Assembly (NCBI RefSeq): GCF_004114795.1
Contig: NZ_CP035311.1
Location: 3,348,001 to 3,412,000 of the forward strand
Source: Janthinobacterium sp. 17J80-10
GTDB taxonomy: Bacteria; Pseudomonadota; Gammaproteobacteria; Burkholderiales; Burkholderiaceae_D
Length of the DNA stretch: 64,000 nt
Direction of reading: 5' to 3'
Shown: positions 1 to 64,000 of the stretch, piece by piece
Layout: every line of letters begins with the position of its first letter
Numbering within the stretch: the first letter of the stretch is position 1
Program-made: the position numbers and the translations under genes
The notes under the pieces: generated by a model
Seen by the model: only the letters and a program-made list of their open reading frames with translations
The model's database searches: none
What the model was told of the DNA's origin: nothing

Positions 1-538
1 TGCAGTCATCATGCCCGCGCCACCCGGCTCCGGCAAAAGCACCTTGTGCGCCGCCCTTGCCCGCAATGGCTGGCGCTTGCTGTCGGATGAACTTGCGCTC
101 GTCCGCATTGCCGATGGCAACGTCATTCCGCTGCCGCGCCCTGTGAGCCTGAAGAATGCCTCCATCGATATCATGCGCGATTACGCGCCCGATGCTGTCT
201 TCAGCCGCAAAGTCAGCGACACCATGAAAGGCACGGTGGCGCACATGCAGGCCCCTGCAGACAGCGTCGCCCGCGCCGGCGAGCCGGCACGCCCCGGCTG
301 GGTCATTTTCCCTCGTTATGAGGCCGGCGCTGGCACGCGCCTGACCGACACCCCAAAAGCGCGTGCGTTCATGCGGGCAGCCGATAATGCCTTCAATTAC
401 AGCCTGCTGGGCGAACGGGGATTTGCGAGCCTCGCGGCACTGATCGAGGCATCGTCGTGCCATGAATTCACCTACAGCAATCTTGACGAAGCGATCGACA
501 CCTTCAATCGACTGCAACCCCAGGTGCCGCTATCATGA
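1..538 (+). CDS. HprK-related kinase, 3' part (5' end outside window)
   Basis: The reading frame is open to the left edge (residues A-V-I precede the first Met), so the gene starts outside the window. The visible 178 residues begin inside a P-loop, PPGSGKST, followed by LLSDELALV, an acidic stretch in the position of the HprK Walker B region. The later PGWVIFPRYEAGAG stretch fits my recollection of the HprK-related kinase A family found in bacteria that use no HPr sugar-PTS control. The substrate is unknown. The stop overlaps the next start (ATGA), so the two genes are probably translated together. Its position beside an XrtA locus suggests, but does not prove, a link to polysaccharide production. 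Confidence 0.75.
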   Translation, partial: AVIMPAPPGSGKSTLCAALARNGWRLLSDELALVRIADGNVIPLPRPVSLKNASIDIMRDYAPDAVFSRKVSDTMKGTVAHMQAPADSVARAGEPARPGWVIFPRYEAGAGTRLTDTPKARAFMRAADNAFNYSLLGERGFASLAALIEASSCHEFTYSNLDEAIDTFNRLQPQVPLS

Positions 539-1626
539 CCCCGCCGCCACTCATACTGCGAGCGTTCCGGCAGCCGGAGCAGCTCAGCGCACTGGATCCG
601 GCTGAATGGGACCTGCTGATTCGCCAGGCCCGCAAAGCCAACCTGCTGGCCAGTCTCCACGTCCTACTCCAGGAGCGGAGTGTACTTGCCGCAGCGCCCG
701 CCGGGCCACGCGAGCACCTCGCCTGGGCCGACGCACTTGCCCAGCGTCACATGCTGGCGGTGCGCCAGGAAGTTTCCCTGATCCGGCAAGCCCTGCAAGC
801 CTGCGCTGTGCCAGTCATCCTGCTGAAAGGCGCGGCCTATGTGATGGCGCAGCTGCCCAGCGCGCACGGGCGACTGTTTTCGGATATCGATATCCTGGTG
901 CCCAAGGAAAGGCTCGACCAGGTTGAAGCGGCGCTGATGCTGCACGGCTGGGCAGCGACGCACCATGATGCCTATGACCAGCGCTATTACCGCACCTGGA
1001 TGCACGAATTGCCGCCAATGCGCCACATCCGCCGCATGACCGTCATCGATGTGCACCACGCGATCGTGCCGGACACTGCGCCCGTTTATCCCGATCCCGC
1101 CAAACTGCGCGCATCGGCTTGCCCCGTCGAAGGCCAGGCCGGCTTGCTGACGTTAGCACCGGCCGACATGGTCTTGCACAGCGCCGTGCACCTGTTCCAT
1201 GATGGCGAACTGGACAATGGCCTGCGCGACCTGGTGGACCTGGACAGGTTGCTGCGCCACTTCGGCAGCCAGCCATCGTTCTGGCCAATGCTGATCGAAC
1301 GTGCAAGGACACTGGAACTGACCCGGCCGCTGTTTTACGCATTGCGTTATACGCACAGCCTGCTGCACACCAACGTGCCCACTGAGGCGCTGGCGCAGGC
1401 GACGCGCTTCGGTCACCCAGGAAATGCCACGCTGGCGCTGATGGATGCGTTGTTTTCGCGCGCCCTCTTGCCAGAGCACCCAAGCTGCGCCGACCGCCTG
1501 AGTGGCTTGGCCCGGCAGATGCTGTACATACGCGCCAGCTGGCTGCGCATGCCGCCGTTGCTGCTGGCGCGGCACCTGTTCCACAAGGCATTTCTCTCCC
1601 CCAGACTTGCAGAATCAGCGCCTTGA
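535..1626 (+). CDS. Nucleotidyltransferase family protein (NTP_transf_5-like)
   Basis: A 363-aa soluble protein. The motif LKGAAYVM...GRLFSDIDILVP at about residues 100-121 resembles the nucleotidyltransferase core, with the D-x-D pair in SDIDI as the likely metal ligands. The C-terminal half is helical and full of conserved-looking Trp/Arg/His. Such proteins are known beside HprK-like kinases and PqqD-like small proteins, where their reaction is unknown. The start ATG overlaps the upstream stop by 4 bases, which decides the start and implies translational coupling. A long minus-strand ORF over this gene is a shadow. Confidence 0.75.
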   Translation: MTPPPLILRAFRQPEQLSALDPAEWDLLIRQARKANLLASLHVLLQERSVLAAAPAGPREHLAWADALAQRHMLAVRQEVSLIRQALQACAVPVILLKGAAYVMAQLPSAHGRLFSDIDILVPKERLDQVEAALMLHGWAATHHDAYDQRYYRTWMHELPPMRHIRRMTVIDVHHAIVPDTAPVYPDPAKLRASACPVEGQAGLLTLAPADMVLHSAVHLFHDGELDNGLRDLVDLDRLLRHFGSQPSFWPMLIERARTLELTRPLFYALRYTHSLLHTNVPTEALAQATRFGHPGNATLALMDALFSRALLPEHPSCADRLSGLARQMLYIRASWLRMPPLLLARHLFHKAFLSPRLAESAP

Positions 1627-1639
1627 GGCTCGCCCATCC

Positions 1640-2539
1640 ATGACTGCTCTCATGCGCCGCATACTGGGCTTGCTGCTTGCAGGTGCCAGCCTTGCGATCG
1701 GCACAGCCCGCGCCGATAGCGGCGTCATGCCAAATCGTCTTGCCGGCATCGAAACCCTTACTGCCGAAGAAAAGACGGCGCTGGGCGCGCGCTTTGAGCA
1801 TGCGGAGGGTGTGCCACGCGACTACACGATGGCGCAGTCCCTGTACTGCGCGGCTGCGACCAGCGGGCATGCCGGCGCCCAATATGCACTCGGCTGGATG
1901 TACGCGCATGGCCGTGGCATTGCCAAAGATGATGGCATTGCCAGATATTTTTTCGAGATGGCGGCAGGACAGGGGCATAGCCAGGCCCAATCAATGCTGC
2001 ACCATCTGCCTGCCGAGCCATCGCCACCGCCGGCAGCCTGCCTGCAGGCGGGCGAACCCGCCGCAAGCATTTCAGAAGCCCGGGCGCCCGATTATCCCCG
2101 GGGGCGCATTTACGACCTGGTCCACAAACTGGCGCCCCGCTACCAGATCGATCCCCTGTTGGCGCTAGCGATCATCCGAGTGGAATCGGCATTCAATGCG
2201 CAAGCAGTTTCGCCAAAAAATGCCCAGGGCTTGATGCAATTGATGCCGGATACGGCCAAGCGATTCAGGGTAAGGAATGCCTTTGACCCTGAAGAGAACA
2301 TCAAGGGAGGCCTGGCTTACTTGCAATGGCTCATGGCATTTTTCAAGGGCAATGTCATGTTTGTTGCTGCCGCCTACAACGCCGGCGAACGGGCTGTCGA
2401 ACAGCATCGCGGCATTCCCCCGTATGCGGAGACACAAAATTACGTTCGTAAAGTAACGGCGCTATACAAAAATCCGTCCCATCCATACAAAGTTAGCTTT
2501 TCACCAATAGTCTCGAGCCTTGCCAAGGAACTCGATTGA
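1640..2539 (+). CDS. Secreted lytic transglycosylase with Sel1-like repeats
   Basis: A 299-aa protein. The chosen ATG is followed by a signal peptide (MRRILGLLLAGASLAIGTARA). Residues about 50-115 carry Sel1-type repeats (ASGHAGAQYALGWMYAHGRGIAKDDGIARYFFEMAAGQGHSQAQ). An SLT domain follows at about 155-290, with the catalytic Glu at about residue 182 (IIRVESAFNAQAVSPKNAQGLMQLMP) and the AAYNAGERAV motif. It should cleave peptidoglycan glycan strands in the periplasm. It starts 13 bases after the nucleotidyltransferase gene. Such enzymes can open the wall for envelope-spanning export machines, which would suit an EPS locus; that role is inferred. Confidence 0.88.
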   Translation: MTALMRRILGLLLAGASLAIGTARADSGVMPNRLAGIETLTAEEKTALGARFEHAEGVPRDYTMAQSLYCAAATSGHAGAQYALGWMYAHGRGIAKDDGIARYFFEMAAGQGHSQAQSMLHHLPAEPSPPPAACLQAGEPAASISEARAPDYPRGRIYDLVHKLAPRYQIDPLLALAIIRVESAFNAQAVSPKNAQGLMQLMPDTAKRFRVRNAFDPEENIKGGLAYLQWLMAFFKGNVMFVAAAYNAGERAVEQHRGIPPYAETQNYVRKVTALYKNPSHPYKVSFSPIVSSLAKELD

Positions 2540-2591
2540 ACTTTCGGTTACTTGTCAAGTGTCAGGTTTTTTTACATCAAGGTCCCATATC

Positions 2592-2614
2592 TTCCGTAAG
2601 TCATTGATTTTATT
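2592..2614 (+). promoter_or_regulatory. Candidate regulatory element, copy 1 (TTCCGTAAG-N2-ATTGATTT-N-ATT)
   Basis: The 23 bases here match positions 40337-40359 at 20 of 23 sites with the same spacing. This copy sits just upstream of the -24 element of the sigma-54 promoter of the PEP-CTERM gene. The other copy lies in the upstream region of a large secreted lipoprotein gene. A regulator-binding role is inference. Confidence 0.35.
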
Positions 2615-2616
2615 AC

Positions 2617-2634
2617 TTGGCACACTAACTGCTT
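2617..2634 (+). promoter_or_regulatory. Sigma-54 (-24/-12) promoter of the PEP-CTERM gene
   Basis: The bases TTGGCACACTAACTGCTT have the invariant GG and GC separated by exactly 10 bases and match the TGGCAC...TGC consensus well. The GC is at 2631-2632, so transcription should start near 2643, about 47 bases before the ATG at 2690. PrsR, encoded 4.6 kb downstream, is a sigma-54 activator, and PrsK/PrsR control of PEP-CTERM genes has been proposed and tested in other floc-forming betaproteobacteria. Confidence 0.8.
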
Positions 2635-2689
2635 TATTGTTGCCGAAACAGTAATTTCCAATGCTCACCTTCTTAAAGGGAAGATCAAC

Positions 2690-3427
2690 ATGAAATCGAT
2701 GAAAACTTTGCTGGCTGGCGTCGTACTTCTCGCCTCAGCATCCGCTTTCGCCACCCCTGTCAATCTGGCCGGCGGGGAAAATCCGAATTTGCAACAGGTA
2801 ATCAACAGTCTGTACACCAACGCAGGCACATCGCTGGCACAAGCGCCTAATGTCAACTTGAACCAGTCTGCGGAAATTGGGATTTTCCAGGTTGAAGCTT
2901 CCGGTGGTTCGGTTTCCACCATGATCATTGAAGTGGCTGGCAATGCGGGTACGAACACTTTCGGTATCTATGACATCTACAATCCGACCACCTACCTGCA
3001 ACTGTTCAGCGGTGCTGCTTCCAGCGGCGGTCAGGCACTCTTGAGCGTTAATGACTCTTTTCAGTTTGCCGTCAATTTCGGCACCGGCGTGCAATTTTCC
3101 AGCTCGCTGTTTGGCTACTACCTGGGCACTGCAAATGGTCCGACGTTCTACTCCCAGGCCAGCCTGAATGGCGGCGCTGATCAAATGGTCGCCTTCCAGG
3201 GTGACGGCGACGTAATCAAACTGCCGACCAAGCCTGCTGCCATCTGGGGTTCGTCGAGCTTCATCCTTGCCTGGGAAGACCAGCCGCTGGCAGGTTCCGA
3301 CTACGATTACCAGGACATGGTGGTGTATGTCGAGTCCATCAGTGTTCCGGAACCTGGTTCGCTGGCCCTGCTGGGCCTTGGCCTGGCAGGCCTGGCAGGC
3401 GCTGCACGCCGCAAAAAGCCAGTGTAA
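2690..3427 (+). CDS. PEP-CTERM sorting domain protein, DUF4114-like
   Basis: A 245-aa secreted protein, and the only evident PEP-CTERM substrate in the window. It has an N-terminal signal peptide (MKSMKTLLAGVVLLASASAFA). A low-complexity, Gly/Ser/Asn-rich body contains AWEDQPLAGSDYDYQDMVVYVESI near residues 194-217, as in DUF4114. The C-terminus carries the full sorting signal: VPEPGS at about 219, a hydrophobic helix (LALLGLGLAGLAG) and a basic tail RRKK. XrtA, encoded 17 kb downstream, should cut at PEP and release or attach the protein at the surface. A purine-rich AAAGGGAAGA ribosome site lies before the ATG. It is monocistronic: sigma-54 promoter before, terminator after. Confidence 0.93.
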   Translation: MKSMKTLLAGVVLLASASAFATPVNLAGGENPNLQQVINSLYTNAGTSLAQAPNVNLNQSAEIGIFQVEASGGSVSTMIIEVAGNAGTNTFGIYDIYNPTTYLQLFSGAASSGGQALLSVNDSFQFAVNFGTGVQFSSSLFGYYLGTANGPTFYSQASLNGGADQMVAFQGDGDVIKLPTKPAAIWGSSSFILAWEDQPLAGSDYDYQDMVVYVESISVPEPGSLALLGLGLAGLAGAARRKKPV

Positions 3428-3492
3428 ACAGTCACAAACCGGCAGGAACCAAGGGGACTGACGTCAGGCATCCTTCTTCCTTGTACCAGTAG

Positions 3493-3524
3493 ACCCCGTC
3501 TTTTAAAGAAAGGCGGGGTTTTTT
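3493..3524 (+). terminator. Rho-independent terminator after the PEP-CTERM gene
   Basis: An 11-bp stem (ACCCCGTCTTT with AAAGGCGGGGT, one G-T pair), loop TAAAG, followed directly by five further T. This is a textbook intrinsic terminator 66 bases after the stop codon and isolates the PEP-CTERM gene from the EPS genes downstream. Confidence 0.93.
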
Positions 3525-3596
3525 ACGTATGGAAGCGTTATTGAGGCCTAGAGGACTTTCATCCTCAAATTTCACATTTCAGGCAGAAATATGACG

Positions 3597-3671
3597 ATTT
3601 AATTCCCAATGGAAACATTTAACCGTCTTTAACTGAATTTTTCCCATTTTTTACTTTTTGACTATGGGAAA
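3597..3671. promoter_or_regulatory. Inverted-repeat region upstream of the EPS sugar transferase
   Basis: Two adjacent elements. The first (3597-3628) reads ATTTAATTCCCAATGGAAAC then ATTTAACCGTCT and resembles the inverted repeat at 12341-12372. The second pairs TTTCCCAT (3640-3647) with ATGGGAAA (3664-3671), immediately before a TTGACA at 3674-3679. Shared ATGG(A/G)AAA half-sites suggest binding of a common regulator. This is seen in the sequence; function is inferred. Confidence 0.4.
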
Positions 3672-3740
3672 TGTTGACAAATTGTAGTAATCTTTTGACT
3701 AGCCTTTTTTTCAATTAGGCAATTTTCCTGCAGACTGGCG

Positions 3741-5138
3741 ATGCTAAGAATCTCAAATCACCACGTATCGAAGATCATCTCCGTGTTGTTTCTCGTGGAA
3801 GTTCTTGTCTTGCTCGTGTCCGTCTATCTTGGCACAAGCATCCGTTTCGGCACCGCGCAGACCAGCCTTGCAACGGGGCTCGACCGCGTTCTCTTGCCCG
3901 CAGCAGTCTTTACCGTAACCATGCTCTTCAGCATGAGTGCGCTGGGCATGTATCAGCTGAAGTATCGCGAAGGCCTGCGCAATACGCTCTTGCGCCTGAT
4001 GCCGGCGTTTGCGCTGGGCTTCGGGATCTTGACCCTGCTTTTTTATCTCTTGCCCGACCTGTATTTTGGCCGCGGCATACTGGGCCTGGTCATTCTTATT
4101 TCCGCAGCCGGCATCTTGCTGACACGCGTGCTCATCTTCAAGTCTTCCGAATTTGGCTTGCTCGAGTCACGCCTGATTTTTTTGGGCAGTGGTTCCCTGG
4201 CCAAGGAATGCGGAACCCTGGCCAAACATAATATTGCCTATCACAAGTACCATATCGTCGGCTATGTTCCGGTCGCCGATGAAGACACCTGCATTCCTGC
4301 TTCTGCCCTGCTGCCGGGAGGCGAGTCGCTTGTCGCCTTGGCCGCCAGCCATAACGTCGGGGAAATTATCGTCTCGGTACAGAACCGCAGGGGTGGCAAT
4401 CTACCCATCAAGGATCTGCTCGACTGCAAGCTCAACGGTATCAAGGTAACGGATGCCGCCACTTTCTTTGAGCGGGAAGCTTGCCAGATCCGGGTCGATT
4501 CGCTGCAGCCGAGCTGGCTGGTGTTCGGTACAGGATTCGACCAGAGCTTCCTGCGAGCCTTTTGCAAACGCAGTTTCGACCTGTTTGTCAGCCTGATCAT
4601 CTTTACGGTTTCAATTCCCGCGATGCTGGTCACGACCATCTGCATTTACCTCGAAGATCGGGGCCCCATTCTCTACAAACAGGAACGCGTAGGCAAAGAT
4701 GGCCAGACATACATGGTCCTGAAATTTCGCAGCATGCGCAACGACGCAGAAAAAGCCGGCAAACCGCAATGGGCACAGTCGAACGACCCACGAACCACCC
4801 GTATCGGCAACATCATTCGCAAGCTGCGCATAGACGAATTGCCGCAGATCCTGAACGTATTAAAAGGAGAAATGAGCTTTGTCGGCCCGCGCCCTGAGCG
4901 CCCCTTCTTCGTGCAGCAACTCAATGAACAGATCCCGTACTATAACGTCCGGCATAGCATCAAGCCTGGCATCACCGGCATGGCGCAAGTACGCTATCCC
5001 TACGGCGCCTCGGTGGAAGATGCGGTACAAAAACTGCAGTATGACCTGTACTACGTGAAGAACAACAGCCTGTTCCTTGACATACTGATCCTGATCGATA
5101 CCCTGCAGGTTGTCTTGCTGGGCAAAGGCGCTCGGTGA
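3741..5138 (+). CDS. Initiating sugar transferase, XrtA/PEP-CTERM EPS type
   Basis: A 465-aa polyprenyl-phosphate glycosyl-1-phosphate transferase. The N-terminal half has about four membrane helices and a CoA-binding/NAD-like fold (LIFLGSGSLAKECGTLAK). The C-terminal half is the bacterial sugar transferase domain: KRSFDLFVSLIIF membrane helix, GPILYKQERVGKDG, FKFRSMR-like KFRSMRNDAE, and LRIDELPQILNVLKGEMSFVGPRPERPFFV. It should load the first sugar phosphate onto undecaprenyl phosphate at the inner membrane, starting the EPS repeat unit. The architecture and neighbours match the sugar transferase family specific to PEP-CTERM systems. It leads the run with prsK, 19 bases downstream. Confidence 0.93.
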   Translation: MLRISNHHVSKIISVLFLVEVLVLLVSVYLGTSIRFGTAQTSLATGLDRVLLPAAVFTVTMLFSMSALGMYQLKYREGLRNTLLRLMPAFALGFGILTLLFYLLPDLYFGRGILGLVILISAAGILLTRVLIFKSSEFGLLESRLIFLGSGSLAKECGTLAKHNIAYHKYHIVGYVPVADEDTCIPASALLPGGESLVALAASHNVGEIIVSVQNRRGGNLPIKDLLDCKLNGIKVTDAATFFEREACQIRVDSLQPSWLVFGTGFDQSFLRAFCKRSFDLFVSLIIFTVSIPAMLVTTICIYLEDRGPILYKQERVGKDGQTYMVLKFRSMRNDAEKAGKPQWAQSNDPRTTRIGNIIRKLRIDELPQILNVLKGEMSFVGPRPERPFFVQQLNEQIPYYNVRHSIKPGITGMAQVRYPYGASVEDAVQKLQYDLYYVKNNSLFLDILILIDTLQVVLLGKGAR

Positions 5139-5157
5139 AGATGGCAGGGTATATTTC

Positions 5158-7218
5158 ATGCTAACCACGATAGCCGCCTCAAGCTATGCCAGCGCCGCGC
5201 TGGCATTCCTGTTTTTGAGCCTCCTGCTTTTGACAAGCTGGCGTGGCCGCTTGCACGGCATGGCAATCACCACCACCTGCCTGCTGAGCGCAGGATGGGC
5301 AGCGTCTCTGGCCTGGCAAGCAGCGACCGCAGCGCCGTTTTCCCTGCTATCCCAATGCATGGAATTATTGCGCGGAGTGGCCTGGTGCACCTTTCTGTTT
5401 GTACTCTTTAAACCGGCGGCCGGCACGCGATTGCTCGCAGTCGCTAAAAGCAAAAGGTTTTTGGCAGGCATCACAGTCATGGCCGTGCTGTTATTCTTGC
5501 TGCCCAAACTGCCTTATGTTCTGCTTGGACTGACTGCCAACCCACTCGCGCGGGTCGCCATGGCAATTGCAGGCATGCTGCTTGTCGAACAATTGTTCAG
5601 GAACACTCCGCCGCGCGAACGCTGGGGGATCAAATTCGCCTGCCTCGGCATCGGTGGCATGTTCGCTTTCGATTTTTATCTTTACAGCGATGCCATGCTA
5701 TTCCGCCAGATCAATCCTGAAATCTGGGCGGCACGCGGCGGCGTCAATGCGCTCGCCGCGCCCCTGCTGGCAATCTCGGCGGCGCGCAATCCCAAGTGGT
5801 CGCCAGGCATTTCCGTCTCGCGCCGGGTACTCTACAATTCGGCAGCCTTGTTTGGTTCGGCGATCTATCTTCTGGCGATGGCCGCCGCAGGTTACTATCT
5901 GCGTTTTTTCGGTGGCAACTGGGGCAGCGTGGTGCAGGCGGTATTTTTGTCCGGTGCCATGCTCTTGCTGCTTGCCGTGCTGTTTTCCGGCGCTTGCCGC
6001 GCCTGGCTTCGCGTATTCATCAGCAAGCATTTCTACAGCTACGGCTACGATTACCGGGAAGAATGGATGCGTTTTACCCGCACGCTCTCGCGCCAGGGTC
6101 CGGAACTCGGTGAACGCACCATACAAGCTGTTGCAGACCTGGTGGAAAGTCCGGCGGGCGCGCTCTACATCGTGCGCGAGTCCGGGCAATGCGAGCTAGC
6201 CGCCCACTGGAACCTCACTCCGCCGGCAGCAACGGAGTCGGCCGACAGCGAATTCTGCCGCTTCCTGGAAAACAAGGAATGGGTAGTCGACCTTCAGGAA
6301 GAACGCACCGCCCGCACCGGCGATGCCAGCGCCGCCATTCCGCAATGGTTGCGGGAATTCCCGCGTGCCTGGCTGGTCGTCCCGCTCCTATTGCAGGGCA
6401 AGCTGTTCGGATTCATGGTGCTGGCACAACCGCGCAGCCGCGTCGCCCTTAACTGGGAAGTACTGGACCTGCTCAAAATCGCCGGCAGCCAGGCAGCGAG
6501 CTATCTGGCACAGCAGGAAGCGGCCAATGCCTTGATGGTTGCGCGGCAGTTCGAATCGTTCAACCGCATGTCCACCTTCATGGTGCATGACCTGAAAAAT
6601 CTGGTATTCCAGCTCTCGCTGCTGCTGTCGAATGCGGAAAAACACAAAAACAATCCCGCATTCCAGCAAGACATGCTGGAAACCGTCGAACTCTCGGTGC
6701 AAAAAATGAAACTGCTGTTGCAAAAGCTCGCCCGGGGCATCTCGGTCGAAACACCGGCTTCCCTGCAGCTCGAACATTTGCTGCGGCAGGCAATTGCAGC
6801 AAAATCAAGCACAGGCCCCAAGCCGGTACTCGAAGTCGTTGACAGCAAGCTCGCCGTATTTGCCAACCCGGCGCGCCTGGAACGGGTGATTGGCCACCTG
6901 ATCCAGAATGCTATCGAAGCGACCCCCAAGGATGGTAAAGTTAGCGTCATGCTGAAAAGGCATGACGGTTCCGCCGTGGTTCTGGTCAGCGACAATGGCG
7001 CCGGCATGAGTGAAGAATTCGTGCGTGAGAAGCTGTTCAAGCCTTTCGAATCGACCAAGGCGGGCGGCATGGGCATCGGCGTGTTCGAAAGCCGGGAATA
7101 CGTCAATGAACTGGGCGGGCGGCTCGAGGTGGAAAGCATGCCGGGCCATGGCACGACTTTCCGCATCAGCCTGCCGTTGCAGGAAGATGAACGAAGCGCG
7201 GCCGACATGGCGGCGTAA
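5158..7218 (+). CDS. prsK: PEP-CTERM system sensor histidine kinase PrsK
   Basis: A 686-aa membrane sensor kinase. About nine hydrophobic segments fill residues 1-300, a GAF-like domain lies at about 320-465, then a DHp region with the phospho-acceptor His near residue 477 (STFMVHDLKNLVFQLSLLL). The ATPase domain shows the N box NAIEATP near 584, the G1 box DNGAGM near 612, and GGMGIGVFESREYV. This matches the PEP-CTERM histidine kinase family. It should phosphorylate PrsR, encoded 50 bases downstream. The start was set at MLTTIAASS, which places the first membrane helix at the N-terminus; an upstream in-frame start overlaps the previous gene. Confidence 0.94.
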   Translation: MLTTIAASSYASAALAFLFLSLLLLTSWRGRLHGMAITTTCLLSAGWAASLAWQAATAAPFSLLSQCMELLRGVAWCTFLFVLFKPAAGTRLLAVAKSKRFLAGITVMAVLLFLLPKLPYVLLGLTANPLARVAMAIAGMLLVEQLFRNTPPRERWGIKFACLGIGGMFAFDFYLYSDAMLFRQINPEIWAARGGVNALAAPLLAISAARNPKWSPGISVSRRVLYNSAALFGSAIYLLAMAAAGYYLRFFGGNWGSVVQAVFLSGAMLLLLAVLFSGACRAWLRVFISKHFYSYGYDYREEWMRFTRTLSRQGPELGERTIQAVADLVESPAGALYIVRESGQCELAAHWNLTPPAATESADSEFCRFLENKEWVVDLQEERTARTGDASAAIPQWLREFPRAWLVVPLLLQGKLFGFMVLAQPRSRVALNWEVLDLLKIAGSQAASYLAQQEAANALMVARQFESFNRMSTFMVHDLKNLVFQLSLLLSNAEKHKNNPAFQQDMLETVELSVQKMKLLLQKLARGISVETPASLQLEHLLRQAIAAKSSTGPKPVLEVVDSKLAVFANPARLERVIGHLIQNAIEATPKDGKVSVMLKRHDGSAVVLVSDNGAGMSEEFVREKLFKPFESTKAGGMGIGVFESREYVNELGGRLEVESMPGHGTTFRISLPLQEDERSAADMAA

Positions 7219-7268
7219 TATCACCGTATTCGCACCGGCAAGGGCGCGACCAGCGCAAAAGGGACTAC

Positions 7269-8627
7269 GTGAGTCAAATCAAGAAAAAACTGCTCGTCAT
7301 CGAAGATGACCCCGGCCTGCAAAAGCAATTGCGCTGGAGTTTCGACGCGTATGAAGTACTGGTGGCAGGCGACCGCGAAAGCGCCCTGGCCGAAGTGCGG
7401 CGCCATGAGCCCGCGGTCATCACCATGGATCTGGGCCTGCCGCCCGATCCCGATGGCGCCTCGGAAGGGCTGGCAACCCTGCAGCAGATCCTGGCGCTGA
7501 CGCCAGACGCCAAAGTCATCGTTTTATCCGGCAACCAGGAGCGCACGAATGCAGTCAAGGCGATCGCCATGGGCGCCTACGACTTTCACCAAAAACCCTT
7601 CGAGCCGGAATTGCTCGGACTGGTAATCGAACGTGCCTACTTCCTGCATGCACTTCAGCAGGAAAACCGGCAGCTGTTGCAAACCCAGGGAGACTCCCCC
7701 ATGGGTGGCGTCATCAGCCGCGACCCGGGCCTGCTGAAAGTGTGCCGCAACATCGAAAAAGTCGCGCCCTCCTCGGCCACCGTGATGGTGCTGGGCGAGT
7801 CCGGCACCGGCAAGGAAGTGATGGCACGCGCCCTGCACCAGTTGAGCCCGCGCCGCGACAAGCGCTTCATGGCGATCAATTGCGCCGCCATCCCGGAAAA
7901 CCTGCTGGAAAGCGAACTGTTCGGCTATGAAAAGGGGGCCTTCACCGGCGCCGTCAAGCAAACCATCGGCAAGATCGAACTGGCCAACGAAGGCACGTTC
8001 TTTCTCGATGAAGTAGGCGACTTGCCAATGGCGCTGCAGGCGAAATTGCTGCGCTTCCTGCAGGAGCGCGTGATCGAGCGCATCGGCGGGCACAAGGAAA
8101 TCCCCGTGGACGTGCGCATCGTCTGCGCTACCCACCAGAAGCTCAAGGAATTGACCGCCGCCGGCAAGTTTCGCGAAGACCTGTATTACCGCCTGAGCGA
8201 GATCGTGGTGACGATTCCACCCTTGCGCGACCGTATCGGCGACGCAGCCCTGCTGGCCCACCATTTCAAGAACCGCTTCAGCGAAGCGGAGGGGCGCTCG
8301 CGCCTGAATTTCAGCGCCGATGCCCTGACCATGATCGAAAGCCACGCCTGGCCCGGCAACGTGCGCGAAATGGAAAACTGCATCAAGCGGGCCGTCATCA
8401 TGGCAGACGGCCCGCAAATTACCGCTGACGACCTCGGCCTTGCGGACACTGCTGCGACGGAAGAGCCGATCAACTTGCGCCAGGTGCGTGACGAAGCCGA
8501 ATACAAGGCATTGGTGAAGGTCCTGGCGCGAACCGACGGCAATATCGTCAAGGCCGCCGAAATACTCGGCGTGAGCCGGCCGACCATTTACGACCTGATG
8601 ACGCGCCACGGCCTCAAGCAGGCTTGA
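7269..8627 (+). CDS. prsR: PEP-CTERM system sigma-54 response regulator PrsR
   Basis: A 452-aa NtrC-type regulator starting at GTG. The receiver domain has the phospho-acceptor Asp at about residue 54 (ITMDLGLPPD). The AAA+ domain has Walker A GESGTGKE near 175 and the sigma-54-contacting GAFTGA loop at about 223. The C-terminal Fis-type HTH is NIVKAAEILGVSRPTIYDLMTRHGL. It should activate sigma-54 promoters after phosphorylation by PrsK. The sigma-54 promoter at 2617-2634 before the PEP-CTERM gene is the obvious local target. Confidence 0.95.
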   Translation: MSQIKKKLLVIEDDPGLQKQLRWSFDAYEVLVAGDRESALAEVRRHEPAVITMDLGLPPDPDGASEGLATLQQILALTPDAKVIVLSGNQERTNAVKAIAMGAYDFHQKPFEPELLGLVIERAYFLHALQQENRQLLQTQGDSPMGGVISRDPGLLKVCRNIEKVAPSSATVMVLGESGTGKEVMARALHQLSPRRDKRFMAINCAAIPENLLESELFGYEKGAFTGAVKQTIGKIELANEGTFFLDEVGDLPMALQAKLLRFLQERVIERIGGHKEIPVDVRIVCATHQKLKELTAAGKFREDLYYRLSEIVVTIPPLRDRIGDAALLAHHFKNRFSEAEGRSRLNFSADALTMIESHAWPGNVREMENCIKRAVIMADGPQITADDLGLADTAATEEPINLRQVRDEAEYKALVKVLARTDGNIVKAAEILGVSRPTIYDLMTRHGLKQA

Positions 8628-8675
8628 GGCCACGCGTTGCCGGCGCCATTGGCCCTATAGAAAAATCTGCAAGCC

Positions 8676-10274
8676 ATGCCGATGTTCCATCTTGTGCACG
8701 ACGCGATCCTTCACAATGCGATGCATGCCCCGCAATCGCCGGCACTGGCCTGCGTCCAGCAGCGCTGGAACTATGGCGAGCTTGGCGCCGCGCTGGAGGC
8801 GTTTGCGCAAGGCTTGCTCCGGCTGGGCTTGCAGCGCGGCGAGCGGGTCGCGGTCTATCTTGAAAAACGCCTGGAAGGCGTGGCAGCCATGTTTGGCGCC
8901 GCTGCAGCAGGAGCCGTATTCGTACCGGTCAACCCGCTGCTGAAGCCGGCGCAGCTGACCCATATATTGCGCGACTGCGGCGTGCGCATGCTGGTGACAA
9001 GCCCCGAGCGGCTGGCCATGCTGGAGGGCGTGGAAATCGCCTGCCCCGAGCTGCGTATTGTCGTGACCACAGGGTCGACAGCGCCCGCGCGCCGCGCTTC
9101 ATCGACCGAAGTTCTCGCCTGGGACGACCTGCTGGCCGGCGCCGCCGCAGGCCAGCGCAAGGCGCACCGCATGATCGATGGCGACATCGCAGCCATCCTC
9201 TACACTTCCGGCAGCACCGGACAGCCCAAAGGCGTCATCCTTTCGCACCGCAACCTTGTCGCCGGCGCCGACAGCGTTGCCACCTACCTGGATAATTCCC
9301 GCGATGACCGCATCCTGTCGGTATTGCCATTGAGTTTCGACTACGGCCTCAATCAACTGACAACGGCTTTTCAGGTCGGCGCTTCTGCCGTCCTCATGAA
9401 TTATCTGCTGCCGCGCGATATTCCCGTTGCGGTGGCGGAACATGGCATTACCGGGCTGGCAGCCGTTCCCGCCTTGTGGATGCAGCTGGCCCGACAAACC
9501 TGGCCGCAACAGGCGTCCCTGCGCTACATCACCAACTCGGGCGGCGCCATGCCGCAGGCGACGCTGGCCTTGTTGCGCCAGGCGCTGCCGGCCACGAAGG
9601 TGTTCCTGATGTATGGCCTGACCGAGGCATTCCGCTCCACTTACCTGCCACCGGATGAACTGGACCGCCGTCCCGACTCGATCGGACGCGCCATTCCGAA
9701 CGCCGAGGTGATGGTGCTGCGCCCGGACGGCTCTGCCTGCGCGGCCGGCGAAACCGGGGAACTGGTGCATCGCGGCGCGCTTGTCGCACTCGGTTACTGG
9801 AATGATCCTGCGCGCACAGCGGAGCGCTTCCGGCCCCTGCCGCATGAGGGCTGCGGCCTGCCACTGCCGGAAATGGCCGTGTGGTCTGGCGACAAGGTCA
9901 GGATGGATGACGAAGGTTTCCTGTATTTCGTCGGTCGCCATGATGACATGATCAAGGTCTCCGGTTACCGCGTAAGCCCGAACGAAGTCGAGGAAATCAT
10001 CGCAGCGCTTGGGATGGCGACGGAAGCAGCCGCCTTCGGCGTGCCCCATCCGGCGCTCGGCCAGGCGATCGTGGTCGCGGCAAAGCCCGTCGATGCAAGC
10101 GTCACCGCGGAGCTTCTGCTGCAGGAATGCCGGCGCCGGCTGCCGGCCTACATGGTGCCATCGCATATTGCCCTGGACGACCAGGACTTGCCGCGCAACC
10201 CCAACGGCAAGATCGACCGCAAGGCGCTGCAGGCCACGTTCTCCGGCTTTTTTGACAATGAGGCACAGGCATGA
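8676..10274 (+). CDS. Acyl-CoA ligase (AMP-forming), exosortase A-associated
   Basis: A 532-aa member of the ANL adenylating family. The AMP-binding P-loop is ILYTSGSTGQPKGVILSHRN at about residues 172-191. Further core motifs are VFLMYGLTEAFRST and SGDKVRMDDEGFLYFVGRHDDMIKVSGYRVSPNEVEE, and the catalytic Lys is in NPNGKIDRKAL. The acid it activates is unknown. The stop overlaps the start of the PLP decarboxylase (ATGA), and this pair recurs in XrtA loci. I see no acyl-carrier-protein gene in the window. An alternative start lies two codons downstream. Confidence 0.92.
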   Translation: MPMFHLVHDAILHNAMHAPQSPALACVQQRWNYGELGAALEAFAQGLLRLGLQRGERVAVYLEKRLEGVAAMFGAAAAGAVFVPVNPLLKPAQLTHILRDCGVRMLVTSPERLAMLEGVEIACPELRIVVTTGSTAPARRASSTEVLAWDDLLAGAAAGQRKAHRMIDGDIAAILYTSGSTGQPKGVILSHRNLVAGADSVATYLDNSRDDRILSVLPLSFDYGLNQLTTAFQVGASAVLMNYLLPRDIPVAVAEHGITGLAAVPALWMQLARQTWPQQASLRYITNSGGAMPQATLALLRQALPATKVFLMYGLTEAFRSTYLPPDELDRRPDSIGRAIPNAEVMVLRPDGSACAAGETGELVHRGALVALGYWNDPARTAERFRPLPHEGCGLPLPEMAVWSGDKVRMDDEGFLYFVGRHDDMIKVSGYRVSPNEVEEIIAALGMATEAAAFGVPHPALGQAIVVAAKPVDASVTAELLLQECRRRLPAYMVPSHIALDDQDLPRNPNGKIDRKALQATFSGFFDNEAQA

Positions 10275-11506
10275 ATAGCACCAAACCTCGGCATGCCCCG
10301 CAATCGCACTTCCCGGTGCGCGAAGGCTGCCTGCACATCGGCGGTGTCTCCTTGCCGCGACTGGCCCAGCGGGTTGGCGCCACGCCCTTTTATGCCTATG
10401 ACCGCGCCCTGCTGACTACACGCGTAAAGGAACTGCGCGCCGCGCTGCCCGCGGATCTGCGCATCCATTATTCCATCAAGGCCAACCCGATGCCGGCAGT
10501 GGTGCAGCACATGGCCGGCCTTGTCGATGGCCTCGATGTGGCGTCCGCCGGCGAACTTCGCGTTGCCCTGGATACCAACATGCCGGCGCAGTGCATCAGC
10601 TTTGCTGGCCCCGGCAAGACCGACGCTGAACTTTCGCAAGCGATTGCCGCGGGCGCTCTGGTCCACCTGGAATCGGCACGCGAACTGGAAAGCGTCAATC
10701 GCATTGGCCAGTCGCTGGGGCTGCGGCCGCAAGTCATGTTGCGCATCAATCCGGATTTCGAGTTGAAGTCATCTGGCATGAAAATGGGCGGCGGCCCCAA
10801 GCAATTCGGCGTGGATGCAGAACAGGCGCCGCTTTTGCTGCGCCGTATCGCCGATTACGGCCTCGACTGGCATGGATTGCATATTTTCAGCGGATCGCAA
10901 AGCCTGAATGCCTCCGCCATTGCCGAGGCCCAGTCCCGGACCTTTGAACTGGCCCTGCAGCTGGCGCCCCATGCCCGCCAGGCGCCCCGCCTGCTGAATA
11001 TTGGCGGCGGCTTCGGCATCCCCTATTTTGCCGGTGAAACTGCCCTGGACCTGCAACTGGTTTCGGAAAATCTGGCCCGCTGGCTGCCACGCGTGCATGC
11101 TGAGCTGGGCAGCACGGCGCTCGCGCTGGAACTCGGCCGCTATCTGGCCGGCGAAGCCGGCATCTATGTCACTCGCGTCATCGATCGCAAGGTGTCGCGC
11201 GGCCAGGTGTTTTTGATTGTCGATGGCGGCATGCACCACCACCTCGCCGCCTCCGGCAATCTCGGGCAAGTCATCCGCAAGAATTATCCCGTCGCCGTCG
11301 GCAACAAGATGGAAGAACAGGCGCAGGAATGCGTTTCGGTCGTCGGTCCGCTATGCACACCCCTGGATGTGCTGGCAGAACGCATGGAACTGGCGGTCGC
11401 CGAACCCGGCGACCTGATCGTCGTTTTCCAGTCGGGCGCCTATGGCGCCAGCGCCAGCCCCGCCGGGTTTCTCAGCCATCCGAAGGCGCTGGAAGTACTG
11501 GTCTAG
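10271..11506 (+). CDS. PLP-dependent decarboxylase, exosortase A-associated
   Basis: A 411-aa fold-III (alanine racemase-like barrel) decarboxylase related to diaminopimelate and ornithine decarboxylases. The PLP Lys is in HYSIKANPMPAVV near residue 75. Other motifs are GLDVASAGEL, the HIFSGSQ loop, LNIGGGFGIPY and ELGRYLAGEAGIY, with the C-terminal GPLCTPLDVL and GAYGASASP. The substrate in this setting is not established. It is translationally coupled to the acyl-CoA ligase, so the two may make or modify one small building block, perhaps a substituent of the glycan (inference). Confidence 0.92.
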   Translation: MNSTKPRHAPQSHFPVREGCLHIGGVSLPRLAQRVGATPFYAYDRALLTTRVKELRAALPADLRIHYSIKANPMPAVVQHMAGLVDGLDVASAGELRVALDTNMPAQCISFAGPGKTDAELSQAIAAGALVHLESARELESVNRIGQSLGLRPQVMLRINPDFELKSSGMKMGGGPKQFGVDAEQAPLLLRRIADYGLDWHGLHIFSGSQSLNASAIAEAQSRTFELALQLAPHARQAPRLLNIGGGFGIPYFAGETALDLQLVSENLARWLPRVHAELGSTALALELGRYLAGEAGIYVTRVIDRKVSRGQVFLIVDGGMHHHLAASGNLGQVIRKNYPVAVGNKMEEQAQECVSVVGPLCTPLDVLAERMELAVAEPGDLIVVFQSGAYGASASPAGFLSHPKALEVLV

Positions 11507-11533
11507 ACTGCAACCGGCACCTCCCCACCCCCC

Positions 11534-12169
11534 TTAAAAATAGCTTTCCGGGATTACCAGGATATCGCCTGGCTGCACCGGCACGTTGGCTGAAATATCC
11601 CCGTCCCGGATAAGATCGTTCAGGCGCACGGCAAGTTGTTGCTGCTTGCCGTCGACGTTGCGGATGATATTGGCACGATTGCCGGCTGCAAACTCGGTGA
11701 CGCCACCCACGGCGATCAGCACATCCATCAAGGACATGCCTTGCCGGTAAGGCAGTGCCTGCGGCTTGGCCGCCTGGCCGATCACGCGGATCTGTTCGCT
11801 ATACGGGCCGACAAAGCCCGTGACGATAATCGTCACGACTGGCTGCTGGATAAATTTGGCGAGGGCCTTTTCGATATCCCTTGCCAGCTGGGTTGGCGTC
11901 TTGCCGCTGGCGGTCAAGTCTTCAACCAGGGGGGTCGTGATCTTGCCGTCGGGGCGCACCGATACCGACATCGACACTTCCGGATTGCGCCACACGGTAA
12001 CGCTGACGGTATCACCCGGGCCAATCAGATAATCGCGCGGAGCGGACGGTGCCGCCTCCGCGGAAGCAGGCAATTGCGGAGCGCTGCTACAACCGCTGGC
12101 AACCAAAATGACCAGGCAGCCCAACGCCGTGCCCAGCAACTTCAACAGGTCATGAAAAAGCACTTTCAC
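11534..12169 (-). CDS. Polysaccharide export lipoprotein (Wza-like), XrtA-associated
   Basis: A 211-aa outer-membrane export protein. The GTG start at 12169 is preferred because GGAAA precedes it at proper distance and because it leads straight into a lipoprotein signal ending VASGC-SS. The body has the Poly_export domain (DYLIGPGDTVSVTVWRNPEVSMSVSVRPDGKITTPLVEDLTASGKTPTQLARDIEKAL) and a SLBB-like part (IRVIGQAAKPQALPYRQGMSLMDVLIAVGGVTEFAAGNRA) ending GDILVIPESYF. It should help form the outer-membrane exit channel for EPS. It is on the strand opposite to its partner genes and is transcribed divergently from the chain-length gene. Confidence 0.93.
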   Translation of the reverse strand: MKVLFHDLLKLLGTALGCLVILVASGCSSAPQLPASAEAAPSAPRDYLIGPGDTVSVTVWRNPEVSMSVSVRPDGKITTPLVEDLTASGKTPTQLARDIEKALAKFIQQPVVTIIVTGFVGPYSEQIRVIGQAAKPQALPYRQGMSLMDVLIAVGGVTEFAAGNRANIIRNVDGKQQQLAVRLNDLIRDGDISANVPVQPGDILVIPESYF

Positions 12170-12590
12170 TTGAGTTTCCTTTTTCCGGTAGGAGAGTAGA
12201 CACGATCTGTCCGCGCATGCCAATTGGCAATAGTATTACAACACGATGTTACCATTAACATAAGATAAAAATTTCCTAGAAAACATGAAATTCCAATTTT
12301 TTATTGTCGCAAATTGTGAATTTCAGTCAAATAATTACAATTAACTTTCCGTATGGAAATTTAACAGTCTACAGAGTAGGAAATTAAAGAAAAACTGATA
12401 AATAATGCAAAATTACACAATTGCATTACTGCAAAAATGTTATATTTTCGGCGACATTTGGATTTCAAATTGGCAACACCGTTATTCATCAGAACGCGCG
12501 TGCGCGGGAACATGGCACAACCTGCCAGAGCCCGAACCGTCCGCCGTGGCACATGGGTAGTGACCTGTCCCTTACGGAGAATCTGGCAAG
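12170..12590. other. Divergent promoter region between export and chain-length genes
   Basis: 421 AT-rich bases between the minus-strand export gene and the plus-strand chain-length operon, with no convincing gene. It contains the inverted repeat at 12341-12364 and a GGAG about 11 bases before the ATG at 12591. Both promoters must lie here, but I could not assign -35/-10 pairs with confidence. Confidence 0.7.
12341..12372. promoter_or_regulatory. Operator-like inverted repeat TTAACTTTCC-GTAT-GGAAATTTAA
   Basis: The arms at 12341-12350 and 12355-12364 pair at 9 of 10 positions around a 4-base centre. The segment ATGGAAA-TTTAAC-N-GTCT (12353-12369) recurs at 3609-3628 with a 2-base insertion. 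The location between divergent EPS operons suits a shared operator. No known regulator is assigned. Confidence 0.45.
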
Positions 12591-14120
12591 ATGGACGAAT
12601 TGGTATCGCAGCTAATGACCGTGGTAAAAGGGGTCTCGAAATACCGCTGGTATGCAATGGCTATCGCCTGGCTGGTCGCCATCGCCGGCAGCGTCGTCAT
12701 TTTCACTCTGCCGGATACTTATCAGTCTTCAGCCCGGGTTTTCGTCGACACGCAAAGCGTTCTCAAGCCGCTGCTGTCCGGCATGACCAGCGTGCCCAAT
12801 GTGGAGCAGCAAGTTTCCATCATGAGCCGCACCCTCCTCAGCAGACCCAATGTCGAGCGGGTAATCCGCATGGTCGATCTGGATATCAAGACCAGCGCCG
12901 ACAAGGAAAAGGAAAAGCTGATCAATGAATTGATTGCCAAGATCAAGATCAACGGCACGATCCAGAACGACATCTATACCATTTCCTATACCGGGGAAAA
13001 TCCCAGGCTCACCAAGGACGTCGTCCAATCCTTGCTCACCATCTTTGTCGAAGGCAGTTTCGGCGGCAAAAAAAACGATTCAGACAAGGCAATCCAGTTC
13101 ATCGATGAGCAAATCAAGACGTACGAAGCAAAGCTCGCGGCAGCGGAAAATGCGCTGAAGGATTTCAAACTGAAGCACATGGGTTTGCTGCCACGTCAGG
13201 GCAGCGACTATGGCAGTAAGCTGTTTGAGGTATCGGAGAGCCTGAACCAGGCGCGCCTGGAATTACGGGAAGCCGAACAGGCAAGAGATGCGATCAAGCG
13301 CCAGATCTCCGGCGACACAGGCGCGAGCGGCGCATCTGCGGCCACGGCCCCACTGGCCAATCCGGAAATCGACGAACGGATCATCGCCTTGAACAAGAAC
13401 CTGGATTCCCTGCGCCTGCAATTTACCGAGCAGCATCCCGACATCGTCTCAACCAGGCGCCTGATCGCCCAACTGGAAGCGCGCAAGGCGGAGGAAGCCA
13501 AACTTGGACGAACGAGTAGCGATCCCGGGGCCAATTACAGTCCGATGCTGCAGCAGCTGAAAGTATCGCTCTCCGCCGCCGAAGCCAGGGCGGCATCGAT
13601 GCGCGCGCGCGTGGATGAATATGCGTCACGTGTCGCGCGCCTGAAGGAAATGAGCATGGCGGCGCCGGAAATCGAAACCCAGCTTGCGCAGCTGAATCGC
13701 GACTATCAGGTCAACAAGGACAATTATGAAAAGCTGGTCAGCAGCCGCGAAGCTGCCAAGCTTTCAGGCGAATTGAGTGCGACCACGGAAATGATGACCT
13801 TCAGGGTGATCGACCCGCCTACCCTGCCGCTGCAACCTACTGGTCCGAAGCGGGCCTTGCTGTTTTCGGGCTTGCTGGCAGGTGCGCTGGCAGCCGGCAT
13901 AGCGTTTGCCTTTTTGATGAGCAAGATCCGGCCGACGTTCCTGAGCCAGAACGAACTGCGCAATGAGACCGGATTGCCGATACTGGGGACGGTGACAATG
14001 ATCTGGACCAAGCAAGAACAGCAGCGCCGCAAGAAAAGGCTGATTGCCTTCGGCATGTCGTTTGCCGCGCTGCTTGTCTTGTATGGCGGGGCGCTGTCGC
14101 TTGCGCTCCTGCGGTCCTAG
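12591..14120 (+). CDS. XrtA-system chain-length determinant protein (Wzz-like PCP)
   Basis: A 509-aa inner-membrane polysaccharide co-polymerase. TM1 is near residues 20-43 (YAMAIAWLVAIAGSVVIFTL). A long periplasmic coiled-coil-rich domain follows (about 170-400, with repeated KAEEAKL/AAEARAASMRARVDEYASRV heptads). The second TM region is preceded by the Pro-rich IDPPTLPLQPTGPKRALLFSGLLAGALAAGIAFAFL motif. A third hydrophobic segment ends the protein (FGMSFAALLVLYGGALSLALL). It should set polymer length together with the tyrosine kinase encoded next. Confidence 0.93.
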   Translation: MDELVSQLMTVVKGVSKYRWYAMAIAWLVAIAGSVVIFTLPDTYQSSARVFVDTQSVLKPLLSGMTSVPNVEQQVSIMSRTLLSRPNVERVIRMVDLDIKTSADKEKEKLINELIAKIKINGTIQNDIYTISYTGENPRLTKDVVQSLLTIFVEGSFGGKKNDSDKAIQFIDEQIKTYEAKLAAAENALKDFKLKHMGLLPRQGSDYGSKLFEVSESLNQARLELREAEQARDAIKRQISGDTGASGASAATAPLANPEIDERIIALNKNLDSLRLQFTEQHPDIVSTRRLIAQLEARKAEEAKLGRTSSDPGANYSPMLQQLKVSLSAAEARAASMRARVDEYASRVARLKEMSMAAPEIETQLAQLNRDYQVNKDNYEKLVSSREAAKLSGELSATTEMMTFRVIDPPTLPLQPTGPKRALLFSGLLAGALAAGIAFAFLMSKIRPTFLSQNELRNETGLPILGTVTMIWTKQEQQRRKKRLIAFGMSFAALLVLYGGALSLALLRS

Positions 14121-14205
14121 TGTCGACGAAGTCCAACCAAAAGAATTCAATGCACGATGCGCGCCGCTGCCTGGATGCAGCCGGCGATGACTATGAGGAT
14201 TTAGC

Positions 14206-15129
14206 GTGAGCATAATCGAAAAAGCGATCGGCAAGCTCGGGCAAGGCAAGCAAGAAGCGCCGCGTACGCCGATCATTGTAAGCGCCGCTGAGGCTCAGAA
14301 AAAACCGCCGGAAGCCAAGGCGGCTGTTGCCATGCCTGTTCAAGCCGCCGCAGTCGACGACGTGCCTGCGGCACCCGCCGTCAATACGCAACCCAGGCAA
14401 ACTTCGAAACGTGTCAACATCGACCTGGAGCGCCTGCACAACCTCGGCATGGTCACGCCAGATGGCGGCAGAACGCCGATCGCAGAGGAATTCCGCCTCA
14501 TCAAGCGGCCGCTGATCGAAAAGGCATTCGACCGCTCGAGCGGGATCGCCTCCGGTCACGGCAACCTCGTCATGGTCACCAGTTCGCTGCCTGGCGAAGG
14601 CAAGACCTTCTGCGCAGTAAATCTCGCAATCAGCATTGCCATGGAAATGGATCATACGGTATTGCTGGTCGATGCCGATGTTGCACGCCCCTCAGTACCC
14701 CATTTCCTGGGCTTGAAAAATGACGCCGGACTGATGGATGTCTTGCTCGACGACAAACTCGATCTGGCCGACGTCATGCTAAGGACGAATATCGATTCCC
14801 TGACATTTCTCCCCGCCGGCAAAAGCCATCGGCATGCGACGGAACTTCTCGCAAGCCAGTCCATGAGCCGCCTGCTCGATGAGATTGCCCGGCGCTATCC
14901 TGACCGGATCGTCATCTTCGACTCACCGCCAGTCCTCCTGACCACCGAATCGCGTGTCCTCGCCAGCCAGATGGGGCAGATCGTGATGGTTGTGGAAGCC
15001 GAAAAAACCACGCAGCATGCGGTCAAGGCGGTGTTGCGCCAGATCGGTTCACAGGATAACGTCAACCTGATCTACAACAAGTCCCGGGGATTCTCAGGCG
15101 AAGAATATTATGGTCGCTACTATAACTAA
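14206..15129 (+). CDS. XrtA-associated tyrosine autokinase (BY-kinase)
   Basis: A 307-aa cytoplasmic bacterial tyrosine kinase. The GTG start is supported by GAGG 8 bases upstream. Walker A is SSLPGEGKTFCAVNLA near residues 123-138, the A' motif is VLLVDADVARPSVPHFLG, and Walker B is IVIFDSPPVLL. The C-terminus ends in a Tyr cluster, EEYYGRYYN, the usual autophosphorylation tail. The first 70 residues are an Ala/Pro/Gln-rich linker. It should work with the chain-length protein to control EPS polymerization. Its last 20 bases overlap the next gene. Confidence 0.93.
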   Translation: MSIIEKAIGKLGQGKQEAPRTPIIVSAAEAQKKPPEAKAAVAMPVQAAAVDDVPAAPAVNTQPRQTSKRVNIDLERLHNLGMVTPDGGRTPIAEEFRLIKRPLIEKAFDRSSGIASGHGNLVMVTSSLPGEGKTFCAVNLAISIAMEMDHTVLLVDADVARPSVPHFLGLKNDAGLMDVLLDDKLDLADVMLRTNIDSLTFLPAGKSHRHATELLASQSMSRLLDEIARRYPDRIVIFDSPPVLLTTESRVLASQMGQIVMVVEAEKTTQHAVKAVLRQIGSQDNVNLIYNKSRGFSGEEYYGRYYN

Positions 15130-16651
15130 TCCAGGCCATATCCGGAGCACGCTCCCGGTGCCGAAAGTAACGACTGCATCGGCGCTAGCCTCGCTGCTCC
15201 TGCTCGCCTCGCCCCATGCCACTGCAGCAGAATGGAAGTTCACGCCCCGCGTGGGCCTGACGGAAATCTATAGCGACAACGTGCGACTGACCCCCGCCGG
15301 CACGGAAAGAAGCGAGTTCATTACCCAGGTGACGCCGGGACTGACGATCACCGGCGACGGCCCCAGACTGCAAGTTCGTGCCAACTACGAGATGCAGAAT
15401 TTTGCCTATGGCAGGCAGGGCAATTTCAGCAGCAACCACCAGTTCAGCGGCGTCGCTGACGCAGAACTGGTCGATCAACTTTTTTTTTTGAACGGCCAGG
15501 CATCCGTCAGCCAGCAACCCATCTCGCCGTTTGATACCCAAGCATTCAGCAATGCCAACCAGATTGGCAACCGCACCGATGTGCGGACTTATAGTGTCAG
15601 CCCCTACCTGCGCCATCGCCTCGGTAGCGCAGCGGTTGCAGAGATGCGTTACAGCCATGACTCGACGACCAGCAATGCCGGCGGACTTTTGGACAGCAAC
15701 AGCGACAGCATCCGTCTCAGCGTGGACAGCGGCACGGCCTTTCGTACTGTTGGATGGGGCTGGCGCTACAGCAGGCAGGATACTGACTACGATAACGCCA
15801 ATTCGCTGCGTACCGAAGAAACTGCAGCGAGCCTGCGCTACCTGCTGACGTCTCGCTTTGCCCTGACCTCCAGCGTCGGCTACGAAAAAAGCAATTACCT
15901 GTCGTTGGGAACCAAGCCGCAAGGCAGCTTCTGGCAGGCGGGCGTTTCCTGGGCCCCTACAAGCAGAACCAATCTGGAGGCAAGCGGCGGGCATCGCTAT
16001 TACGGCCAGTCGTATTCACTTTCGGCCAGGCACCGGACCCGCAGGACAGTCTGGAGTCTGGGGTTCAGCGACCAGGTCAGCACCACGCAAACCCAGTTCC
16101 AGATGCCGGTCACGCCGGAAACCCAGGGATTCATCACGCAGCTGGAACAAACGCCAGGGCTGGATCCGCAAGTACTTGCGGATTTGACTGCACTCCTGAA
16201 AACGCCGATCAATTCGCTGACCAACCGCGTATTCCTGGAAAAGCGCTGGCAAGGTTCGGTCGCGCTCAATGGCGCAAAAAACACCCTGTTGCTAAGCGTG
16301 TTTGACACGAACCGCAATGCCCTTACCGCCAGCACCATCGATAGCGCCTTGCTGGGCACTGCCAACGTCGCGTTGCAGGACAACACGCACCAGCGCGGCA
16401 TCGGCGCCATCTGGAACTGGCATCCGACATCGCGCAGCAGCCTGAGCCTGGGGGCGAATCAATCACGGGCCGAGTCGTTTTCGACTGGCCTGGTCACTGA
16501 TACCCGCACCTGGCAAGTGGCCCTTACGCGGCGCTACCATCCCAAGCTGAAAGGCACGCTGGAGTTCCGCCGTCTCCAGCAAGAGTTCAACCAGCCTGGA
16601 CGGGACGTGCGCGAGAACGCCGTCACCGCTTCCCTATTAATGACTTTCTAG
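15110..16651 (+). CDS. PEP-CTERM system-associated outer membrane beta-barrel protein
   Basis: A 513-aa secreted protein with a signal peptide (ASALASLLLLASPHATAA). The body is rich in alternating polar/hydrophobic strands with many Arg/Tyr/Ser and ends in an aromatic-terminated strand (NAVTASLLMTF), as in outer-membrane barrels. It begins EWKFTPRVGLTEIYSDNVRLTP, typical of the conserved PEP-CTERM system-associated outer-membrane protein. Its role is not established; it may form an EPS secretion pore. The start overlaps the kinase gene by 20 bases, so coupled translation is likely. Confidence 0.88.
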   Translation: MVATITNPGHIRSTLPVPKVTTASALASLLLLASPHATAAEWKFTPRVGLTEIYSDNVRLTPAGTERSEFITQVTPGLTITGDGPRLQVRANYEMQNFAYGRQGNFSSNHQFSGVADAELVDQLFFLNGQASVSQQPISPFDTQAFSNANQIGNRTDVRTYSVSPYLRHRLGSAAVAEMRYSHDSTTSNAGGLLDSNSDSIRLSVDSGTAFRTVGWGWRYSRQDTDYDNANSLRTEETAASLRYLLTSRFALTSSVGYEKSNYLSLGTKPQGSFWQAGVSWAPTSRTNLEASGGHRYYGQSYSLSARHRTRRTVWSLGFSDQVSTTQTQFQMPVTPETQGFITQLEQTPGLDPQVLADLTALLKTPINSLTNRVFLEKRWQGSVALNGAKNTLLLSVFDTNRNALTASTIDSALLGTANVALQDNTHQRGIGAIWNWHPTSRSSLSLGANQSRAESFSTGLVTDTRTWQVALTRRYHPKLKGTLEFRRLQQEFNQPGRDVRENAVTASLLMTF

Positions 16652-16665
16652 CGGCACGAGGCACC

Positions 16666-17691
16666 ATGTACGAAGCATATTACGGTCTGTCCGCCAAACC
16701 TTTCCAGCTGAAGCCGGACCCGCATTTTTTCTATGGCAGCAAGGGTCACAAGCGCGCCATGGCCTACCTTGACTATGGCCTGTCGCAAGGGGAAGGCTTC
16801 ATCGTCATCACCGGGGAGATCGGCGCAGGCAAAACCACGCTCATGCGCAACCTGTTTGCCAAACTGGAATCGGACAAGATCCAGGCGGCGCAGATCGTCA
16901 CCACCCATGTCGATTCCGACGATATCCTGCGCATGGTCGCTGGCGCGTTCGGCCTGGCCTTCGAAGACGCCAGCAAGTCGGTCTTGCTGAATCGCCTCGA
17001 ACAGTTCTTCCGCCAATGCCACGCCCAAGGCAAGCGCGCCCTGCTGGTAGTCGATGAAGCCCAGAATCTGACGCCGCGCGCCGTCGAGGAATTGCGCATG
17101 CTGTCGAATTTCCAGACCAGCGAGGCATCGCTGCTGCAAACCTTCCTTCTCGGTCAGCCGGAATTCCGCAAGACCCTGCTTGGCGGCGGCATGCAGCAAC
17201 TGGTACAAAGGGTCATCGCCTCTTATCATCTCGGGCCGCTCGACGCCGCAGAAACCAGAGCCTATATTGAACACCGGCTGCAGACGGTGGGCTGGCAAGG
17301 CACGCCGGCGATTAGCGATGCAGCGTTCATTGCCATCCATGCCCACACCGGCGGCATTCCCCGTCGCATCAATACGCTGTGCGACCGCCTGTTCCTGATG
17401 GGCTATCTGGAAGAATTGGGCGCATTCGACGCAACTGAAGTGGCGTCGGTGATCGCCGATATCCAGCAGGAATTTGCCCTGCCCGAAGATGCGGCGCCCC
17501 CCCCCGAACAAGAGCAACATGGCGTCGGTAACGAAACGGCAATTCCCGCACCGGTGCAAACCCTTCCCGTGCTGGAGAACATGAACGAGCGCCTGTCGAA
17601 AATGGAACGTTCGGTCGTGTCGATCCTGGATGCAGTCAAGAAAATCGTCTCGACGCCGCGTGCACGCAAGACCCCCGAAGAAGAGGCTTGA
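16666..17691 (+). CDS. XrtA-associated AAA ATPase (ExeA-like)
   Basis: A 341-aa ATPase opening MYEAYYGLSAKPFQLKPDPHFFYGSKGHKRAMAYLDYGL, as in ExeA/GspA-type ATPases. Walker A is GEIGAGKTTL near residues 51-60. Walker B is LLVVDEAQNLTPRAVEELRMLSNF, and the sensor region includes THTGGIPRRINTLCDRLF-like AHTGGIPRRI. An acidic Pro-rich linker and a C-terminal coiled region follow (LENMNERLSKMERSVVSILDAVKKI). This family is a constant member of XrtA loci. It probably drives assembly or regulation of the export machine; the exact role is unknown. Confidence 0.92.
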   Translation: MYEAYYGLSAKPFQLKPDPHFFYGSKGHKRAMAYLDYGLSQGEGFIVITGEIGAGKTTLMRNLFAKLESDKIQAAQIVTTHVDSDDILRMVAGAFGLAFEDASKSVLLNRLEQFFRQCHAQGKRALLVVDEAQNLTPRAVEELRMLSNFQTSEASLLQTFLLGQPEFRKTLLGGGMQQLVQRVIASYHLGPLDAAETRAYIEHRLQTVGWQGTPAISDAAFIAIHAHTGGIPRRINTLCDRLFLMGYLEELGAFDATEVASVIADIQQEFALPEDAAPPPEQEQHGVGNETAIPAPVQTLPVLENMNERLSKMERSVVSILDAVKKIVSTPRARKTPEEEA

Positions 17692-17697
17692 TCTGAC

Positions 17698-18543
17698 ATG
17701 AGCACAGCAATACGCAATGCAATGACGGTGGACGTCGAGGACTATTTCCAGGTTTCAGCCTTTGCGCCGCACATCGCGCGAGAAAGCTGGGATAGCCTGC
17801 CCTGCCGGGTCGAGCGCAACATCGACCGCATCCTGGCGCTGTTCGAGCAACAGAATGTCAAGGCGACGTTCTTTACGCTGGGCTGGATCGCCCAGCGCTA
17901 TCCAGCCATGGTCCGGCGCATCGTCGCCGGTGGCCATGAATTGGCCAGCCATGGCTACGGCCACCTGCGCGCCTCTGACCAGAGCGAAGCAGCGTTCCGC
18001 GAAGATGTCGGCAGCAGCAAGGCAATACTCGAGGATATCGGCGGCCAGAAGGTGCTGGGCTACCGGGCGCCGAGCTTTTCCATCGGTAGCAACAACCTGT
18101 GGGCACTGGATGTCTTGCAGGAAGCGGGTTACCAGTACAGTTCCAGTATTTACCCGATCCGGCATGACCATTACGGCATGCCGGATGCGCCGCGCTTTTC
18201 GTTCTACCCAAATGGTCCTGGCACGTTGCTGGAAGTGCCCGTCACGACGGTGCGCATGTTCGAACGCAACTTTCCTGCCGGCGGCGGCGGCTACTTCCGC
18301 TTTTTTCCATATGCCTTGTCACGCTGGTTCCTGCAAAAGGTCAACCGCGACGACCGCAAGCCCGGGATTTTCTATTTCCATCCATGGGAGCTGGATCACG
18401 AACAGCCGCGCCAGGCAGGCATCGGCATGAAAACGCGCTTTCGCCATTACATCAACCTTGGCCGCATGGAACAGCGGCTGCAGACCTTGACACGTGATTT
18501 TCAGTGGGATCGCATGGACAACATTTTTCTGACACAAAAATGA
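17698..18543 (+). CDS. XrtA-system polysaccharide deacetylase
   Basis: A 281-aa NodB-fold deacetylase. The N-terminal MTVDVEDYFQ supplies the metal-binding/catalytic Asp pair. ATFFTLGWIAQRYPAMVRRIVAGGHELASHGYGHL includes the His pair of motif 2. Further motifs are GYRAPSFSIG and a C-terminal PWELDHEQPR. It has no signal peptide, which is usual for this subfamily. It should deacetylate an N- or O-acetyl sugar of the EPS or its precursor. Only 6 bases separate it from the ATPase gene, and it overlaps the FemAB gene (ATGA). Confidence 0.92.
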   Translation: MSTAIRNAMTVDVEDYFQVSAFAPHIARESWDSLPCRVERNIDRILALFEQQNVKATFFTLGWIAQRYPAMVRRIVAGGHELASHGYGHLRASDQSEAAFREDVGSSKAILEDIGGQKVLGYRAPSFSIGSNNLWALDVLQEAGYQYSSSIYPIRHDHYGMPDAPRFSFYPNGPGTLLEVPVTTVRMFERNFPAGGGGYFRFFPYALSRWFLQKVNRDDRKPGIFYFHPWELDHEQPRQAGIGMKTRFRHYINLGRMEQRLQTLTRDFQWDRMDNIFLTQK

Positions 18544-19640
18544 ATACAGCCAACGCCGCCCTGATTTCAGCCCCAGAATCGCCCGCCCCCATTGCCCACT
18601 CTGACAGCAGCTCCGCGCTGCAATTGCGGCAGCTGCAGGAGGCCGATACGGCGCGCTGGGACGCTTTCGTGCAAAACTGCCCGGAAGCGACTTTCTTTCA
18701 CCGCGCCGGCTGGAAAAGCGTCATCGAACGCGCGTTCGGCCACCATACCCATTTCCTGTTCGTTGAATCGGCAGGAGAAATCCAGGGCGTCTTGCCGCTG
18801 GCAGAGATCAACAGCCGCCTGTTCGGACATTCCCTCGCTTCGCTGCCGTTCTGTGTCTATGGCGGCGTTGCCGCTGCGACTGACGCTGCCCGGCAGATGC
18901 TCGACGAGGCAGCGCAACAGCTGGCTGCACAGCTGCGCGTCGGTCACCTTGAATATCGCAACCTGGAACCCCGGCATGCGGACTGGACGGCGAAGCCGTT
19001 GTACGTAACCTTTCGCAAGGAAATCGATCCGGACGAAGAAAAAAACATGCTGGCGATTCCGCGCAAGCAGCGCGCCATGGTACGCAAGGGGATCAAGGCT
19101 GGCTTGCAAAGTGAAACCGACAGCAATATCGAACGCTTCTTCCATGCCTATTCGACCAGCGTGCACCGGCTCGGCACGCCGGTATTCTCGAAAAAATATT
19201 TCGCCATTCTCAAGGAAGTTTTCGCCGACGATTGCGAACTGCTGGTCATCACCAACGAAGGCCGCACGGTATGTGCCGTCATGAGTTTTTACTTCCGCGA
19301 TGAAGTCCTGCCCTACTATGGCGGCGGCACCGATGAAGCGCGCGCCGTTGCAGGCAACGATTTCATGTATTGGGAATTGATGCGCCGCGCCTGTGCCAGG
19401 CACTACCGCATTTTCGACTTTGGCCGCAGCAAGCTCGGCACTGGCTCATACGATTTCAAAAAGAACTGGGGTTTCGAGCCTGCGCCCCTGCATTACGAGT
19501 ACCAGTTGCATGCATCGAAAGCGGTGCCGGACACCAACCCGCTCAATCCGAAGTACCAGCTGTTCATCAAGATGTGGCAGCGCATGCCGCTGGCCTGGGC
19601 CAACCGGATCGGCCCGCACATTGTCAAGAACCTGGGGTGA
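18540..19640 (+). CDS. FemAB-like acyltransferase, XrtA/PEP-CTERM-associated
   Basis: A 366-aa protein of the FemAB/GNAT-like superfamily: WDAFVQNCPEATFFHRAGWKSVIERAFGH near the N-terminus, then a second GNAT half with YYGGGTDEARAVAGNDFMYWELMRRACARHYRIFDFGRSKLGTGSYDFKKNWGFEPAPLHYEY. Family members transfer amino acids from aminoacyl-tRNA or acyl groups; here it may add an amino-acid substituent to the glycan or its carrier (inference). The start ATG at 18540 overlaps the upstream stop; a start 36 bases earlier is less likely. Confidence 0.9.
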   Translation: MNTANAALISAPESPAPIAHSDSSSALQLRQLQEADTARWDAFVQNCPEATFFHRAGWKSVIERAFGHHTHFLFVESAGEIQGVLPLAEINSRLFGHSLASLPFCVYGGVAAATDAARQMLDEAAQQLAAQLRVGHLEYRNLEPRHADWTAKPLYVTFRKEIDPDEEKNMLAIPRKQRAMVRKGIKAGLQSETDSNIERFFHAYSTSVHRLGTPVFSKKYFAILKEVFADDCELLVITNEGRTVCAVMSFYFRDEVLPYYGGGTDEARAVAGNDFMYWELMRRACARHYRIFDFGRSKLGTGSYDFKKNWGFEPAPLHYEYQLHASKAVPDTNPLNPKYQLFIKMWQRMPLAWANRIGPHIVKNLG

Positions 19641-19643
19641 GGC

Positions 19644-20930
19644 ATGGAGCATCTTCTCTTCCTGGCACACCGCATTCCCTACCCCCCCAACAAGGGTGAC
19701 AAAATCCGTTCCTGGCATTTGTTGCGGCAACTTGCACAGCGCTATCACGTCCACCTCGGCAGCTTCGTCGATGATGTCAATGACTGGCAATACATCGACA
19801 CGGTCAAAAAGGTCTGCACATCAACCTACTTTGCCGCCCTCGCGCCGCGCCAGGCACGGCTGCGCAGCCTGGGCGGCCTGCTCGCCAGCCGCCCATTGAC
19901 GCTGGACTATTACCGTAACACCGGCCTGCAATCGTGGGTCAGCCAGGCCCTGCAAAGCGGGCAGGTCAGCAAGATCCTGGTATTTTCCTCTGCCATGGCG
20001 CAATTCGTGCCGCCAGTGCCAGCGGCAGCATCGCCAGGCCGGCAAATCCGGCGCGTGATCGACTTCGTCGATGTGGATTCCGACAAGTGGGCGCAGTACG
20101 CCGCCAGCAAATCCTGGCCAATGAAATGGATTTACCAGCGCGAAGCCCGCAAGTTGCTGGAATACGAACGCAGTGTGGCAGCATCCTTTGATGCATCTCT
20201 GTTTGTTTCACCCGAAGAAGCGGGCTTGTTCCGCTCCATGGCGCCGGAAAGCGCTGGAAAGATCGGCTACTTCAGCAATGGCGTGGATGCCGATTATTTC
20301 TCGCCAGCGCACGACTTTGCCACCCCCTTCGCAACATCTGAAGAGGCACTGGTCTTTACCGGTGCCATGGATTACTGGCCCAACGTCGATGCCGTGCAAT
20401 GGTTTGTGCGCGAAGTGCTGCCCGGCGTGCGGGCGCAGCGCCCGCACGCGGTTTTCTATATTGTCGGCAGCCGGCCGACGCCACAGGTCCAGGCGCTTGC
20501 CAGCCAGCCGGGCGTGCGCGTGACCGGCACGGTACCGGACGTGCGCCCCTATCTGGCCCATGCAGCTGCAGCAGTGGCGCCACTGCGCATCGCCAGAGGC
20601 ATCCAGAACAAGGTGCTGGAAGCCATGGCCATGGCCAGGCCAGTCGTGGTTTCGCCGCAGGCGCTGGAAGGCATTGTTGCCTGTGCTGGCGAGGAAGTGC
20701 TGCTGGCGGCGGATGCCGCAGCGTTCATTGCCGCACTGCTGCGCCAGCTCGCGCAACCGGTTCCCGGACTGGGAAGCCGGGCGCGGGAAAAAGTGCTGAC
20801 ACAATATGCCTGGCCAGCCCACCTGGCAACCGTCGAAGCCCTGCTGGAAGGCGGCGACACCACAGCCGGGCCGCACACTTCCACGACACCCCAGGCATCC
20901 GCCTACCCGCAACGAAAGGCTGCCCGGTGA
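19644..20930 (+). CDS. Glycosyltransferase, PEP-CTERM/XrtA system type 1 (GT4-like)
   Basis: A 428-aa GT-B enzyme. It begins MEHLLFLAHRIPYPPNKGDKIRSWHLLRQLAQRYHVHLGSF, typical of the first XrtA-associated sugar transferase family. Later motifs include DFVDVDSDKWAQYA, IGYFSNGVDADYFSP, LVFTGAMDYWPNVDAVQWF, and a donor-binding end, IQNKVLEAMAMARPVVVSPQALEGI. It should add one sugar to the lipid-linked repeat unit at the cytoplasmic face. It sits 3 bases after the FemAB gene and overlaps xrtA by 4 bases. Confidence 0.92.
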   Translation: MEHLLFLAHRIPYPPNKGDKIRSWHLLRQLAQRYHVHLGSFVDDVNDWQYIDTVKKVCTSTYFAALAPRQARLRSLGGLLASRPLTLDYYRNTGLQSWVSQALQSGQVSKILVFSSAMAQFVPPVPAAASPGRQIRRVIDFVDVDSDKWAQYAASKSWPMKWIYQREARKLLEYERSVAASFDASLFVSPEEAGLFRSMAPESAGKIGYFSNGVDADYFSPAHDFATPFATSEEALVFTGAMDYWPNVDAVQWFVREVLPGVRAQRPHAVFYIVGSRPTPQVQALASQPGVRVTGTVPDVRPYLAHAAAAVAPLRIARGIQNKVLEAMAMARPVVVSPQALEGIVACAGEEVLLAADAAAFIAALLRQLAQPVPGLGSRAREKVLTQYAWPAHLATVEALLEGGDTTAGPHTSTTPQASAYPQRKAAR

Positions 20931-22459
20931 ATTCAACCGTCCATAATCCATCGCGACTCTGGATCGCCTGCGCCATGCCGGCGATGCTCGCGCCCTTCGT
21001 CATCTACTTTGCGACCGCGCGCTCGATCGTTTCGATCTGGAACAGTTCCGAAACCTTTACCCACGGCTACATTATCCTGCCCATCAGCCTGTGGCTGATC
21101 TGGCGCGAGCGCGGGCGACTGGCACCTCTGACGCCGGCGCCCTGGTGGCCGGCATTGCCAGTACTGGCCGCATGCGGCTTTGGCTGGCTGCTGGCATCCC
21201 TGGGAGACGTCCAGGTTGTGCGGCAATATGCATTCGTCGCCATGATCCCGGTAGCTGCCGTGGCCGTGCTGGGCTTGCGCCTGTCCTGGCAACTGGCATT
21301 CCCTTTGACGTTTCTGCTCTTCGCGGTACCGTTTGGCGACGCCTTCATCGATCCATTGATCAATCTGACGGCAAATTTCACGGTAGCAGCGGTCGAGTTG
21401 ACCGGCATCCCGATTCTTCGTCAAGGCAATAACTTCTCCCTGCCCTCCGGCGACTGGTCAGTGGTGGAAGCCTGCAGCGGCGTACGCTACCTGATTTCCT
21501 CGGTGACACTGGGCTGCCTGTATGCCTACCTGACCTACCGTTCATGGCAGCGGCGGCTGCTCTTCGTGCTGGTCTCGATCGCGGTGCCAATTCTCGCCAA
21601 TGGCTTACGCGCCTTCATGATCGTCATGATCGGCCATTTCAGCGGCATGCAGCTGGCCGTCGGCGTGGACCACCTGATCTACGGCTGGCTGTTCTTTGGC
21701 CTGGTCATGTTCCTGATGTTCTGGATCGGCAGTTTCTGGCGCGAAGACACGCCGGCGCCAGCCAGCCCTGCACCGCATACCGCCGAAGGTGCACGCGTCG
21801 TCCCGGCACAGACTCGCCGCATTGCTGGCGCCGCCGTCGCTGCCATTGCCTGCATGGCCCTCTGGCCTGCCTATGGCTATTACATCGAGCGCACCGGCGC
21901 AAAACAGGAACAGGCAAATCTGTCGGGGTTTCAGCCCCGCTGGGAAGAAGGCACGCCGTTTACCAGGTGGCAGCCGTACTTCCAGAAACCCAATGCCGAG
22001 CTCACCCATTTTTTCCGCAAAGGCAACCAGCAAGCCGGGCTTACATTGCTGTATTACCGCAACCAGGATGACGACTCCGAACTGATCAATACGCAAAACC
22101 GCCTGGTCAGCGACGAGGACCCCAACTGGCGCCGTATTTCCAGCACCACCCGCCAGGAAATGCTGAACGGCCGGTCCCTGGCAATGCGCGAGGCCCAATT
22201 GCAGGGCGCTTCCGGCAAGCTTCTCGTTTGGCAATGGTACTGGGTCGATGGCGGCTTTATCGTCAGCGACTATGCTGGCAAGCTGCTGCAGGCGAAAGTC
22301 CGTCTGCTGCAGCAAAGCGACGACGGCGCATCGCTAATGATCTATGCACCGGTGGACGAGGACGTGGAAAAGACACGGGCAAGCCTGCGTGACTTCCTGG
22401 CTGAACACCTGGCGCCGCTCGAGCAAGTGCTGGCAGCCAACCGCCAGGCGCGCCCCTGA
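20927..22459 (+). CDS. xrtA: Exosortase A (EpsH/EpsI fusion)
   Basis: A 510-aa integral membrane Cys transpeptidase-like protease. The GTG start (20927) overlaps the upstream stop. About eight membrane helices fill residues 10-275. The catalytic Cys is at about 183 (VVEACSGVRYL), Arg at about 228 (NGLRAFMIVMIGHFSG) and His at about 249 (GVDHLIYGWLFFG). The region after about residue 300 is the periplasmic EpsI-type domain (WPAYGYYIERTG...FQPRWEEGTPFTRWQPYFQKPNAELTHFFRKGNQQAGLTLLYYRNQ). It should process PEP-CTERM proteins such as that at 2690-3427. Confidence 0.95.
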   Translation: MNSTVHNPSRLWIACAMPAMLAPFVIYFATARSIVSIWNSSETFTHGYIILPISLWLIWRERGRLAPLTPAPWWPALPVLAACGFGWLLASLGDVQVVRQYAFVAMIPVAAVAVLGLRLSWQLAFPLTFLLFAVPFGDAFIDPLINLTANFTVAAVELTGIPILRQGNNFSLPSGDWSVVEACSGVRYLISSVTLGCLYAYLTYRSWQRRLLFVLVSIAVPILANGLRAFMIVMIGHFSGMQLAVGVDHLIYGWLFFGLVMFLMFWIGSFWREDTPAPASPAPHTAEGARVVPAQTRRIAGAAVAAIACMALWPAYGYYIERTGAKQEQANLSGFQPRWEEGTPFTRWQPYFQKPNAELTHFFRKGNQQAGLTLLYYRNQDDDSELINTQNRLVSDEDPNWRRISSTTRQEMLNGRSLAMREAQLQGASGKLLVWQWYWVDGGFIVSDYAGKLLQAKVRLLQQSDDGASLMIYAPVDEDVEKTRASLRDFLAEHLAPLEQVLAANRQARP

Positions 22460-22472
22460 ATCCGGAGCCGCA

Positions 22473-23654
22473 ATGGACAAGCGCCCACTCATCGTACACC
22501 TGGTCTATCGACTGGATTTCGGCGGCCTGGAAACCCTGCTGGTTGAATGCATCAATCGCCTGCCGCACGATCGCTACAGGCATGCGGTAGTCTGCCTGAC
22601 CGATTACACGATCTTTTCCAAAAAAATCCGTGACCGCGACGTGGCGCTGCACGCCCTGCACAAGCCGGCAGGGCTGGGGCTTTCGACCCACCTGAAGCTC
22701 TGGCGCCTGCTGCGCAAGCTGAAGCCCGCCATCCTGCATACGTACAACCTGGCGGCGATCGAGTATGCCTTCACCGCTACGCTGGCGGGAGTGCCGATCC
22801 GCATCCATGCCGAACACGGGCGCGATGCCGCCGACCCGGAAGGCCGCAATCCCAGGCACAACCTGTTGCGAAAGCTGCTCGTGCCGTGCATCGACCGCTA
22901 TGTGCCGGTTTCCGGCGACCTCGCGCGCTGGCTGCAGAATGTGGTCGGCATTCCTGCCGCCAAGGTGCAACTGATCCACAATGGCGTCGATACCGGCCAG
23001 TTTCATCCTGCCCCCGAACGCCCCTCAGGTGCCGTTCGGCCGCAGCCAGTGCCCTTTGGCGGCGACTGCTTCGTCATCGGCACTGTTGGCCGCATCCAGG
23101 ATGTCAAGAACCATGAAGGATTGGTCGAGGCATTCGCCCACTTGCGGCAATTGCTGCCGCAGGATGCCAGTCTGCGCCTGGCAATCGTCGGCGACGGTCC
23201 GCTCCTGCCAGGACTGAAAGAGAAAATTGCCGCAGCCGGCCTGAATGATTGCATCTGGCTGCCGGGCGCGCGCAGCGATATCGCCGATATCATGCGCGGC
23301 CTTGACCTGTTCGTGCTGCCATCGCTGGCCGAAGGCACCCCAGTCACCGTGCTGGAAGCCATGGCATCCGGCTTGCCGGTTGTGGCCACCAGGGTCGGCG
23401 GCCTGCCCGAAGTGGTGGAAGAAAATGTCACCGGCCTGCTGGTGCCGCCTGCCGATGCACCGGCACTGGCATCCGCCTTGCTTTCTTTCCGGGCGCGGCC
23501 GGAACAGGCCAGCGCAGCAGGCGCGGCCGGCCGGCTGCGCGTAGAGCGGCAATACAGCATGCACGCCATGCTGGATGCCTATGTCGCGCTGTATGACACG
23601 CTGCTGGCCAACAAAACATCTTTCAAGGGAACCATCGCATCATGTGCGGAATAG
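22473..23654 (+). CDS. Glycosyltransferase, PEP-CTERM/XrtA system type 2 (GT4)
   Basis: A 393-aa GT4 enzyme beginning MDKRPLIVHLVYRLDFGGLETLLVECINRLP. Core motifs are RIHAEHGRDAADPEGRNPRHNLLRKLL, LIHNGVDTGQF, GTVGRIQDVKNHEGLVEAF, and the donor-site EX7E stretch PSLAEGTPVTVLEAMASGLPVVATRVGGLPEVVEE. GGAG lies 6 bases before the ATG at 22473. It should extend the lipid-linked EPS unit. The end overlaps the amidotransferase start by 13 bases. Confidence 0.93.
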   Translation: MDKRPLIVHLVYRLDFGGLETLLVECINRLPHDRYRHAVVCLTDYTIFSKKIRDRDVALHALHKPAGLGLSTHLKLWRLLRKLKPAILHTYNLAAIEYAFTATLAGVPIRIHAEHGRDAADPEGRNPRHNLLRKLLVPCIDRYVPVSGDLARWLQNVVGIPAAKVQLIHNGVDTGQFHPAPERPSGAVRPQPVPFGGDCFVIGTVGRIQDVKNHEGLVEAFAHLRQLLPQDASLRLAIVGDGPLLPGLKEKIAAAGLNDCIWLPGARSDIADIMRGLDLFVLPSLAEGTPVTVLEAMASGLPVVATRVGGLPEVVEENVTGLLVPPADAPALASALLSFRARPEQASAAGAAGRLRVERQYSMHAMLDAYVALYDTLLANKTSFKGTIASCAE

Positions 23655-25534
23655 TCGGCATCTTCGACCCTCGCGGCGAACAGGCAATCGAGCGTGTTGT
23701 ACTGCACGCGATGAACGAGCGTCAGCACCATCGCGGCCCGGATGAAGGCGATTTGCATATCGAGACCGGCGTCGGACTCGGCCACCGGCGCCTCTCCGTC
23801 ATCGACCTGTCGACCGGCCAGCAACCGCTGTTCAACGAAGACAACAGCGTCGTCATCGTCTTCAACGGGGAAATCTACAATTTTCGCGAATTGATGGCCG
23901 AACTTGTCGGACTTGGCCATGTATTCCGCACGCACAGCGATACCGAGGCCATTGTGCACGCCTGGGAAGAATGGGGAGAAGCGAGCGTTTCGCGCCTGCG
24001 CGGCATGTTTGCCTTCGCCATCTGGGACCGCAACAGCAAGACTTTTTTCGTCGCCCGCGACCGCCTCGGCATCAAGCCGTTTTACTACGCCCAGACGACC
24101 GACGGCAGTTTCATCTTCGGCTCCGAATTGAAGGCATTGCTGGCGCATCCAATGCTGCCGCGCACGATCGATCCTTGCGCAGTCGAAGAGTACTTCGCCT
24201 ACGGCTACGTGCCCGAGCCGCGCACCATTTACCAGGGCGTATTCAAGCTGGAACCCGGACACACCTTGACGCTGCGGGTGGGCGCCTCAATGGCTTCCCC
24301 AAAGCCCTACTGGGATGTGCCGTTCCTCCCGCTGGGTACGCTTACGGAAGCAGACGCTGCCAGCGAATTGAACGAACGCCTGCGCGAAGCCGTGCAATCG
24401 CACATGGTCGCTGACGTGCCGCTGGGCGCCTTCCTGTCCGGCGGCGTCGATTCCAGCGCCATCGTCGCCACCATGGCCGGCCTGACGCAAGAACCAGTCA
24501 ATACCTGCTCGATCGCCTTCAACGATCCGGCCTATGACGAATCTGCCTACGCAGCGCAGGTAGCCACGCAATACAAGACCCGCCACCATAGTGAGACTGT
24601 CGACAAGGATGATTACGCGCTGCTCGACACGCTGGCAGATCTCTATGACGAGCCCTACGCCGACAGCTCGGCGATTCCCACCTATCGCGTCTGCCAGCTG
24701 GCGCGCCAGCGGGTGACGGTGGCGCTGTCTGGCGATGGCGGCGATGAAAATTTTGCCGGATACCGCCGTCACCGCCTGGCCATGGCGGAACAGCGGGTGC
24801 GCTCGGCCATGCCGCTGGCCTTGCGCAAGCCGCTGTTCGGCGTGCTCGGCAAGATTTATCCGAAAGCCGACCGGGCGCCGCGCTTCCTGCGCGCCAAGAC
24901 CACTTTCGAGGCGCTCAGCCGCGACCTGGTGGATGGCTATTTCCATGGCGTGTCGGTCATGCCGGATCGCGTGCGGCATCGCCTGTTCAGCACCGCCTTT
25001 CGCGCCAGCCTGCAAGGCTATGGCGCTGCCGAAGTCATGCGTCGCCATGCCAGCGCGGCCCCCACGGACGATCCCTTATCGCTGATCCAGTACCTGGACA
25101 TGAAAACCTGGCTCCCCGGCGATATTCTCACCAAGGTCGACCGCGCCAGCATGGCGCATGCGCTGGAAGTGCGCGTGCCCCTGCTGGATCATCAGCTGGT
25201 CGAATGGATTTCGGGCTTGCCCTCGTCGCTGAAATTGCGTGGCCAGGAGGGCAAGTACATTTTCAAGAAGGCGCTGGAGCCGCAGCTGTCTCACGATATC
25301 CTGTATCGCGACAAGATGGGTTTTTCGATTCCCCTGGCCAGCTGGTTCCGCGGACCGTTGCGGCAGCGTGTGCGCGAAGCGCTGCTGGGGCCGGTCATGG
25401 CCGACAGCGGGATATTCGATATGGGCTTCGTCACTGAAATGGTCGAGCAGCATCAGTCGGGGCGGCGCGATTACAGCGCGCCTATCTGGATGCTCCTGAT
25501 GTTTGAAGCGTTCCTGCGCAAGGAAACTGCTTAA
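23642..25534 (+). CDS. Asparagine synthetase-like amidotransferase, XrtA-associated
   Basis: A 630-aa class II glutamine amidotransferase. The N-terminal nucleophile is Cys2 (MCGIVGIFD), and the glutaminase domain covers about 1-215 (HHRGPDEG, VFNGEIYNFREL). The synthetase domain has the PP-loop SGGVDSSAI at about 266-274 and SGDGGDENFAGYRRH. The ATP/ligase part ends LEVRVPLLDHQLVEWISGLP. This family replaces true AsnB in XrtA loci and may amidate a sugar acid of the EPS. Uronate-forming enzymes lie directly beside it on the opposite strand, which supports that idea (inference). Confidence 0.92.
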   Translation: MCGIVGIFDPRGEQAIERVVLHAMNERQHHRGPDEGDLHIETGVGLGHRRLSVIDLSTGQQPLFNEDNSVVIVFNGEIYNFRELMAELVGLGHVFRTHSDTEAIVHAWEEWGEASVSRLRGMFAFAIWDRNSKTFFVARDRLGIKPFYYAQTTDGSFIFGSELKALLAHPMLPRTIDPCAVEEYFAYGYVPEPRTIYQGVFKLEPGHTLTLRVGASMASPKPYWDVPFLPLGTLTEADAASELNERLREAVQSHMVADVPLGAFLSGGVDSSAIVATMAGLTQEPVNTCSIAFNDPAYDESAYAAQVATQYKTRHHSETVDKDDYALLDTLADLYDEPYADSSAIPTYRVCQLARQRVTVALSGDGGDENFAGYRRHRLAMAEQRVRSAMPLALRKPLFGVLGKIYPKADRAPRFLRAKTTFEALSRDLVDGYFHGVSVMPDRVRHRLFSTAFRASLQGYGAAEVMRRHASAAPTDDPLSLIQYLDMKTWLPGDILTKVDRASMAHALEVRVPLLDHQLVEWISGLPSSLKLRGQEGKYIFKKALEPQLSHDILYRDKMGFSIPLASWFRGPLRQRVREALLGPVMADSGIFDMGFVTEMVEQHQSGRRDYSAPIWMLLMFEAFLRKETA

Positions 25535-26517
25535 TTCGCCCAGGAACGATACCAGGCGCCGAACCGGTCCAGCCCCTGCTCCAGTGCCGTGGCTGGCGCA
25601 AATCCCACGTGTTCGCGTAACGCGTCTGCATCGGCATACGTTGCCGGCACGTCCCCTGGCTGCATCGGCTGGAAATCGATGCGGGCTTTCACGCCCAGTA
25701 CCTTTTCCAGGGTCTGGATGAAATCAAGCACCCGCACCGGCTGATGGTTGCCGATGTTGAAGACGGCATGAGGCGCCCCCCCGTCCGCCGGCGCCTTTGG
25801 CTTGAACAACAGCCGCACCACGCCCTCGACGATGTCATCGATATAGGTAAAATCGCGCCGCAGTTCGCCCCCGGCAAATACCGGGATCGCCTCGCCCTTG
25901 AGCATTTTTTGCGTAAAGCTGAAATACGCCATGTCCGGCCGGCCCCAGGGGCCATACACGGTAAAAAAGCGCAACCCGGTTGCGGGAAAGCGATACAGGT
26001 GGCTATAGGAATACGCCATCAATTCATTGGATTTTTTGGTCGCCGCATACAGCGACACCGGCTCGTCGGTACGGTCGCTCTCGCTGAAGGGCACCTTCGC
26101 ATTGGCGCCATAGACGCTGCTGCTGCTGGCATACAGCAAGTGCTCGATCTGATGCCTGCGGCAAGCTTCCAGAATATGGGAAAACGCCACCAGATTGGAC
26201 TGGATATAGGCAGCAGGATTCTGCAGTGAATAGCGCACTCCGGCCTGCGCTGCCAGATGCACCACCATCGCTGGCCGGTGTTGCGCGAACAACTGCTCGA
26301 CCTCGGCGGCATCTGCCAGCTCCAGCCGCTGGCAAGCAATGCCGCGCGGCGCAAGCAGCGCCGCCACCCGGTCGTTCTTGAGCTGCGGCGTATAGTAATC
26401 ATTGAAATTGTCGCATCCGATCACCTGGTGCCCCATGTCGGCCAGTCGGGCCGCGACAAAGGCACCGATGAAGCCGGCGGCGCCGGTCACCAGGATGGTT
26501 TTACTGCCGCTACTCAC
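25531..26517 (-). CDS. NAD-dependent epimerase, probable UDP-glucuronate 4-epimerase
   Basis: A 328-aa extended SDR. NAD binding is by GAAGFIGAFVAARL near residue 12. The catalytic triad includes SSSSVYGANAKVPF and YAATKKSNELMAYSY (YxxxK). The stretch RFFTVYGPWGRPDMAYFSFTQKMLKGEAIPVF, with DFTYIDDIVEGVVRLL, is characteristic of UDP-glucuronate 4-epimerases. It should convert UDP-GlcA to UDP-GalA. It overlaps the upstream ugd gene by 4 bases, which supports a UDP-Glc to UDP-GlcA to UDP-GalA route, and overlaps the convergent amidotransferase stop by 4 bases. Confidence 0.87.
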   Translation of the reverse strand: MSSGSKTILVTGAAGFIGAFVAARLADMGHQVIGCDNFNDYYTPQLKNDRVAALLAPRGIACQRLELADAAEVEQLFAQHRPAMVVHLAAQAGVRYSLQNPAAYIQSNLVAFSHILEACRRHQIEHLLYASSSSVYGANAKVPFSESDRTDEPVSLYAATKKSNELMAYSYSHLYRFPATGLRFFTVYGPWGRPDMAYFSFTQKMLKGEAIPVFAGGELRRDFTYIDDIVEGVVRLLFKPKAPADGGAPHAVFNIGNHQPVRVLDFIQTLEKVLGVKARIDFQPMQPGDVPATYADADALREHVGFAPATALEQGLDRFGAWYRSWAN

Positions 26518-27881
26518 TGGCCAGTCCAGGGATTGCGTCGGCCGATGCCGTAGTAGCGCAGGCCGGCAGCACGGACAATTGCCGGATCATACTGGTTGCG
26601 CCCGTCAAAAATAGCCTTGCCGCGCAGCGTGCTCGCCAACAGGCTGAAATCTGGCGCACGGAACTCTTTCCATTCGGTGACCAGCACCAGGGCGTCCGCA
26701 TCCTCGATCGCATCACTTGACGACGCCACCAGAGCAAGTTGTCCCGAGCCCAGGCTTTCCACCGCCGTGGTCTGCAGAATGCGCGCGGCCTCCTCCGTGG
26801 CCACAGGATCGTAAGCGCGCACGCGCGCGCCAGCCTGCAGCAATTGTTGAATCAGCACCAGGCTGGGCGCCTCGCGCATGTCATCGGTATTGGGCTTGAA
26901 CGACAGGCCCCACAAGGCAATCGTCTTGCCGCGCAACTCGTCGCGGCCGCCAAAATGACGGGCGATTTTCTCGAAGAGCACCGCCTTTTGCGACTCGTTG
27001 ACGTTTTCAATCGCCTTCAGCAGGTGCAGCGTGCGGCCATGATCGACTGACGTCTTCAGCAAGGCTTTGACGTCCTTGGGAAAGCACGATCCGCCATAGC
27101 CCATGCCGGAATAGAGGAAATGCGGTCCGATGCGCGGGTCCGAACCGATGCCAAGCCGCACTGCTTCAATATCGGCATCCAGTTCCTCGGCCAGGTTGGC
27201 CAGTTCATTCATGAAGCTGATGCGCGTTGCCAGCATGGCGTTGGCGGCATACTTGGTCAACTCTGCGCTGCGCACGTCCATCTCGATCATCTTGTCGCGG
27301 TTGCGGCTGAAAGGCGCATACAACTGGCGCATCACCCGGGTTGCCTGCTCGTCGTCGCTGCCGATGATGATGCGGTCCGGGCGCATGAAATCTTCGATTG
27401 CCGCCCCTTCCTTCAAAAACTCCGGATTGCTTACCACGGCAAAATCGATGCGCGCACTGCGCCGTTCCAGTTCCTGGGAGATTGCCTTGCGCACCGAGTC
27501 GGCTGTGCCCACCGGGACAGTGGATTTATCGACGACCACGACGGGACGGTTCAGGCGCGCACCAATGCTGCGCGCCGCCGAGAGGATATGGGTCAGGTCC
27601 GCACTGCCATCCTCGTCTGGCGGCGTGCCAACGGCGAGAAAGATCACTTCGGCATGTTCGACTGCCTCATCGTAGCTGGTGGTGAACGCGATACGGCCGG
27701 CGGCAGAATTGCGCGCAACCAGTTCGTCCAGGCCAGGTTCGTGGATGGGAATGCTACCGGCCTTGAGCATGTCCACCTTGCGGGCGTCAACATCCAGGCA
27801 CAGGACGCTATTACCGAAATCCGCAAAACATGCGCCAGATACCAGGCCGACATAGCCTGTTCCGATGATGGTGATTTTCAT
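26514..27881 (-). CDS. ugd: UDP-glucose 6-dehydrogenase
   Basis: A 455-aa enzyme. The N-terminal Rossmann motif is MKITIIGTGYVGLVSGACFADFG. Substrate-binding FLKEGAAIEDFMRPDRIIIGSDD precedes the central helix, and the catalytic Cys is in GYGGSCFPKDVKAL near residue 260. The C-terminal UDP-binding domain has WGLSFKPNTDDMREAPSLVLI and AYDPVA. It oxidises UDP-glucose to UDP-glucuronate with 2 NAD+. It is the first gene of a two-gene minus-strand operon with the epimerase, so an acidic EPS is likely. Confidence 0.95.
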   Translation of the reverse strand: MKITIIGTGYVGLVSGACFADFGNSVLCLDVDARKVDMLKAGSIPIHEPGLDELVARNSAAGRIAFTTSYDEAVEHAEVIFLAVGTPPDEDGSADLTHILSAARSIGARLNRPVVVVDKSTVPVGTADSVRKAISQELERRSARIDFAVVSNPEFLKEGAAIEDFMRPDRIIIGSDDEQATRVMRQLYAPFSRNRDKMIEMDVRSAELTKYAANAMLATRISFMNELANLAEELDADIEAVRLGIGSDPRIGPHFLYSGMGYGGSCFPKDVKALLKTSVDHGRTLHLLKAIENVNESQKAVLFEKIARHFGGRDELRGKTIALWGLSFKPNTDDMREAPSLVLIQQLLQAGARVRAYDPVATEEAARILQTTAVESLGSGQLALVASSSDAIEDADALVLVTEWKEFRAPDFSLLASTLRGKAIFDGRNQYDPAIVRAAGLRYYGIGRRNPWTGQ

Positions 27882-28225
27882 GAATTTATCAAGCTTCCAA
27901 TAATTGACTTACAGAAATACGATGCAATTACGCCAGGCCAACGAGATATTCGTAAAGAAATATGACCTTGCAATGAATAAATGAGTTTTCCGAAACAATG
28001 CGCGACATCGACAGATATTAGCTGCATTACCACATGATTTTATGGACCGAAATGTTAACAAAATTTAAATCCAAACATGTCTGATGAACAATCTTGCCGA
28101 CATTTTATCGAAACGAATATACTTAATAAATTACTAGTAGTAAATATTTAATATTAGAATATTGTAAATACTTTTTATTTCAGTACTTGCTCGGCAATTT
28201 CACGATTGCCGGAACACGGGCCCGA
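27882..28225. other. AT-rich divergent intergenic region
   Basis: 344 bases between ugd (minus) and the GT4 gene at 28226 (plus). It is strikingly AT-rich, especially 28030-28180, with several short TA-rich palindromic stretches. It must hold the promoters for both directions. No gene, terminator or clear -35/-10 pair was identified. Confidence 0.65.
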
Positions 28226-29404
28226 ATGAAATTGCTTACTTTCAGCACCCTGTTTCCCAACGCGGAAAAGCCCAGTCATGGCATTTTCGTAGAGACACGC
28301 CTGCGCTATCTTCTTGCCAGCGGCAAGGTTCAGTCCAGGGTCATTGCCCCAGTTCCCTGGTTTCCCTCGACGCATCCGCGTTTTGGCCGCTACGCCGGCT
28401 ACGCCAAAGTGCCGACAGAGGAAACCCGTTCCGGCATCCAGGTGCACCATCCGCGTTACGCCTTGCTGCCCAAGGTTGGCATGAACCTCGCACCGCTCCT
28501 GCTTGCGCAATCAGTCAAGCCCGCGATGCGCCGGATGATCGAGTCAGGCTACGACTTCGACCTGATCGACGCCCATTACTTTTATCCGGATGGCGTTGCC
28601 GCCGTCATGTTGGGCAAGCACTTCAACAAACCTGTCGTCATTACCGCGCGCGGCACCGACATCAATCTGATTCCTCAGCACGCCATCCCGCGCAAGCAGA
28701 TACTCTGGGCCGCCCGGCATGCACAGGGCATGATCACTGTCTGTAATGCATTAAAAGAAGAAATGGCAGGCCTGGGTATCGATGCTGCAAAGGTTACACC
28801 GCTGCGAAACGGCGTGGACCTGGAACGTTTCCAACCGGTCGACCGTGCTTCGGTGCGTGCATCGCTTGGAATGCGTGGCTTTACCCTGCTCTCGGTTGGA
28901 CTACTGGAACCCCGCAAGGCACACGACTTGATCATTTCTGCCCTGCCAAAACTGGAAGATACCGAACTGCTGATCGCCGGCAGCGGCCCGGAACGCGCCA
29001 GGCTGGAAGCGCTGGCGCAGCAGCTCAACGTCGCAGAACGGGTCAAATTTCTTGGGGCGCTGCCTCAAACCGAATTACGCAATTACTATGGGGCGGCCGA
29101 CGCCATGGTGCTGGCATCCAGCCGCGAAGGCTGGGCCAATGTGCTGCTGGAATCCATGGCCTGTGGCACACCGGTCGTCGCCAGCAATGTCTGGGGCACG
29201 CCGGAAGTCGTCGCCGCGCCCGAGGCAGGCGTACTGATGGCAGAGCGAACCCCGCAAGGCGTGGCCGATGCCGTGCGCCGGCTGCGCGCGAATTACCCCT
29301 CGCACGCAGCAACGCGCGCCTACGCTGAAAAATTCAGCTGGGATGACACCACCGAAGGACAGCTGCGCCTGTTTGACAAGATACTGGGAGCGTCACGCCC
29401 GTGA
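28226..29404 (+). CDS. Glycosyltransferase family 4
   Basis: A 392-aa GT-B enzyme: MKLLTFSTLFPNAEKPSHGIFVETRLRYLLASG at the N-terminus, YDFDLIDAHYFYPDGVAAVMLGKHFNKPVVITARGTDINL in the acceptor domain, then VTPLRNGVDLERFQPVDR and LLSVGLLEPRKAHDLIISAL. The donor motif is SSREGWANVLLESMACGTPVVASNVWGTPEVV. The ATG at 28226 gives the canonical N-terminus; a TTG 39 bases upstream has no better support. The end overlaps the next GT start by 4 bases. It should build the EPS repeat unit. Confidence 0.92.
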   Translation: MKLLTFSTLFPNAEKPSHGIFVETRLRYLLASGKVQSRVIAPVPWFPSTHPRFGRYAGYAKVPTEETRSGIQVHHPRYALLPKVGMNLAPLLLAQSVKPAMRRMIESGYDFDLIDAHYFYPDGVAAVMLGKHFNKPVVITARGTDINLIPQHAIPRKQILWAARHAQGMITVCNALKEEMAGLGIDAAKVTPLRNGVDLERFQPVDRASVRASLGMRGFTLLSVGLLEPRKAHDLIISALPKLEDTELLIAGSGPERARLEALAQQLNVAERVKFLGALPQTELRNYYGAADAMVLASSREGWANVLLESMACGTPVVASNVWGTPEVVAAPEAGVLMAERTPQGVADAVRRLRANYPSHAATRAYAEKFSWDDTTEGQLRLFDKILGASRP

Positions 29405-30555
29405 AAATTCTCTATCACCATCGCACCCGTTCCAAGGATGGCCAGTACGTCCATATCGAGGAAATGATCGATGCCCTGCGCAAGCAAGGACATGAGGTCA
29501 TTATCGTTGCGCCGCCCAGCGCGGAAAGCGAAGCATTCGGCGCCGATGCCGGGCTCGTGGCATGGCTCAAGCGCCACTTGCCGAAATGGTTCTATGAATT
29601 GATGGAGCTGGCCTATTCGCTGGTTGCCTACCGGCGCCTGTCGAGGGCGGTCAGACTGCACCGGCCCGACTGCCTGTACGAACGCTATAACCTGTTTCTC
29701 CCGGCCGGCATCTGGCTCAAGCGCAGATACAAGTTGCCCATGCTGCTGGAAGTGAATGCGCCGATATTCGAAGAACGCGCACGGTACGACGGCCTCTCCC
29801 TGAAACGGCTGGCGCGCTGGTCTCAAGGCTACGCATGGCGCAATGCCGACTATGTCCTGCCGGTGACGCAGGTGCTGGGCGACATCGTTGCATCCTATGG
29901 CGTGGCGCGCGAACGCATCGTCGTCATCCCGAACGGGATCAACGAAGAACGTTTTGCCGAGGCGCCCGACGCACAGTCGGCCAAAGCGGCACTCGGCTTG
30001 CAGAACAAACTGGTGCTGGGATTCACCGGTTTCGTGCGTGACTGGCATGGCCTGGACAAAGTGATTGACCTGATCGCGCAAGACCCGCCCGCGTCGAGCC
30101 GGCATCTGCTGGTCGTCGGCGATGGGCCGGTACGCGCAGCATTGGAACAGCAGGCACGCGACCAGAACATCAGCCAACGGGTCACCTTTACCGGCATTGT
30201 CGGGCGCGACGACGTGGCGCGCTACGTGGCTGCCTTCGACATTGCATTGCAGCCGGCGGTGGTGGCGTATGCCTCGCCGCTGAAATTGTTTGAATATCTG
30301 GCGCTGGGCAAGGCAATCGTGGGGCCGGCGCAACCCAACCTGATGGAGATTCTGACGGATGGCCACAATGCCGTGCTATTCGATCCGGATCACTCTCATG
30401 GCTTGCCGCAGGCGATCAGCCGATTGTGTGGGGATGCTGCACTGCGCCAGGAGATTGGAGATAATGCCCGTAAAACCATTGCTGCACAAAAGCTGACTTG
30501 GCAAGGGAACGCTGCCAGGGCAATCGGCCTCTTCAAGAACATGCGCCATGCGTGA
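29401..30555 (+). CDS. Glycosyltransferase family 4
   Basis: A 384-aa GT-B enzyme starting at GTG (MKILYHHRTRSKDGQYVHIEEMIDALRKQGHEV). Middle motifs are LYERYNLFLPAGIWLKRRYKLPMLLEVNAPIFEERARY and VIPNGINEERF, then LGFTGFVRDWHGLDKVIDL and the donor region QPAVVAYASPLKLFEYLALGKAIVGPAQPNLMEIL. It is coupled to neighbours on both sides by overlapping ends (4 and 8 bases). Enzymes with this HHRT..DGQ..HI start are common in XrtA loci. The acceptor sugar cannot be read from the sequence. Confidence 0.9.
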   Translation: MKILYHHRTRSKDGQYVHIEEMIDALRKQGHEVIIVAPPSAESEAFGADAGLVAWLKRHLPKWFYELMELAYSLVAYRRLSRAVRLHRPDCLYERYNLFLPAGIWLKRRYKLPMLLEVNAPIFEERARYDGLSLKRLARWSQGYAWRNADYVLPVTQVLGDIVASYGVARERIVVIPNGINEERFAEAPDAQSAKAALGLQNKLVLGFTGFVRDWHGLDKVIDLIAQDPPASSRHLLVVGDGPVRAALEQQARDQNISQRVTFTGIVGRDDVARYVAAFDIALQPAVVAYASPLKLFEYLALGKAIVGPAQPNLMEILTDGHNAVLFDPDHSHGLPQAISRLCGDAALRQEIGDNARKTIAAQKLTWQGNAARAIGLFKNMRHA

Positions 30556-31846
30556 CTTGCTCATTTTTGGCCTTGTTTTTGCCCTAATACCATTTATTTT
30601 TAAGCGCCCGGCGGTCGGCATTCTTGCCTTTATGTGGATCAGCCTGATGAATCCGCATCGTCTGACATATGGTGCCGCCTATGATTTCCCTTTTGCCGCG
30701 CTGATTGGTGGCATCACGATCATCAGCGCATTCATGTCAAAAGATCGCAAACACTTGCCTTTGACACCAGTGACAGCAATCTTGATCGTTTTCATGGTCT
30801 GGACAACGTTCACAACCCTTTTTGCCCAAGACCCAAAATTGGCGTGGGAAGAATGGAGCAGGGTCAGCAAAACATTTCTTGTAACATTTCTCGCCATGAC
30901 TCTGGTGAACTCGGAAAAAGAGATCAAGGCTTTTCCATGGGTATTGGGCCTTTCACTGGGATTCTATGGCTTGAAAGGCGGCATATTCACCCTGGCTTCT
31001 GGAGGAAAGAGCCACGTTCTCGGCCCGGAAGGAAGCTACATCACGGATAACAATTGCCTTGCCCTGGCATTGATTACCACCCTGCCCCTGATCTGGCACC
31101 TTCAGGGGCAGGCGCAAAAAAAATGGCAGCGCTATGGATTGCGGGGGCTGGCCATCCTGACCATGATTGCAGCCGCCGGCTCATATTCGCGCGGCGCCCT
31201 GCTGGCCGCAGCGGCGATGCTGTTTTTTCTTTGGCTGAAGAGCTCACAAAAGCTACGCACTGGCGCAATCCTTCTTCTATTGGTTCCACTCATATATGCA
31301 ATCATGCCGGAAAAATGGTTTGCTCGGATGGAAACCATCGACGACTATAAAGAAGATTCGTCTGCACTAGGGAGGTTGAATGCCTGGCATTTTGCATTCA
31401 ACGTCGCCAAAGATCATTTCCTCGGCGGCGGGTACATTGCGTTTACCCCATCGATGTTCTTGGCATACGCCCCTGACCCAATCGACTTTCATGTAGCGCA
31501 CAGCATCTATTTCCAGGTTCTCGGCGAACATGGATTCATTGGCCTGGGCCTGTTTCTCGCGTTAATGGTAAGCGCGTGGCGCACCGGATCACGCATTCTT
31601 CAATTTTGCCGGGGACGCGAAGAACTGAAACATGTCGCGAATTTGGCAGCCATGCTCCAGGTTAGCATCATCGGCTATGCCGTGGGCGGCGCTTTTCTTT
31701 CTCTTGCCTACTACGATCTTTATTACTATTTCATTGCATTGCTCGTATTGCTGGAAAAGGTATTTATGATGAAACCTGCAATCGCAACCAGTTTCCCCGG
31801 CATCCGGGGTGCGTCCACGGTGACAAGACAAAGTGAGGCCAAATGA
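30548..31846 (+). CDS. Probable O-glycosylation ligase / Wzy-like, exosortase A-associated
   Basis: A 432-aa membrane protein with about 11 helices, beginning MRDLLIFGLVFALIPFIFKRPAVGILAFMWISLMNPHRLTYG. The O-antigen-ligase-like periplasmic loop carries DDYKEDSSALGRLNAWHFAFNVAKDHFLGGG and AHSIYFQVLGEHGFIGLGLF, hallmark residues of the exosortase A-associated ligase family. It may join polysaccharide to a carrier or protein, or polymerise EPS repeat units. The start overlaps the upstream GT by 8 bases and its stop overlaps the next start (ATGA). Confidence 0.9.
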   Translation: MRDLLIFGLVFALIPFIFKRPAVGILAFMWISLMNPHRLTYGAAYDFPFAALIGGITIISAFMSKDRKHLPLTPVTAILIVFMVWTTFTTLFAQDPKLAWEEWSRVSKTFLVTFLAMTLVNSEKEIKAFPWVLGLSLGFYGLKGGIFTLASGGKSHVLGPEGSYITDNNCLALALITTLPLIWHLQGQAQKKWQRYGLRGLAILTMIAAAGSYSRGALLAAAAMLFFLWLKSSQKLRTGAILLLLVPLIYAIMPEKWFARMETIDDYKEDSSALGRLNAWHFAFNVAKDHFLGGGYIAFTPSMFLAYAPDPIDFHVAHSIYFQVLGEHGFIGLGLFLALMVSAWRTGSRILQFCRGREELKHVANLAAMLQVSIIGYAVGGAFLSLAYYDLYYYFIALLVLLEKVFMMKPAIATSFPGIRGASTVTRQSEAK

Positions 31847-34125
31847 CTGTCGCTTGCAAATCGCCCCTGGCTAGCTTTCCGACTCATCAGTCATCGCTTG
31901 TCAAGGCGATCTTTTCCCTCCTGGCGCCGCATGGCGTCAAGGGGAAATTGACCATTCTCGTCTTTCACAAAATTCCGCCGAATGCCGATCCCTTGGTGCC
32001 GGATGAACTGGTTATCGATCGCTTTGAACCAATGCTGGATTTTCTTAAGGCTAATTTCCATGTGATGTTTTTGGGAGAGGCGGTGGACGCTTTGGCAAAG
32101 GGAACGCTTCCAGGCAGGGCATTGGCGATCACTTTTGATGACGGCTATGCGGATTGGCTGGATACAGCATGCCCGGCGCTACTACGTCGCAATTTGCCGG
32201 CAACATTTTTCATAACGACGGAACAACTCTCCGGGCAAGCCATCTGGCATGAGCGCATCCTTGCCGCAGTTAGGGCGTTGCCAGATACGGGCGCCGTACT
32301 TCCATACGGCTTTAGCACTTATGCGCAACTGGATACGCTGGAATCCAGGATCAAACTAACGCGCGATCTTCAGGAACGGCTTAAATATGTTCCTCTCGCG
32401 GAACGTCTTGCCGCGATCGATTTGCTCGAAGCCCAGCGACGGTCAGCGCTTGTGCATCCTTCCCCTTTCACTGCCGATTCCGTTCGCGCAATCCATAACC
32501 ATGGATTTGAAATAGGCGCTCATACCGTGCGCCATCCCATTCTCAACGAATGCACGACCAGCGAAGCAATCGCTGAGATTGGCAGCTGCCGGGAAGAACT
32601 CGAAGCTATCATCAGTGGACCAGTCACATTATTCGCCTATCCAAATGGACGACCGGGCAAGGATTTCAATAACGAACATGCCGACATGGTCAAGGCTGCC
32701 GGATACAAGGCCGCAGTTGCCACGCATGTCGGCGTCGCTTCTGCATCGTCCGACCCATTTCAGTTGCCGCGATTCTCTCCTTGGGGAAGCACGGATGCCC
32801 GCATGGCTTACCAGCTGGCGCGCAATATGGTGAAAAAATCCTGGCACCTTCCTGGCAGAAAAACTGGCGGAAATTCGCCGTCTGCATCCGAAGTAAGGTG
32901 CCTGATGATCGCCAGCACATTCCCGCCCATACATGGCGGCTCCGCAGTCGTCTACGAAAATCTCTGCGCCAGAATGCCCACGGGGAGTATCAGGGTATTG
33001 TCTGCCAAGTTCAATTATCTGACGAATCGTGAAATCAGCGACTGGCATAAGCATGACAAGGCGACATCGTTTCCAGTAGAGCGTACCAAGCTGCTGCGCC
33101 CATTGATGATGCCGCCGCCGGCAAACATTTTCGTGTCCCTATATCGCCTCCTTTGCAAGGACGTGCCGCTATATGCACGGATTTTTCTAAAGGCAGCCAG
33201 GATCGTTCGACGCCATGATATCAATATCGTTTGCATCGGCGAACTGGTTACTGGCAGCTGGATAGGTATCGCACTCCGAAAATTTTTCGGAACAAAGTTA
33301 ATTATTTATGTACATGGCGAGGAAATCACTACTGCAACCGGCGGACGGTTGCATGGGATGCGGCGCCAGCGCTATCTGGCCGAGGCTGACAAAGTAGTGG
33401 CGGTCAGCGCGTTTACCTGTGATGCCTTGACCCATGAAATGAGCATGCCGCCGAACCGGATTTCGCTTATTCAGAATGGCGTCGATACCGACCGTTTTAC
33501 GCCAGGCCCGCCAGTTGCCGATCTGATTGCCCGGCATAATTTGCTTGGAAAAAAAATCATCCTGACCGTTGGCAGGCTGGTTCCCCGCAAAGGCGTGGAC
33601 AAGGCCATCATGGCCATGTCCGAAGTGCGCAAGAAAATCCCCGAAGTACATTATCTGGTGGTGGGTGACGGAGATTACCGCGCCGAACTTGTGCATTTGA
33701 TTGCAGAACATCGTTTATCGGACTGCATTACTTTGGTCGGCAAGGTCTCCGATGATGAATTAGTGAACTATCTACGCACTTGCGATATTTTTTTGATGCC
33801 GAATAGAACGATGCCGGATGGAGATACTGAAGGGTTCGGCCTGGTTTTCCGGGAAGCGAATGCCTGCCGCAAACCAGTCATCGGCGGACGCGCAGGCGGC
33901 GCAGTCGAAGCAGTCATTGATGGTAAAACCGGAATGCTGGTCAATGGCACAGATCCGCAAGAAATTGCCGGTGCCATTATCAAATTATTTTCCGATCCGC
34001 GCCTTGTGTCAGCAATGAGCGATTACGGCTATCGAATTGCCCAAGAAAATAATACCCAATCCATGGCAGAAAAATTTTTAACAATCTGCGAAAGACTGTT
34101 AAGAGAACATACAAAAAAACAATAG
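31843..34125 (+). CDS. Fusion of polysaccharide deacetylase (NodB) and glycosyltransferase 4
   Basis: A 760-aa two-domain protein. Residues about 35-310 are a NodB-type deacetylase: ITFDDGYADW near 96-105 gives the Asp pair, and IGAHTVRHPILNE near 224-236 gives the metal-binding His pair. Residues about 350-755 are a GT-B glycosyltransferase: VRCLMIASTFPPIHGGSAVVYENL, VYVHGEEIT, NGVDTDRFTPG, LTVGRLVPRKGVDKAIMAM, and the donor motif DTEGFGLVFREANACRKPVIGGRAGGAVEAV. No signal peptide or membrane helix is seen, so both should act in the cytoplasm. There is no frameshift at the join. The fusion suggests consecutive deacetylation and sugar transfer on one intermediate (inference). Confidence 0.88.
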   Translation: MTVACKSPLASFPTHQSSLVKAIFSLLAPHGVKGKLTILVFHKIPPNADPLVPDELVIDRFEPMLDFLKANFHVMFLGEAVDALAKGTLPGRALAITFDDGYADWLDTACPALLRRNLPATFFITTEQLSGQAIWHERILAAVRALPDTGAVLPYGFSTYAQLDTLESRIKLTRDLQERLKYVPLAERLAAIDLLEAQRRSALVHPSPFTADSVRAIHNHGFEIGAHTVRHPILNECTTSEAIAEIGSCREELEAIISGPVTLFAYPNGRPGKDFNNEHADMVKAAGYKAAVATHVGVASASSDPFQLPRFSPWGSTDARMAYQLARNMVKKSWHLPGRKTGGNSPSASEVRCLMIASTFPPIHGGSAVVYENLCARMPTGSIRVLSAKFNYLTNREISDWHKHDKATSFPVERTKLLRPLMMPPPANIFVSLYRLLCKDVPLYARIFLKAARIVRRHDINIVCIGELVTGSWIGIALRKFFGTKLIIYVHGEEITTATGGRLHGMRRQRYLAEADKVVAVSAFTCDALTHEMSMPPNRISLIQNGVDTDRFTPGPPVADLIARHNLLGKKIILTVGRLVPRKGVDKAIMAMSEVRKKIPEVHYLVVGDGDYRAELVHLIAEHRLSDCITLVGKVSDDELVNYLRTCDIFLMPNRTMPDGDTEGFGLVFREANACRKPVIGGRAGGAVEAVIDGKTGMLVNGTDPQEIAGAIIKLFSDPRLVSAMSDYGYRIAQENNTQSMAEKFLTICERLLREHTKKQ

Positions 34126-34136
34126 GAAGCAAGTAT

Positions 34137-35339
34137 ATGCAAGTTGCGATCAAGACCTTTGACCAGCAAGAAGATTTGCAGGCTATCGATGCAATCAGGG
34201 GGTATGCCATCTTGCTCGTGATTGGCGTCCATGCAACCCCTTACATCCAAAGCCTTGTATGGCCCGCCAAGCGCGTGTTATTGCTGGGTGTCTATGGCGT
34301 GCAACTGTTTTTTATTGCATCAGCATTAACGCTGCTCATGTCTTGGACTAGAAGCAGTGATGGCTTTGCTTTGAGATGCACGAAATTTCTTACCCGTCGA
34401 TTTTTTCGAATAGCCCCGCTGTATTACCTGGCGATCGTGTTTTACTGGCTAGTCAACCAGAATAAGGTAAGTGCCTTCAGTAGCGAACTACTGTTTGCCA
34501 CTTTGGGTTTTTACAATGCCTGGAGCCCTTATCTGATACCTACTGTGCCAGGCTGGATGCCAGTGCCAGGCGGTTGGAGCATCGGGGTCGAATTCTGTTT
34601 TTATTTTCTTTTCCCATTTCTGGCCATTTCAATCACATCGATTCGCCGTGCACTTATTTTTCTTGTCGGAACTCTGCTTATTTTGATTGCGGCATCTACG
34701 CTGGGTAACCACCTTTTCCCTGGACTGACAATAGAGCAGCGTGAAAATTTCCTGTATTTCTGGCCACCCAATCAGTTAGCGATATTTGCAATGGGATTTT
34801 TGCTTTATCAATTGATCAAAGATGAATGCATTCGTACTGCAATTACCAACAGTAGAATCACAACCGGCAAAGCAAGCATCCTACTGCTGTTGGTTTGTTT
34901 TGCGCTTTCTTTCCAAGGGCAACAAAAATTTTTCGATTGGCACAGCGGGTTGCCGCCCACGCATTTGTTGATTTCTTTGGGATTCATGCTCTGGGCGCTG
35001 GTATTAGTCATCAAGACGGGAAACCGCATCGTCATCAACTCTGCAATCGTTCGTCTTGGGAAGGTCAGCTTCAGTGCTTATGTATTGCATTTCGCCATAC
35101 TAAAACTGACTGCAGGATTTTTAGAGAAAGTTTGGCCATTTTCCACGCAAGGGGTCAACTCCTTGCCTTATGCAGCAATCTTGATCGGACTGTCCTTACT
35201 GCTGACCTGGTGTGCGGCCTCGCTCAGCTATCGATACGTAGAGCAAGTATTTATCAGCCAGGGGAAAAAACTTACAGCAAGAATGGGGAGATTCGGCACG
35301 TCCGATAGCGCCATTCCCAGTCCGGCCAGCCGCTTATAG
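34137..35339 (+). CDS. Acyltransferase 3 family membrane protein
   Basis: A 400-aa protein with about 10-11 membrane helices. The N-terminus DLQAIDAIRGYAILLVIGVHATPYIQ has the conserved R and H of the acyltransferase-3 family, followed by QLFFIASALTLLMS, FLTRRFFRIAPLYYLAIVFY and WSIGVEFCFYFLFPFL. It should O-acetylate (or otherwise acylate) EPS sugars at the membrane. The codon and base usage is clearly more AT-rich than in the XrtA core, as expected of strain-variable glycan genes. It starts 11 bases after the fusion gene. Confidence 0.9.
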   Translation: MQVAIKTFDQQEDLQAIDAIRGYAILLVIGVHATPYIQSLVWPAKRVLLLGVYGVQLFFIASALTLLMSWTRSSDGFALRCTKFLTRRFFRIAPLYYLAIVFYWLVNQNKVSAFSSELLFATLGFYNAWSPYLIPTVPGWMPVPGGWSIGVEFCFYFLFPFLAISITSIRRALIFLVGTLLILIAASTLGNHLFPGLTIEQRENFLYFWPPNQLAIFAMGFLLYQLIKDECIRTAITNSRITTGKASILLLLVCFALSFQGQQKFFDWHSGLPPTHLLISLGFMLWALVLVIKTGNRIVINSAIVRLGKVSFSAYVLHFAILKLTAGFLEKVWPFSTQGVNSLPYAAILIGLSLLLTWCAASLSYRYVEQVFISQGKKLTARMGRFGTSDSAIPSPASRL

Positions 35340-35394
35340 ATGCAATACTTGCATGGGTCTATTTACTGCGCGGATAAATTCTGTTGTGATCGCA

Positions 35395-36378
35395 TCAAGC
35401 CCGCGCCTGAGCAATCCGCCACAGATTGGACCGGCAGACTGAGGGCAAAGCGAGGATCAACCTTTTAAGTAAGAATTTCAGATCAGATGGCTTTTTCCGC
35501 AGCAAGGAAAGCATTTCGGCTGCAAGTTCGAAATTTCCTTCTGCGAATGCCCCATGAAAAGCACTTAAACGCCGTTCCTCGACACTGGAAAGAACTGCAT
35601 CTTTATAGGCCATCGCGTGGGGGTGTTGGGCCAAGGAATACTCTAATATGCGAGCTTCTCCTTGTGCCTGTCGCGCCGCATTGGCCGACTCATTGCCTAC
35701 GTGCTTCCGCACCCTTGCAAGCGGGCACTGTGATACGCTGAGCTTACCGGCACCGACTGCGCGCAATAAAAATTCCAAGTCTTCCGAGCCTATGCCCTTG
35801 AATTCGACCCGGTATCCGCCTATGGCATGAAAAAAATTCTTTTTCATGGAATTACCGGCGGTAAACATCGGTTGAAAATCGATCAAGCGTTTATACAAAT
35901 CCGGGATTTCACTCAGAAATTCTCCATGCACTGTTGCGCCAGAAAAAAATCCTGGCGGCGCCATTGAGAATTTATCGGGAAACGTCGTCCGGTCTGTAAA
36001 GGGAATGAAATTACAGTAAAGAATGTCGCATTGCGGGTCTTCCAAAAAATATGCAGCGACCTTTCTTACAAATTCCGGCTCCAGCAAATCGTCTGAATCA
36101 CAAAAACTGATGTACTCGGACGTTGCAATAGCCACCCCTGCATTGCGTGCCGCTTGAACGCCTTGATTCGGCGTACGCAAAAGTCGGATGCGCCCTTCGA
36201 ATTTCTGCAACACCTCTTGAGTATTATCGGTTGAGCCATCGTCGACAACGATAATTTCGGTAAACGAACGGGTCTGTCCAAGTGCGCTTGCGATGGTTTC
36301 GCCAATCAAATCAGCGCGATTATAAGTAGGTATCACCAAGCTTAGCGTGACGCCTTCCTGCACTGACAATTCACCCAT
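35395..36378 (-). CDS. Glycosyltransferase family 2
   Basis: A 327-aa GT-A enzyme: LSLVIPTYNRADLIGETIASALGQTRSFTEIIVVDDGSTDNTQEVLQKF at the N-terminus, NQGVQAARNAGVAIATSEYISFCDSDDLLEPEFV with the DxD-type metal site near residue 94, and GYRVEFKGIGSEDLEFLLRAV as the catalytic ED region. The final 60 residues are a basic helical tail. Its start overlaps the end of the flippase gene by 8 bases, so the two form a minus-strand operon convergent with the acyltransferase gene. Confidence 0.92.
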   Translation of the reverse strand: MGELSVQEGVTLSLVIPTYNRADLIGETIASALGQTRSFTEIIVVDDGSTDNTQEVLQKFEGRIRLLRTPNQGVQAARNAGVAIATSEYISFCDSDDLLEPEFVRKVAAYFLEDPQCDILYCNFIPFTDRTTFPDKFSMAPPGFFSGATVHGEFLSEIPDLYKRLIDFQPMFTAGNSMKKNFFHAIGGYRVEFKGIGSEDLEFLLRAVGAGKLSVSQCPLARVRKHVGNESANAARQAQGEARILEYSLAQHPHAMAYKDAVLSSVEERRLSAFHGAFAEGNFELAAEMLSLLRKKPSDLKFLLKRLILALPSVCRSNLWRIAQARA

Positions 36379-37858
36379 TAGTCTTCTCCATTTCGACGAT
36401 GCCTGATAACCGGCGGACGATTTTGCCAGATACTATTCTTTGCCAAAGCGCTGATAATTCTTCTTTCAAGGGATGCTTGAAATAGAAAACACAGACGAGC
36501 CACACGCTTCCCATACTAATGATCGCCAGCGACAAGCGAAGAAAATCCGGCCACGTGACTGGCATGGCATATTTCAAAAACAACGTTACCGCCAAACAGG
36601 AAAATCCCACCTTAAAACTTACCGCATGCGCTGCAATGGACATCCGCAGGGTATAGCCCAAATAGCGTGCCATCAGCATTGCAGCCACTGGCGTCGTAAG
36701 CAAATCAGCCAGACATAGTCCCAACGCGAAAGATGTGATGTCCCGCGCACCAAAAGCATAAATAAGTGCAATCCTCGCCAGCGTACCCAGTCCCGAATAA
36801 ATGATCGACAAGTAAGGCCTGCCGATCGCGGTCAAGGCAGTCTGGCATAACGAGTAACCGATACGTGCTGCGCTTGCCAGAGAAAGAATAATCACTAAGG
36901 GTGCTGCTTCGAGCCAGCTCTTTCCATAAAGCGTGAGGATAATTTCTTCTGCAAAAATTCCGATCAAAATAAATGCTGGCCAAGCGATACCAGTCAAATA
37001 GCTTGTCGATTTAGCGAGGATAGGGCCCAATGAAACCTGGGCATGATGATTTTTTGCGATGTAAGGTAAGGCATTGTAATTGACAGTAGGGCCGGCAATC
37101 TGCACGAAGATGCCGACAAGGCCATTCGCGCGACTGAAAAGCCCGACGCTATGCGCGCCGCTGGACTTGCCTAACACAAGGTCAGGAATGGAATTGTATG
37201 CCTGCTCCACTAAGCGACCAATAATCGAGCCGCCGCCAAACTGTATGGGTTTAGCCCAGCCGCGGAAAGTGGGAATGAATGAAATACCTTTAGGTCGCAG
37301 CGGGATATAAATCAGGATCGTAACCGCAATATTCACTACATTTGCCCAAGCCAACGCCATGTAACTAAAGCCCATCGACGCGAGCGAAATGCATGTTACT
37401 GCGTAGGCAATAGTACTTAAAATGTTGACGACCGCCTGCTTTTCCGCCTGCAAATCGCGTGACAACAGTGCATAAAAAAATGAAGCGAAGGGGAGCAATA
37501 CGAAACTTATCGTCAAGGTGCGCATGACGGAACCAATGCCCGGCTGTGCATAAAAAGCTGCGACAAAATCGCTTGCAAAGTAGATTAATGTAGCGATCAA
37601 CCAGGATGCTGTGACCAGCAAGCCCATTGCTGAACGCATTTTTTCCGGCGTCAAATCTTTTTCTTGTTGCAAATAATTTGAAACACCAAAATCTCGGAAC
37701 ACATGAAATATTCCGATGAATACTGCGGTGATCGAAAAAATTCCTACCTCTGCCGGAGTCAACAGACGGGAAAGAATGACTGTGACGCCAAACTGCATTG
37801 CAGTTGCAGAGTTTGACGATAAAAAAGTGACGATTAAGGAGCGACGCAGTCGAGTCAT
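36371..37858 (-). CDS. Wzx-type oligosaccharide flippase (MOP superfamily)
   Basis: A 495-aa protein with about 12-14 membrane helices, opening MTRLRRSLIVTFLSSNSATAMQFGVTVILSRLLTPAEVGIFSITAVFIGIFHVFRDFGVSNYLQQEKDLTPEKMRSAMGL, typical of WzxC-like polysaccharide transporters. It should flip the lipid-linked repeat unit across the inner membrane, supplying the step otherwise missing from the locus. The gene is AT-richer than the XrtA core. No second flippase is visible in the window. Confidence 0.92.
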   Translation of the reverse strand: MTRLRRSLIVTFLSSNSATAMQFGVTVILSRLLTPAEVGIFSITAVFIGIFHVFRDFGVSNYLQQEKDLTPEKMRSAMGLLVTASWLIATLIYFASDFVAAFYAQPGIGSVMRTLTISFVLLPFASFFYALLSRDLQAEKQAVVNILSTIAYAVTCISLASMGFSYMALAWANVVNIAVTILIYIPLRPKGISFIPTFRGWAKPIQFGGGSIIGRLVEQAYNSIPDLVLGKSSGAHSVGLFSRANGLVGIFVQIAGPTVNYNALPYIAKNHHAQVSLGPILAKSTSYLTGIAWPAFILIGIFAEEIILTLYGKSWLEAAPLVIILSLASAARIGYSLCQTALTAIGRPYLSIIYSGLGTLARIALIYAFGARDITSFALGLCLADLLTTPVAAMLMARYLGYTLRMSIAAHAVSFKVGFSCLAVTLFLKYAMPVTWPDFLRLSLAIISMGSVWLVCVFYFKHPLKEELSALWQRIVSGKIVRRLSGIVEMEKTNG

Positions 37859-37996
37859 TGGCGAGGATAAAGATTTTTACTTACCTGCATGCCACAATTG
37901 TCTCACTGTTAGTAGTGAATTGATATGACCGTCAAGCAGAATTGCCCAAGGAAAAACACATAATTACCTGATGGCAATGTTCAAACAGAAAGTTGC

Positions 37997-38032
37997 CGGT
38001 TCCGTGACTTCCTGCAAGAAGTCACGGAACCG
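37997..38032 (-). terminator. Perfect 15-bp hairpin after the large lipoprotein gene
   Basis: CGGTTCCGTGACTTC (37997-38011) pairs perfectly with GAAGTCACGGAACCG (38018-38032) around a 6-base loop. It begins 5 bases beyond the stop of the minus-strand gene at 38038. Read on the minus strand it lacks a strong T tract (GCAACTTTCTGTTTG follows), so it may be a poor terminator or a 3'-end stabiliser. Confidence 0.6.
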
Positions 38033-38037
38033 TTCAA

Positions 38038-40242
38038 TTAGCGGGGAATGATGGCGAATTGCGGTTCAGTCGGATAGTCGGCCTTGAGCTGGCGCTGGTC
38101 GAAGAGATTCCAGGCATTGGCGGCGTTCGCAATCCCGGAATCCTTTGCATAGGCGAGTGCCGGCTGCATGTTGGCAGGGAAGCCTGTGGGCGAAGTCGGA
38201 TAGCCGACCATGGCACCTGCCACCATCGGCGTTGCGGTGTCGGTTTGCAAGATGCTTGCCATGGCGGCACTGCCGCACGCCGTTGCCAGCAAGGCTACGC
38301 TATTGGACGCTTGATATATCTGGGCAAACGAGGCATACAGCGGGCTTGCGTTAGTCGCCCGCAAATTAACTGTATAGGCCGAGCCCAGCACCCAGCAATA
38401 GCCCGGCGCTGTCATGCGCCCTACCGGAAACTTCGCTTTCCAGGCCAGCAAGGCCGGCGCACCTGCAAATCCACGTTCTGCCGCACGACCAATCACGGAG
38501 GTGAAGAAGTCATCCTGCCAGGGCGCGATGCCCGTTTCGCTATTGTAGGAATACGCATATCCGTTGGTCAGGACGCCAAAAGGATTCGCCCCCGCGTTGT
38601 TGGTGTAAGTGCTGTTATACCAGGCAATGTTGGCATTCAAAATGCTCGCAAAATGGGCTTTCATGGGATCGGCATCCGGCAGGATATACGCTGCATCTGC
38701 AATGTTGCGCAAGCTCCAGGCCTGTCCCCTGACCTGGTCCGAATGCACCAGGCCATTGCCGAAGTCACGATAAACAGGATTGCCGGCACCGACATTCCAC
38801 ATCGAATAAAACTGCAACTCTTCCAGATAATAGTGTTCCCCGGTCAACAGGTAAGGAAGATAATTGAACGCAGGCTGATGCGACGTATCCACCACATTCG
38901 TGTTGTTGCACACCGTTGAGCAATTCGGCATGGCTTCCTGCCGGCTGGCAGTCGCATTGTAGGAATCTGCCGAGGCCGGATACAGCGTCATATTCGGATA
39001 ATCCACCAGGCTGATGGGACGGCCGGTGACCTTGTCGCGATAATGCGTCGGCCAGCTGCCCGACAGGTCGCCCATGGCCAGGGTCACGTCCTTGGCGCGC
39101 TTGTCCATGCTCAAGATCGTCATGGCGCCCCAACCTGGATTGAGGCCGATGTCTGGACGTCCTCCAGTATTAGGCATATAAGCCGTGGCAATCCCGTTAC
39201 CCATCGGCCCATTCGGGGCCGCGTCGAAAATACTTTTCAGGTTCGCCAGGGCAGCCTGGGACACAGTCACGCTCTGGTCGTAGTTGGGCACGGCGCGCGA
39301 GCCGATCAGATAAGCAGTATGGTGCTTGAGATGCGCCTGCGGGGCAGTTCCCCACCAGAACGACTTGCGCCAGCGCGCATGGTGGTAATGCGTCAGCGCA
39401 TTTTGCGAATACACAGCCTGGCCGCCGACATTCACCTGCACGTTGTAGGTAAAGTCTTGCGGACCCGGCTCGTAAGCCCAGCCATTCTCGACAATCACAT
39501 CGACCTTGGCCTTGTCGTGGCCGGCGTAGGAGCGAATCGCGAAGCGCGCGCTCAGGTGCGGATGTTCCACGCCCCCTGCCGTCTTCAATGGCGCCGAAAC
39601 CAGCCATTCATTGACCACAGGGCCGGAAAGCCATTTTGGTGGCGTACCGCTGCCAAGCAAAGTCTCGGCAGACACGCTGTAAGGAACCCCGCCAACGGTG
39701 ACAGTCACGCTGGCAGTAAATCCGTTCCCCAGCAATTCGCTCAGGGCATTCGATGGCGGCGCCCCTGAAGAAGTCGCCACGCTGGAGAGAGATAACGTCT
39801 TGTTTTGTCCGGCATTAATTTGCGGCAAAACTGCGGAGATGACTGCATGGCGCAACGAGCCGTCTGTATGCCGCGCTTTTGCGTCGATTTGCAGGGTCAA
39901 TGGAACGCCATCCAGGTTGCCAGTGACAGTCTGCCCTGAGGGAACGTCACCCACGGCAAATACCTGTCCGAACGTCAGGGGCACGCTACTTTGTTGAACG
40001 CCGGCGAGGCTGCTTATATCCAGGACGGTAAGTGCACCGGGTGGCAAGGTCGTCGTCGTGGTTGGCCCGGCAACCGTCGTAGTCGTAGCAGCGGTCGAGG
40101 ATGTCGATGAACTTGCAGTTACCGAGGTTGAACCAGCATTCAAACTGACGGTTTGCCCTCCGCCTCCGCCACCACACGCAGTCAGTAATGTGACTCCAAT
40201 CAAGAGAACACCCAACGACATTGCCTTGGATAATTTAGCCAT
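38038..40242 (-). CDS. Large secreted lipoprotein of unknown function
   Basis: A 734-aa protein. The start MAKLSKAM is chosen because a GGAAGAAG ribosome site precedes it and a lipoprotein signal ends in LLTAC-GGGGGG. A Ser/Thr-rich linker follows (about 30-75). Then comes a domain with FAVGDVPSGQTVTGNLDGVPLTLQIDAKARHTDGSLRHAVISAVLP, reminiscent of the RIFT-barrel N-domain of YetA/exo-rhamnogalacturonan lyase-like proteins, and a long Trp/Tyr-rich C-terminal part that could be an alpha/alpha barrel. A carbohydrate-active role is possible but unproven. It follows the flippase gene on the same strand across 180 bases. I do not recognise a named family. Confidence 0.75.
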   Translation of the reverse strand: MAKLSKAMSLGVLLIGVTLLTACGGGGGGQTVSLNAGSTSVTASSSTSSTAATTTTVAGPTTTTTLPPGALTVLDISSLAGVQQSSVPLTFGQVFAVGDVPSGQTVTGNLDGVPLTLQIDAKARHTDGSLRHAVISAVLPQINAGQNKTLSLSSVATSSGAPPSNALSELLGNGFTASVTVTVGGVPYSVSAETLLGSGTPPKWLSGPVVNEWLVSAPLKTAGGVEHPHLSARFAIRSYAGHDKAKVDVIVENGWAYEPGPQDFTYNVQVNVGGQAVYSQNALTHYHHARWRKSFWWGTAPQAHLKHHTAYLIGSRAVPNYDQSVTVSQAALANLKSIFDAAPNGPMGNGIATAYMPNTGGRPDIGLNPGWGAMTILSMDKRAKDVTLAMGDLSGSWPTHYRDKVTGRPISLVDYPNMTLYPASADSYNATASRQEAMPNCSTVCNNTNVVDTSHQPAFNYLPYLLTGEHYYLEELQFYSMWNVGAGNPVYRDFGNGLVHSDQVRGQAWSLRNIADAAYILPDADPMKAHFASILNANIAWYNSTYTNNAGANPFGVLTNGYAYSYNSETGIAPWQDDFFTSVIGRAAERGFAGAPALLAWKAKFPVGRMTAPGYCWVLGSAYTVNLRATNASPLYASFAQIYQASNSVALLATACGSAAMASILQTDTATPMVAGAMVGYPTSPTGFPANMQPALAYAKDSGIANAANAWNLFDQRQLKADYPTEPQFAIIPR

Positions 40243-40535
40243 TATTCTTCTTCCGCGCCCGATTATTTCTATGAAACAATTATTTACATTTCCCAAGTGA
40301 AATATAACATAGGCAAGTTTTTCACATAAAAAATATTTCCGTAAGAGATTGATTTCATTGCCATAAATCAACATTTGTCGCAAACAACACACTTGCCGAT
40401 GTAACGCCCTATTTCCACAACTTTTCCGCCAAAAATCGCCGTCTTGATACATTTGGTTGCATTCTTTACGAATTGAATATGGTCGATCGCAGGTGCGCGG
40501 TGTGTAATGAGTGCATTGCCACAGCGAGCCCGATC
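40243..40535. other. Divergent intergenic region
   Basis: 293 bases between the large lipoprotein gene (minus) and the glycine-zipper gene (plus). It contains copy 2 of the TTCCGTAAG element. In-frame upstream extensions of both genes run into it but lack ribosome sites and signal-peptide logic. Confidence 0.6.
40337..40359. promoter_or_regulatory. Candidate regulatory element, copy 2 (TTCCGTAAG-N2-ATTGATTT-N-ATT)
   Basis: It matches the element upstream of the PEP-CTERM sigma-54 promoter (2592-2614) at 20 of 23 bases, same spacing. It lies about 95 bases upstream of the large lipoprotein start. No sigma-54 promoter was found next to this copy on either strand. Confidence 0.35.
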
Positions 40536-41024
40536 ATGAAAAACATATCTATTCGTCTTATTGCCACACTCGCGACCAGCACAATGCTCGGAGCGTGTGC
40601 CAATACTGGCTACTCGAATCCTGCCGGGTCACAGCCATATCCTTCGACAGGCCAAAATTACCCCACGAGTTCCCAGCCGTATCAGGTTTCATATGGCACC
40701 GTGGAATCGATTCAATTGTCGCCGGCAACTGCCAGTCAGGGGGTTGGCGCAGGCGCTATTATTGGTGGTGTCGTCGGGGGTGTACTGGGTAACCAGGTTG
40801 GCAGCGGCAGTGGACGGACAGCTGCCACTGTGGCGGGTGCAGTCGGCGGCGCACTGGCCGGCAATGAAATTGAAAAACGCAGAGATGGCGTACAGCGCAA
40901 CCAATATCAGATCGGCGTGCGACTAGACAACGGCGCTTATCAAACGGTGGTTCAGGACAATATCTATGATCTGCAAGTCGGTGCCAGGGTCCGCATCCAG
41001 AACAACACCGCGTATCGTTATTGA
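40536..41024 (+). CDS. Glycine-zipper 2TM-domain lipoprotein (SlyB/Rcp-like)
   Basis: A 162-aa outer-membrane lipoprotein. The ATG at 40536 leads a signal ending in MLGAC. A Pro/Ser/Tyr/Gln-rich linker precedes VSYGTVESIQLSPATASQGVGAGAIIGGVVGGVLGNQVGSGSGRTAATVAGAVGGALAGNEIEKR, the classic glycine-zipper pair. A small C-terminal beta domain ends VRIQNNTAYRY. Homologues help envelope integrity. Longer in-frame starts upstream would bury the signal peptide and are rejected. Confidence 0.9.
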   Translation: MKNISIRLIATLATSTMLGACANTGYSNPAGSQPYPSTGQNYPTSSQPYQVSYGTVESIQLSPATASQGVGAGAIIGGVVGGVLGNQVGSGSGRTAATVAGAVGGALAGNEIEKRRDGVQRNQYQIGVRLDNGAYQTVVQDNIYDLQVGARVRIQNNTAYRY

Positions 41025-41032
41025 ACGATACG
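41011..41032 (+). other. Hairpin overlapping the glycine-zipper stop codon
   Basis: CGTATCGTT (41011-41019) pairs perfectly with AACGATACG (41024-41032) around ATTG; the TGA stop lies in the loop and right arm. No T tract follows. It may mark the 3' end of the mRNA. Confidence 0.4.
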
Positions 41033-41113
41033 TATGAGACAAGAGAAAAGACTGATCCCGCAAGCCGGGGGCATAAAACGGCCTGCGGAAACCACAACCA
41101 AGGTACCAGGCGC

Positions 41114-41446
41114 TCAGGAAGCCATGCTGGCAGCCCCATGTAGTGCGCTGACGGAGGGCGGTGCGGCTGATTTTGGTTTGCCCATGATGTCGCCAAAGCG
41201 ATATTTGGCCCTGCGGTCACCCAGCACTTGCCTTAATTCCCGAATGCTGCGCCCTGTCGTTTCATGCATGCGTATCAGAATCGAAGCGCTGACAGGCAAT
41301 CTGCCATGGCGTATTTTACTGATCAACGGCGGTCCGATTTGCAAAGTACGACATAATGCCGCATCGTTCTTGAGATGCATTTCCTTGATCAGCGTATCCA
41401 GCAAACGATTTGGCTGGTAACCATCTTGCAATTGCGTATCGCTCAT
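41114..41446 (-). CDS. Small HTH protein, paralogue 1
   Basis: A 110-aa protein. The ATG at 41446 is chosen for its GGGAG ribosome site. The core LKNDAALCRTLQIGPPLISKIRHGRLPVSASILIRMHETTGRSIRELRQVLGDRRAKYRF resembles an XRE-like helix-turn-helix followed by a conserved basic stretch. The C-terminal tail is low-complexity. It is strongly similar to the protein at 46541-46873 across the core. It is probably a DNA-binding regulator; targets are unknown. Confidence 0.75.
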   Translation of the reverse strand: MSDTQLQDGYQPNRLLDTLIKEMHLKNDAALCRTLQIGPPLISKIRHGRLPVSASILIRMHETTGRSIRELRQVLGDRRAKYRFGDIMGKPKSAAPPSVSALHGAASMAS

Positions 41447-41642
41447 GTCGTCTCCCATCAGGTTTCAAAGGTCCTTCATGCCCATAAAAGATGACCAGCT
41501 TGCAGTGGCGGAATTCCCGGCTTGATTTGTATGTATTTGCGCACCAACAAAAGCCGTTTCAATGCCGCTGGGGACATGTAATGAGCTTGTGAGTCATATT
41601 GGTTGCATGCATCGATTGCTCAAGAAAAAAGTCAGAGTTACG

Positions 41643-41903
41643 TCAAGAAACGTGCCGTTTTTGCGGGGCCACCTGACGGGAACGCAGGCGGCGTGAAAAT
41701 GCCGTGATAAACGCTGCATACTCATTCGAGCCCGGACGAATACCGGACTTGGCGGCCTTGGCCACCCCACTTTCAAAGGTATCCCCCAGATCGTAAGCTT
41801 GATCTCCCAGGGACCAGGCATGGCCATTGCTGGTAGCCGTTATTTCCGGGAACATGAATTTACCGAGGGTGGTGCCGGACAGCATCTGTTGTGGATGATC
41901 CAT
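41643..41903 (-). CDS. Small hypothetical protein
   Basis: An 86-aa protein starting MDHPQQMLSGTTLGKFMFPEITATSNGHAWSLGDQAYDLGDTFESGVAKAAKSG and ending in a basic segment (RRLRSRQVAPQKRHV). GGAG lies 8-9 bases before this ATG; the longer in-frame start is a TTG with no advantage. No signal peptide, membrane helix or known motif is seen. Confidence 0.45.
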   Translation of the reverse strand: MDHPQQMLSGTTLGKFMFPEITATSNGHAWSLGDQAYDLGDTFESGVAKAAKSGIRPGSNEYAAFITAFSRRLRSRQVAPQKRHVS

Positions 41904-42169
41904 CTTTGTCGACTCCAATTGTCATTAAGTGGGCTGGAATGCGTTGCGGCCTTAGACTGGTTACAAGGTACACGGCTGAAATACATTCTCTTCTGCATAG
42001 GATGGAACAGTTTGAATTTGGTCAAAATTTGTCTTGCGTACGTCATTCAGCCAAACTGCAGGCAGAGTAGTAATGGGTTACTCGACAAGGCTTCCCGACG
42101 TTATTCCTACTTGGCAATATTTGGAGTTGCAGATACCATGGTCTTCATCAAATCCGAGGGTAGCTCAAA

Positions 42170-42565
42170 ATGCAGGTGAAAATTCGCAACTCAGGCATGT
42201 GCCTGGCCATCATGCTGCTACTGACTACAGCCGCTATTCCTGCGGACGCTGCCAGCGAAGACAATACTGCGCTGGCGCGACGCTATCTGCGTTGTGCCGC
42301 TTTTTATGTATTTGGCAGTACCGGGGTGAAAAAACCGGAGTTAAAGCAAGAACTCCAGCATCTTGCCAACATCAGCCTTTACAGTGCCGAATTGTTGATG
42401 GAAAAAGACAAGCCGCTGGTTAAGAAGGAATTTGATATCGCACGCGAAAAATTTCTTGCCGAAACCTTGAGCGATGAAGTCAAGGCCGATACACGGGGAT
42501 TTTTACAATATATGGGTAACCACTGTAACGAATTACGAAAAACGCACACTGTGGCGATGCCATAA
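42170..42565 (+). CDS. Secreted small protein of unknown function
   Basis: A 131-aa protein with a signal peptide (MQVKIRNSGMCLAIMLLLTTAAIPADA, cut probably after AASE or ADA). The mature part is helical and charged and contains two Cys (RRYLRCAAFY and GNHCNELRK) that could pair. GAGGG lies about 9 bases before the ATG. The family is not recognised. Confidence 0.6.
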   Translation: MQVKIRNSGMCLAIMLLLTTAAIPADAASEDNTALARRYLRCAAFYVFGSTGVKKPELKQELQHLANISLYSAELLMEKDKPLVKKEFDIAREKFLAETLSDEVKADTRGFLQYMGNHCNELRKTHTVAMP

Positions 42566-42741
42566 TTGGGACATTCATAGGCGCAGAAGAATCCTGACCG
42601 CATGAGAATCTGGCGAGACACATTGAGGTGTAGTAGTGTCGACTTGATCGTACAGTAAGGCCATGCCAGAGCGGAATCACCAGAACACTGTGTGCCGTTG
42701 GGTGCGCGAGCAACTCCACAAGATTTGCCAGACACTCTAGC

Positions 42742-43944
42742 CTAGTCGCCGCCGGTACCGTTGAACCTGACAGGCCCGGTGGCGTCCGTCTCCTGCGCGC
42801 TCAAGGCCCGCTGGTGCCTGGAAAAAAAGTCCCACATCATGCGGCTCGCATCCGGGCCCAGACTATCGCTGAAATTTACCGCGTCATCGCCGCCGCTCCA
42901 GGCGTGACCAAGTTCGCCAACTTCGCAAATCTGCAGCAATTTCTTCTTGCCGCAGTAATACTCGTAAATCTTGCACGGCCGGCCTGAGCGCTGGCTCGCC
43001 AGCTTCTCCGAAATTTTTACCAGCATGTTTTCGCGGGGGTACCCGGCAAGATGATGAAGCTCACGGAATTGTTCGGCAAGTTGGGCAAGGTTGACCGGCC
43101 GCACGATGCTGTCTTCTTGCCCATGGATCAAAAATGCCGGCATGGCAGGCAAGTACACCTGCCGGGCGGCAGCTTGGCGGATAGTCTGGCGCAGGCTGTC
43201 TGCAGCGCCATTTTGCATGACAGAATAGCCTTCCATCGGGGTGTCGGCAGCGCCGAACACCGCACCGGAATGCATGCCGACCGCCGCAATCAAATGCGGA
43301 TGGTTCATGGCAATGATTTGTGCCATGGCAGCACCCGCCGAAATGCCAGCAACATAGATCCTGCTGCGATCCATGGCATATTGCTCTGCCACCTTCTGGA
43401 TGATCGCCACGACAGATTTGACTTCGGCGTCTCCCTCGCGCACTTCCTTCTTGTACCAGCGCCAGCATCGGCCGGCATTGCTGCTGGCAGCCTGCTCAGG
43501 ATAAAGAACGGCAAATCCCTTTTTGTCAGCCACCTGGTTCATGCGCGTACTTTGCGCGAATTGCCGGGCGGTCTGGGCGCAGCCATGCAGCATGACCACG
43601 AGCGGCAGGCGGGCGACATGCGGCGTCTCAGGCAGGTATAGCCAATAGTTCATGGTAGCGCCCGGCCGGCCACTCTCAAGAACACTCAAGGGATGGCTGA
43701 ATTTCAACCATTGGCCCGGGCCCTGCACGCTGCCTGCTTGCTGGTGCGAACGCCGCGTTGACGGTATGGATGGTGAAAGCGCGGACGACACGTTGACTGC
43801 CCGTGTTCGGCGCGGCCGAGGCGCACGACTTGTTGGTGGCTTGGCAAGCAAGAGTGTGGCAAGCTTGGTATTACGCTTGTTTTGCGTTTTGATCCAGCGC
43901 TGGACGCCTTGGCCCCATAGGCCTGTCAACTTTCTTAGTAACAT
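42742..43944 (-). CDS. PHB depolymerase family esterase
   Basis: A 400-aa alpha/beta hydrolase. A basic Ser/Arg-rich N-terminal region of about 95 residues precedes the catalytic domain. LPLVVMLHGCAQTARQFAQSTRMNQVADKKGFAVLYPEQ is the oxyanion region, YVAGISAGAAMAQIIAMNHPHL carries the nucleophile Ser, the Asp is in FLIHGQEDSIVRPVN, and the His is in GELGHAWSGG. This matches esterases of the PHB/feruloyl-esterase group. No clear signal peptide is seen, so the enzyme may be cytoplasmic. phaA and phaB at 57.6-59.7 kb show that the organism makes PHB precursors. Confidence 0.9.
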   Translation of the reverse strand: MLLRKLTGLWGQGVQRWIKTQNKRNTKLATLLLAKPPTSRAPRPRRTRAVNVSSALSPSIPSTRRSHQQAGSVQGPGQWLKFSHPLSVLESGRPGATMNYWLYLPETPHVARLPLVVMLHGCAQTARQFAQSTRMNQVADKKGFAVLYPEQAASSNAGRCWRWYKKEVREGDAEVKSVVAIIQKVAEQYAMDRSRIYVAGISAGAAMAQIIAMNHPHLIAAVGMHSGAVFGAADTPMEGYSVMQNGAADSLRQTIRQAAARQVYLPAMPAFLIHGQEDSIVRPVNLAQLAEQFRELHHLAGYPRENMLVKISEKLASQRSGRPCKIYEYYCGKKKLLQICEVGELGHAWSGGDDAVNFSDSLGPDASRMMWDFFSRHQRALSAQETDATGPVRFNGTGGD

Positions 43945-44088
43945 GCACTTTCACCTCAGACAATTTCAAATCATACCTCAGAGAAATTGTCTTCAACAGC
44001 ATCGGTGCAACATTCATTACGACATCATTGTGGTCCGTGGAAACTCTGACAAGGAACGCAGGCTTTTTCACCACACTTGGTAAAAAAC

Positions 44089-44772
44089 TTAAGATTTCGG
44101 CATTGCCAGATAATGTAAAAACCAGTCGGCGGCCTGCATTGCCACGCTTTCCAGGGTACCCGGCTCCTCGAACAAATGCGTAGCATCTGGAACGATGCGC
44201 AATTGTTTTTCACATCGCATGTGGCCATAGGCGATCCGGTTCAAAGCGATGACTGTATCGTCATTGCCGCCCACGAGCAAAAGCGTTGGGGCTTGTACCC
44301 GTTCCAGCGTACTGAGTCCCGCCAGGTCAGGCCGGCCGCCGCGGCTGACGACCGCCCTTACCCACTGTGGCAGTGTCGCGGCGACACGCAGTGCTGCAGC
44401 AGCACCCGTGCTGGCGCCGAACAAGCCGGTCGGGAGGGTGGCGAGTTCGCCCCCTGCCTGGCGCAGCCATGTCAACGCCGTTGCCAGGCGATGGGCCAGC
44501 AGTGAAATGTCGAAGCGGGTGTCATAGGTCCGGTCTTCGGCAACGGTCAAAAGATCCAGCAGCAAGGTCCCGAGCCCGGCCTGGCGCAAAACGGTGGCAA
44601 CATGATTATTGCGCGGGCTCAGGCGACTGCTGCCGCTGCCGTGTGCAAACAAGACGACGCCGCATGCATTGGCAGGAATCTCGAGCATGCCTTCCAGGGC
44701 CACGCCATCGGCAGCAATGCTGACCAACTCCTTGCTTTCTGGTGGCGACATTCGTGCTTTCGCCTGCAACAA
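44089..44772 (-). CDS. Alpha/beta hydrolase (dienelactone hydrolase-like)
   Basis: A 227-aa protein. Motifs are VVLFAHGSGSSRLSPRNNHVATVL (oxyanion turn), TGLFGASTGAAAALRVAATLP (nucleophile Ser in GASTG), PTLLLVGGNDDTVIALN (Asp) and PDATHLFEEPGTL (His). The likely start is this Met or the Met seven residues on (44751), which has a similar context. The substrate is unknown. Homologues are often encoded beside phosphoribosyltransferases in stress clusters, but no such partner is present here. Confidence 0.85.
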   Translation of the reverse strand: MLQAKARMSPPESKELVSIAADGVALEGMLEIPANACGVVLFAHGSGSSRLSPRNNHVATVLRQAGLGTLLLDLLTVAEDRTYDTRFDISLLAHRLATALTWLRQAGGELATLPTGLFGASTGAAAALRVAATLPQWVRAVVSRGGRPDLAGLSTLERVQAPTLLLVGGNDDTVIALNRIAYGHMRCEKQLRIVPDATHLFEEPGTLESVAMQAADWFLHYLAMPKS

Positions 44773-44847
44773 TGGAAATCAGTTTGACGAAGCGACAATC
44801 AGAAGGTTGCGCATCAGTTTCGGAAATTGCTCCCGGCAGACACCGGA

Positions 44848-45042
44848 TCAATGCGACTGAGATGCCGTTTCAGAGGGAAGATTTTCGGAAGGAGAATTTT
44901 CTGGGCTGCAATTTTGCAGACTGGGTTGCTGGCGGCGATCCAGTGCATCGCGCTGAACGGCGCGACGCTCGGTAACGCGCCGTTCTATGAATTTGTTTAA
45001 ATCATAGCTGGCAGCTTCAAAAAGCGAATCGGGGCGAGTCAT
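44848..45042 (-). CDS. Small hypothetical protein
   Basis: A 64-aa protein starting MTRPDSLFEAASYDLNKFIERRVTERRAVQRDALDRRQQP, followed by a Ser/Glu/Pro/Asn-rich tail. GGAGA precedes the ATG by about 9 bases; a TTG extension of 8 codons is less likely. The first 40 residues look like a charged amphipathic helix. No known family. Confidence 0.4.
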   Translation of the reverse strand: MTRPDSLFEAASYDLNKFIERRVTERRAVQRDALDRRQQPSLQNCSPENSPSENLPSETASQSH

Positions 45043-45271
45043 GAATCTTTCTCCAAATGTTTCCAAAATACAAAATTATGCACTGCCCTAAATCCATGCC
45101 TGTGCATAAGCTCACATCATGACTTGCATGGCCGCACGTGTTTTGACTAACGTCAATACTCGTAGATCCCGCTCCCTTAATGTAACTCCTTACCGAAAAA
45201 ATAGATTCTTTCCGGAATCATTCTCGTCGAACCCTCTGGTGATTTGCAGGATTTTTGTAAAGGATACGAAT

Positions 45272-45679
45272 ATGCATGCTAATGGCCGCTCAAAATCAAT
45301 GCCACTGGACGAATCTGGCATTAAACAGCTTTACCCGCAATTATTTTCCGAACTGGACGCCATGGCAGACGCTTCAGATGCCCAGTTTTGCGTACGTTAT
45401 CCGCAGTTCGTTGCTGAGCTGGAACATGATTTTGCAACCGAAGAACAATGGATGGGCGAACTGGAAACGGGCATGCTGCAGCAACATCGCGCCGAACATG
45501 CCCAGCTCCTGCGTTTGCTGCACCATGCCCAATCTCGTGTAATGGCAGGGGACTGCCAACTGGGGCGCAAGATTTTACCCTTGCTGTCTCCCTGGTTTGC
45601 GGAACATATTTCGGCGATGGATACCGTCTGGGCACATGCCGCATGCCGTCCCAGCGTGCCTGTTGAATCGCGAGCGTAA
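45272..45679 (+). CDS. Hemerythrin-like protein, first His ligand apparently missing
   Basis: A 135-aa four-helix-type protein. AAGGA precedes the ATG at 45272, which decides this start over one 51 codons upstream. Metal-ligand motifs of hemerythrins are visible: AELEHDFATEEQWM (His and Glu), QQHRAEHAQLL (two His) and PWFAEHISAMD (His and Asp). The first helix (SELDAMADASDAQF) lacks the usual His. Hemerythrins bind O2 or sense oxygen/iron with a di-iron site; whether this one still does is uncertain. Confidence 0.75.
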   Translation: MHANGRSKSMPLDESGIKQLYPQLFSELDAMADASDAQFCVRYPQFVAELEHDFATEEQWMGELETGMLQQHRAEHAQLLRLLHHAQSRVMAGDCQLGRKILPLLSPWFAEHISAMDTVWAHAACRPSVPVESRA

Positions 45680-45817
45680 CGAGTTGTAACGGCAGGCGGC
45701 CATCCCTGCCAAAACGTACTACAATTTTTACGGGCCGTTATGATGTGGGCGGCTGCCTCACCGGCGGAAATTTAGCGCATCGGTCATTCAGCACATTACG
45801 CTGAACGTTGGAATCGA

Positions 45818-46330
45818 GTGCCCATGTTCAGAAAACCGTTTAACGCCTGGCTGTATGGACTTGCCTGCCTGTTATTGGCAGGTTGTGGCGGTGTTTCGGT
45901 TTCAGTGCTCTTGTTTGATGAATTTCCACATGACGACGTCCGGCCCATTGCGTTTCAGAATGTATTGCCAGCCGTAGATTCTGCCATTGGCGACCGTCGC
46001 CTGGTCGTCGTGCGCGACCTGGTAGCTTGGGACGGCTTGTGGCGTGCCCACACCATTGGCCTTGTACCGCTACCCACCCTGCCCCCCATCAATTTCGCCC
46101 AGCAGATGGTCATTGGCGTTTTTTCTGGAGTGCGCAACAACCCCTGTATCGATATCGAGATTCGATCCGTTTGGCACCACACGCGTCCAGAACGGATAGA
46201 AGTCAATTATCGGGAAGTACCGCGTCCGCCTGACGTAAATGGACAATGTACTTCTGGCATGCGCAATCCCGCAGCACTGATCGTACTCACCTATTCCCAC
46301 TTGCCTGTGGAGTTTTTCCCGGTTAGCTAG
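45818..46330 (+). CDS. PrcB-like lipoprotein
   Basis: A 170-aa lipoprotein with signal LYGLACLLLAGC-GG. The domain from about residue 55 (DRRLVVVRDLVAWDGLWRAHTI...PINFAQQMVIGVFSGVRNNPCIDIEIRSVWHHTRPERIEVNYREVPRPPDVNGQCTSGMRNPAALIVLTYSHLPVEF) matches the PrcB C-terminal domain, known from protease-complex subunits and many uncharacterised envelope proteins. The two Cys in the domain may form a disulfide. No protease gene is adjacent. Confidence 0.75.
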   Translation: MPMFRKPFNAWLYGLACLLLAGCGGVSVSVLLFDEFPHDDVRPIAFQNVLPAVDSAIGDRRLVVVRDLVAWDGLWRAHTIGLVPLPTLPPINFAQQMVIGVFSGVRNNPCIDIEIRSVWHHTRPERIEVNYREVPRPPDVNGQCTSGMRNPAALIVLTYSHLPVEFFPVS

Positions 46331-46360
46331 AAAGAAGTGTGCGTACAATTGTTTAAAACG

Positions 46361-46414
46361 GTGCAAGCATTCCCCCTGCCCACGTAACTAGACGCAGGGG
46401 ATGCTTAACTGCAC
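46361..46414. terminator. Long imperfect hairpin between convergent genes
   Basis: GTGCAAGCATTCCCCCTGC pairs with GCAGGGGATGCTT-AAC-TGCAC with small bulges. It lies between the PrcB-like gene (plus) and HTH paralogue 2 (minus), where a shared bidirectional terminator would be expected. It lacks strong T tracts. Confidence 0.45.
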
Positions 46415-46540
46415 GCAGCACATAATGAAGCGCAATGTTGCACATCGTCATTGTTCATCAAACCGTCGAACCCTAAGGCGCCGGTGAACAACATTGCGTC
46501 ATTTCCGTCCAAATAGCCTGCCTTGCCAAAAACAAGCTGT

Positions 46541-46873
46541 CTAATGCATCGAGCCGGCTTGTTGCTGGACGCTACCCACATTTTCGCTGACCTTGGGCTT
46601 GCCCTGAGCATCGCTCAAACGGTATTTCGTCCGACGATCACCCATCAAGTCACGCAAATCGCGAATACTCATGCCAGTGACTTCATGCATGCGGATCAAG
46701 AGCGATGCACCAATCGGCAAGCGCCGATGGCGGATTTTGCTGATGACCGGCGGCGCCACTTCGAGCTTGCGCGACAAGGCAGCGTCATTTTTCAAGGCCA
46801 TTTTCTCGAGCAAAAAATCGAGCAAATGGTTGGGGTTGTAGCTTTCCTGAGATGAGAGAGCGTGTTCAGCCAT
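46541..46873 (-). CDS. Small HTH protein, paralogue 2
   Basis: A 110-aa protein. AGAGGA precedes the ATG at 46873, favouring it over the Met ten codons upstream. The core LKNDAALSRKLEVAPPVISKIRHRRLPIGASLLIRMHEVTGMSIRDLRDLMGDRRTKYRL closely matches paralogue 1 at 41114-41446, and both end GKPK plus a variable tail. It is probably an XRE-like regulator. Two copies within 5.5 kb indicate duplication or a local family expansion. Confidence 0.75.
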   Translation of the reverse strand: MAEHALSSQESYNPNHLLDFLLEKMALKNDAALSRKLEVAPPVISKIRHRRLPIGASLLIRMHEVTGMSIRDLRDLMGDRRTKYRLSDAQGKPKVSENVGSVQQQAGSMH

Positions 46874-47155
46874 GATTTCCTCTAGAAAGAATGAATCTGT
46901 CATTTACTGCAATGACAATGAGCCATTGCTGATAAAACAAGACTTCATTGCGTATGAAAAAGTTCCGCAGATAATTCTTAATTAAGCTTGCTAAACATAT
47001 CTAATCGTGCACTGCAGCACATTGATCAGCAGCAAAAGCACAGCAGAACAAGGGAATATGGCAATAAATATGTCGCTTTGCATCACAGCGGCAAAAGCGT
47101 TGGGCTTGCCAGCGAGACAATCCTCCTTCAAAGTAGGTGTTTTGCCCTCTATGCA

Positions 47156-48229
47156 ATGTTCATGCAAAAGAATGAAAGATTGATCGAGCGCGTCATCGCG
47201 GTCACTGCAATGGCTTCACTGATCGGCGGCTGCCTGTATATTCTGGCGCCATTTTTCGCGCCGCTGCTCTGGGCGGCCATCATCAGCTTTTGCACGTGGC
47301 CGATTTATATGCGCCTGGTGCGCCTTTTGCGTGGCGAGCGCATCGCGCCAGCCATTTTCATGGTATTGCTGGCCCTGCTCTGCGGCGTCGGGCCACTTGC
47401 CTTTGCCCTGTTCGGCCTGGCCGGACAGACCGATGAAGTTCGCGCAATCGCCAACAGGCTGATTGAACGCGGCGTGCCGCCGTTGCCTGAATGGATCCAC
47501 GGCCTGCCGCTGGTCGGCGCACGCATCCAGGAATTCTGGAACGACTTGACGCATGGCGGCGCCGAATTTGCCGAGTTCCTGCGCAGCCGCCTGGCCGCGC
47601 CACTGGGGCAATGGCTGCTGAGCCTGGGGGCGGCCACCGGCGCCGGCCTGCTGCAACTGGCACTGAGCATCATTTTTTCATTTTTCTTTTATATCGGCGG
47701 CCATGTCGCCCTGGAATGGCTGCTGGGCGGGGTACGCCGCATTGCCGGCGACCGCGGGCCCTACCTGCTGCAGCTGGCGGGCGGCACGGTCAAGGGCGTC
47801 GTCTATGGCATCCTCGGCACCGCCTTGGTCCAGGCCTTGCTGGCCGGACTCGGTTACTGGATGGCGGGCGTGCCGGGCGCCGGCATCTGGCTGCTGGCGA
47901 CATTTTTTCTTTCAGTCATACCGATGGCGCCAGCCCTGATCTGGATACCGGCGGCGATCTGGCTCTACACTCAGGGCGCGCTGGGCTGGGCAATTTTCCT
48001 GGTGCTATGGAATGCGCTGGTCGTAGGCAGCGTGGATAATGTGATCAAACCACTCATGATCAGCAAGGGGGGCGGACTGCCATTCATCGTGGTGCTGCTC
48101 GGGGTGCTTGGTGGCGCCCTTGCCTTTGGCTTTCTGGGCGTCTTCATTGGCCCGACCATGCTGGCTGTCGGCTACTCCGTGCTGCACGACTGGACAGTCG
48201 GCGCGCAACGCCGCGTCGAAGTTACCTGA
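47156..48229 (+). CDS. AI-2E family transporter-like membrane protein
   Basis: A 357-aa protein with about 8 membrane helices, from FMQKNERLIERVIAVTAMASLIGGCLYILAPFFAPLLWAAIISFCTWPIYMRL to the C-terminal FIVVLLGVLGGALAFGFLGVFIGPTMLAVGYSVLHDW, the conserved family signature. Substrates of this family vary (AI-2, Na+/H+ antiport, others), so transport of a signal is not implied. The start is uncertain between 47156 and 47162; the frame is open further upstream but lacks a good ribosome site. Confidence 0.88.
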   Translation: MFMQKNERLIERVIAVTAMASLIGGCLYILAPFFAPLLWAAIISFCTWPIYMRLVRLLRGERIAPAIFMVLLALLCGVGPLAFALFGLAGQTDEVRAIANRLIERGVPPLPEWIHGLPLVGARIQEFWNDLTHGGAEFAEFLRSRLAAPLGQWLLSLGAATGAGLLQLALSIIFSFFFYIGGHVALEWLLGGVRRIAGDRGPYLLQLAGGTVKGVVYGILGTALVQALLAGLGYWMAGVPGAGIWLLATFFLSVIPMAPALIWIPAAIWLYTQGALGWAIFLVLWNALVVGSVDNVIKPLMISKGGGLPFIVVLLGVLGGALAFGFLGVFIGPTMLAVGYSVLHDWTVGAQRRVEVT

Positions 48230-48251
48230 GAAGGCGGCGCGCCGGACTGCC

Positions 48252-48779
48252 CTATTTTGCCGGTTGCATTGGCGTTACCGGTTTGACGGCGCCGCAATCG
48301 GCAGCAAGCCATTTGCCGCTGCTTTCATGGTGGTTGTCGACTGGCCGGCCATGGGCGGTCCCCTTGAAATCGTAAGTCGAGGTAAAGCCGGTATCGCCGG
48401 CAAACGTGCCCTTGACCTTGCCCGTGCCTTTCATGTCGGGGCCATCGCAGACGATGTCGCTGCTGTAGGCATTACCGCTGCGCTGGAAGTTCCTTGCCTG
48501 GCAACCGCGATCATGGCGCCCCATCGGCGCCTGCTCGCGCTCGGCCATTTCCTTCGTAATGCACACTCTGGACACCATGGCGCCGTCCTGCATTTGCGGC
48601 ACATTCACGCCCATCTTGCGCATTTGCGCCATCTGTTCCGCCGACATTTTCGGCATGTTCTTGAATGCGTCAGATTTCATCGACATTTCCCACAGGCCGG
48701 GCTTCATCGTTTCAGCAGCCCAAGCCGCAGGGGAGCCCACGGTACAACAGATCAACATCGAAATGACAGTCTTGCGCAT
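48252..48779 (-). CDS. DUF3617 family periplasmic protein
   Basis: A 175-aa protein with signal peptide MRKTVISMLICCTVGSPAAWA; the Met seven codons upstream would lengthen the signal without reason. ETMKPGLWEMSMKSDAF and the Cys-containing CITKEMAEREQAP, CQARNFQRSGNAYSSDIVCDGPDMKGTGKVKG and DFKGTAHGRPVDNHHESSGKWLAADC match the DUF3617 pattern with conserved Cys pairs. The function is unknown. It is convergent with the transporter gene. Confidence 0.85.
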   Translation of the reverse strand: MRKTVISMLICCTVGSPAAWAAETMKPGLWEMSMKSDAFKNMPKMSAEQMAQMRKMGVNVPQMQDGAMVSRVCITKEMAEREQAPMGRHDRGCQARNFQRSGNAYSSDIVCDGPDMKGTGKVKGTFAGDTGFTSTYDFKGTAHGRPVDNHHESSGKWLAADCGAVKPVTPMQPAK

Positions 48780-48991
48780 GACGGTATCCTTTGCTTGCAT
48801 GAGGTTCGAGGGAAAAGGCTCACCTGCGCAGATCGGCAGGTGATGCCCGGTTGCCGCTCAAAGATGATAACTGGTTTCAGGCGGCACTCCTGTCGTCTTT
48901 TTGGGCCTCTACCGGGTTTGCAGGGCACGACATTGTTGGCATAATGCCTCCTGACGCCTGTCGCCGGCATGGCTACCTATGAGGGGATGGA

Positions 48992-49969
48992 TTGGAATCG
49001 TTGAACACCTTTGCCGAATACCGCCATGCCATCGGCGAACTGCAGCTGTTCGCGGGCGTCTCCGATCCGGCCCTGCCAGGCCTTCTGGCCGACTGTGCCG
49101 TGCTGCGGGTTGCGGCCGGCGAGGTTGTCATGAACAACAATACTGCCGGGGGGCGGCTATACATCCTGTTGCGCGGCGCCCTGCGCGCCACCCAGCCGGA
49201 CCTCGAGGGCGGCCCGGCAGAGACCGCCGGGGTATGCCTGCTGCCTGGCGAATGCGTCGGCGAATTGTCGGTCCTGGACCAGCAGGCACAGGCAGCGACG
49301 ATTCAGGCACTGCAGGAATCCGACCTGCTGGTGATCGAGGCAGGGCGGCTATGGCAATTGATCGACCACTCCAATGGGGTCGCGCGCAACTTGCTGCACC
49401 TGCTGTCGTTTCGCATCCGCGCAGTCAATGCCCAATTGCGCCGCCGCCACCGCGTCGGCGAGTTTTATCGGCAGATGTCGCTGGCGGATGGCTTGACCGG
49501 CTTGCAAAACCGCGCCTGGCTGGACCAGAACCTGCCCTTGCTGATCGAGCAGGCGCGTGTTGCCGACAATCCCCTTTCCGTGGTCATGCTCGACATCGAC
49601 CACTTCAAGAAATTCAATGACGAATATGGCCACCAGGCAGGCGACGAAGTCCTGCGCGTGGCGGCCAAGGTCTTGACCGATACGCTGCGGCCACGCGACT
49701 TCCCGGTGCGCTACGGCGGCGAAGAATTGCTGGTGATTTTGCCAAACACCCATGGCAAGGGTGCTGCCGGCGTGGCGCAACGCCTGTGTGACAACCTGCG
49801 CAGCACTGTTTTTTTCAGCGACATGCACAAGGCGCTGCCGCATATTACCGCGTCCTTCGGCGTGGCCAGCCTGGCGCCGGACCAGGACGCCGGCGCCCTG
49901 ATCGCCAGTGCCGACACGGCCCTGTACCGCGCCAAGCACGCCGGGCGCAACCAGGTCGCGCTCGCCTAG
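48992..49969 (+). CDS. Diguanylate cyclase with N-terminal cyclic-nucleotide-binding-like domain
   Basis: A 325-aa protein. A TTG start at 48992 follows GAGGGG by 5 bases; no in-frame ATG fits. Residues about 18-130 form a cNMP-binding-like beta roll (LFAGVSDPALPGLLADCAVLRVAAGEVVMNNNTAGGRLYILLRGALRAT...GECVGELSVLD). The GGDEF domain covers about 160-325: LTGLQNRAWLD, VVMLDIDHFKKFNDEYGHQAGDEVLR and the active-site RYGGEELLVILP (GGEEL). It should make cyclic di-GMP, whose usual effect is to raise EPS and biofilm formation. Confidence 0.92.
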   Translation: MESLNTFAEYRHAIGELQLFAGVSDPALPGLLADCAVLRVAAGEVVMNNNTAGGRLYILLRGALRATQPDLEGGPAETAGVCLLPGECVGELSVLDQQAQAATIQALQESDLLVIEAGRLWQLIDHSNGVARNLLHLLSFRIRAVNAQLRRRHRVGEFYRQMSLADGLTGLQNRAWLDQNLPLLIEQARVADNPLSVVMLDIDHFKKFNDEYGHQAGDEVLRVAAKVLTDTLRPRDFPVRYGGEELLVILPNTHGKGAAGVAQRLCDNLRSTVFFSDMHKALPHITASFGVASLAPDQDAGALIASADTALYRAKHAGRNQVALA

Positions 49970-50063
49970 GCCGCTGCACCGCATTGCCGCCTTAAGCCGG
50001 CGGCGCGCCATTCAGGCTACAATGCGGGCACCCATCTTTTGACGTACCGCACTGCCCTTCCCC

Positions 50064-50432
50064 ATGAGCTACCTCGCCATCAAACACATCCACATGACTT
50101 GCGCAGTCATAAGCTTGCTGCTGTTTTCCTTGCGCGGCATCTGGATGCTGCAAGAATCGCCGCTGCTGCAGCGGCGATGGGTGAAGATCGTGCCGCATGC
50201 TGTCGACACGCTGCTGCTGGGGAGCGCGCTCGTCATGGTGTTCTGGAGCGGCCAGTACCCCTTCGTACAGCCATGGCTCACAGCCAAGGTGATCGCGCTC
50301 GTCGCCTATATCGTTCTGGGCACCATTGCCCTGAAACGCGGAAAAACCAAAGCGGTGCGAATGACCGCCTTTGTCGCGGCGCTGGCAGTATTTGGCTATA
50401 TCCTCAAAGTCGCACTGACCCGCCAGCCCTGA
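50064..50432 (+). CDS. SirB2 family membrane protein
   Basis: A 122-aa protein with four membrane helices: YLAIKHIHMTCAVISLLLFSLRGIWML, VKIVPHAVDTLLLGSALVMVFW, WLTAKVIALVAYIVLGTIAL and AFVAALAVFGYILKVAL. The conserved KHIHMTCA and PHAVDTLLL segments match SirB2. The function is unknown. It leads a short run with two small genes. Confidence 0.88.
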   Translation: MSYLAIKHIHMTCAVISLLLFSLRGIWMLQESPLLQRRWVKIVPHAVDTLLLGSALVMVFWSGQYPFVQPWLTAKVIALVAYIVLGTIALKRGKTKAVRMTAFVAALAVFGYILKVALTRQP

Positions 50433-50465
50433 CCGTCCACCTGCCCCCCCTATCTGACAATCGCC

Positions 50466-50759
50466 ATGCCCATGCATCACACCGCCGCACTGCACACCCT
50501 GAGCGAATCGCTGGACGCCCTGCGCAACCGTCAGACCGGCATCGCCGCCTTTTGTATGCAATGGCGCGGAGAAACCGCCCTGCTGGCCGCGTTACCGCCG
50601 CGCTATGCGCAAGTCCTGGAAGATTTGCTCGGCCGCCTCGAAGCGGGCAGCCTGTTTACCGAAGAGAGCTGCTCATTCAGCCAGGAGGATTTGCACAAGC
50701 ATCTGGCGGTATGGATCGACAAGGCGCAACAGACATTGCAAGCCGACGGCAAGGCATGA
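50466..50759 (+). CDS. Small hypothetical protein
   Basis: A 97-aa soluble protein, MPMHHTAALHTLSESLDALRNRQTGIAAFCMQWRGETALLAALPPRYAQVLEDLLGRLEAGSLFTEESCSFSQEDLHKHLAVWIDKAQQTL. It is mostly helical, with no signal or membrane segment. It sits between SirB2 and S4 genes in the same direction, 33 bases after and 32 before. The family is not recognised. Confidence 0.65.
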   Translation: MPMHHTAALHTLSESLDALRNRQTGIAAFCMQWRGETALLAALPPRYAQVLEDLLGRLEAGSLFTEESCSFSQEDLHKHLAVWIDKAQQTLQADGKA

Positions 50760-50791
50760 GCCTTGCCAGTTTGCACCCCAGGAGACACGAC

Positions 50792-51010
50792 ATGCAGGAA
50801 ATCGACTTTGCGCTGGAAGGCGACTACATCGAATTGAACCAGTTGCTCAAACTCGCCGGCCTGTGCGACAGCGGTGGCGCCGGCAAGATGCTGGTCGCCT
50901 CAGGCGAGGTTGCCGTCGATGGCCAAACCGAGCTGCGCAAGACCTGCAAGATCCGCGCTGGTCAGGTAATTACTCTGGGCGACGTGCGCATACGCGTTGC
51001 CAGCACCTGA
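50792..51010 (+). CDS. S4-domain RNA-binding protein (YbcJ-like)
   Basis: A 72-aa protein: MQEIDFALEGDYIELNQLLKLAGLCDSGGAGKMLVASGEVAVDGQTELRKTCKIRAGQVITLGDVRIRV, a single S4 fold as in YbcJ. GGAG precedes the ATG at 50792. It should bind RNA, perhaps rRNA. Confidence 0.9.
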   Translation: MQEIDFALEGDYIELNQLLKLAGLCDSGGAGKMLVASGEVAVDGQTELRKTCKIRAGQVITLGDVRIRVAST

Positions 51011-51162
51011 TGCAGGCAGGCCATATTGCTGCCCTTGACGCATTTGGCATGATAATTTGGCATTTGGGCTACACTGACAACCGGATAGCTCGAACTCTGC
51101 ACAAGGCCCACTCTAATTCCTGAGAGCAATTTACCTACGCAGCGCGCACCAAGGAGACAGCA

Positions 51163-52017
51163 ATGAAATGGGAAGGCAACCGGGAAAGCGACAATGTCGA
51201 AGACCGACGCGGCGGTGGTGGATTCGGCGGGCGCTCGATTGGCCTGGGGACAATCGCCATTGCGCTGGTTGCCTCCTATTTCTTTGGTATCAATCCGCTC
51301 ACCGTCATTGACATGATGAGCGGCGGCGGCCAGGTCGCCCCGGTGCAGCAAGACCCTTCCGCCCCGCCCGCCAATGATGCGGAATCACGCTTCGTGCGCA
51401 CCGTGTTGGCCGATACCGAAGATACCTGGACCACCTTGTTCAAGCAGGGCGGCGCCAGCTATGCGCCGCCCACGCTGGTCTTGTTTGCCGGCCGCACGCC
51501 AACGGCCTGCGGTACCGGCCAATCCGCCAGCGGCCCGTTCTACTGCCCGGCCGACCAGAAGGTCTACATCGATCTCAGTTTTTTCCAGGTCATGCGCGAA
51601 CGCTTTCAGGTCGACAGCGAATTCGCCCAGGCCTATGTCATTGCGCATGAAATCGGCCACCATATCCAGCACCTGACCGGGGTCGACGAACAGGCGCGTC
51701 GCGCGCAAAGCCGCATGTCCCAGGCCCAGGCCAACGCCGTCTCGGTACGTGTCGAGCTCCAGGCCGATTGTTATGCCGGGGTCTGGGCCCATCATGCAGA
51801 CCGCGCCCGCGGCATCATCGAACAAGGCGATGTGGAAGGTGCCTTGCGCGCCGCCACGGCGATCGGCGACGATGCCCTGCAGCGCCAGTCGCAGGGGCAC
51901 GTAGTGCCTGATTCCTTTACCCATGGCAGCTCTGCGCAACGCCAGCGCTGGTTTTCAATCGGTCTGAAAAGCGGGCAACTGGAGGAGTGCGACACCTTCA
52001 AAGCAGCCCAGCTGTAA
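51163..52017 (+). CDS. Neutral zinc metallopeptidase (YpfJ-like)
   Basis: A 284-aa membrane-anchored protein. The N-terminal MKWEGNRESDNVEDRRGGGGFGGRSIGLGTIAIALVASYFFGINPLTV gives one signal-anchor helix. The catalytic zinc motif HEIGHHIQHL is near residue 165, preceded by YCPADQKVYIDLSFFQVMRERF; VELQADCYAGVWA supplies the third ligand region. AAGGAGAC precedes the ATG. The physiological substrate is unknown. Confidence 0.93.
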   Translation: MKWEGNRESDNVEDRRGGGGFGGRSIGLGTIAIALVASYFFGINPLTVIDMMSGGGQVAPVQQDPSAPPANDAESRFVRTVLADTEDTWTTLFKQGGASYAPPTLVLFAGRTPTACGTGQSASGPFYCPADQKVYIDLSFFQVMRERFQVDSEFAQAYVIAHEIGHHIQHLTGVDEQARRAQSRMSQAQANAVSVRVELQADCYAGVWAHHADRARGIIEQGDVEGALRAATAIGDDALQRQSQGHVVPDSFTHGSSAQRQRWFSIGLKSGQLEECDTFKAAQL

Positions 52018-52239
52018 TCGACGCCGCCTCTTCTTGCCCCCTGCTGCAGTGGAACGCTGCGCGGGAGCATGTCTCCAATTCGCAAAAGCCCGGCACAAGC
52101 GGCTTTATTTCATAGAGCATTTGGTTATAATCTATCCAAGAGACAATTGACGCACTTCAAAAAGTGAGCGCACACCTGCATTCAAATCGTGCGCTGTTGA
52201 CATATAACAAAGCGTTTGTGACGCGCCTTAGTCGCACCA
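52018..52239 (+). promoter_or_regulatory. Promoter and structured leader of the GGDEF-EAL gene
   Basis: A TATAAT hexamer is at 52126-52131 with a poor -35. About 20-65 bases downstream two hairpins follow: CACTT-CAAA-AAGTG (52153-52166) and AGCGCAC...GTGCGCT (52167-52173 with 52189-52195). No good ribosome site is seen before the ATG at 52240, so the leader may influence translation. Confidence 0.4.
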
Positions 52240-55200
52240 ATGAAGCCACCTTCCCGGATTATCAGCGATCCATTGCGCCTGGCGCTCAATAGCGGGGGCC
52301 ATGTCGCCTTTCACTGGGAAATCACTGGCAATTCGCTGCAGGTCAATGGTGAATTGCCCGCCTGCTTTGCGCACGTCGCCTTGCAGGGCATCGTCAAGGC
52401 TGGTGCCTTGCATGCATTGATCCATGAAGAAGATTTGCCGGCTGTGAAGCAGCAATGGACACAGTTGCTTCAGGGTACTTTAGCGCATCCGGAATCAGGG
52501 ATGCAGGTCGACCTTCGCTTGCAAGACAGCAAAATCGGTTGGCGTTGGGTTTGCCTGTCCGGCCAGGTGGCGGAACGTGACGCCCAAGGGCAGGCGCTGC
52601 AGGCAGTCGGTGTCCTGACCGACATCATGGCCCGCAAGGCGCACGAGGAACGCATCGGCAGGCTGCGCGACCTGTATGCGGCACTGCGACAAACCAATCA
52701 GGCAATCCTCCATGCAGAAGACCGCGAAGCCCTGTTCAACCAGATTTGCCGTATCGCTGTGGAGCGCGGGGGCTTCCAGATGGCGATGGTGCGCCTGGTC
52801 GATCCGGCATCGCAGGAATTGATCCCCATTGCCGGCCACGGCACCAAGTTGCCGCAAGCGCCCATTGCGCGCATTTCCATCGATGCGGAAAAAGCGGAGG
52901 GCAAGGGTCCGGCCGGCATTTCCATCCGCGAACAGCGCCCGAGCATCTGCAACGATTTTTTAGCCGTGGGATTTCACGATGAATGGATCGCCCTGGCCAA
53001 CAATGTCGGTTTTCGTTCTGTCGGCAGTTTCCCTTTCCGCCAGGACGACGAGATCATTGGCGCCCTGCTGCTGTATGCCGAAGAGAAGGATTATTTTGAC
53101 CAGGAATTAATCGAACTCCTGGAAGAAATGACCAATGAAATTTCTTTCGCGCTGGACAATTTCGAGCAACAATCCCGCCGCACCGAAGTCGAAGCGGCGC
53201 TGGCCAACAGTGAGAAACTCAAGAACGCGATCCTGCAGGCATCACTGGACTGTATCGTTTCCTTCGATGAAGCCGGACACATCATCGATTTCAATCCGGC
53301 GGCCGAACGCACCTTTGGTCATGTGCGCGCCGATGTGATCGGCCAACCCCTGGTCGAACGCCTGCTCACGCCGGCCTCGGGCGAGCAATTCGAGCAGGGC
53401 ATGGCAGACCTGCTGCAAAACAGCGACAGCCCACTGCATAAGCGGCGCATCGAACTCTGGGCCGTGCATGCCGAAGGCATGCCCTTCCCGGTCGAAGTCG
53501 CCGTCGCGCCGATCGCCCTGGACGATCGCCTGGTCTTTACCGCCTACATGCGCGATATCTCCGAATGGAAGCAAAGCCAGGCGATTCTGGCCGATAGCGA
53601 AGCCCGCTACCGGCAATTGATCGACTTGTCGCCGGAGGCAATTTTCGTGCACCAGCACGGCAAATTCGTACTGCTCAACCAGGCGTGCGTGCAATTATTC
53701 GGGGCCAGCCATTCCGGCGACCTGCTGGGACAGAGCGTACGGCCCTTCATGCACCCTGATTACAAGGAAATCAGCAAGAAGCGCGCACTGGCGCTGCCGA
53801 TGGGTGAACTGATCACCGGCCAGGTCGAGGAAGTGTGGTTGAAGATCGATGGCACGCCTTTCCATGCCGAGGCGTCCGGTTCCAAATTCATCTATCTCGG
53901 TTCGCCAGCGGTACAAGTCGTCATGCGCGACATCAGTGCGCGCAAGCTGGCCGAGGCATTGCAAAGCGCACAGAATGAAATCCTAGGCATGATCGCCGGC
54001 GATGAAGCGCTGCCGGATATTCTCGCCACCTTGACGCGCCTGATCGAAGACCAATCCGAACGCGGCAAGTGCGCCATTGCACTCTTGAATGCCGCACGCA
54101 CGCACCTGCATGCGGTGGTGGCGCCGGCGCTGCCGCGGGAACTGGTGGAAAGCATGACCGGGTTGGCGGTCGGCCCCTGCCATTCGTCGGCGGGAACCGC
54201 GGTGTTCCGGCGCGAACCGGTGCTGGCAGCCGACATCGCCACGGACCCGCTGTGGATCATGTGGCGCGACCAGACGCTGACGCACGGCTTGCAGGCATGC
54301 TCGGCCTGGCCTATTTTCGGCAAGAACAACAAGGTGCTGGGCGCGCTGTCACTGTATTACCGTGATCCTCACCTGCCCAGCGCAAAGGAACTGCAGGTCA
54401 TCGAAATAGCCGCCAACCTGGCCGGCATCGCCATCGAAAACAAGGAAACCGAAGACCGCATCCGTTACCTCGCGCACTACGATGAAATGACGGCCTTGCC
54501 GAACCGGGCATTGTTCAACCAGATTCTCAATCACGCCATGAAGACGGCGCACCGGCGCCACCAGAAGCTCGCCGTAATGTTCGTCGACCTCGACCGTTTC
54601 AAGAACATCAATGACACGTTCGGGCATAGCGCAGGCGACCAGGCCTTGCAGGAATTCGCCGAGCGCATGCGCGGCTGCCTGCGTGAAAACGATACCGTAG
54701 CCCGCATGGGCGGCGATGAATTTTATGTGCTGATCGAAGAACTGGTGGATGGACAGATCGCTGCCGGCGTTGCCGAGAAAATTCTCGAGGAAGCCTCTCG
54801 CCCGTTTTATGTCGATGGCCAGGAATGCCACCTGTCGGCCAGCATCGGCATCGCGCTCTATCCTGACGACGGCGGCGATGCCATGGCGCTCTTGAAAAAT
54901 TCCGACATAGCCATGTACCGCGCCAAGAGCGATGGCAAGAATGCCTACCGCTTTTATTCCGCCAGCAAAAACATGCACTCGGTGGAACGGCTGGCGCTTG
55001 AATCGCAATTACGCCGCGCCATCGACAACCACGAACTGGAACTGTACTACCAGCCGAAGGTGGATGTCTTCACCGGCCGCATCAATGGCGTCGAGGCGCT
55101 GGTGCGCTGGCACCATCCCGATCTCGGCTTGCTGCCGCCGCAGCACTTCATCCCGATGGCCGAAGAGACCCGCCTGATCATCCCGCTATCCAAACATATC

Positions 55201-55794
55201 CTGCGCATCGCCTGCGAGGAAGCACACGCCATCAACAAGGCCAGCGGCTACCCGGTGCGGGTCGCTGTCAACCTGTCCGCACGACAGCTCGACGACAACC
55301 ACTTTCCCGAAGCCTTGCAGCAGCTGCTGGAACAGACGGCGCTGCCAGCCGACTTGCTGCAACTGGAAATCACGGAAAGCATGGTGATGGACAACCCCGA
55401 GCAAGCCGTGGAGATCATGAATCGCCTGCGCGCGATGGGCATCCGCCTCGACATTGACGACTTCGGCACAGGTTATTCATCGCTGGCGTACCTCAAGCGC
55501 TTCCCGGTTTACAGCCTGAAAATCGATCGCTCTTTCATTCAGGATATTCCGACCGGCCCCAACGATACGGCCATTACCCAGGCCATCATCGCCATGGCCC
55601 ATTCCATGGGCATGCGCGTCGTGGCAGAAGGCGTGGAGAGGCGCGAGCAAGCCGAAGCCTTGCGCCAGTTCGGCTGCGACGAATACCAGGGCTTTTACTT
55701 CAGCCGACCTGTGCCGCTCACGCAGTTGCTGGATTTACTCAGCAACCAGAAGAACTGGATGCAAGTGATGCCCGCCAGCCTGAAAGCTTCCTGA
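52240..55794 (+). CDS. Multi-sensor GGDEF-EAL cyclic di-GMP protein
   Basis: A 1184-aa cytoplasmic protein with no evident membrane helix. Likely order: PAS-like (about 15-130), GAF (about 140-310), PAS (about 320-440), PAS (about 450-570), GAF (about 590-735), GGDEF (about 745-905), EAL (about 925-1175). The cyclase motif is intact (ARMGGDEFYVLIEEL). The EAL site looks intact: NGVEALVRWHHPD, NLSARQLDDNHF, LEITESMVMDN, DDFGTGYSSLAYLKRFPVYSLKIDRSF and AEGVERREQAEAL. It could both make and break cyclic di-GMP depending on the sensed signals. No strong ribosome site is seen before the ATG. Confidence 0.92.
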   Translation: MKPPSRIISDPLRLALNSGGHVAFHWEITGNSLQVNGELPACFAHVALQGIVKAGALHALIHEEDLPAVKQQWTQLLQGTLAHPESGMQVDLRLQDSKIGWRWVCLSGQVAERDAQGQALQAVGVLTDIMARKAHEERIGRLRDLYAALRQTNQAILHAEDREALFNQICRIAVERGGFQMAMVRLVDPASQELIPIAGHGTKLPQAPIARISIDAEKAEGKGPAGISIREQRPSICNDFLAVGFHDEWIALANNVGFRSVGSFPFRQDDEIIGALLLYAEEKDYFDQELIELLEEMTNEISFALDNFEQQSRRTEVEAALANSEKLKNAILQASLDCIVSFDEAGHIIDFNPAAERTFGHVRADVIGQPLVERLLTPASGEQFEQGMADLLQNSDSPLHKRRIELWAVHAEGMPFPVEVAVAPIALDDRLVFTAYMRDISEWKQSQAILADSEARYRQLIDLSPEAIFVHQHGKFVLLNQACVQLFGASHSGDLLGQSVRPFMHPDYKEISKKRALALPMGELITGQVEEVWLKIDGTPFHAEASGSKFIYLGSPAVQVVMRDISARKLAEALQSAQNEILGMIAGDEALPDILATLTRLIEDQSERGKCAIALLNAARTHLHAVVAPALPRELVESMTGLAVGPCHSSAGTAVFRREPVLAADIATDPLWIMWRDQTLTHGLQACSAWPIFGKNNKVLGALSLYYRDPHLPSAKELQVIEIAANLAGIAIENKETEDRIRYLAHYDEMTALPNRALFNQILNHAMKTAHRRHQKLAVMFVDLDRFKNINDTFGHSAGDQALQEFAERMRGCLRENDTVARMGGDEFYVLIEELVDGQIAAGVAEKILEEASRPFYVDGQECHLSASIGIALYPDDGGDAMALLKNSDIAMYRAKSDGKNAYRFYSASKNMHSVERLALESQLRRAIDNHELELYYQPKVDVFTGRINGVEALVRWHHPDLGLLPPQHFIPMAEETRLIIPLSKHILRIACEEAHAINKASGYPVRVAVNLSARQLDDNHFPEALQQLLEQTALPADLLQLEITESMVMDNPEQAVEIMNRLRAMGIRLDIDDFGTGYSSLAYLKRFPVYSLKIDRSFIQDIPTGPNDTAITQAIIAMAHSMGMRVVAEGVERREQAEALRQFGCDEYQGFYFSRPVPLTQLLDLLSNQKNWMQVMPASLKAS

Positions 55795-55940
55795 AGCGCC
55801 TTGCATGCCGGGCGCCTGGCTGTCCGCTTGCGCCAGGCAAGCCACCAGTTGCAGTTAAATCCCCCGCACTCGCCGCATTAGGTGAATTCCCCTCCGGAAT
55901 CACTGCACAGTATCCGCTGCAAGGCAAAACTGCATAAATG

Positions 55941-55956
55941 CGCACACTCATGTGCG
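55941..55956. other. Short inverted repeat CGCACA-CTCA-TGTGCG
   Basis: A perfect 6-bp stem with a 4-base loop lies in the 281-base gap between the GGDEF-EAL gene and the next gene. It is followed only by TTTG, so it is a weak terminator at best or an operator for the gene at 56076. Confidence 0.3.
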
Positions 55957-56075
55957 TTTGCACGAAACTGCGGCATGCCAAAACGTTCTAATGCTCACAT
56001 TTACTTCAGATAAAGATCGTTTTTTCTTTGTTTTCCCGTCACAGGAAAACAGATTATTTTCTTTTGGAGCTGCCG

Positions 56076-56774
56076 ATGGAACATGTGCCCACCCACAAAG
56101 TGCAACGCGACCTCGATGAAATCAATGAAAAGCTGCGGCGGGATGTCATCCGTACAATCGAACCTTACGGCATCAAAAAAATCGCAGAACTGGGCGAGAT
56201 GACCGATAGCGAACGCACCAAATGGTTCTTCTGGAACATGCATGAAAATATCGATGAAATCCGCACCTGCGAGCCGGCGCTGATCGGCCAGGTGATCCGC
56301 ACCCAGCTGACCGTCAGCGATGGCCAGTCGCTCTGGACAGAAAAATGCGGCTTGGAAAAGCGTATCGAGCTCAGCTGCAAATGGCAACTCCTCCTGAAGG
56401 ATGGCGCCTATCAAAGCGAAGAAACCTATGCCCTCAGTGATGGGTGGATCGACCTGTCGGTCGCCCAGTGCCCGCCGCCGCATCCTGCCCTCCAGGAAAA
56501 CCAGAAAGGCTATCTGGATTCCGACAGCAAACTCTATCCGAACCAGCTTTATCTGTATGGCTGGATTACCGAGGGCGTGTGGCAAGAAGTAAAAAACGAG
56601 CTGTACAATGCCAGCGCCAACTGCCACACGGACATTTTTATTCGGGATAATTTTCTATTTCCCGTCAAGCCCGGGCACAATTTCGTCACCGGTCCGACCG
56701 GTTCGATCGGCATCACGAATATCGAGTTCCGGGTATCGTCACAGCCCAGGCTGACCAGTTGGGTCAAACAGTAA
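56076..56774 (+). CDS. Hypothetical protein
   Basis: A 232-aa soluble protein starting MEHVPTHKVQRDLDEINEKLRRDVIRTIEPYGIKKIAELGEMTDSERTKWFFWNMHENIDEI. GGAG precedes this ATG by 7 bases, while the frame is open 48 bases further. The second half is beta-rich with several Trp/Tyr and a Gly/Thr-rich stretch (PGHNFVTGPTGSIGITNIEFRV). No signal peptide, membrane helix or familiar motif is seen. Confidence 0.7.
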   Translation: MEHVPTHKVQRDLDEINEKLRRDVIRTIEPYGIKKIAELGEMTDSERTKWFFWNMHENIDEIRTCEPALIGQVIRTQLTVSDGQSLWTEKCGLEKRIELSCKWQLLLKDGAYQSEETYALSDGWIDLSVAQCPPPHPALQENQKGYLDSDSKLYPNQLYLYGWITEGVWQEVKNELYNASANCHTDIFIRDNFLFPVKPGHNFVTGPTGSIGITNIEFRVSSQPRLTSWVKQ

Positions 56775-56957
56775 ACGCCTCTGGCCGGGGCGGCCCGGTG
56801 TGCCATTTTCGTGCAATCAAGGGAATAACACCGCGAATCCCCCACTATTTTCGGGACTGAACAGACCAAAGGCTGGCAAAATGACAGCCTGATCCTCGAA
56901 TAGCGCGTACGGATCGCCCGCCAGCCCGGCACAACCCGACCGACAGAAAGAGGCACC

Positions 56958-57602
56958 ATGGCCACCAACCTCATTTTCATCGCCGACCCCATGTGTTCGT
57001 GGTGCTATGGCTTTGCGCCGGAACTGGATGCATTGCAGCAAGGCTTGCCGGAAGTCCCGGTAGAAATCGTGCTTGGGGGCTTGCGCACGCAGCAGCAGCC
57101 GCTCGATGCTGACGGCCGCCAACTGATTCATACCCACTGGGAGCAGGTACAAGCTGCCACCGGCCTGACTTTTTCCAGCACGGCGCTCGACACTGAGGGG
57201 TTCATCTACGACACCGAACCTGCCTGCCGCGCGGTTGTAACGGCGCGCGGGATTGCGGCGCAAACCAGCCTGCCGGTGTTTCACGCGATTCAGCAAGCCT
57301 TCTATGCTGAAGGACGCGACGTAACACAAGCTGCCATTCTGGCGGAAGTCGCCGCGCAAGCCATGAGCAACGCGGGCCATGCAATCGATGCGGGGCAATT
57401 TCAGGAAATCTGGAGCAGCGCCGCCATGGTGGATGCGACCCAGGCCGACTTCGCCCTCACGCGGAATTGGGATGTGCAAGGCTTTCCCACCCTCGTGCTG
57501 GAACGCGGCCGCGATCTCGACCTCGTGACATCAGGATTTGTCACCATGCCCGTCCTCGTCGAACGTCTCGAGGAATTGGTCGAACAGCAGGCTGCAGCCT
57601 AG
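56958..57602 (+). CDS. DsbA family oxidoreductase
   Basis: A 214-aa protein with a thioredoxin-fold site CSWC at residues 13-16 (LIFIADPMCSWCYGFAPELDAL), an inserted helical domain, and the cis-Pro loop GFPTLVLE near 176. It has no signal peptide, so it probably acts in the cytoplasm, as in FrnE-like or 2-hydroxychromene-carboxylate isomerase relatives. The CxxC pair favours thiol-disulfide exchange. AGAGGCACC precedes the ATG. Confidence 0.88.
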   Translation: MATNLIFIADPMCSWCYGFAPELDALQQGLPEVPVEIVLGGLRTQQQPLDADGRQLIHTHWEQVQAATGLTFSSTALDTEGFIYDTEPACRAVVTARGIAAQTSLPVFHAIQQAFYAEGRDVTQAAILAEVAAQAMSNAGHAIDAGQFQEIWSSAAMVDATQADFALTRNWDVQGFPTLVLERGRDLDLVTSGFVTMPVLVERLEELVEQQAAA

Positions 57603-57644
57603 GGGCACCGGCCCGCCGCAAGCCTGCCGTCGCAACGCAAACGG

Positions 57645-58385
57645 TCAGTACATGTGCTGGCCGCCATTGATGGCGATATTGGCGCCCGTGACAAAGGCAG
57701 CTTCTTCCGAGGCCAGGTAGGCGACCAGGCCTGCCACTTCTTCCGGCTTGCCCAGGCGTCCCATCGGGATTTGCGGAATGATCTTGCCGTCGAGGACTTC
57801 CTGCGGGATGGCCATCACCATCTTGGTGCCGATATACCCCGGCGAAATGGTGTTGACGGTGACGCCCTTCCTGGCCACTTCCAGCGCCAGCGCCTTGGTA
57901 AAGCCATGCATGCCTGCCTTGGCAGCGGAATAATTGGTCTGGCCGAATGCGCCTTTCTGGCCATTGACGGAGGAAATATTGATGATCCGGCCCCAGCCGC
58001 GTTCGACCATGCCATCGCAAACCGGCTTGGTCATGTTGAACACCGAATCCAGGTTGGTGCGCATGACTGCATCCCAGTCAGGCTTGTCCATTTTCTTGAA
58101 GGTCATGTCGCGTGTGATGCCGGCGTTATTCACCAGCACATCGACAGGACGCACATCTTTTTCGATCTGCGCGATACACTCTTTCGCTGACTCGTAATTG
58201 GAGACGTCACATGGGTAAGCGCGGAAATTGAAGCCTTGCTGTGCCATTGTCTCCAGCCATGCGGGCGCCTTGCTGCTACCGGGCGAGTAGGTAGTGATGA
58301 CCTGGTAATCCAGTGCCGCCATCTTGATGCAAATTGCCTCACCCAGACCGCCCATGCCGCCGGTCACCAATGCTATGCGTGCCAT
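57645..58385 (-). CDS. phaB: Acetoacetyl-CoA reductase
   Basis: A 246-aa short-chain dehydrogenase. NADPH binding is by ALVTGGMGGLGEAICIKM. LVNNAGITRDMTFKKMDKPDWDAVMRTNLDSVFNMTKPV, ISSVNGQKGAFGQTNYSAAKAGMHGFTKALA (Ser-Tyr-Lys triad) and the C-terminal GANIAINGGQHMY are characteristic of PhaB. It reduces acetoacetyl-CoA to (R)-3-hydroxybutyryl-CoA for PHB synthesis. It lies downstream of phaA on the same strand, separated by about 147 bases. No phaC is in the window. Confidence 0.95.
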   Translation of the reverse strand: MARIALVTGGMGGLGEAICIKMAALDYQVITTYSPGSSKAPAWLETMAQQGFNFRAYPCDVSNYESAKECIAQIEKDVRPVDVLVNNAGITRDMTFKKMDKPDWDAVMRTNLDSVFNMTKPVCDGMVERGWGRIINISSVNGQKGAFGQTNYSAAKAGMHGFTKALALEVARKGVTVNTISPGYIGTKMVMAIPQEVLDGKIIPQIPMGRLGKPEEVAGLVAYLASEEAAFVTGANIAINGGQHMY

Positions 58386-58532
58386 GTCCTATCCTCTTGC
58401 AAAATGACTATAAAAGAAGTGCAGCGGTCAGGACGGCAATCGCACCAGACCGGATACCCGCCATAAGCATGCTTCATGCCAAATCATGCCACACAGCAAA
58501 CATCCGGTCTATGCCACTTTAAAACAGCAGTC

Positions 58533-59708
58533 TTACCGCTCCACCGCCAGCGCTACACCCATGCCACCGCCGATACACAGACTGGCCAAGCCGCGCTTTG
58601 CATCGCGACGGACCATTTCATGCAACAGCGTCACCAAAATACGGCAACCCGATGCACCAATCGGATGTCCGATCGCAATGGCACCGCCGTTGACGTTGAT
58701 CTTGCTGGTATCCCAGCCCATTTCACGGTTGACACCAATCGCCTGGGCTGCGAATGCCTCATTAATTTCCATCAGGTCGAGATCCTGGTGCGTCCAGCCC
58801 GCCTTTTTCAGGCACAGCTGCGCCGCTGGGACCGGGCCCATGCCCATGACGCTCGGATCGACGCCAGCGGACGAATACGCCTTGATTTTTGCCAGCGGGG
58901 TCAGGCCCAGCTCCTTGGCCTTTTCAGCCGACATCAGCATGACGGCGGCGGCGCCATCGTTGATGCCTGAGGCATTTGCCGCAGTCACGGTACCCGCCTT
59001 GTCGAAGGCCGGACGCAGGCCGGAAATCGATTCCAGTGTCACGCCTTCCTTGACGTATTCATCGGTATCGAAAACGAACGAGCCTTTTTTCTGGGGAATT
59101 TCCACGGGCAGGATCTCATCCTTGAACTTGCCGGCCTTTTGCGCGGCTTCGGCCTTGTTCTGCGAAGCGACGGCGAATTCATCCTGCTCCTGGCGCGAGA
59201 TGTCGTACTTCTTGGCGACGTTCTCGGCAGTGACGCCCATGTGGTAATTGTTATAGACATCCCACAGGCCGTCAGTGATCATGGTATCGATCAGCTTGGC
59301 GTCGCCCATGCGGAAACCGTCACGGGAATTGTTCAGGACATGCGGCGATGCGCTCATGTTTTCCTGGCCGCCGGCAATGACGATTTCGGCATCGCCGCAC
59401 ATGATGGCCTGGGCCGCCAGGTGGACTGCCTTGAGGCCGCTACCGCACACCTTGTTGATCGTCATGGCTGGAACCATGCTGGGCAAGCCTGCGCGGATCA
59501 ATGCCTGGCGCGCCGGATTCTGGCCAACGCCTGCAGTCAGGACCTGGCCCAGGAGCACTTCGCTGACCTGGTCTGCCGATACGCCGGTCTTGGCCAGCAA
59601 TCCTTTGATCACATGCGCTCCGAGATCTGCTGCGGCGATTTTCGCCAGGGAGCCACCAAACTTACCGACTGCTGTTCGCTGTGCTGCGACAATTACGACG
59701 TCTTTCAT
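58533..59708 (-). CDS. phaA: Acetyl-CoA acetyltransferase
   Basis: A 391-aa thiolase. The acylation Cys is in [16 protein letters not shown] near residue 88, the general base His in [17 protein letters not shown] near 347, and the second Cys in [12 protein letters not shown] near 377. Length and flanks match PhaA/AtoB. It condenses two acetyl-CoA to acetoacetyl-CoA, feeding PhaB. AGAGGA precedes the ATG on the minus strand. Confidence 0.95.
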
Positions 59709-60272
59709 TTCAATTCCTCTATAACGGCAAAAAAGCTAACTAATAAGTTATAAGCCCTTCTTCTGTGCGGAATATTGCGGAGGACTAATACCACTTCCAT
59801 CTTCAATAATTCGGTATCAAGAAAAAGATCGCTTATTGTAACCAGCCTCACGGCGGGTTCTCCCTGTTTTGCACCCAAATCTCCTGTTTTTAGGGCAATT
59901 TCTTAAGGAATTCGCTCTTCCTTGCCGTAATGAATCATAACTACTGGCAAAACTACGATATTGACAATCATCAAAGCATTAAAAACGCATCGTTTTTTCC
60001 TCGTCTGGATTCACGCCATTTCTGAAACCTCCAGGTTCAGGTTCTGCAGCATTTGACCGACGCCTGGAACCGTCGACTGTTGCAGAATCTCACGGTCAAA
60101 AAAATAATTGCGCGTTGTCACGAACAGGCACTTAATATGGTGCACAATGATTTGGCTTCCCCGTGCCGCGGCACACCGTGCTTCCTACAGGGGAAAACTC
60201 GACAGGCGCGAATGACAGGCCTGAGCCTGAATTTGCAAATGGCGAATCTGCTTTACTTTGACGGAGTCTGGC
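59709..60272. other. Intergenic region upstream of phaA
   Basis: 564 bases without a convincing gene. The phaA ribosome site AGAGGA lies at the left end (minus strand). Other visible features are a small AAAAACG-CAT-CGTTTTT hairpin (59981-59997) and a self-complementary GTGCCGCGGCAC (60163-60174). No regulator site could be assigned with confidence. Confidence 0.6.
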
Positions 60273-60455
60273 ATGGATCGTTTCAGCAGAAATAATTACA
60301 GCAATTCGGCGCATCTGAAGGAATTGATGACTGCGCCGCCCATGACCGCCGAACAGCACGCCGCGATCAACCGCAAACGCAATGAATTGCGGCGCATGAT
60401 CGAGGAAGCCAAGGAAATTCGTAACGAAAACGCGGATCTGCTTTACCAGCCCTGA
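60273..60455 (+). CDS. Small hypothetical protein
   Basis: A 60-aa protein, MDRFSRNNYSNSAHLKELMTAPPMTAEQHAAINRKRNELRRMIEEAKEIRNENADLLYQP. GGAG lies 6 bases before this ATG, favouring it over the Met five codons upstream. The second half is a strongly charged helix. There is no signal or membrane segment and no known family. Confidence 0.6.
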   Translation: MDRFSRNNYSNSAHLKELMTAPPMTAEQHAAINRKRNELRRMIEEAKEIRNENADLLYQP

Positions 60456-60512
60456 CGGCAGCAGATGATGCGCTGCCAGGGTGCCGCGCCGGCACCCTGG
60501 GGCAAACAACGC

Positions 60513-61778
60513 TCAGTGAATCAGGATGGCCCTGAAGTCATTTACGTTGGTTCGGGTCGGCCCGGTGATTACCAGGTCATCCAGCGCAGCAAATGCAGCA
60601 TAGCTGTCATGCCGCGCCAGGTGTAGCGGCAAATCAAGTCCACGCTCGCGTGCCCGCTGCACACTATCCGGCAGCCAGAGGGCGCCGGCATTGTCTTCGC
60701 TGCCATCGATGCCATCGGTGTCGCACGCGAGGGCAAACATCCCCTGTTCTTCCTGCAAGGCCAGGCCAAGCGCGAGCAGGAATTCCGTATTGCGGCCTCC
60801 CTTGCCCGCCGGAGTGTTCCCCAGGCTAACGCGGCATTCCCCGCCGGAAAGCAATACCGCCGGGGGTGCCAGTGGCGTGTAATGGCGCCGTATGCTTTGG
60901 GCAATACCAGCATGCACCTGCGCCGCCTCCGCCGCCTCGGCTTCAATGCAATCTGAAAGGATCATCGGCACATAACCCAACTCGCGCGCGCGTGCCGCGG
61001 CTGCCTGCAAACTCTGGATCGGGGTGGCGATGGTCATGGTGCGGCAATGTGAAAAATCTTGCCGTGCATAACGGGACGGCTGCGCCAGCACAGCCAACAC
61101 ATGCGGCGGCAGACGCAAACCCAGGCGGGTAATGATTTCCAGCGGCGACGCCGACTCCGCCGGTGGCGGCACGGTGGGTCCGGAAGCAATGAAGGCGGGA
61201 TCGTCACCTGGCACATCCGAAATTACCAGCGTCAGCACTTGTGCTGGCCATGCCATGGCCGCCAGTCCGCCGCCTTTGACCAGCGACAATGCCTGGCGCA
61301 CCCGGTTCAACTGGCGGATGGTCGCTCCCGCCTGAAACATGGCTTGTGTGACCTGTTGCTTGTCGGCCAGAGTAATGCCGGCGACCGGCTCCACCAGCAA
61401 AGCCGAGCCGCCGCCCGAGATCAGGCTGATTACCAGGTCGTCTTTCGTGAGACCGGTAAGCTGCCGGCGCATGGCTTGGGCGGCATCCAGACTGTTCTGG
61501 TCAGGCTGAGGATGACCGGCTTGCAATACCTGGATCTGGCGACACGCCGTCGCATGGCCATAACGCGTGACCACCACGCCTTCCACCGGCGTCGGCCACA
61601 TCGCTTCCAGGGCTGCGGCCATGTAGGCGGCGGCCTTGCCGGCGCCAATCACGATGGTGCGCCCGCGCGGCGGCGGCACTTGCGCCACGGCCGCGCGCAT
61701 GCATGTCGCGGGCTGGGCCGCAGCAACTGCGGCAAGGAACAATTCGACCAGGATCGCGCGCGGGGTCATGTCCGACAC
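60513..61778 (-). CDS. ttuD: Glycerate 2-kinase / hydroxypyruvate reductase (TtuD, MOFRL family)
   Basis: A 421-aa protein. The N-terminal domain has RTIVIGAGKAAAYMAAALEAMW and VISLISGGGSALLVEPV, with VKGGGLAAMAWPAQVLTLVISDVPGDDPAFIASGPTVPP. The C-terminal MOFRL part has VLLSGGECRVSLGNTPAGKGGRNTEFLLALGLAL and FALACDTDGIDGSEDNAGALW. These are hallmarks of type II glycerate kinases, which some genomes label hydroxypyruvate reductase. It phosphorylates D-glycerate to 2-phosphoglycerate. Its start lies 15 bases after the ppnN stop on the same strand. Confidence 0.92.
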   Translation of the reverse strand: MSDMTPRAILVELFLAAVAAAQPATCMRAAVAQVPPPRGRTIVIGAGKAAAYMAAALEAMWPTPVEGVVVTRYGHATACRQIQVLQAGHPQPDQNSLDAAQAMRRQLTGLTKDDLVISLISGGGSALLVEPVAGITLADKQQVTQAMFQAGATIRQLNRVRQALSLVKGGGLAAMAWPAQVLTLVISDVPGDDPAFIASGPTVPPPAESASPLEIITRLGLRLPPHVLAVLAQPSRYARQDFSHCRTMTIATPIQSLQAAAARARELGYVPMILSDCIEAEAAEAAQVHAGIAQSIRRHYTPLAPPAVLLSGGECRVSLGNTPAGKGGRNTEFLLALGLALQEEQGMFALACDTDGIDGSEDNAGALWLPDSVQRARERGLDLPLHLARHDSYAAFAALDDLVITGPTRTNVNDFRAILIH

Positions 61779-61793
61779 GTCTCCCGGTCGCCT

Positions 61794-63164
61794 TTACTTG
61801 ATGATGCGATAGCAGGGCGTGTACTTTTTCCCTGGCAGCTTCATGCGGTGATGCTCGACAAACGACGCCAGCAGCGCATCCATTGCCGTCATGATGTCGG
61901 CATCGCCGCGGATTTCAAAGGGCCCGTGCTCTTCAATGGCGCGAATGCCCTGGTCCTTGACATTGCCCGCCACGACGCCGGAAAAGGCGCGGCGCAGGTT
62001 GGCCGCCAGCAGATGGCTTTCCTGCTGACGCTGCAACTTCAGGTTGCGCATGTTGTCATGGGTCGGCGCAAAAGGCTGCTGGAATTCGCGGTCGATCTTG
62101 AGGCGCCAGTTGAAGTAATACGCATCGGCTTTTTCCTTGCGAAATTCACGCACGCGTTTGATCCCCGCCTGCATTTCGCGGGCTACCGCTGCCGGGTCGT
62201 CAATGATCACCTGGTAACGTTCGCGCGCCCGCTGCCCAAGGGTATCGCCGATGAAGCGGTCGATCTGTTCAAAGTAGGCTGCCGCGCTGTGCGGACCGGT
62301 AAAGATCAAGGGGAACGGTAATTCGGCGTTGTCCGGATGCAGCAAGATTCCCAGGATATAAAGAATTTCCTCTGCCGTGCCGGCGCCGCCGGGAAACACC
62401 ACGATGCCGTGCCCGAGACGCACGAACGCCTCCAGGCGCTTTTCGATATCCGGCAAGATAACCAGGTCGTTGACAATCGGATTGGGAGCCTCGGCGGCAA
62501 TGATGCCCGGCTCGGTCACGCCAAGATAACGGCCGCTGGTGATGCGCTGCTTGGCATGGCCGATCGTCGCCCCCTTCATTGGCCCCTTCATGGCGCCCGG
62601 GCCGCAGCCGGTGCAGATATCCATGGCGCGCAAGCCGATCTGGTAGCCGACCTTCTTGGTGTACTCGTACTCGATGCGTGAAATGGAGTGTCCGCCCCAG
62701 CACACGACCAGGTTGGGACTGATAAGCGGCCGCAGCATGTTGGCATTGCGCAGGATATGAAAGACGGCGTCGGTCGTGCCTTCCGTACTTTCCAGGTCGA
62801 ATCGGGGATCGTCCTGGATTTCATTGCTCACGAAAATCACATCACGCAAGACCGCGAACAGGTGTTCGTGGATCCCCTTGATCATCTGCCCATCGACAAA
62901 AGCAGAAGCCGGGGCGCTCTTGATATCGAGCTTGATGCCGCGCTCGCGCTGGATAATGCTGATGTCGAAATCCTTGAAGCGCTCAAGCAATTCCTTGCCA
63001 TCGTCCATGGCATTGCCGCAGTTGAGTACTGCCAGCGAACAGTTACGGAAAATTGTGTACAAGCCGCCCTGACTGGTATCGCGCAACTTGGCGACTTCCG
63101 CCTTGGACAAGACTTCTAGCCGCCCTTCAGGAGCGATCTGGGTATCGATAACCTCGTATTTCAT
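61794..63164 (-). CDS. ppnN: Pyrimidine/purine nucleotide 5'-monophosphate nucleosidase
   Basis: A 456-aa protein of the LOG/YgdH family. The N-terminal domain (VIDTQIAPEGRLEVLSKAEVAKLRDTSQGGLYTIFRNCSLAVLNCGNAMDDGKELLERF) and the full length distinguish PpnN from small LOG proteins. The nucleoside-monophosphate site is VVCWGGHSISRIEYEYTKKVGYQIGLR...CTGCGPGAMKGPMKGATIGHAKQR and the PGGxGTxxE motif FPGGAGTAEEILYILG. It cleaves NMPs to base and ribose 5-phosphate and responds to (p)ppGpp in E. coli. Confidence 0.95.
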   Translation of the reverse strand: MKYEVIDTQIAPEGRLEVLSKAEVAKLRDTSQGGLYTIFRNCSLAVLNCGNAMDDGKELLERFKDFDISIIQRERGIKLDIKSAPASAFVDGQMIKGIHEHLFAVLRDVIFVSNEIQDDPRFDLESTEGTTDAVFHILRNANMLRPLISPNLVVCWGGHSISRIEYEYTKKVGYQIGLRAMDICTGCGPGAMKGPMKGATIGHAKQRITSGRYLGVTEPGIIAAEAPNPIVNDLVILPDIEKRLEAFVRLGHGIVVFPGGAGTAEEILYILGILLHPDNAELPFPLIFTGPHSAAAYFEQIDRFIGDTLGQRARERYQVIIDDPAAVAREMQAGIKRVREFRKEKADAYYFNWRLKIDREFQQPFAPTHDNMRNLKLQRQQESHLLAANLRRAFSGVVAGNVKDQGIRAIEEHGPFEIRGDADIMTAMDALLASFVEHHRMKLPGKKYTPCYRIIK

Positions 63165-63300
63165 GGATGCGACTATCCTGGTAGTGAATCTGCTTCCAGT
63201 TTTAACTGGAAAGCGGCCTCAAGTCCAGTATTTCGCAGTGCCATGCCCATCGATTGCATGGCTTGCGTCGCATCCAGGCATATGGCGCTGCAGCACGCCG

Positions 63301-64000
63301 TCAGTCAGTACTTTCAGCAAGTGGTCCGTGGCTACGCTTGAGCAACCCCTGCCGCTGCGCTTCGAACACGGCTTCGCCGCGCGAGTGCACAGAAAGCTTG
63401 CCATAGATGCTCTTGATATGGGTTTGCACGGTTCCCACTGAAACACTCAGCATGGTGGCAATGTTGCCGTAAGAATCACCACGCGCAATCAAGTCCAGGA
63501 TCACTTTTTCGCGCTTGGTCAAGCGCGCGTCAGCCTGCAGCTTTTTATCGGCAGACACGGTCGCAGGCGGGCCGGCGCGCACCCGTTCGAGCACCATGCG
63601 GGCAATCGCCGGGCTCATGGGCGCCCCGCCTTCGCGCAGGCTCATGACTGACCGCGCGATATCGCTTTTGTGCGTGCCCTTGAGCAGATAGCCGGACGCG
63701 CCTGCCTCGATGCACGCAAGCACATCGGCTTCATTGGACGACATGGTCAATACCATGATGTCGCAGTGGGGATGCCGCTGCCGGCAAGCACGAATCAATT
63801 CGATGCCGGAACCGTCAGGCAAACCCAGGTCCGTCAGCAAGACGTCGAAGTTACCTGTCTGAATCCACGTCAATGCGGGCTGCATGCTATCGAACACCGC
63901 AGCCAGCGACAGGCTCGGCGCGGCCTCGATCGACAGGCACAAGGTCGCACTGGTGACTGCATCGTCCTCGACGACCAGCACCCGGGCGGGCGAGGCGTCG
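63301..64000 (-). CDS. LuxR-type response regulator, 5' end at window edge
   Basis: The visible 226-aa part starts at a GTG (63981), but the frame is open to the window end (D-A-S-P-A-R before VLVVEDD), so a few N-terminal residues are probably outside. The receiver domain has LVVEDD and the phospho-acceptor Asp in NFDVLLTDLGLPDGSG. The C-terminal GerE HTH is LTKREKVILDLIARGDSYGNIATMLSVSVGTVQTHIKSIYGKLSVHSRGEAVFEAQRQGLL. A histidine kinase is not in the window. Target genes are unknown. Confidence 0.9.
   Translation of the reverse strand, partial: DASPARVLVVEDDAVTSATLCLSIEAAPSLSLAAVFDSMQPALTWIQTGNFDVLLTDLGLPDGSGIELIRACRQRHPHCDIMVLTMSSNEADVLACIEAGASGYLLKGTHKSDIARSVMSLREGGAPMSPAIARMVLERVRAGPPATVSADKKLQADARLTKREKVILDLIARGDSYGNIATMLSVSVGTVQTHIKSIYGKLSVHSRGEAVFEAQRQGLLKRSHGPLAESTD

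Follow-up and report, generated by a model that had tools for sequence, protein, structure and literature searches.

The PEP-CTERM gene at positions 2690 to 3427 of this locus lies just upstream of genes for a two-component system of the kind associated with such proteins, and the question that it raises is how its expression is switched on. The window, by which we mean the whole 64,000-nucleotide stretch of the Janthinobacterium sp. 17J80-10 genome that was analyzed, carries this gene, its promoter elements and terminator, and the prs genes downstream on its forward strand. The gene encodes a surface protein of 245 amino acids with a signal peptide (recognized by eye), a DUF4114 domain, and a C-terminal VPEP sorting tag. 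Profile searches placed the tag above cut-off with both PF07589 (31.6 bits; cut-off, 20.7) and TIGR02595 (25.8 bits) and the domain above the gathering cut-off of PF13448 (32.1 bits; cut-off, 27), making the product a DUF4114 PEP-CTERM protein. With the floc_PepA profile (NF033554) it scored 22.7 bits against a curated cut-off of 80, and we rejected that identity; the protein may work like PepA though it is not filed as PepA. Its distribution is patchy, with a match in 5 of 195 family genomes, from two genera, and a protein search of genome contigs found one distant locus only; the promoter type described below is widespread. A Shine-Dalgarno-like sequence (AAGGGAAG) precedes the ATG at 2690. 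In one relative (G084; L201:6490), the interval from the nucleotidyltransferase gene to epsB, where the 2690 gene would stand, is occupied by a different PEP-CTERM gene, which has a PrsR-type promoter of its own with a spacing of 94.

Downstream lie genes for an XrtA-system sugar transferase of the EpsB2 type (3741 to 5138; TIGR03013, 584.9 bits; cut-off, 393), the sensor kinase PrsK (5158 to 7218; TIGR02916, 848.4 bits; cut-off, 300), and the sigma-54-dependent response regulator PrsR, the probable activator (7269 to 8627; TIGR02915, 753.4 bits; cut-off, 502.6), which has a receiver domain, an AAA+ domain with the GAFTGA motif, and a Fis-type helix-turn-helix. Thus, the PrsK and GAFTGA-bearing PrsR that an earlier note had recognized from their sequences are identified by scores far above the cut-offs, and rpoN is also present in the genome (468.5 bits), completing the set of PrsK, PrsR, and RpoN expected of a Haft-type system. 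The same note had proposed that PrsR and RpoN turn on the 2690 gene separately from the EPS operon.

Direct reading bore out the -24/-12 element on which that proposal was built. A near-consensus TTGGCAC-N5-CTGCTT, within TTGGCACACTAACTGCTTT, has its GG at 2619 to 2620 and its GC at 2631 to 2632, so that the candidate sigma-54 promoter (TGGCACACTAACTGCTTT; 2618 to 2635) has the GG-N10-GC form, lies 55 to 73 bases 5' of the ATG, and is conserved in orthologues; the predicted transcription start is at 2643 to 2644, 12 nucleotides past the -12 element. Taken by itself, the sigma-54 half carries little weight, because TTGGCAC-N6-TGC matched the genome 16 times, compared with 6 times for the reversed control, and we rejected the pattern in isolation as too common. 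The element does not begin at 2592, as had been stated, but at 2560, since the earlier note overlooked the activator box at 2560 to 2576; it also overlooked a consensus IHF site at 2597 to 2609. Haft and coworkers predicted PrsR/sigma-54 control of PEP-CTERM genes in 2006, and the promoter that they published consists of a 17-nucleotide box with TTTACA as its last six bases, the presumed binding site of PrsR, followed by a -24/-12 element (PMC1569441). The sequence TGTCAGGTTTTTTTACA at 2560 to 2576 has this form (TGTC-N7-TTTACA) and is the putative enhancer. It is separated from the promoter by ~41 nucleotides, which falls within the published range of 32 to 92, and the promoter stands ~55 nucleotides from the ATG, within the range of 23 to 221 given there (PMC1569441); a single PEP-CTERM gene follows and then a terminator.

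To score the composite, we combined matrices for the PrsR box and the sigma-54 element that were trained on other genomes only; these matrices are stricter than nature, because their training sites were chosen by exact pattern. The site at 2560 to 2632 scored 38.3. Counting against the assignment, its box begins with TGTCA in place of the TGTCG of the family consensus, and the spacing class to which it belongs, 73, is an uncommon one. The next-best place in the window scored 10.4, and the best score over ten simulated windows was 13.8. Matrix scoring found no second composite site in the 64-kb window, which also holds the XrtA-type EPS genes, and this supports a switch separate from the EPS operon.

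Whether PrsR is the cognate activator was addressed by comparison across the family. A loose composite (any TGTC box plus GG-N10-GC) gave many matches that looked like coding sequence, and it was therefore tightened to TGTCG plus TGGCA. The resulting strict pattern, TGTCG-N6-TTTACA-N39..69-TGGCA-N8-GC, matched 56 of 195 family genomes, with zero matches for the reversed control, and a longer gap added five genomes. PrsR scored above its cut-off in 59 of these 61 site-bearing genomes, and the full partition (both, 59; site only, 2; PrsR only, 20; neither, 114) gave a Fisher p of ~7e-30. All 195 genomes have related sigma-54 activators, and therefore the link of the site is to PrsR specifically. 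This bears on the suggestion that another of the several NtrC-like enhancer-binding proteins activates the promoter and that PrsR is nearby through operon history only. Seven other places in the genome do give matches to the PrsR profile that fall short of its cut-off, as is usual for other sigma-54 activators, but the box does not co-occur with sigma-54 activators generally (a strict site was present in only 2 of 116 genomes without PrsR), and dependence of PEP-CTERM genes on PrsK/PrsR has been reported for Zoogloea (PMC9012009). We therefore consider a different activator very unlikely. Twenty PrsR-bearing genomes (G005, G089, G140, and G156, for example) have no strict site; therefore, the box may vary or drift, or PrsR may have other targets. 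Among 80 sampled sites from 52 genomes, 75 preceded an open reading frame whose final 35 residues include PEP, compared with 2.2% of 2,000 random positions subjected to the same test; of the five exceptions, one was truncated at the edge of its contig and another lay in coding sequence.

Between the box and the promoter lies the third element, TAAGTCATTGATT (YAANNNNTTGATW; 2597 to 2609), which matches the IHF consensus at 9/9 positions when read on the other strand and stands 20 nucleotides past the PrsR box and 8 nucleotides 5' of the TGG, an IHF consensus thus falling between enhancer and -24 as at IHF-assisted promoters. When the promoters of four pepA orthologues were aligned, the box, the IHF site, and the -24/-12 element were the three retained blocks; the IHF site is conserved in three pepA orthologue promoters. 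Eight or nine of the nine consensus positions were matched in 63 of 79 family spacers (shuffles: mean, 11.3; maximum, 20), and the match was perfect in 26 of the 79 (shuffle mean, 0.7); with one site per genus, the fraction with an IHF match was 78%. The gene himA is present in the genome (154 bits).

The distances in these promoters are also quantized. The 193 box-to-GC lengths fall into narrow peaks at ~73, 84, 95, 106, 116, and 127, with near-empty valleys between them, a step of ~10.7 bp. The Rayleigh nR2 was 125 at 10.5 bp for these 193 sites, which are related promoters and hence not independent, and the best period was ~11. When each of the 16 genera contributed a single site, nR2 was still ~11, so the phasing does not depend on one lineage. 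Forward IHF sites mostly stand 18 to 19 nucleotides before the TGG (8 in the 73 class) and 20 to 21 or 30 to 31 nucleotides after the PrsR box, so that both partial distances likewise change in steps of about one turn; some sites are reverse oriented and stand at a fixed 6 to 7 or 22 nucleotides before the TGG.

These observations make IHF the putative occupant of 2597 to 2609, an assignment that we infer from the sequence. The middle element could instead be bound by some other factor or be an intrinsic bend, the sigma-54 and PrsR parts of the model being right all the same. IHF-like elements in the family prefer TAAGTC over TAANNN, a preference that lies outside the IHF consensus and fits such a reading. 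Against this, the consensus positions fit IHF, the element is found in both orientations, and its A/T-rich flank is usual for IHF; it also occupies the usual place for IHF between enhancer and promoter, where IHF is a standard component of sigma-54 promoters and bends the DNA between activator and polymerase (PMC7962754). We consider it unlikely that the element is something other than an IHF site.

The gene had also been described as isolated, and this holds on its downstream side only. There, the strong terminator that had been claimed is present at 3492 to 3520 as a 13-bp stem with a T run after it (~-19.8 kcal/mol; z of -4.2 against shuffles); a simple terminator scan overlooked it, and folding against shuffles detected the stem. 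Upstream, the lytic transglycosylase gene ends at 2539, and neither the terminator scan nor folding found a terminator between that stop codon and the promoter. Readthrough from the upstream operon could therefore also express the 2690 gene, and in its strongest form this explanation would make readthrough from the HPr-rel-A/transglycosylase operon, or an ordinary sigma-70 promoter, the main source of expression and the sigma-54 site a minor one. However, no sigma-70-like site was found in the interval from 2540 to 2690, and the three blocks are retained in orthologues, including that of G058, in which the gene is on a different contig from prsR and has no EPS neighborhood. Furthermore, the upstream operon is itself under the same kind of promoter, as described below. 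Expression chiefly by either of these routes is thus highly improbable.

The genome as a whole (4.02 Mb, one contig), in which sites were located by pattern searches (matrix scoring covered the 64-kb window), showed how widely this promoter is used. Nine PEP-CTERM genes exceed the TIGR02595 cut-off, so the 2690 gene is the only one in the window, as had been claimed, but not in the genome. A PrsR box and a -24/-12 element precede all nine (the box is degenerate in two), with total lengths of 73, 83, 93, 94, or 95, and each of the nine spacers contains an IHF match at 8 or 9 of 9 positions. The genome-wide look for the same promoter before tagged genes, proposed in the earlier note, thus found it at every one. 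TGTC-N7-TTTACA matched the genome 11 times, seven of them before PEP-CTERM genes. Two other matches (L034 and L036) were rejected as coding sequence, and a third (L031; C1:1221897-1221913), although a good box (TGTCGAATATTTTTACA), was rejected because it has no recognizable -24/-12 element at an allowed distance; the one remaining match (L038), which belongs to the tenth composite site described next, was retained on the strength of its conservation in three relatives. A composite with TTTACA and TGGCA only gave three matches, two of which had no proper box and were taken as chance.

A tenth composite site, with an IHF match, a -24/-12 element, and a total length of 127, lies at C1:3346497-3346623 (L041:10497), 1.5 kb upstream of the window and before the HPr-rel-A operon, and it is kept in three congeners (L199:7213, L200:4395, and L201:9664) with lengths of 127, 127, and 126. 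The operon encodes a Tat-signal SPGYWKNH protein, PqqD_rel_X (TIGR04353), HprK_rel_A (TIGR04352), and a nucleotidyltransferase, and here it also includes the transglycosylase gene that ends at 2539. The SPGYWKNH protein gene (L041:10608-11285) is the first in the operon and is highly conserved across the genus; its product gave no Pfam or NCBIfam match and may be the substrate of the cassette, because genes for a PqqD-like protein, an HprK-like kinase, and a nucleotidyltransferase adjoin it. The HPr-rel-A promoters of all four genomes (L041, L199, L200, and L201) have an invariant palindrome, ATTGTACAAT, in the stretch that separates the IHF site from the -24 element; it was not seen in the pepA promoters and is perhaps the site of a further regulator. 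Because nine PEP-CTERM genes and one operon share the promoter, the 2690 gene has no privileged link to the prsKR pair close to it.

Taken together, the published box at a permitted distance, its co-occurrence with PrsR, and -24 and -12 hexamers identical to those of Aquincola strongly support control of the 2690 gene by PrsR and RpoN, as had been proposed, and we put at roughly 90% the probability that the region from 2560 to 2689 acts as an enhancer-dependent sigma-54 promoter belonging to the PEP-CTERM class and driven by PrsR, IHF, and RpoN. In the mechanism that we envisage, PrsK would phosphorylate PrsR, and phospho-PrsR would bind the 17-nucleotide box at 2560 to 2576; IHF would bind and bend the DNA at 2597 to 2609, letting the PrsR AAA+ ring touch the RpoN-RNA polymerase at 2618 to 2635. 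ATP hydrolysis would then open the promoter, with transcription predicted to start near 2643 to 2644 and to stop at 3492 to 3520. The product would be exported and, after probable cleavage of its VPEP tag by the exosortase (XrtA), would join the extracellular matrix. All nine PEP-CTERM genes would share this switch with the HPr-rel-A operon, and the EPS genes of the window would not be under it. It is also probable that the PEP-CTERM promoters of the family are a rigid three-part module built in whole turns, which would define a genome-wide PrsR regulon that includes the HPr-rel-A cassette with its SPGYWKNH protein and so link that cassette to matrix-protein expression. With IHF, helical phasing, and the shared promoter, a loose two-motif description becomes a sharp, testable signature, from which the PrsR regulon of a genome can be listed by sequence and cosignalled surface and matrix proteins can be picked out, with relevance to biofilms and to floc formation in activated sludge; for the HPr-rel-A cassette, it is a first regulatory clue.

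The basic promoter model has already been published, and what is added here is an architecture of three helically phased parts, together with a further predicted target, the HPr-rel-A operon; we found no mention of an IHF site or of phasing for PEP-CTERM promoters in the open-licence literature. The system of Haft et al., which comprises PrsK, PrsR, and PrsT, has the same order of box, -24 (GG)/-12 (GC), and PEP-CTERM gene at ~55 to 70 nucleotides and the same prsK/prsR tandem beside EPS genes. It differs in that the window box starts with TGTCA and in that the spacer is given as 62.8 ± 10.6 nucleotides, with no IHF site or stepwise phasing in the available part of the paper (PMC1569441). The pepA gene of Aquincola tertiaricarbonis RN12 was shown by primer extension and RT-PCR to be RpoN1 dependent, and it shares with the 2690 gene the identical -24 TGGCAC and -12 CTGCTT, which primer extension mapped there, a stem-loop terminator after the gene, and an epsB2-prsK-prsR locus (PMC9850573). 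In that organism, however, pepA lies before prsT and away from prsKR, whereas the window gene lies directly before epsB-prsK-prsR and its product falls below the floc_PepA cut-off; plasmid-borne prsK or prsKR failed to restore flocculation there (PMC9850573), an observation that speaks against the model. Classical IHF-assisted sigma-54 promoters, such as those of nif genes, have the same order of enhancer, IHF site, and -24/-12 element (PMC7962754), whereas the promoters described here differ from them in their putative activator, PrsR, in the sequence of their box, and in distances quantized by the helical turn into six classes.
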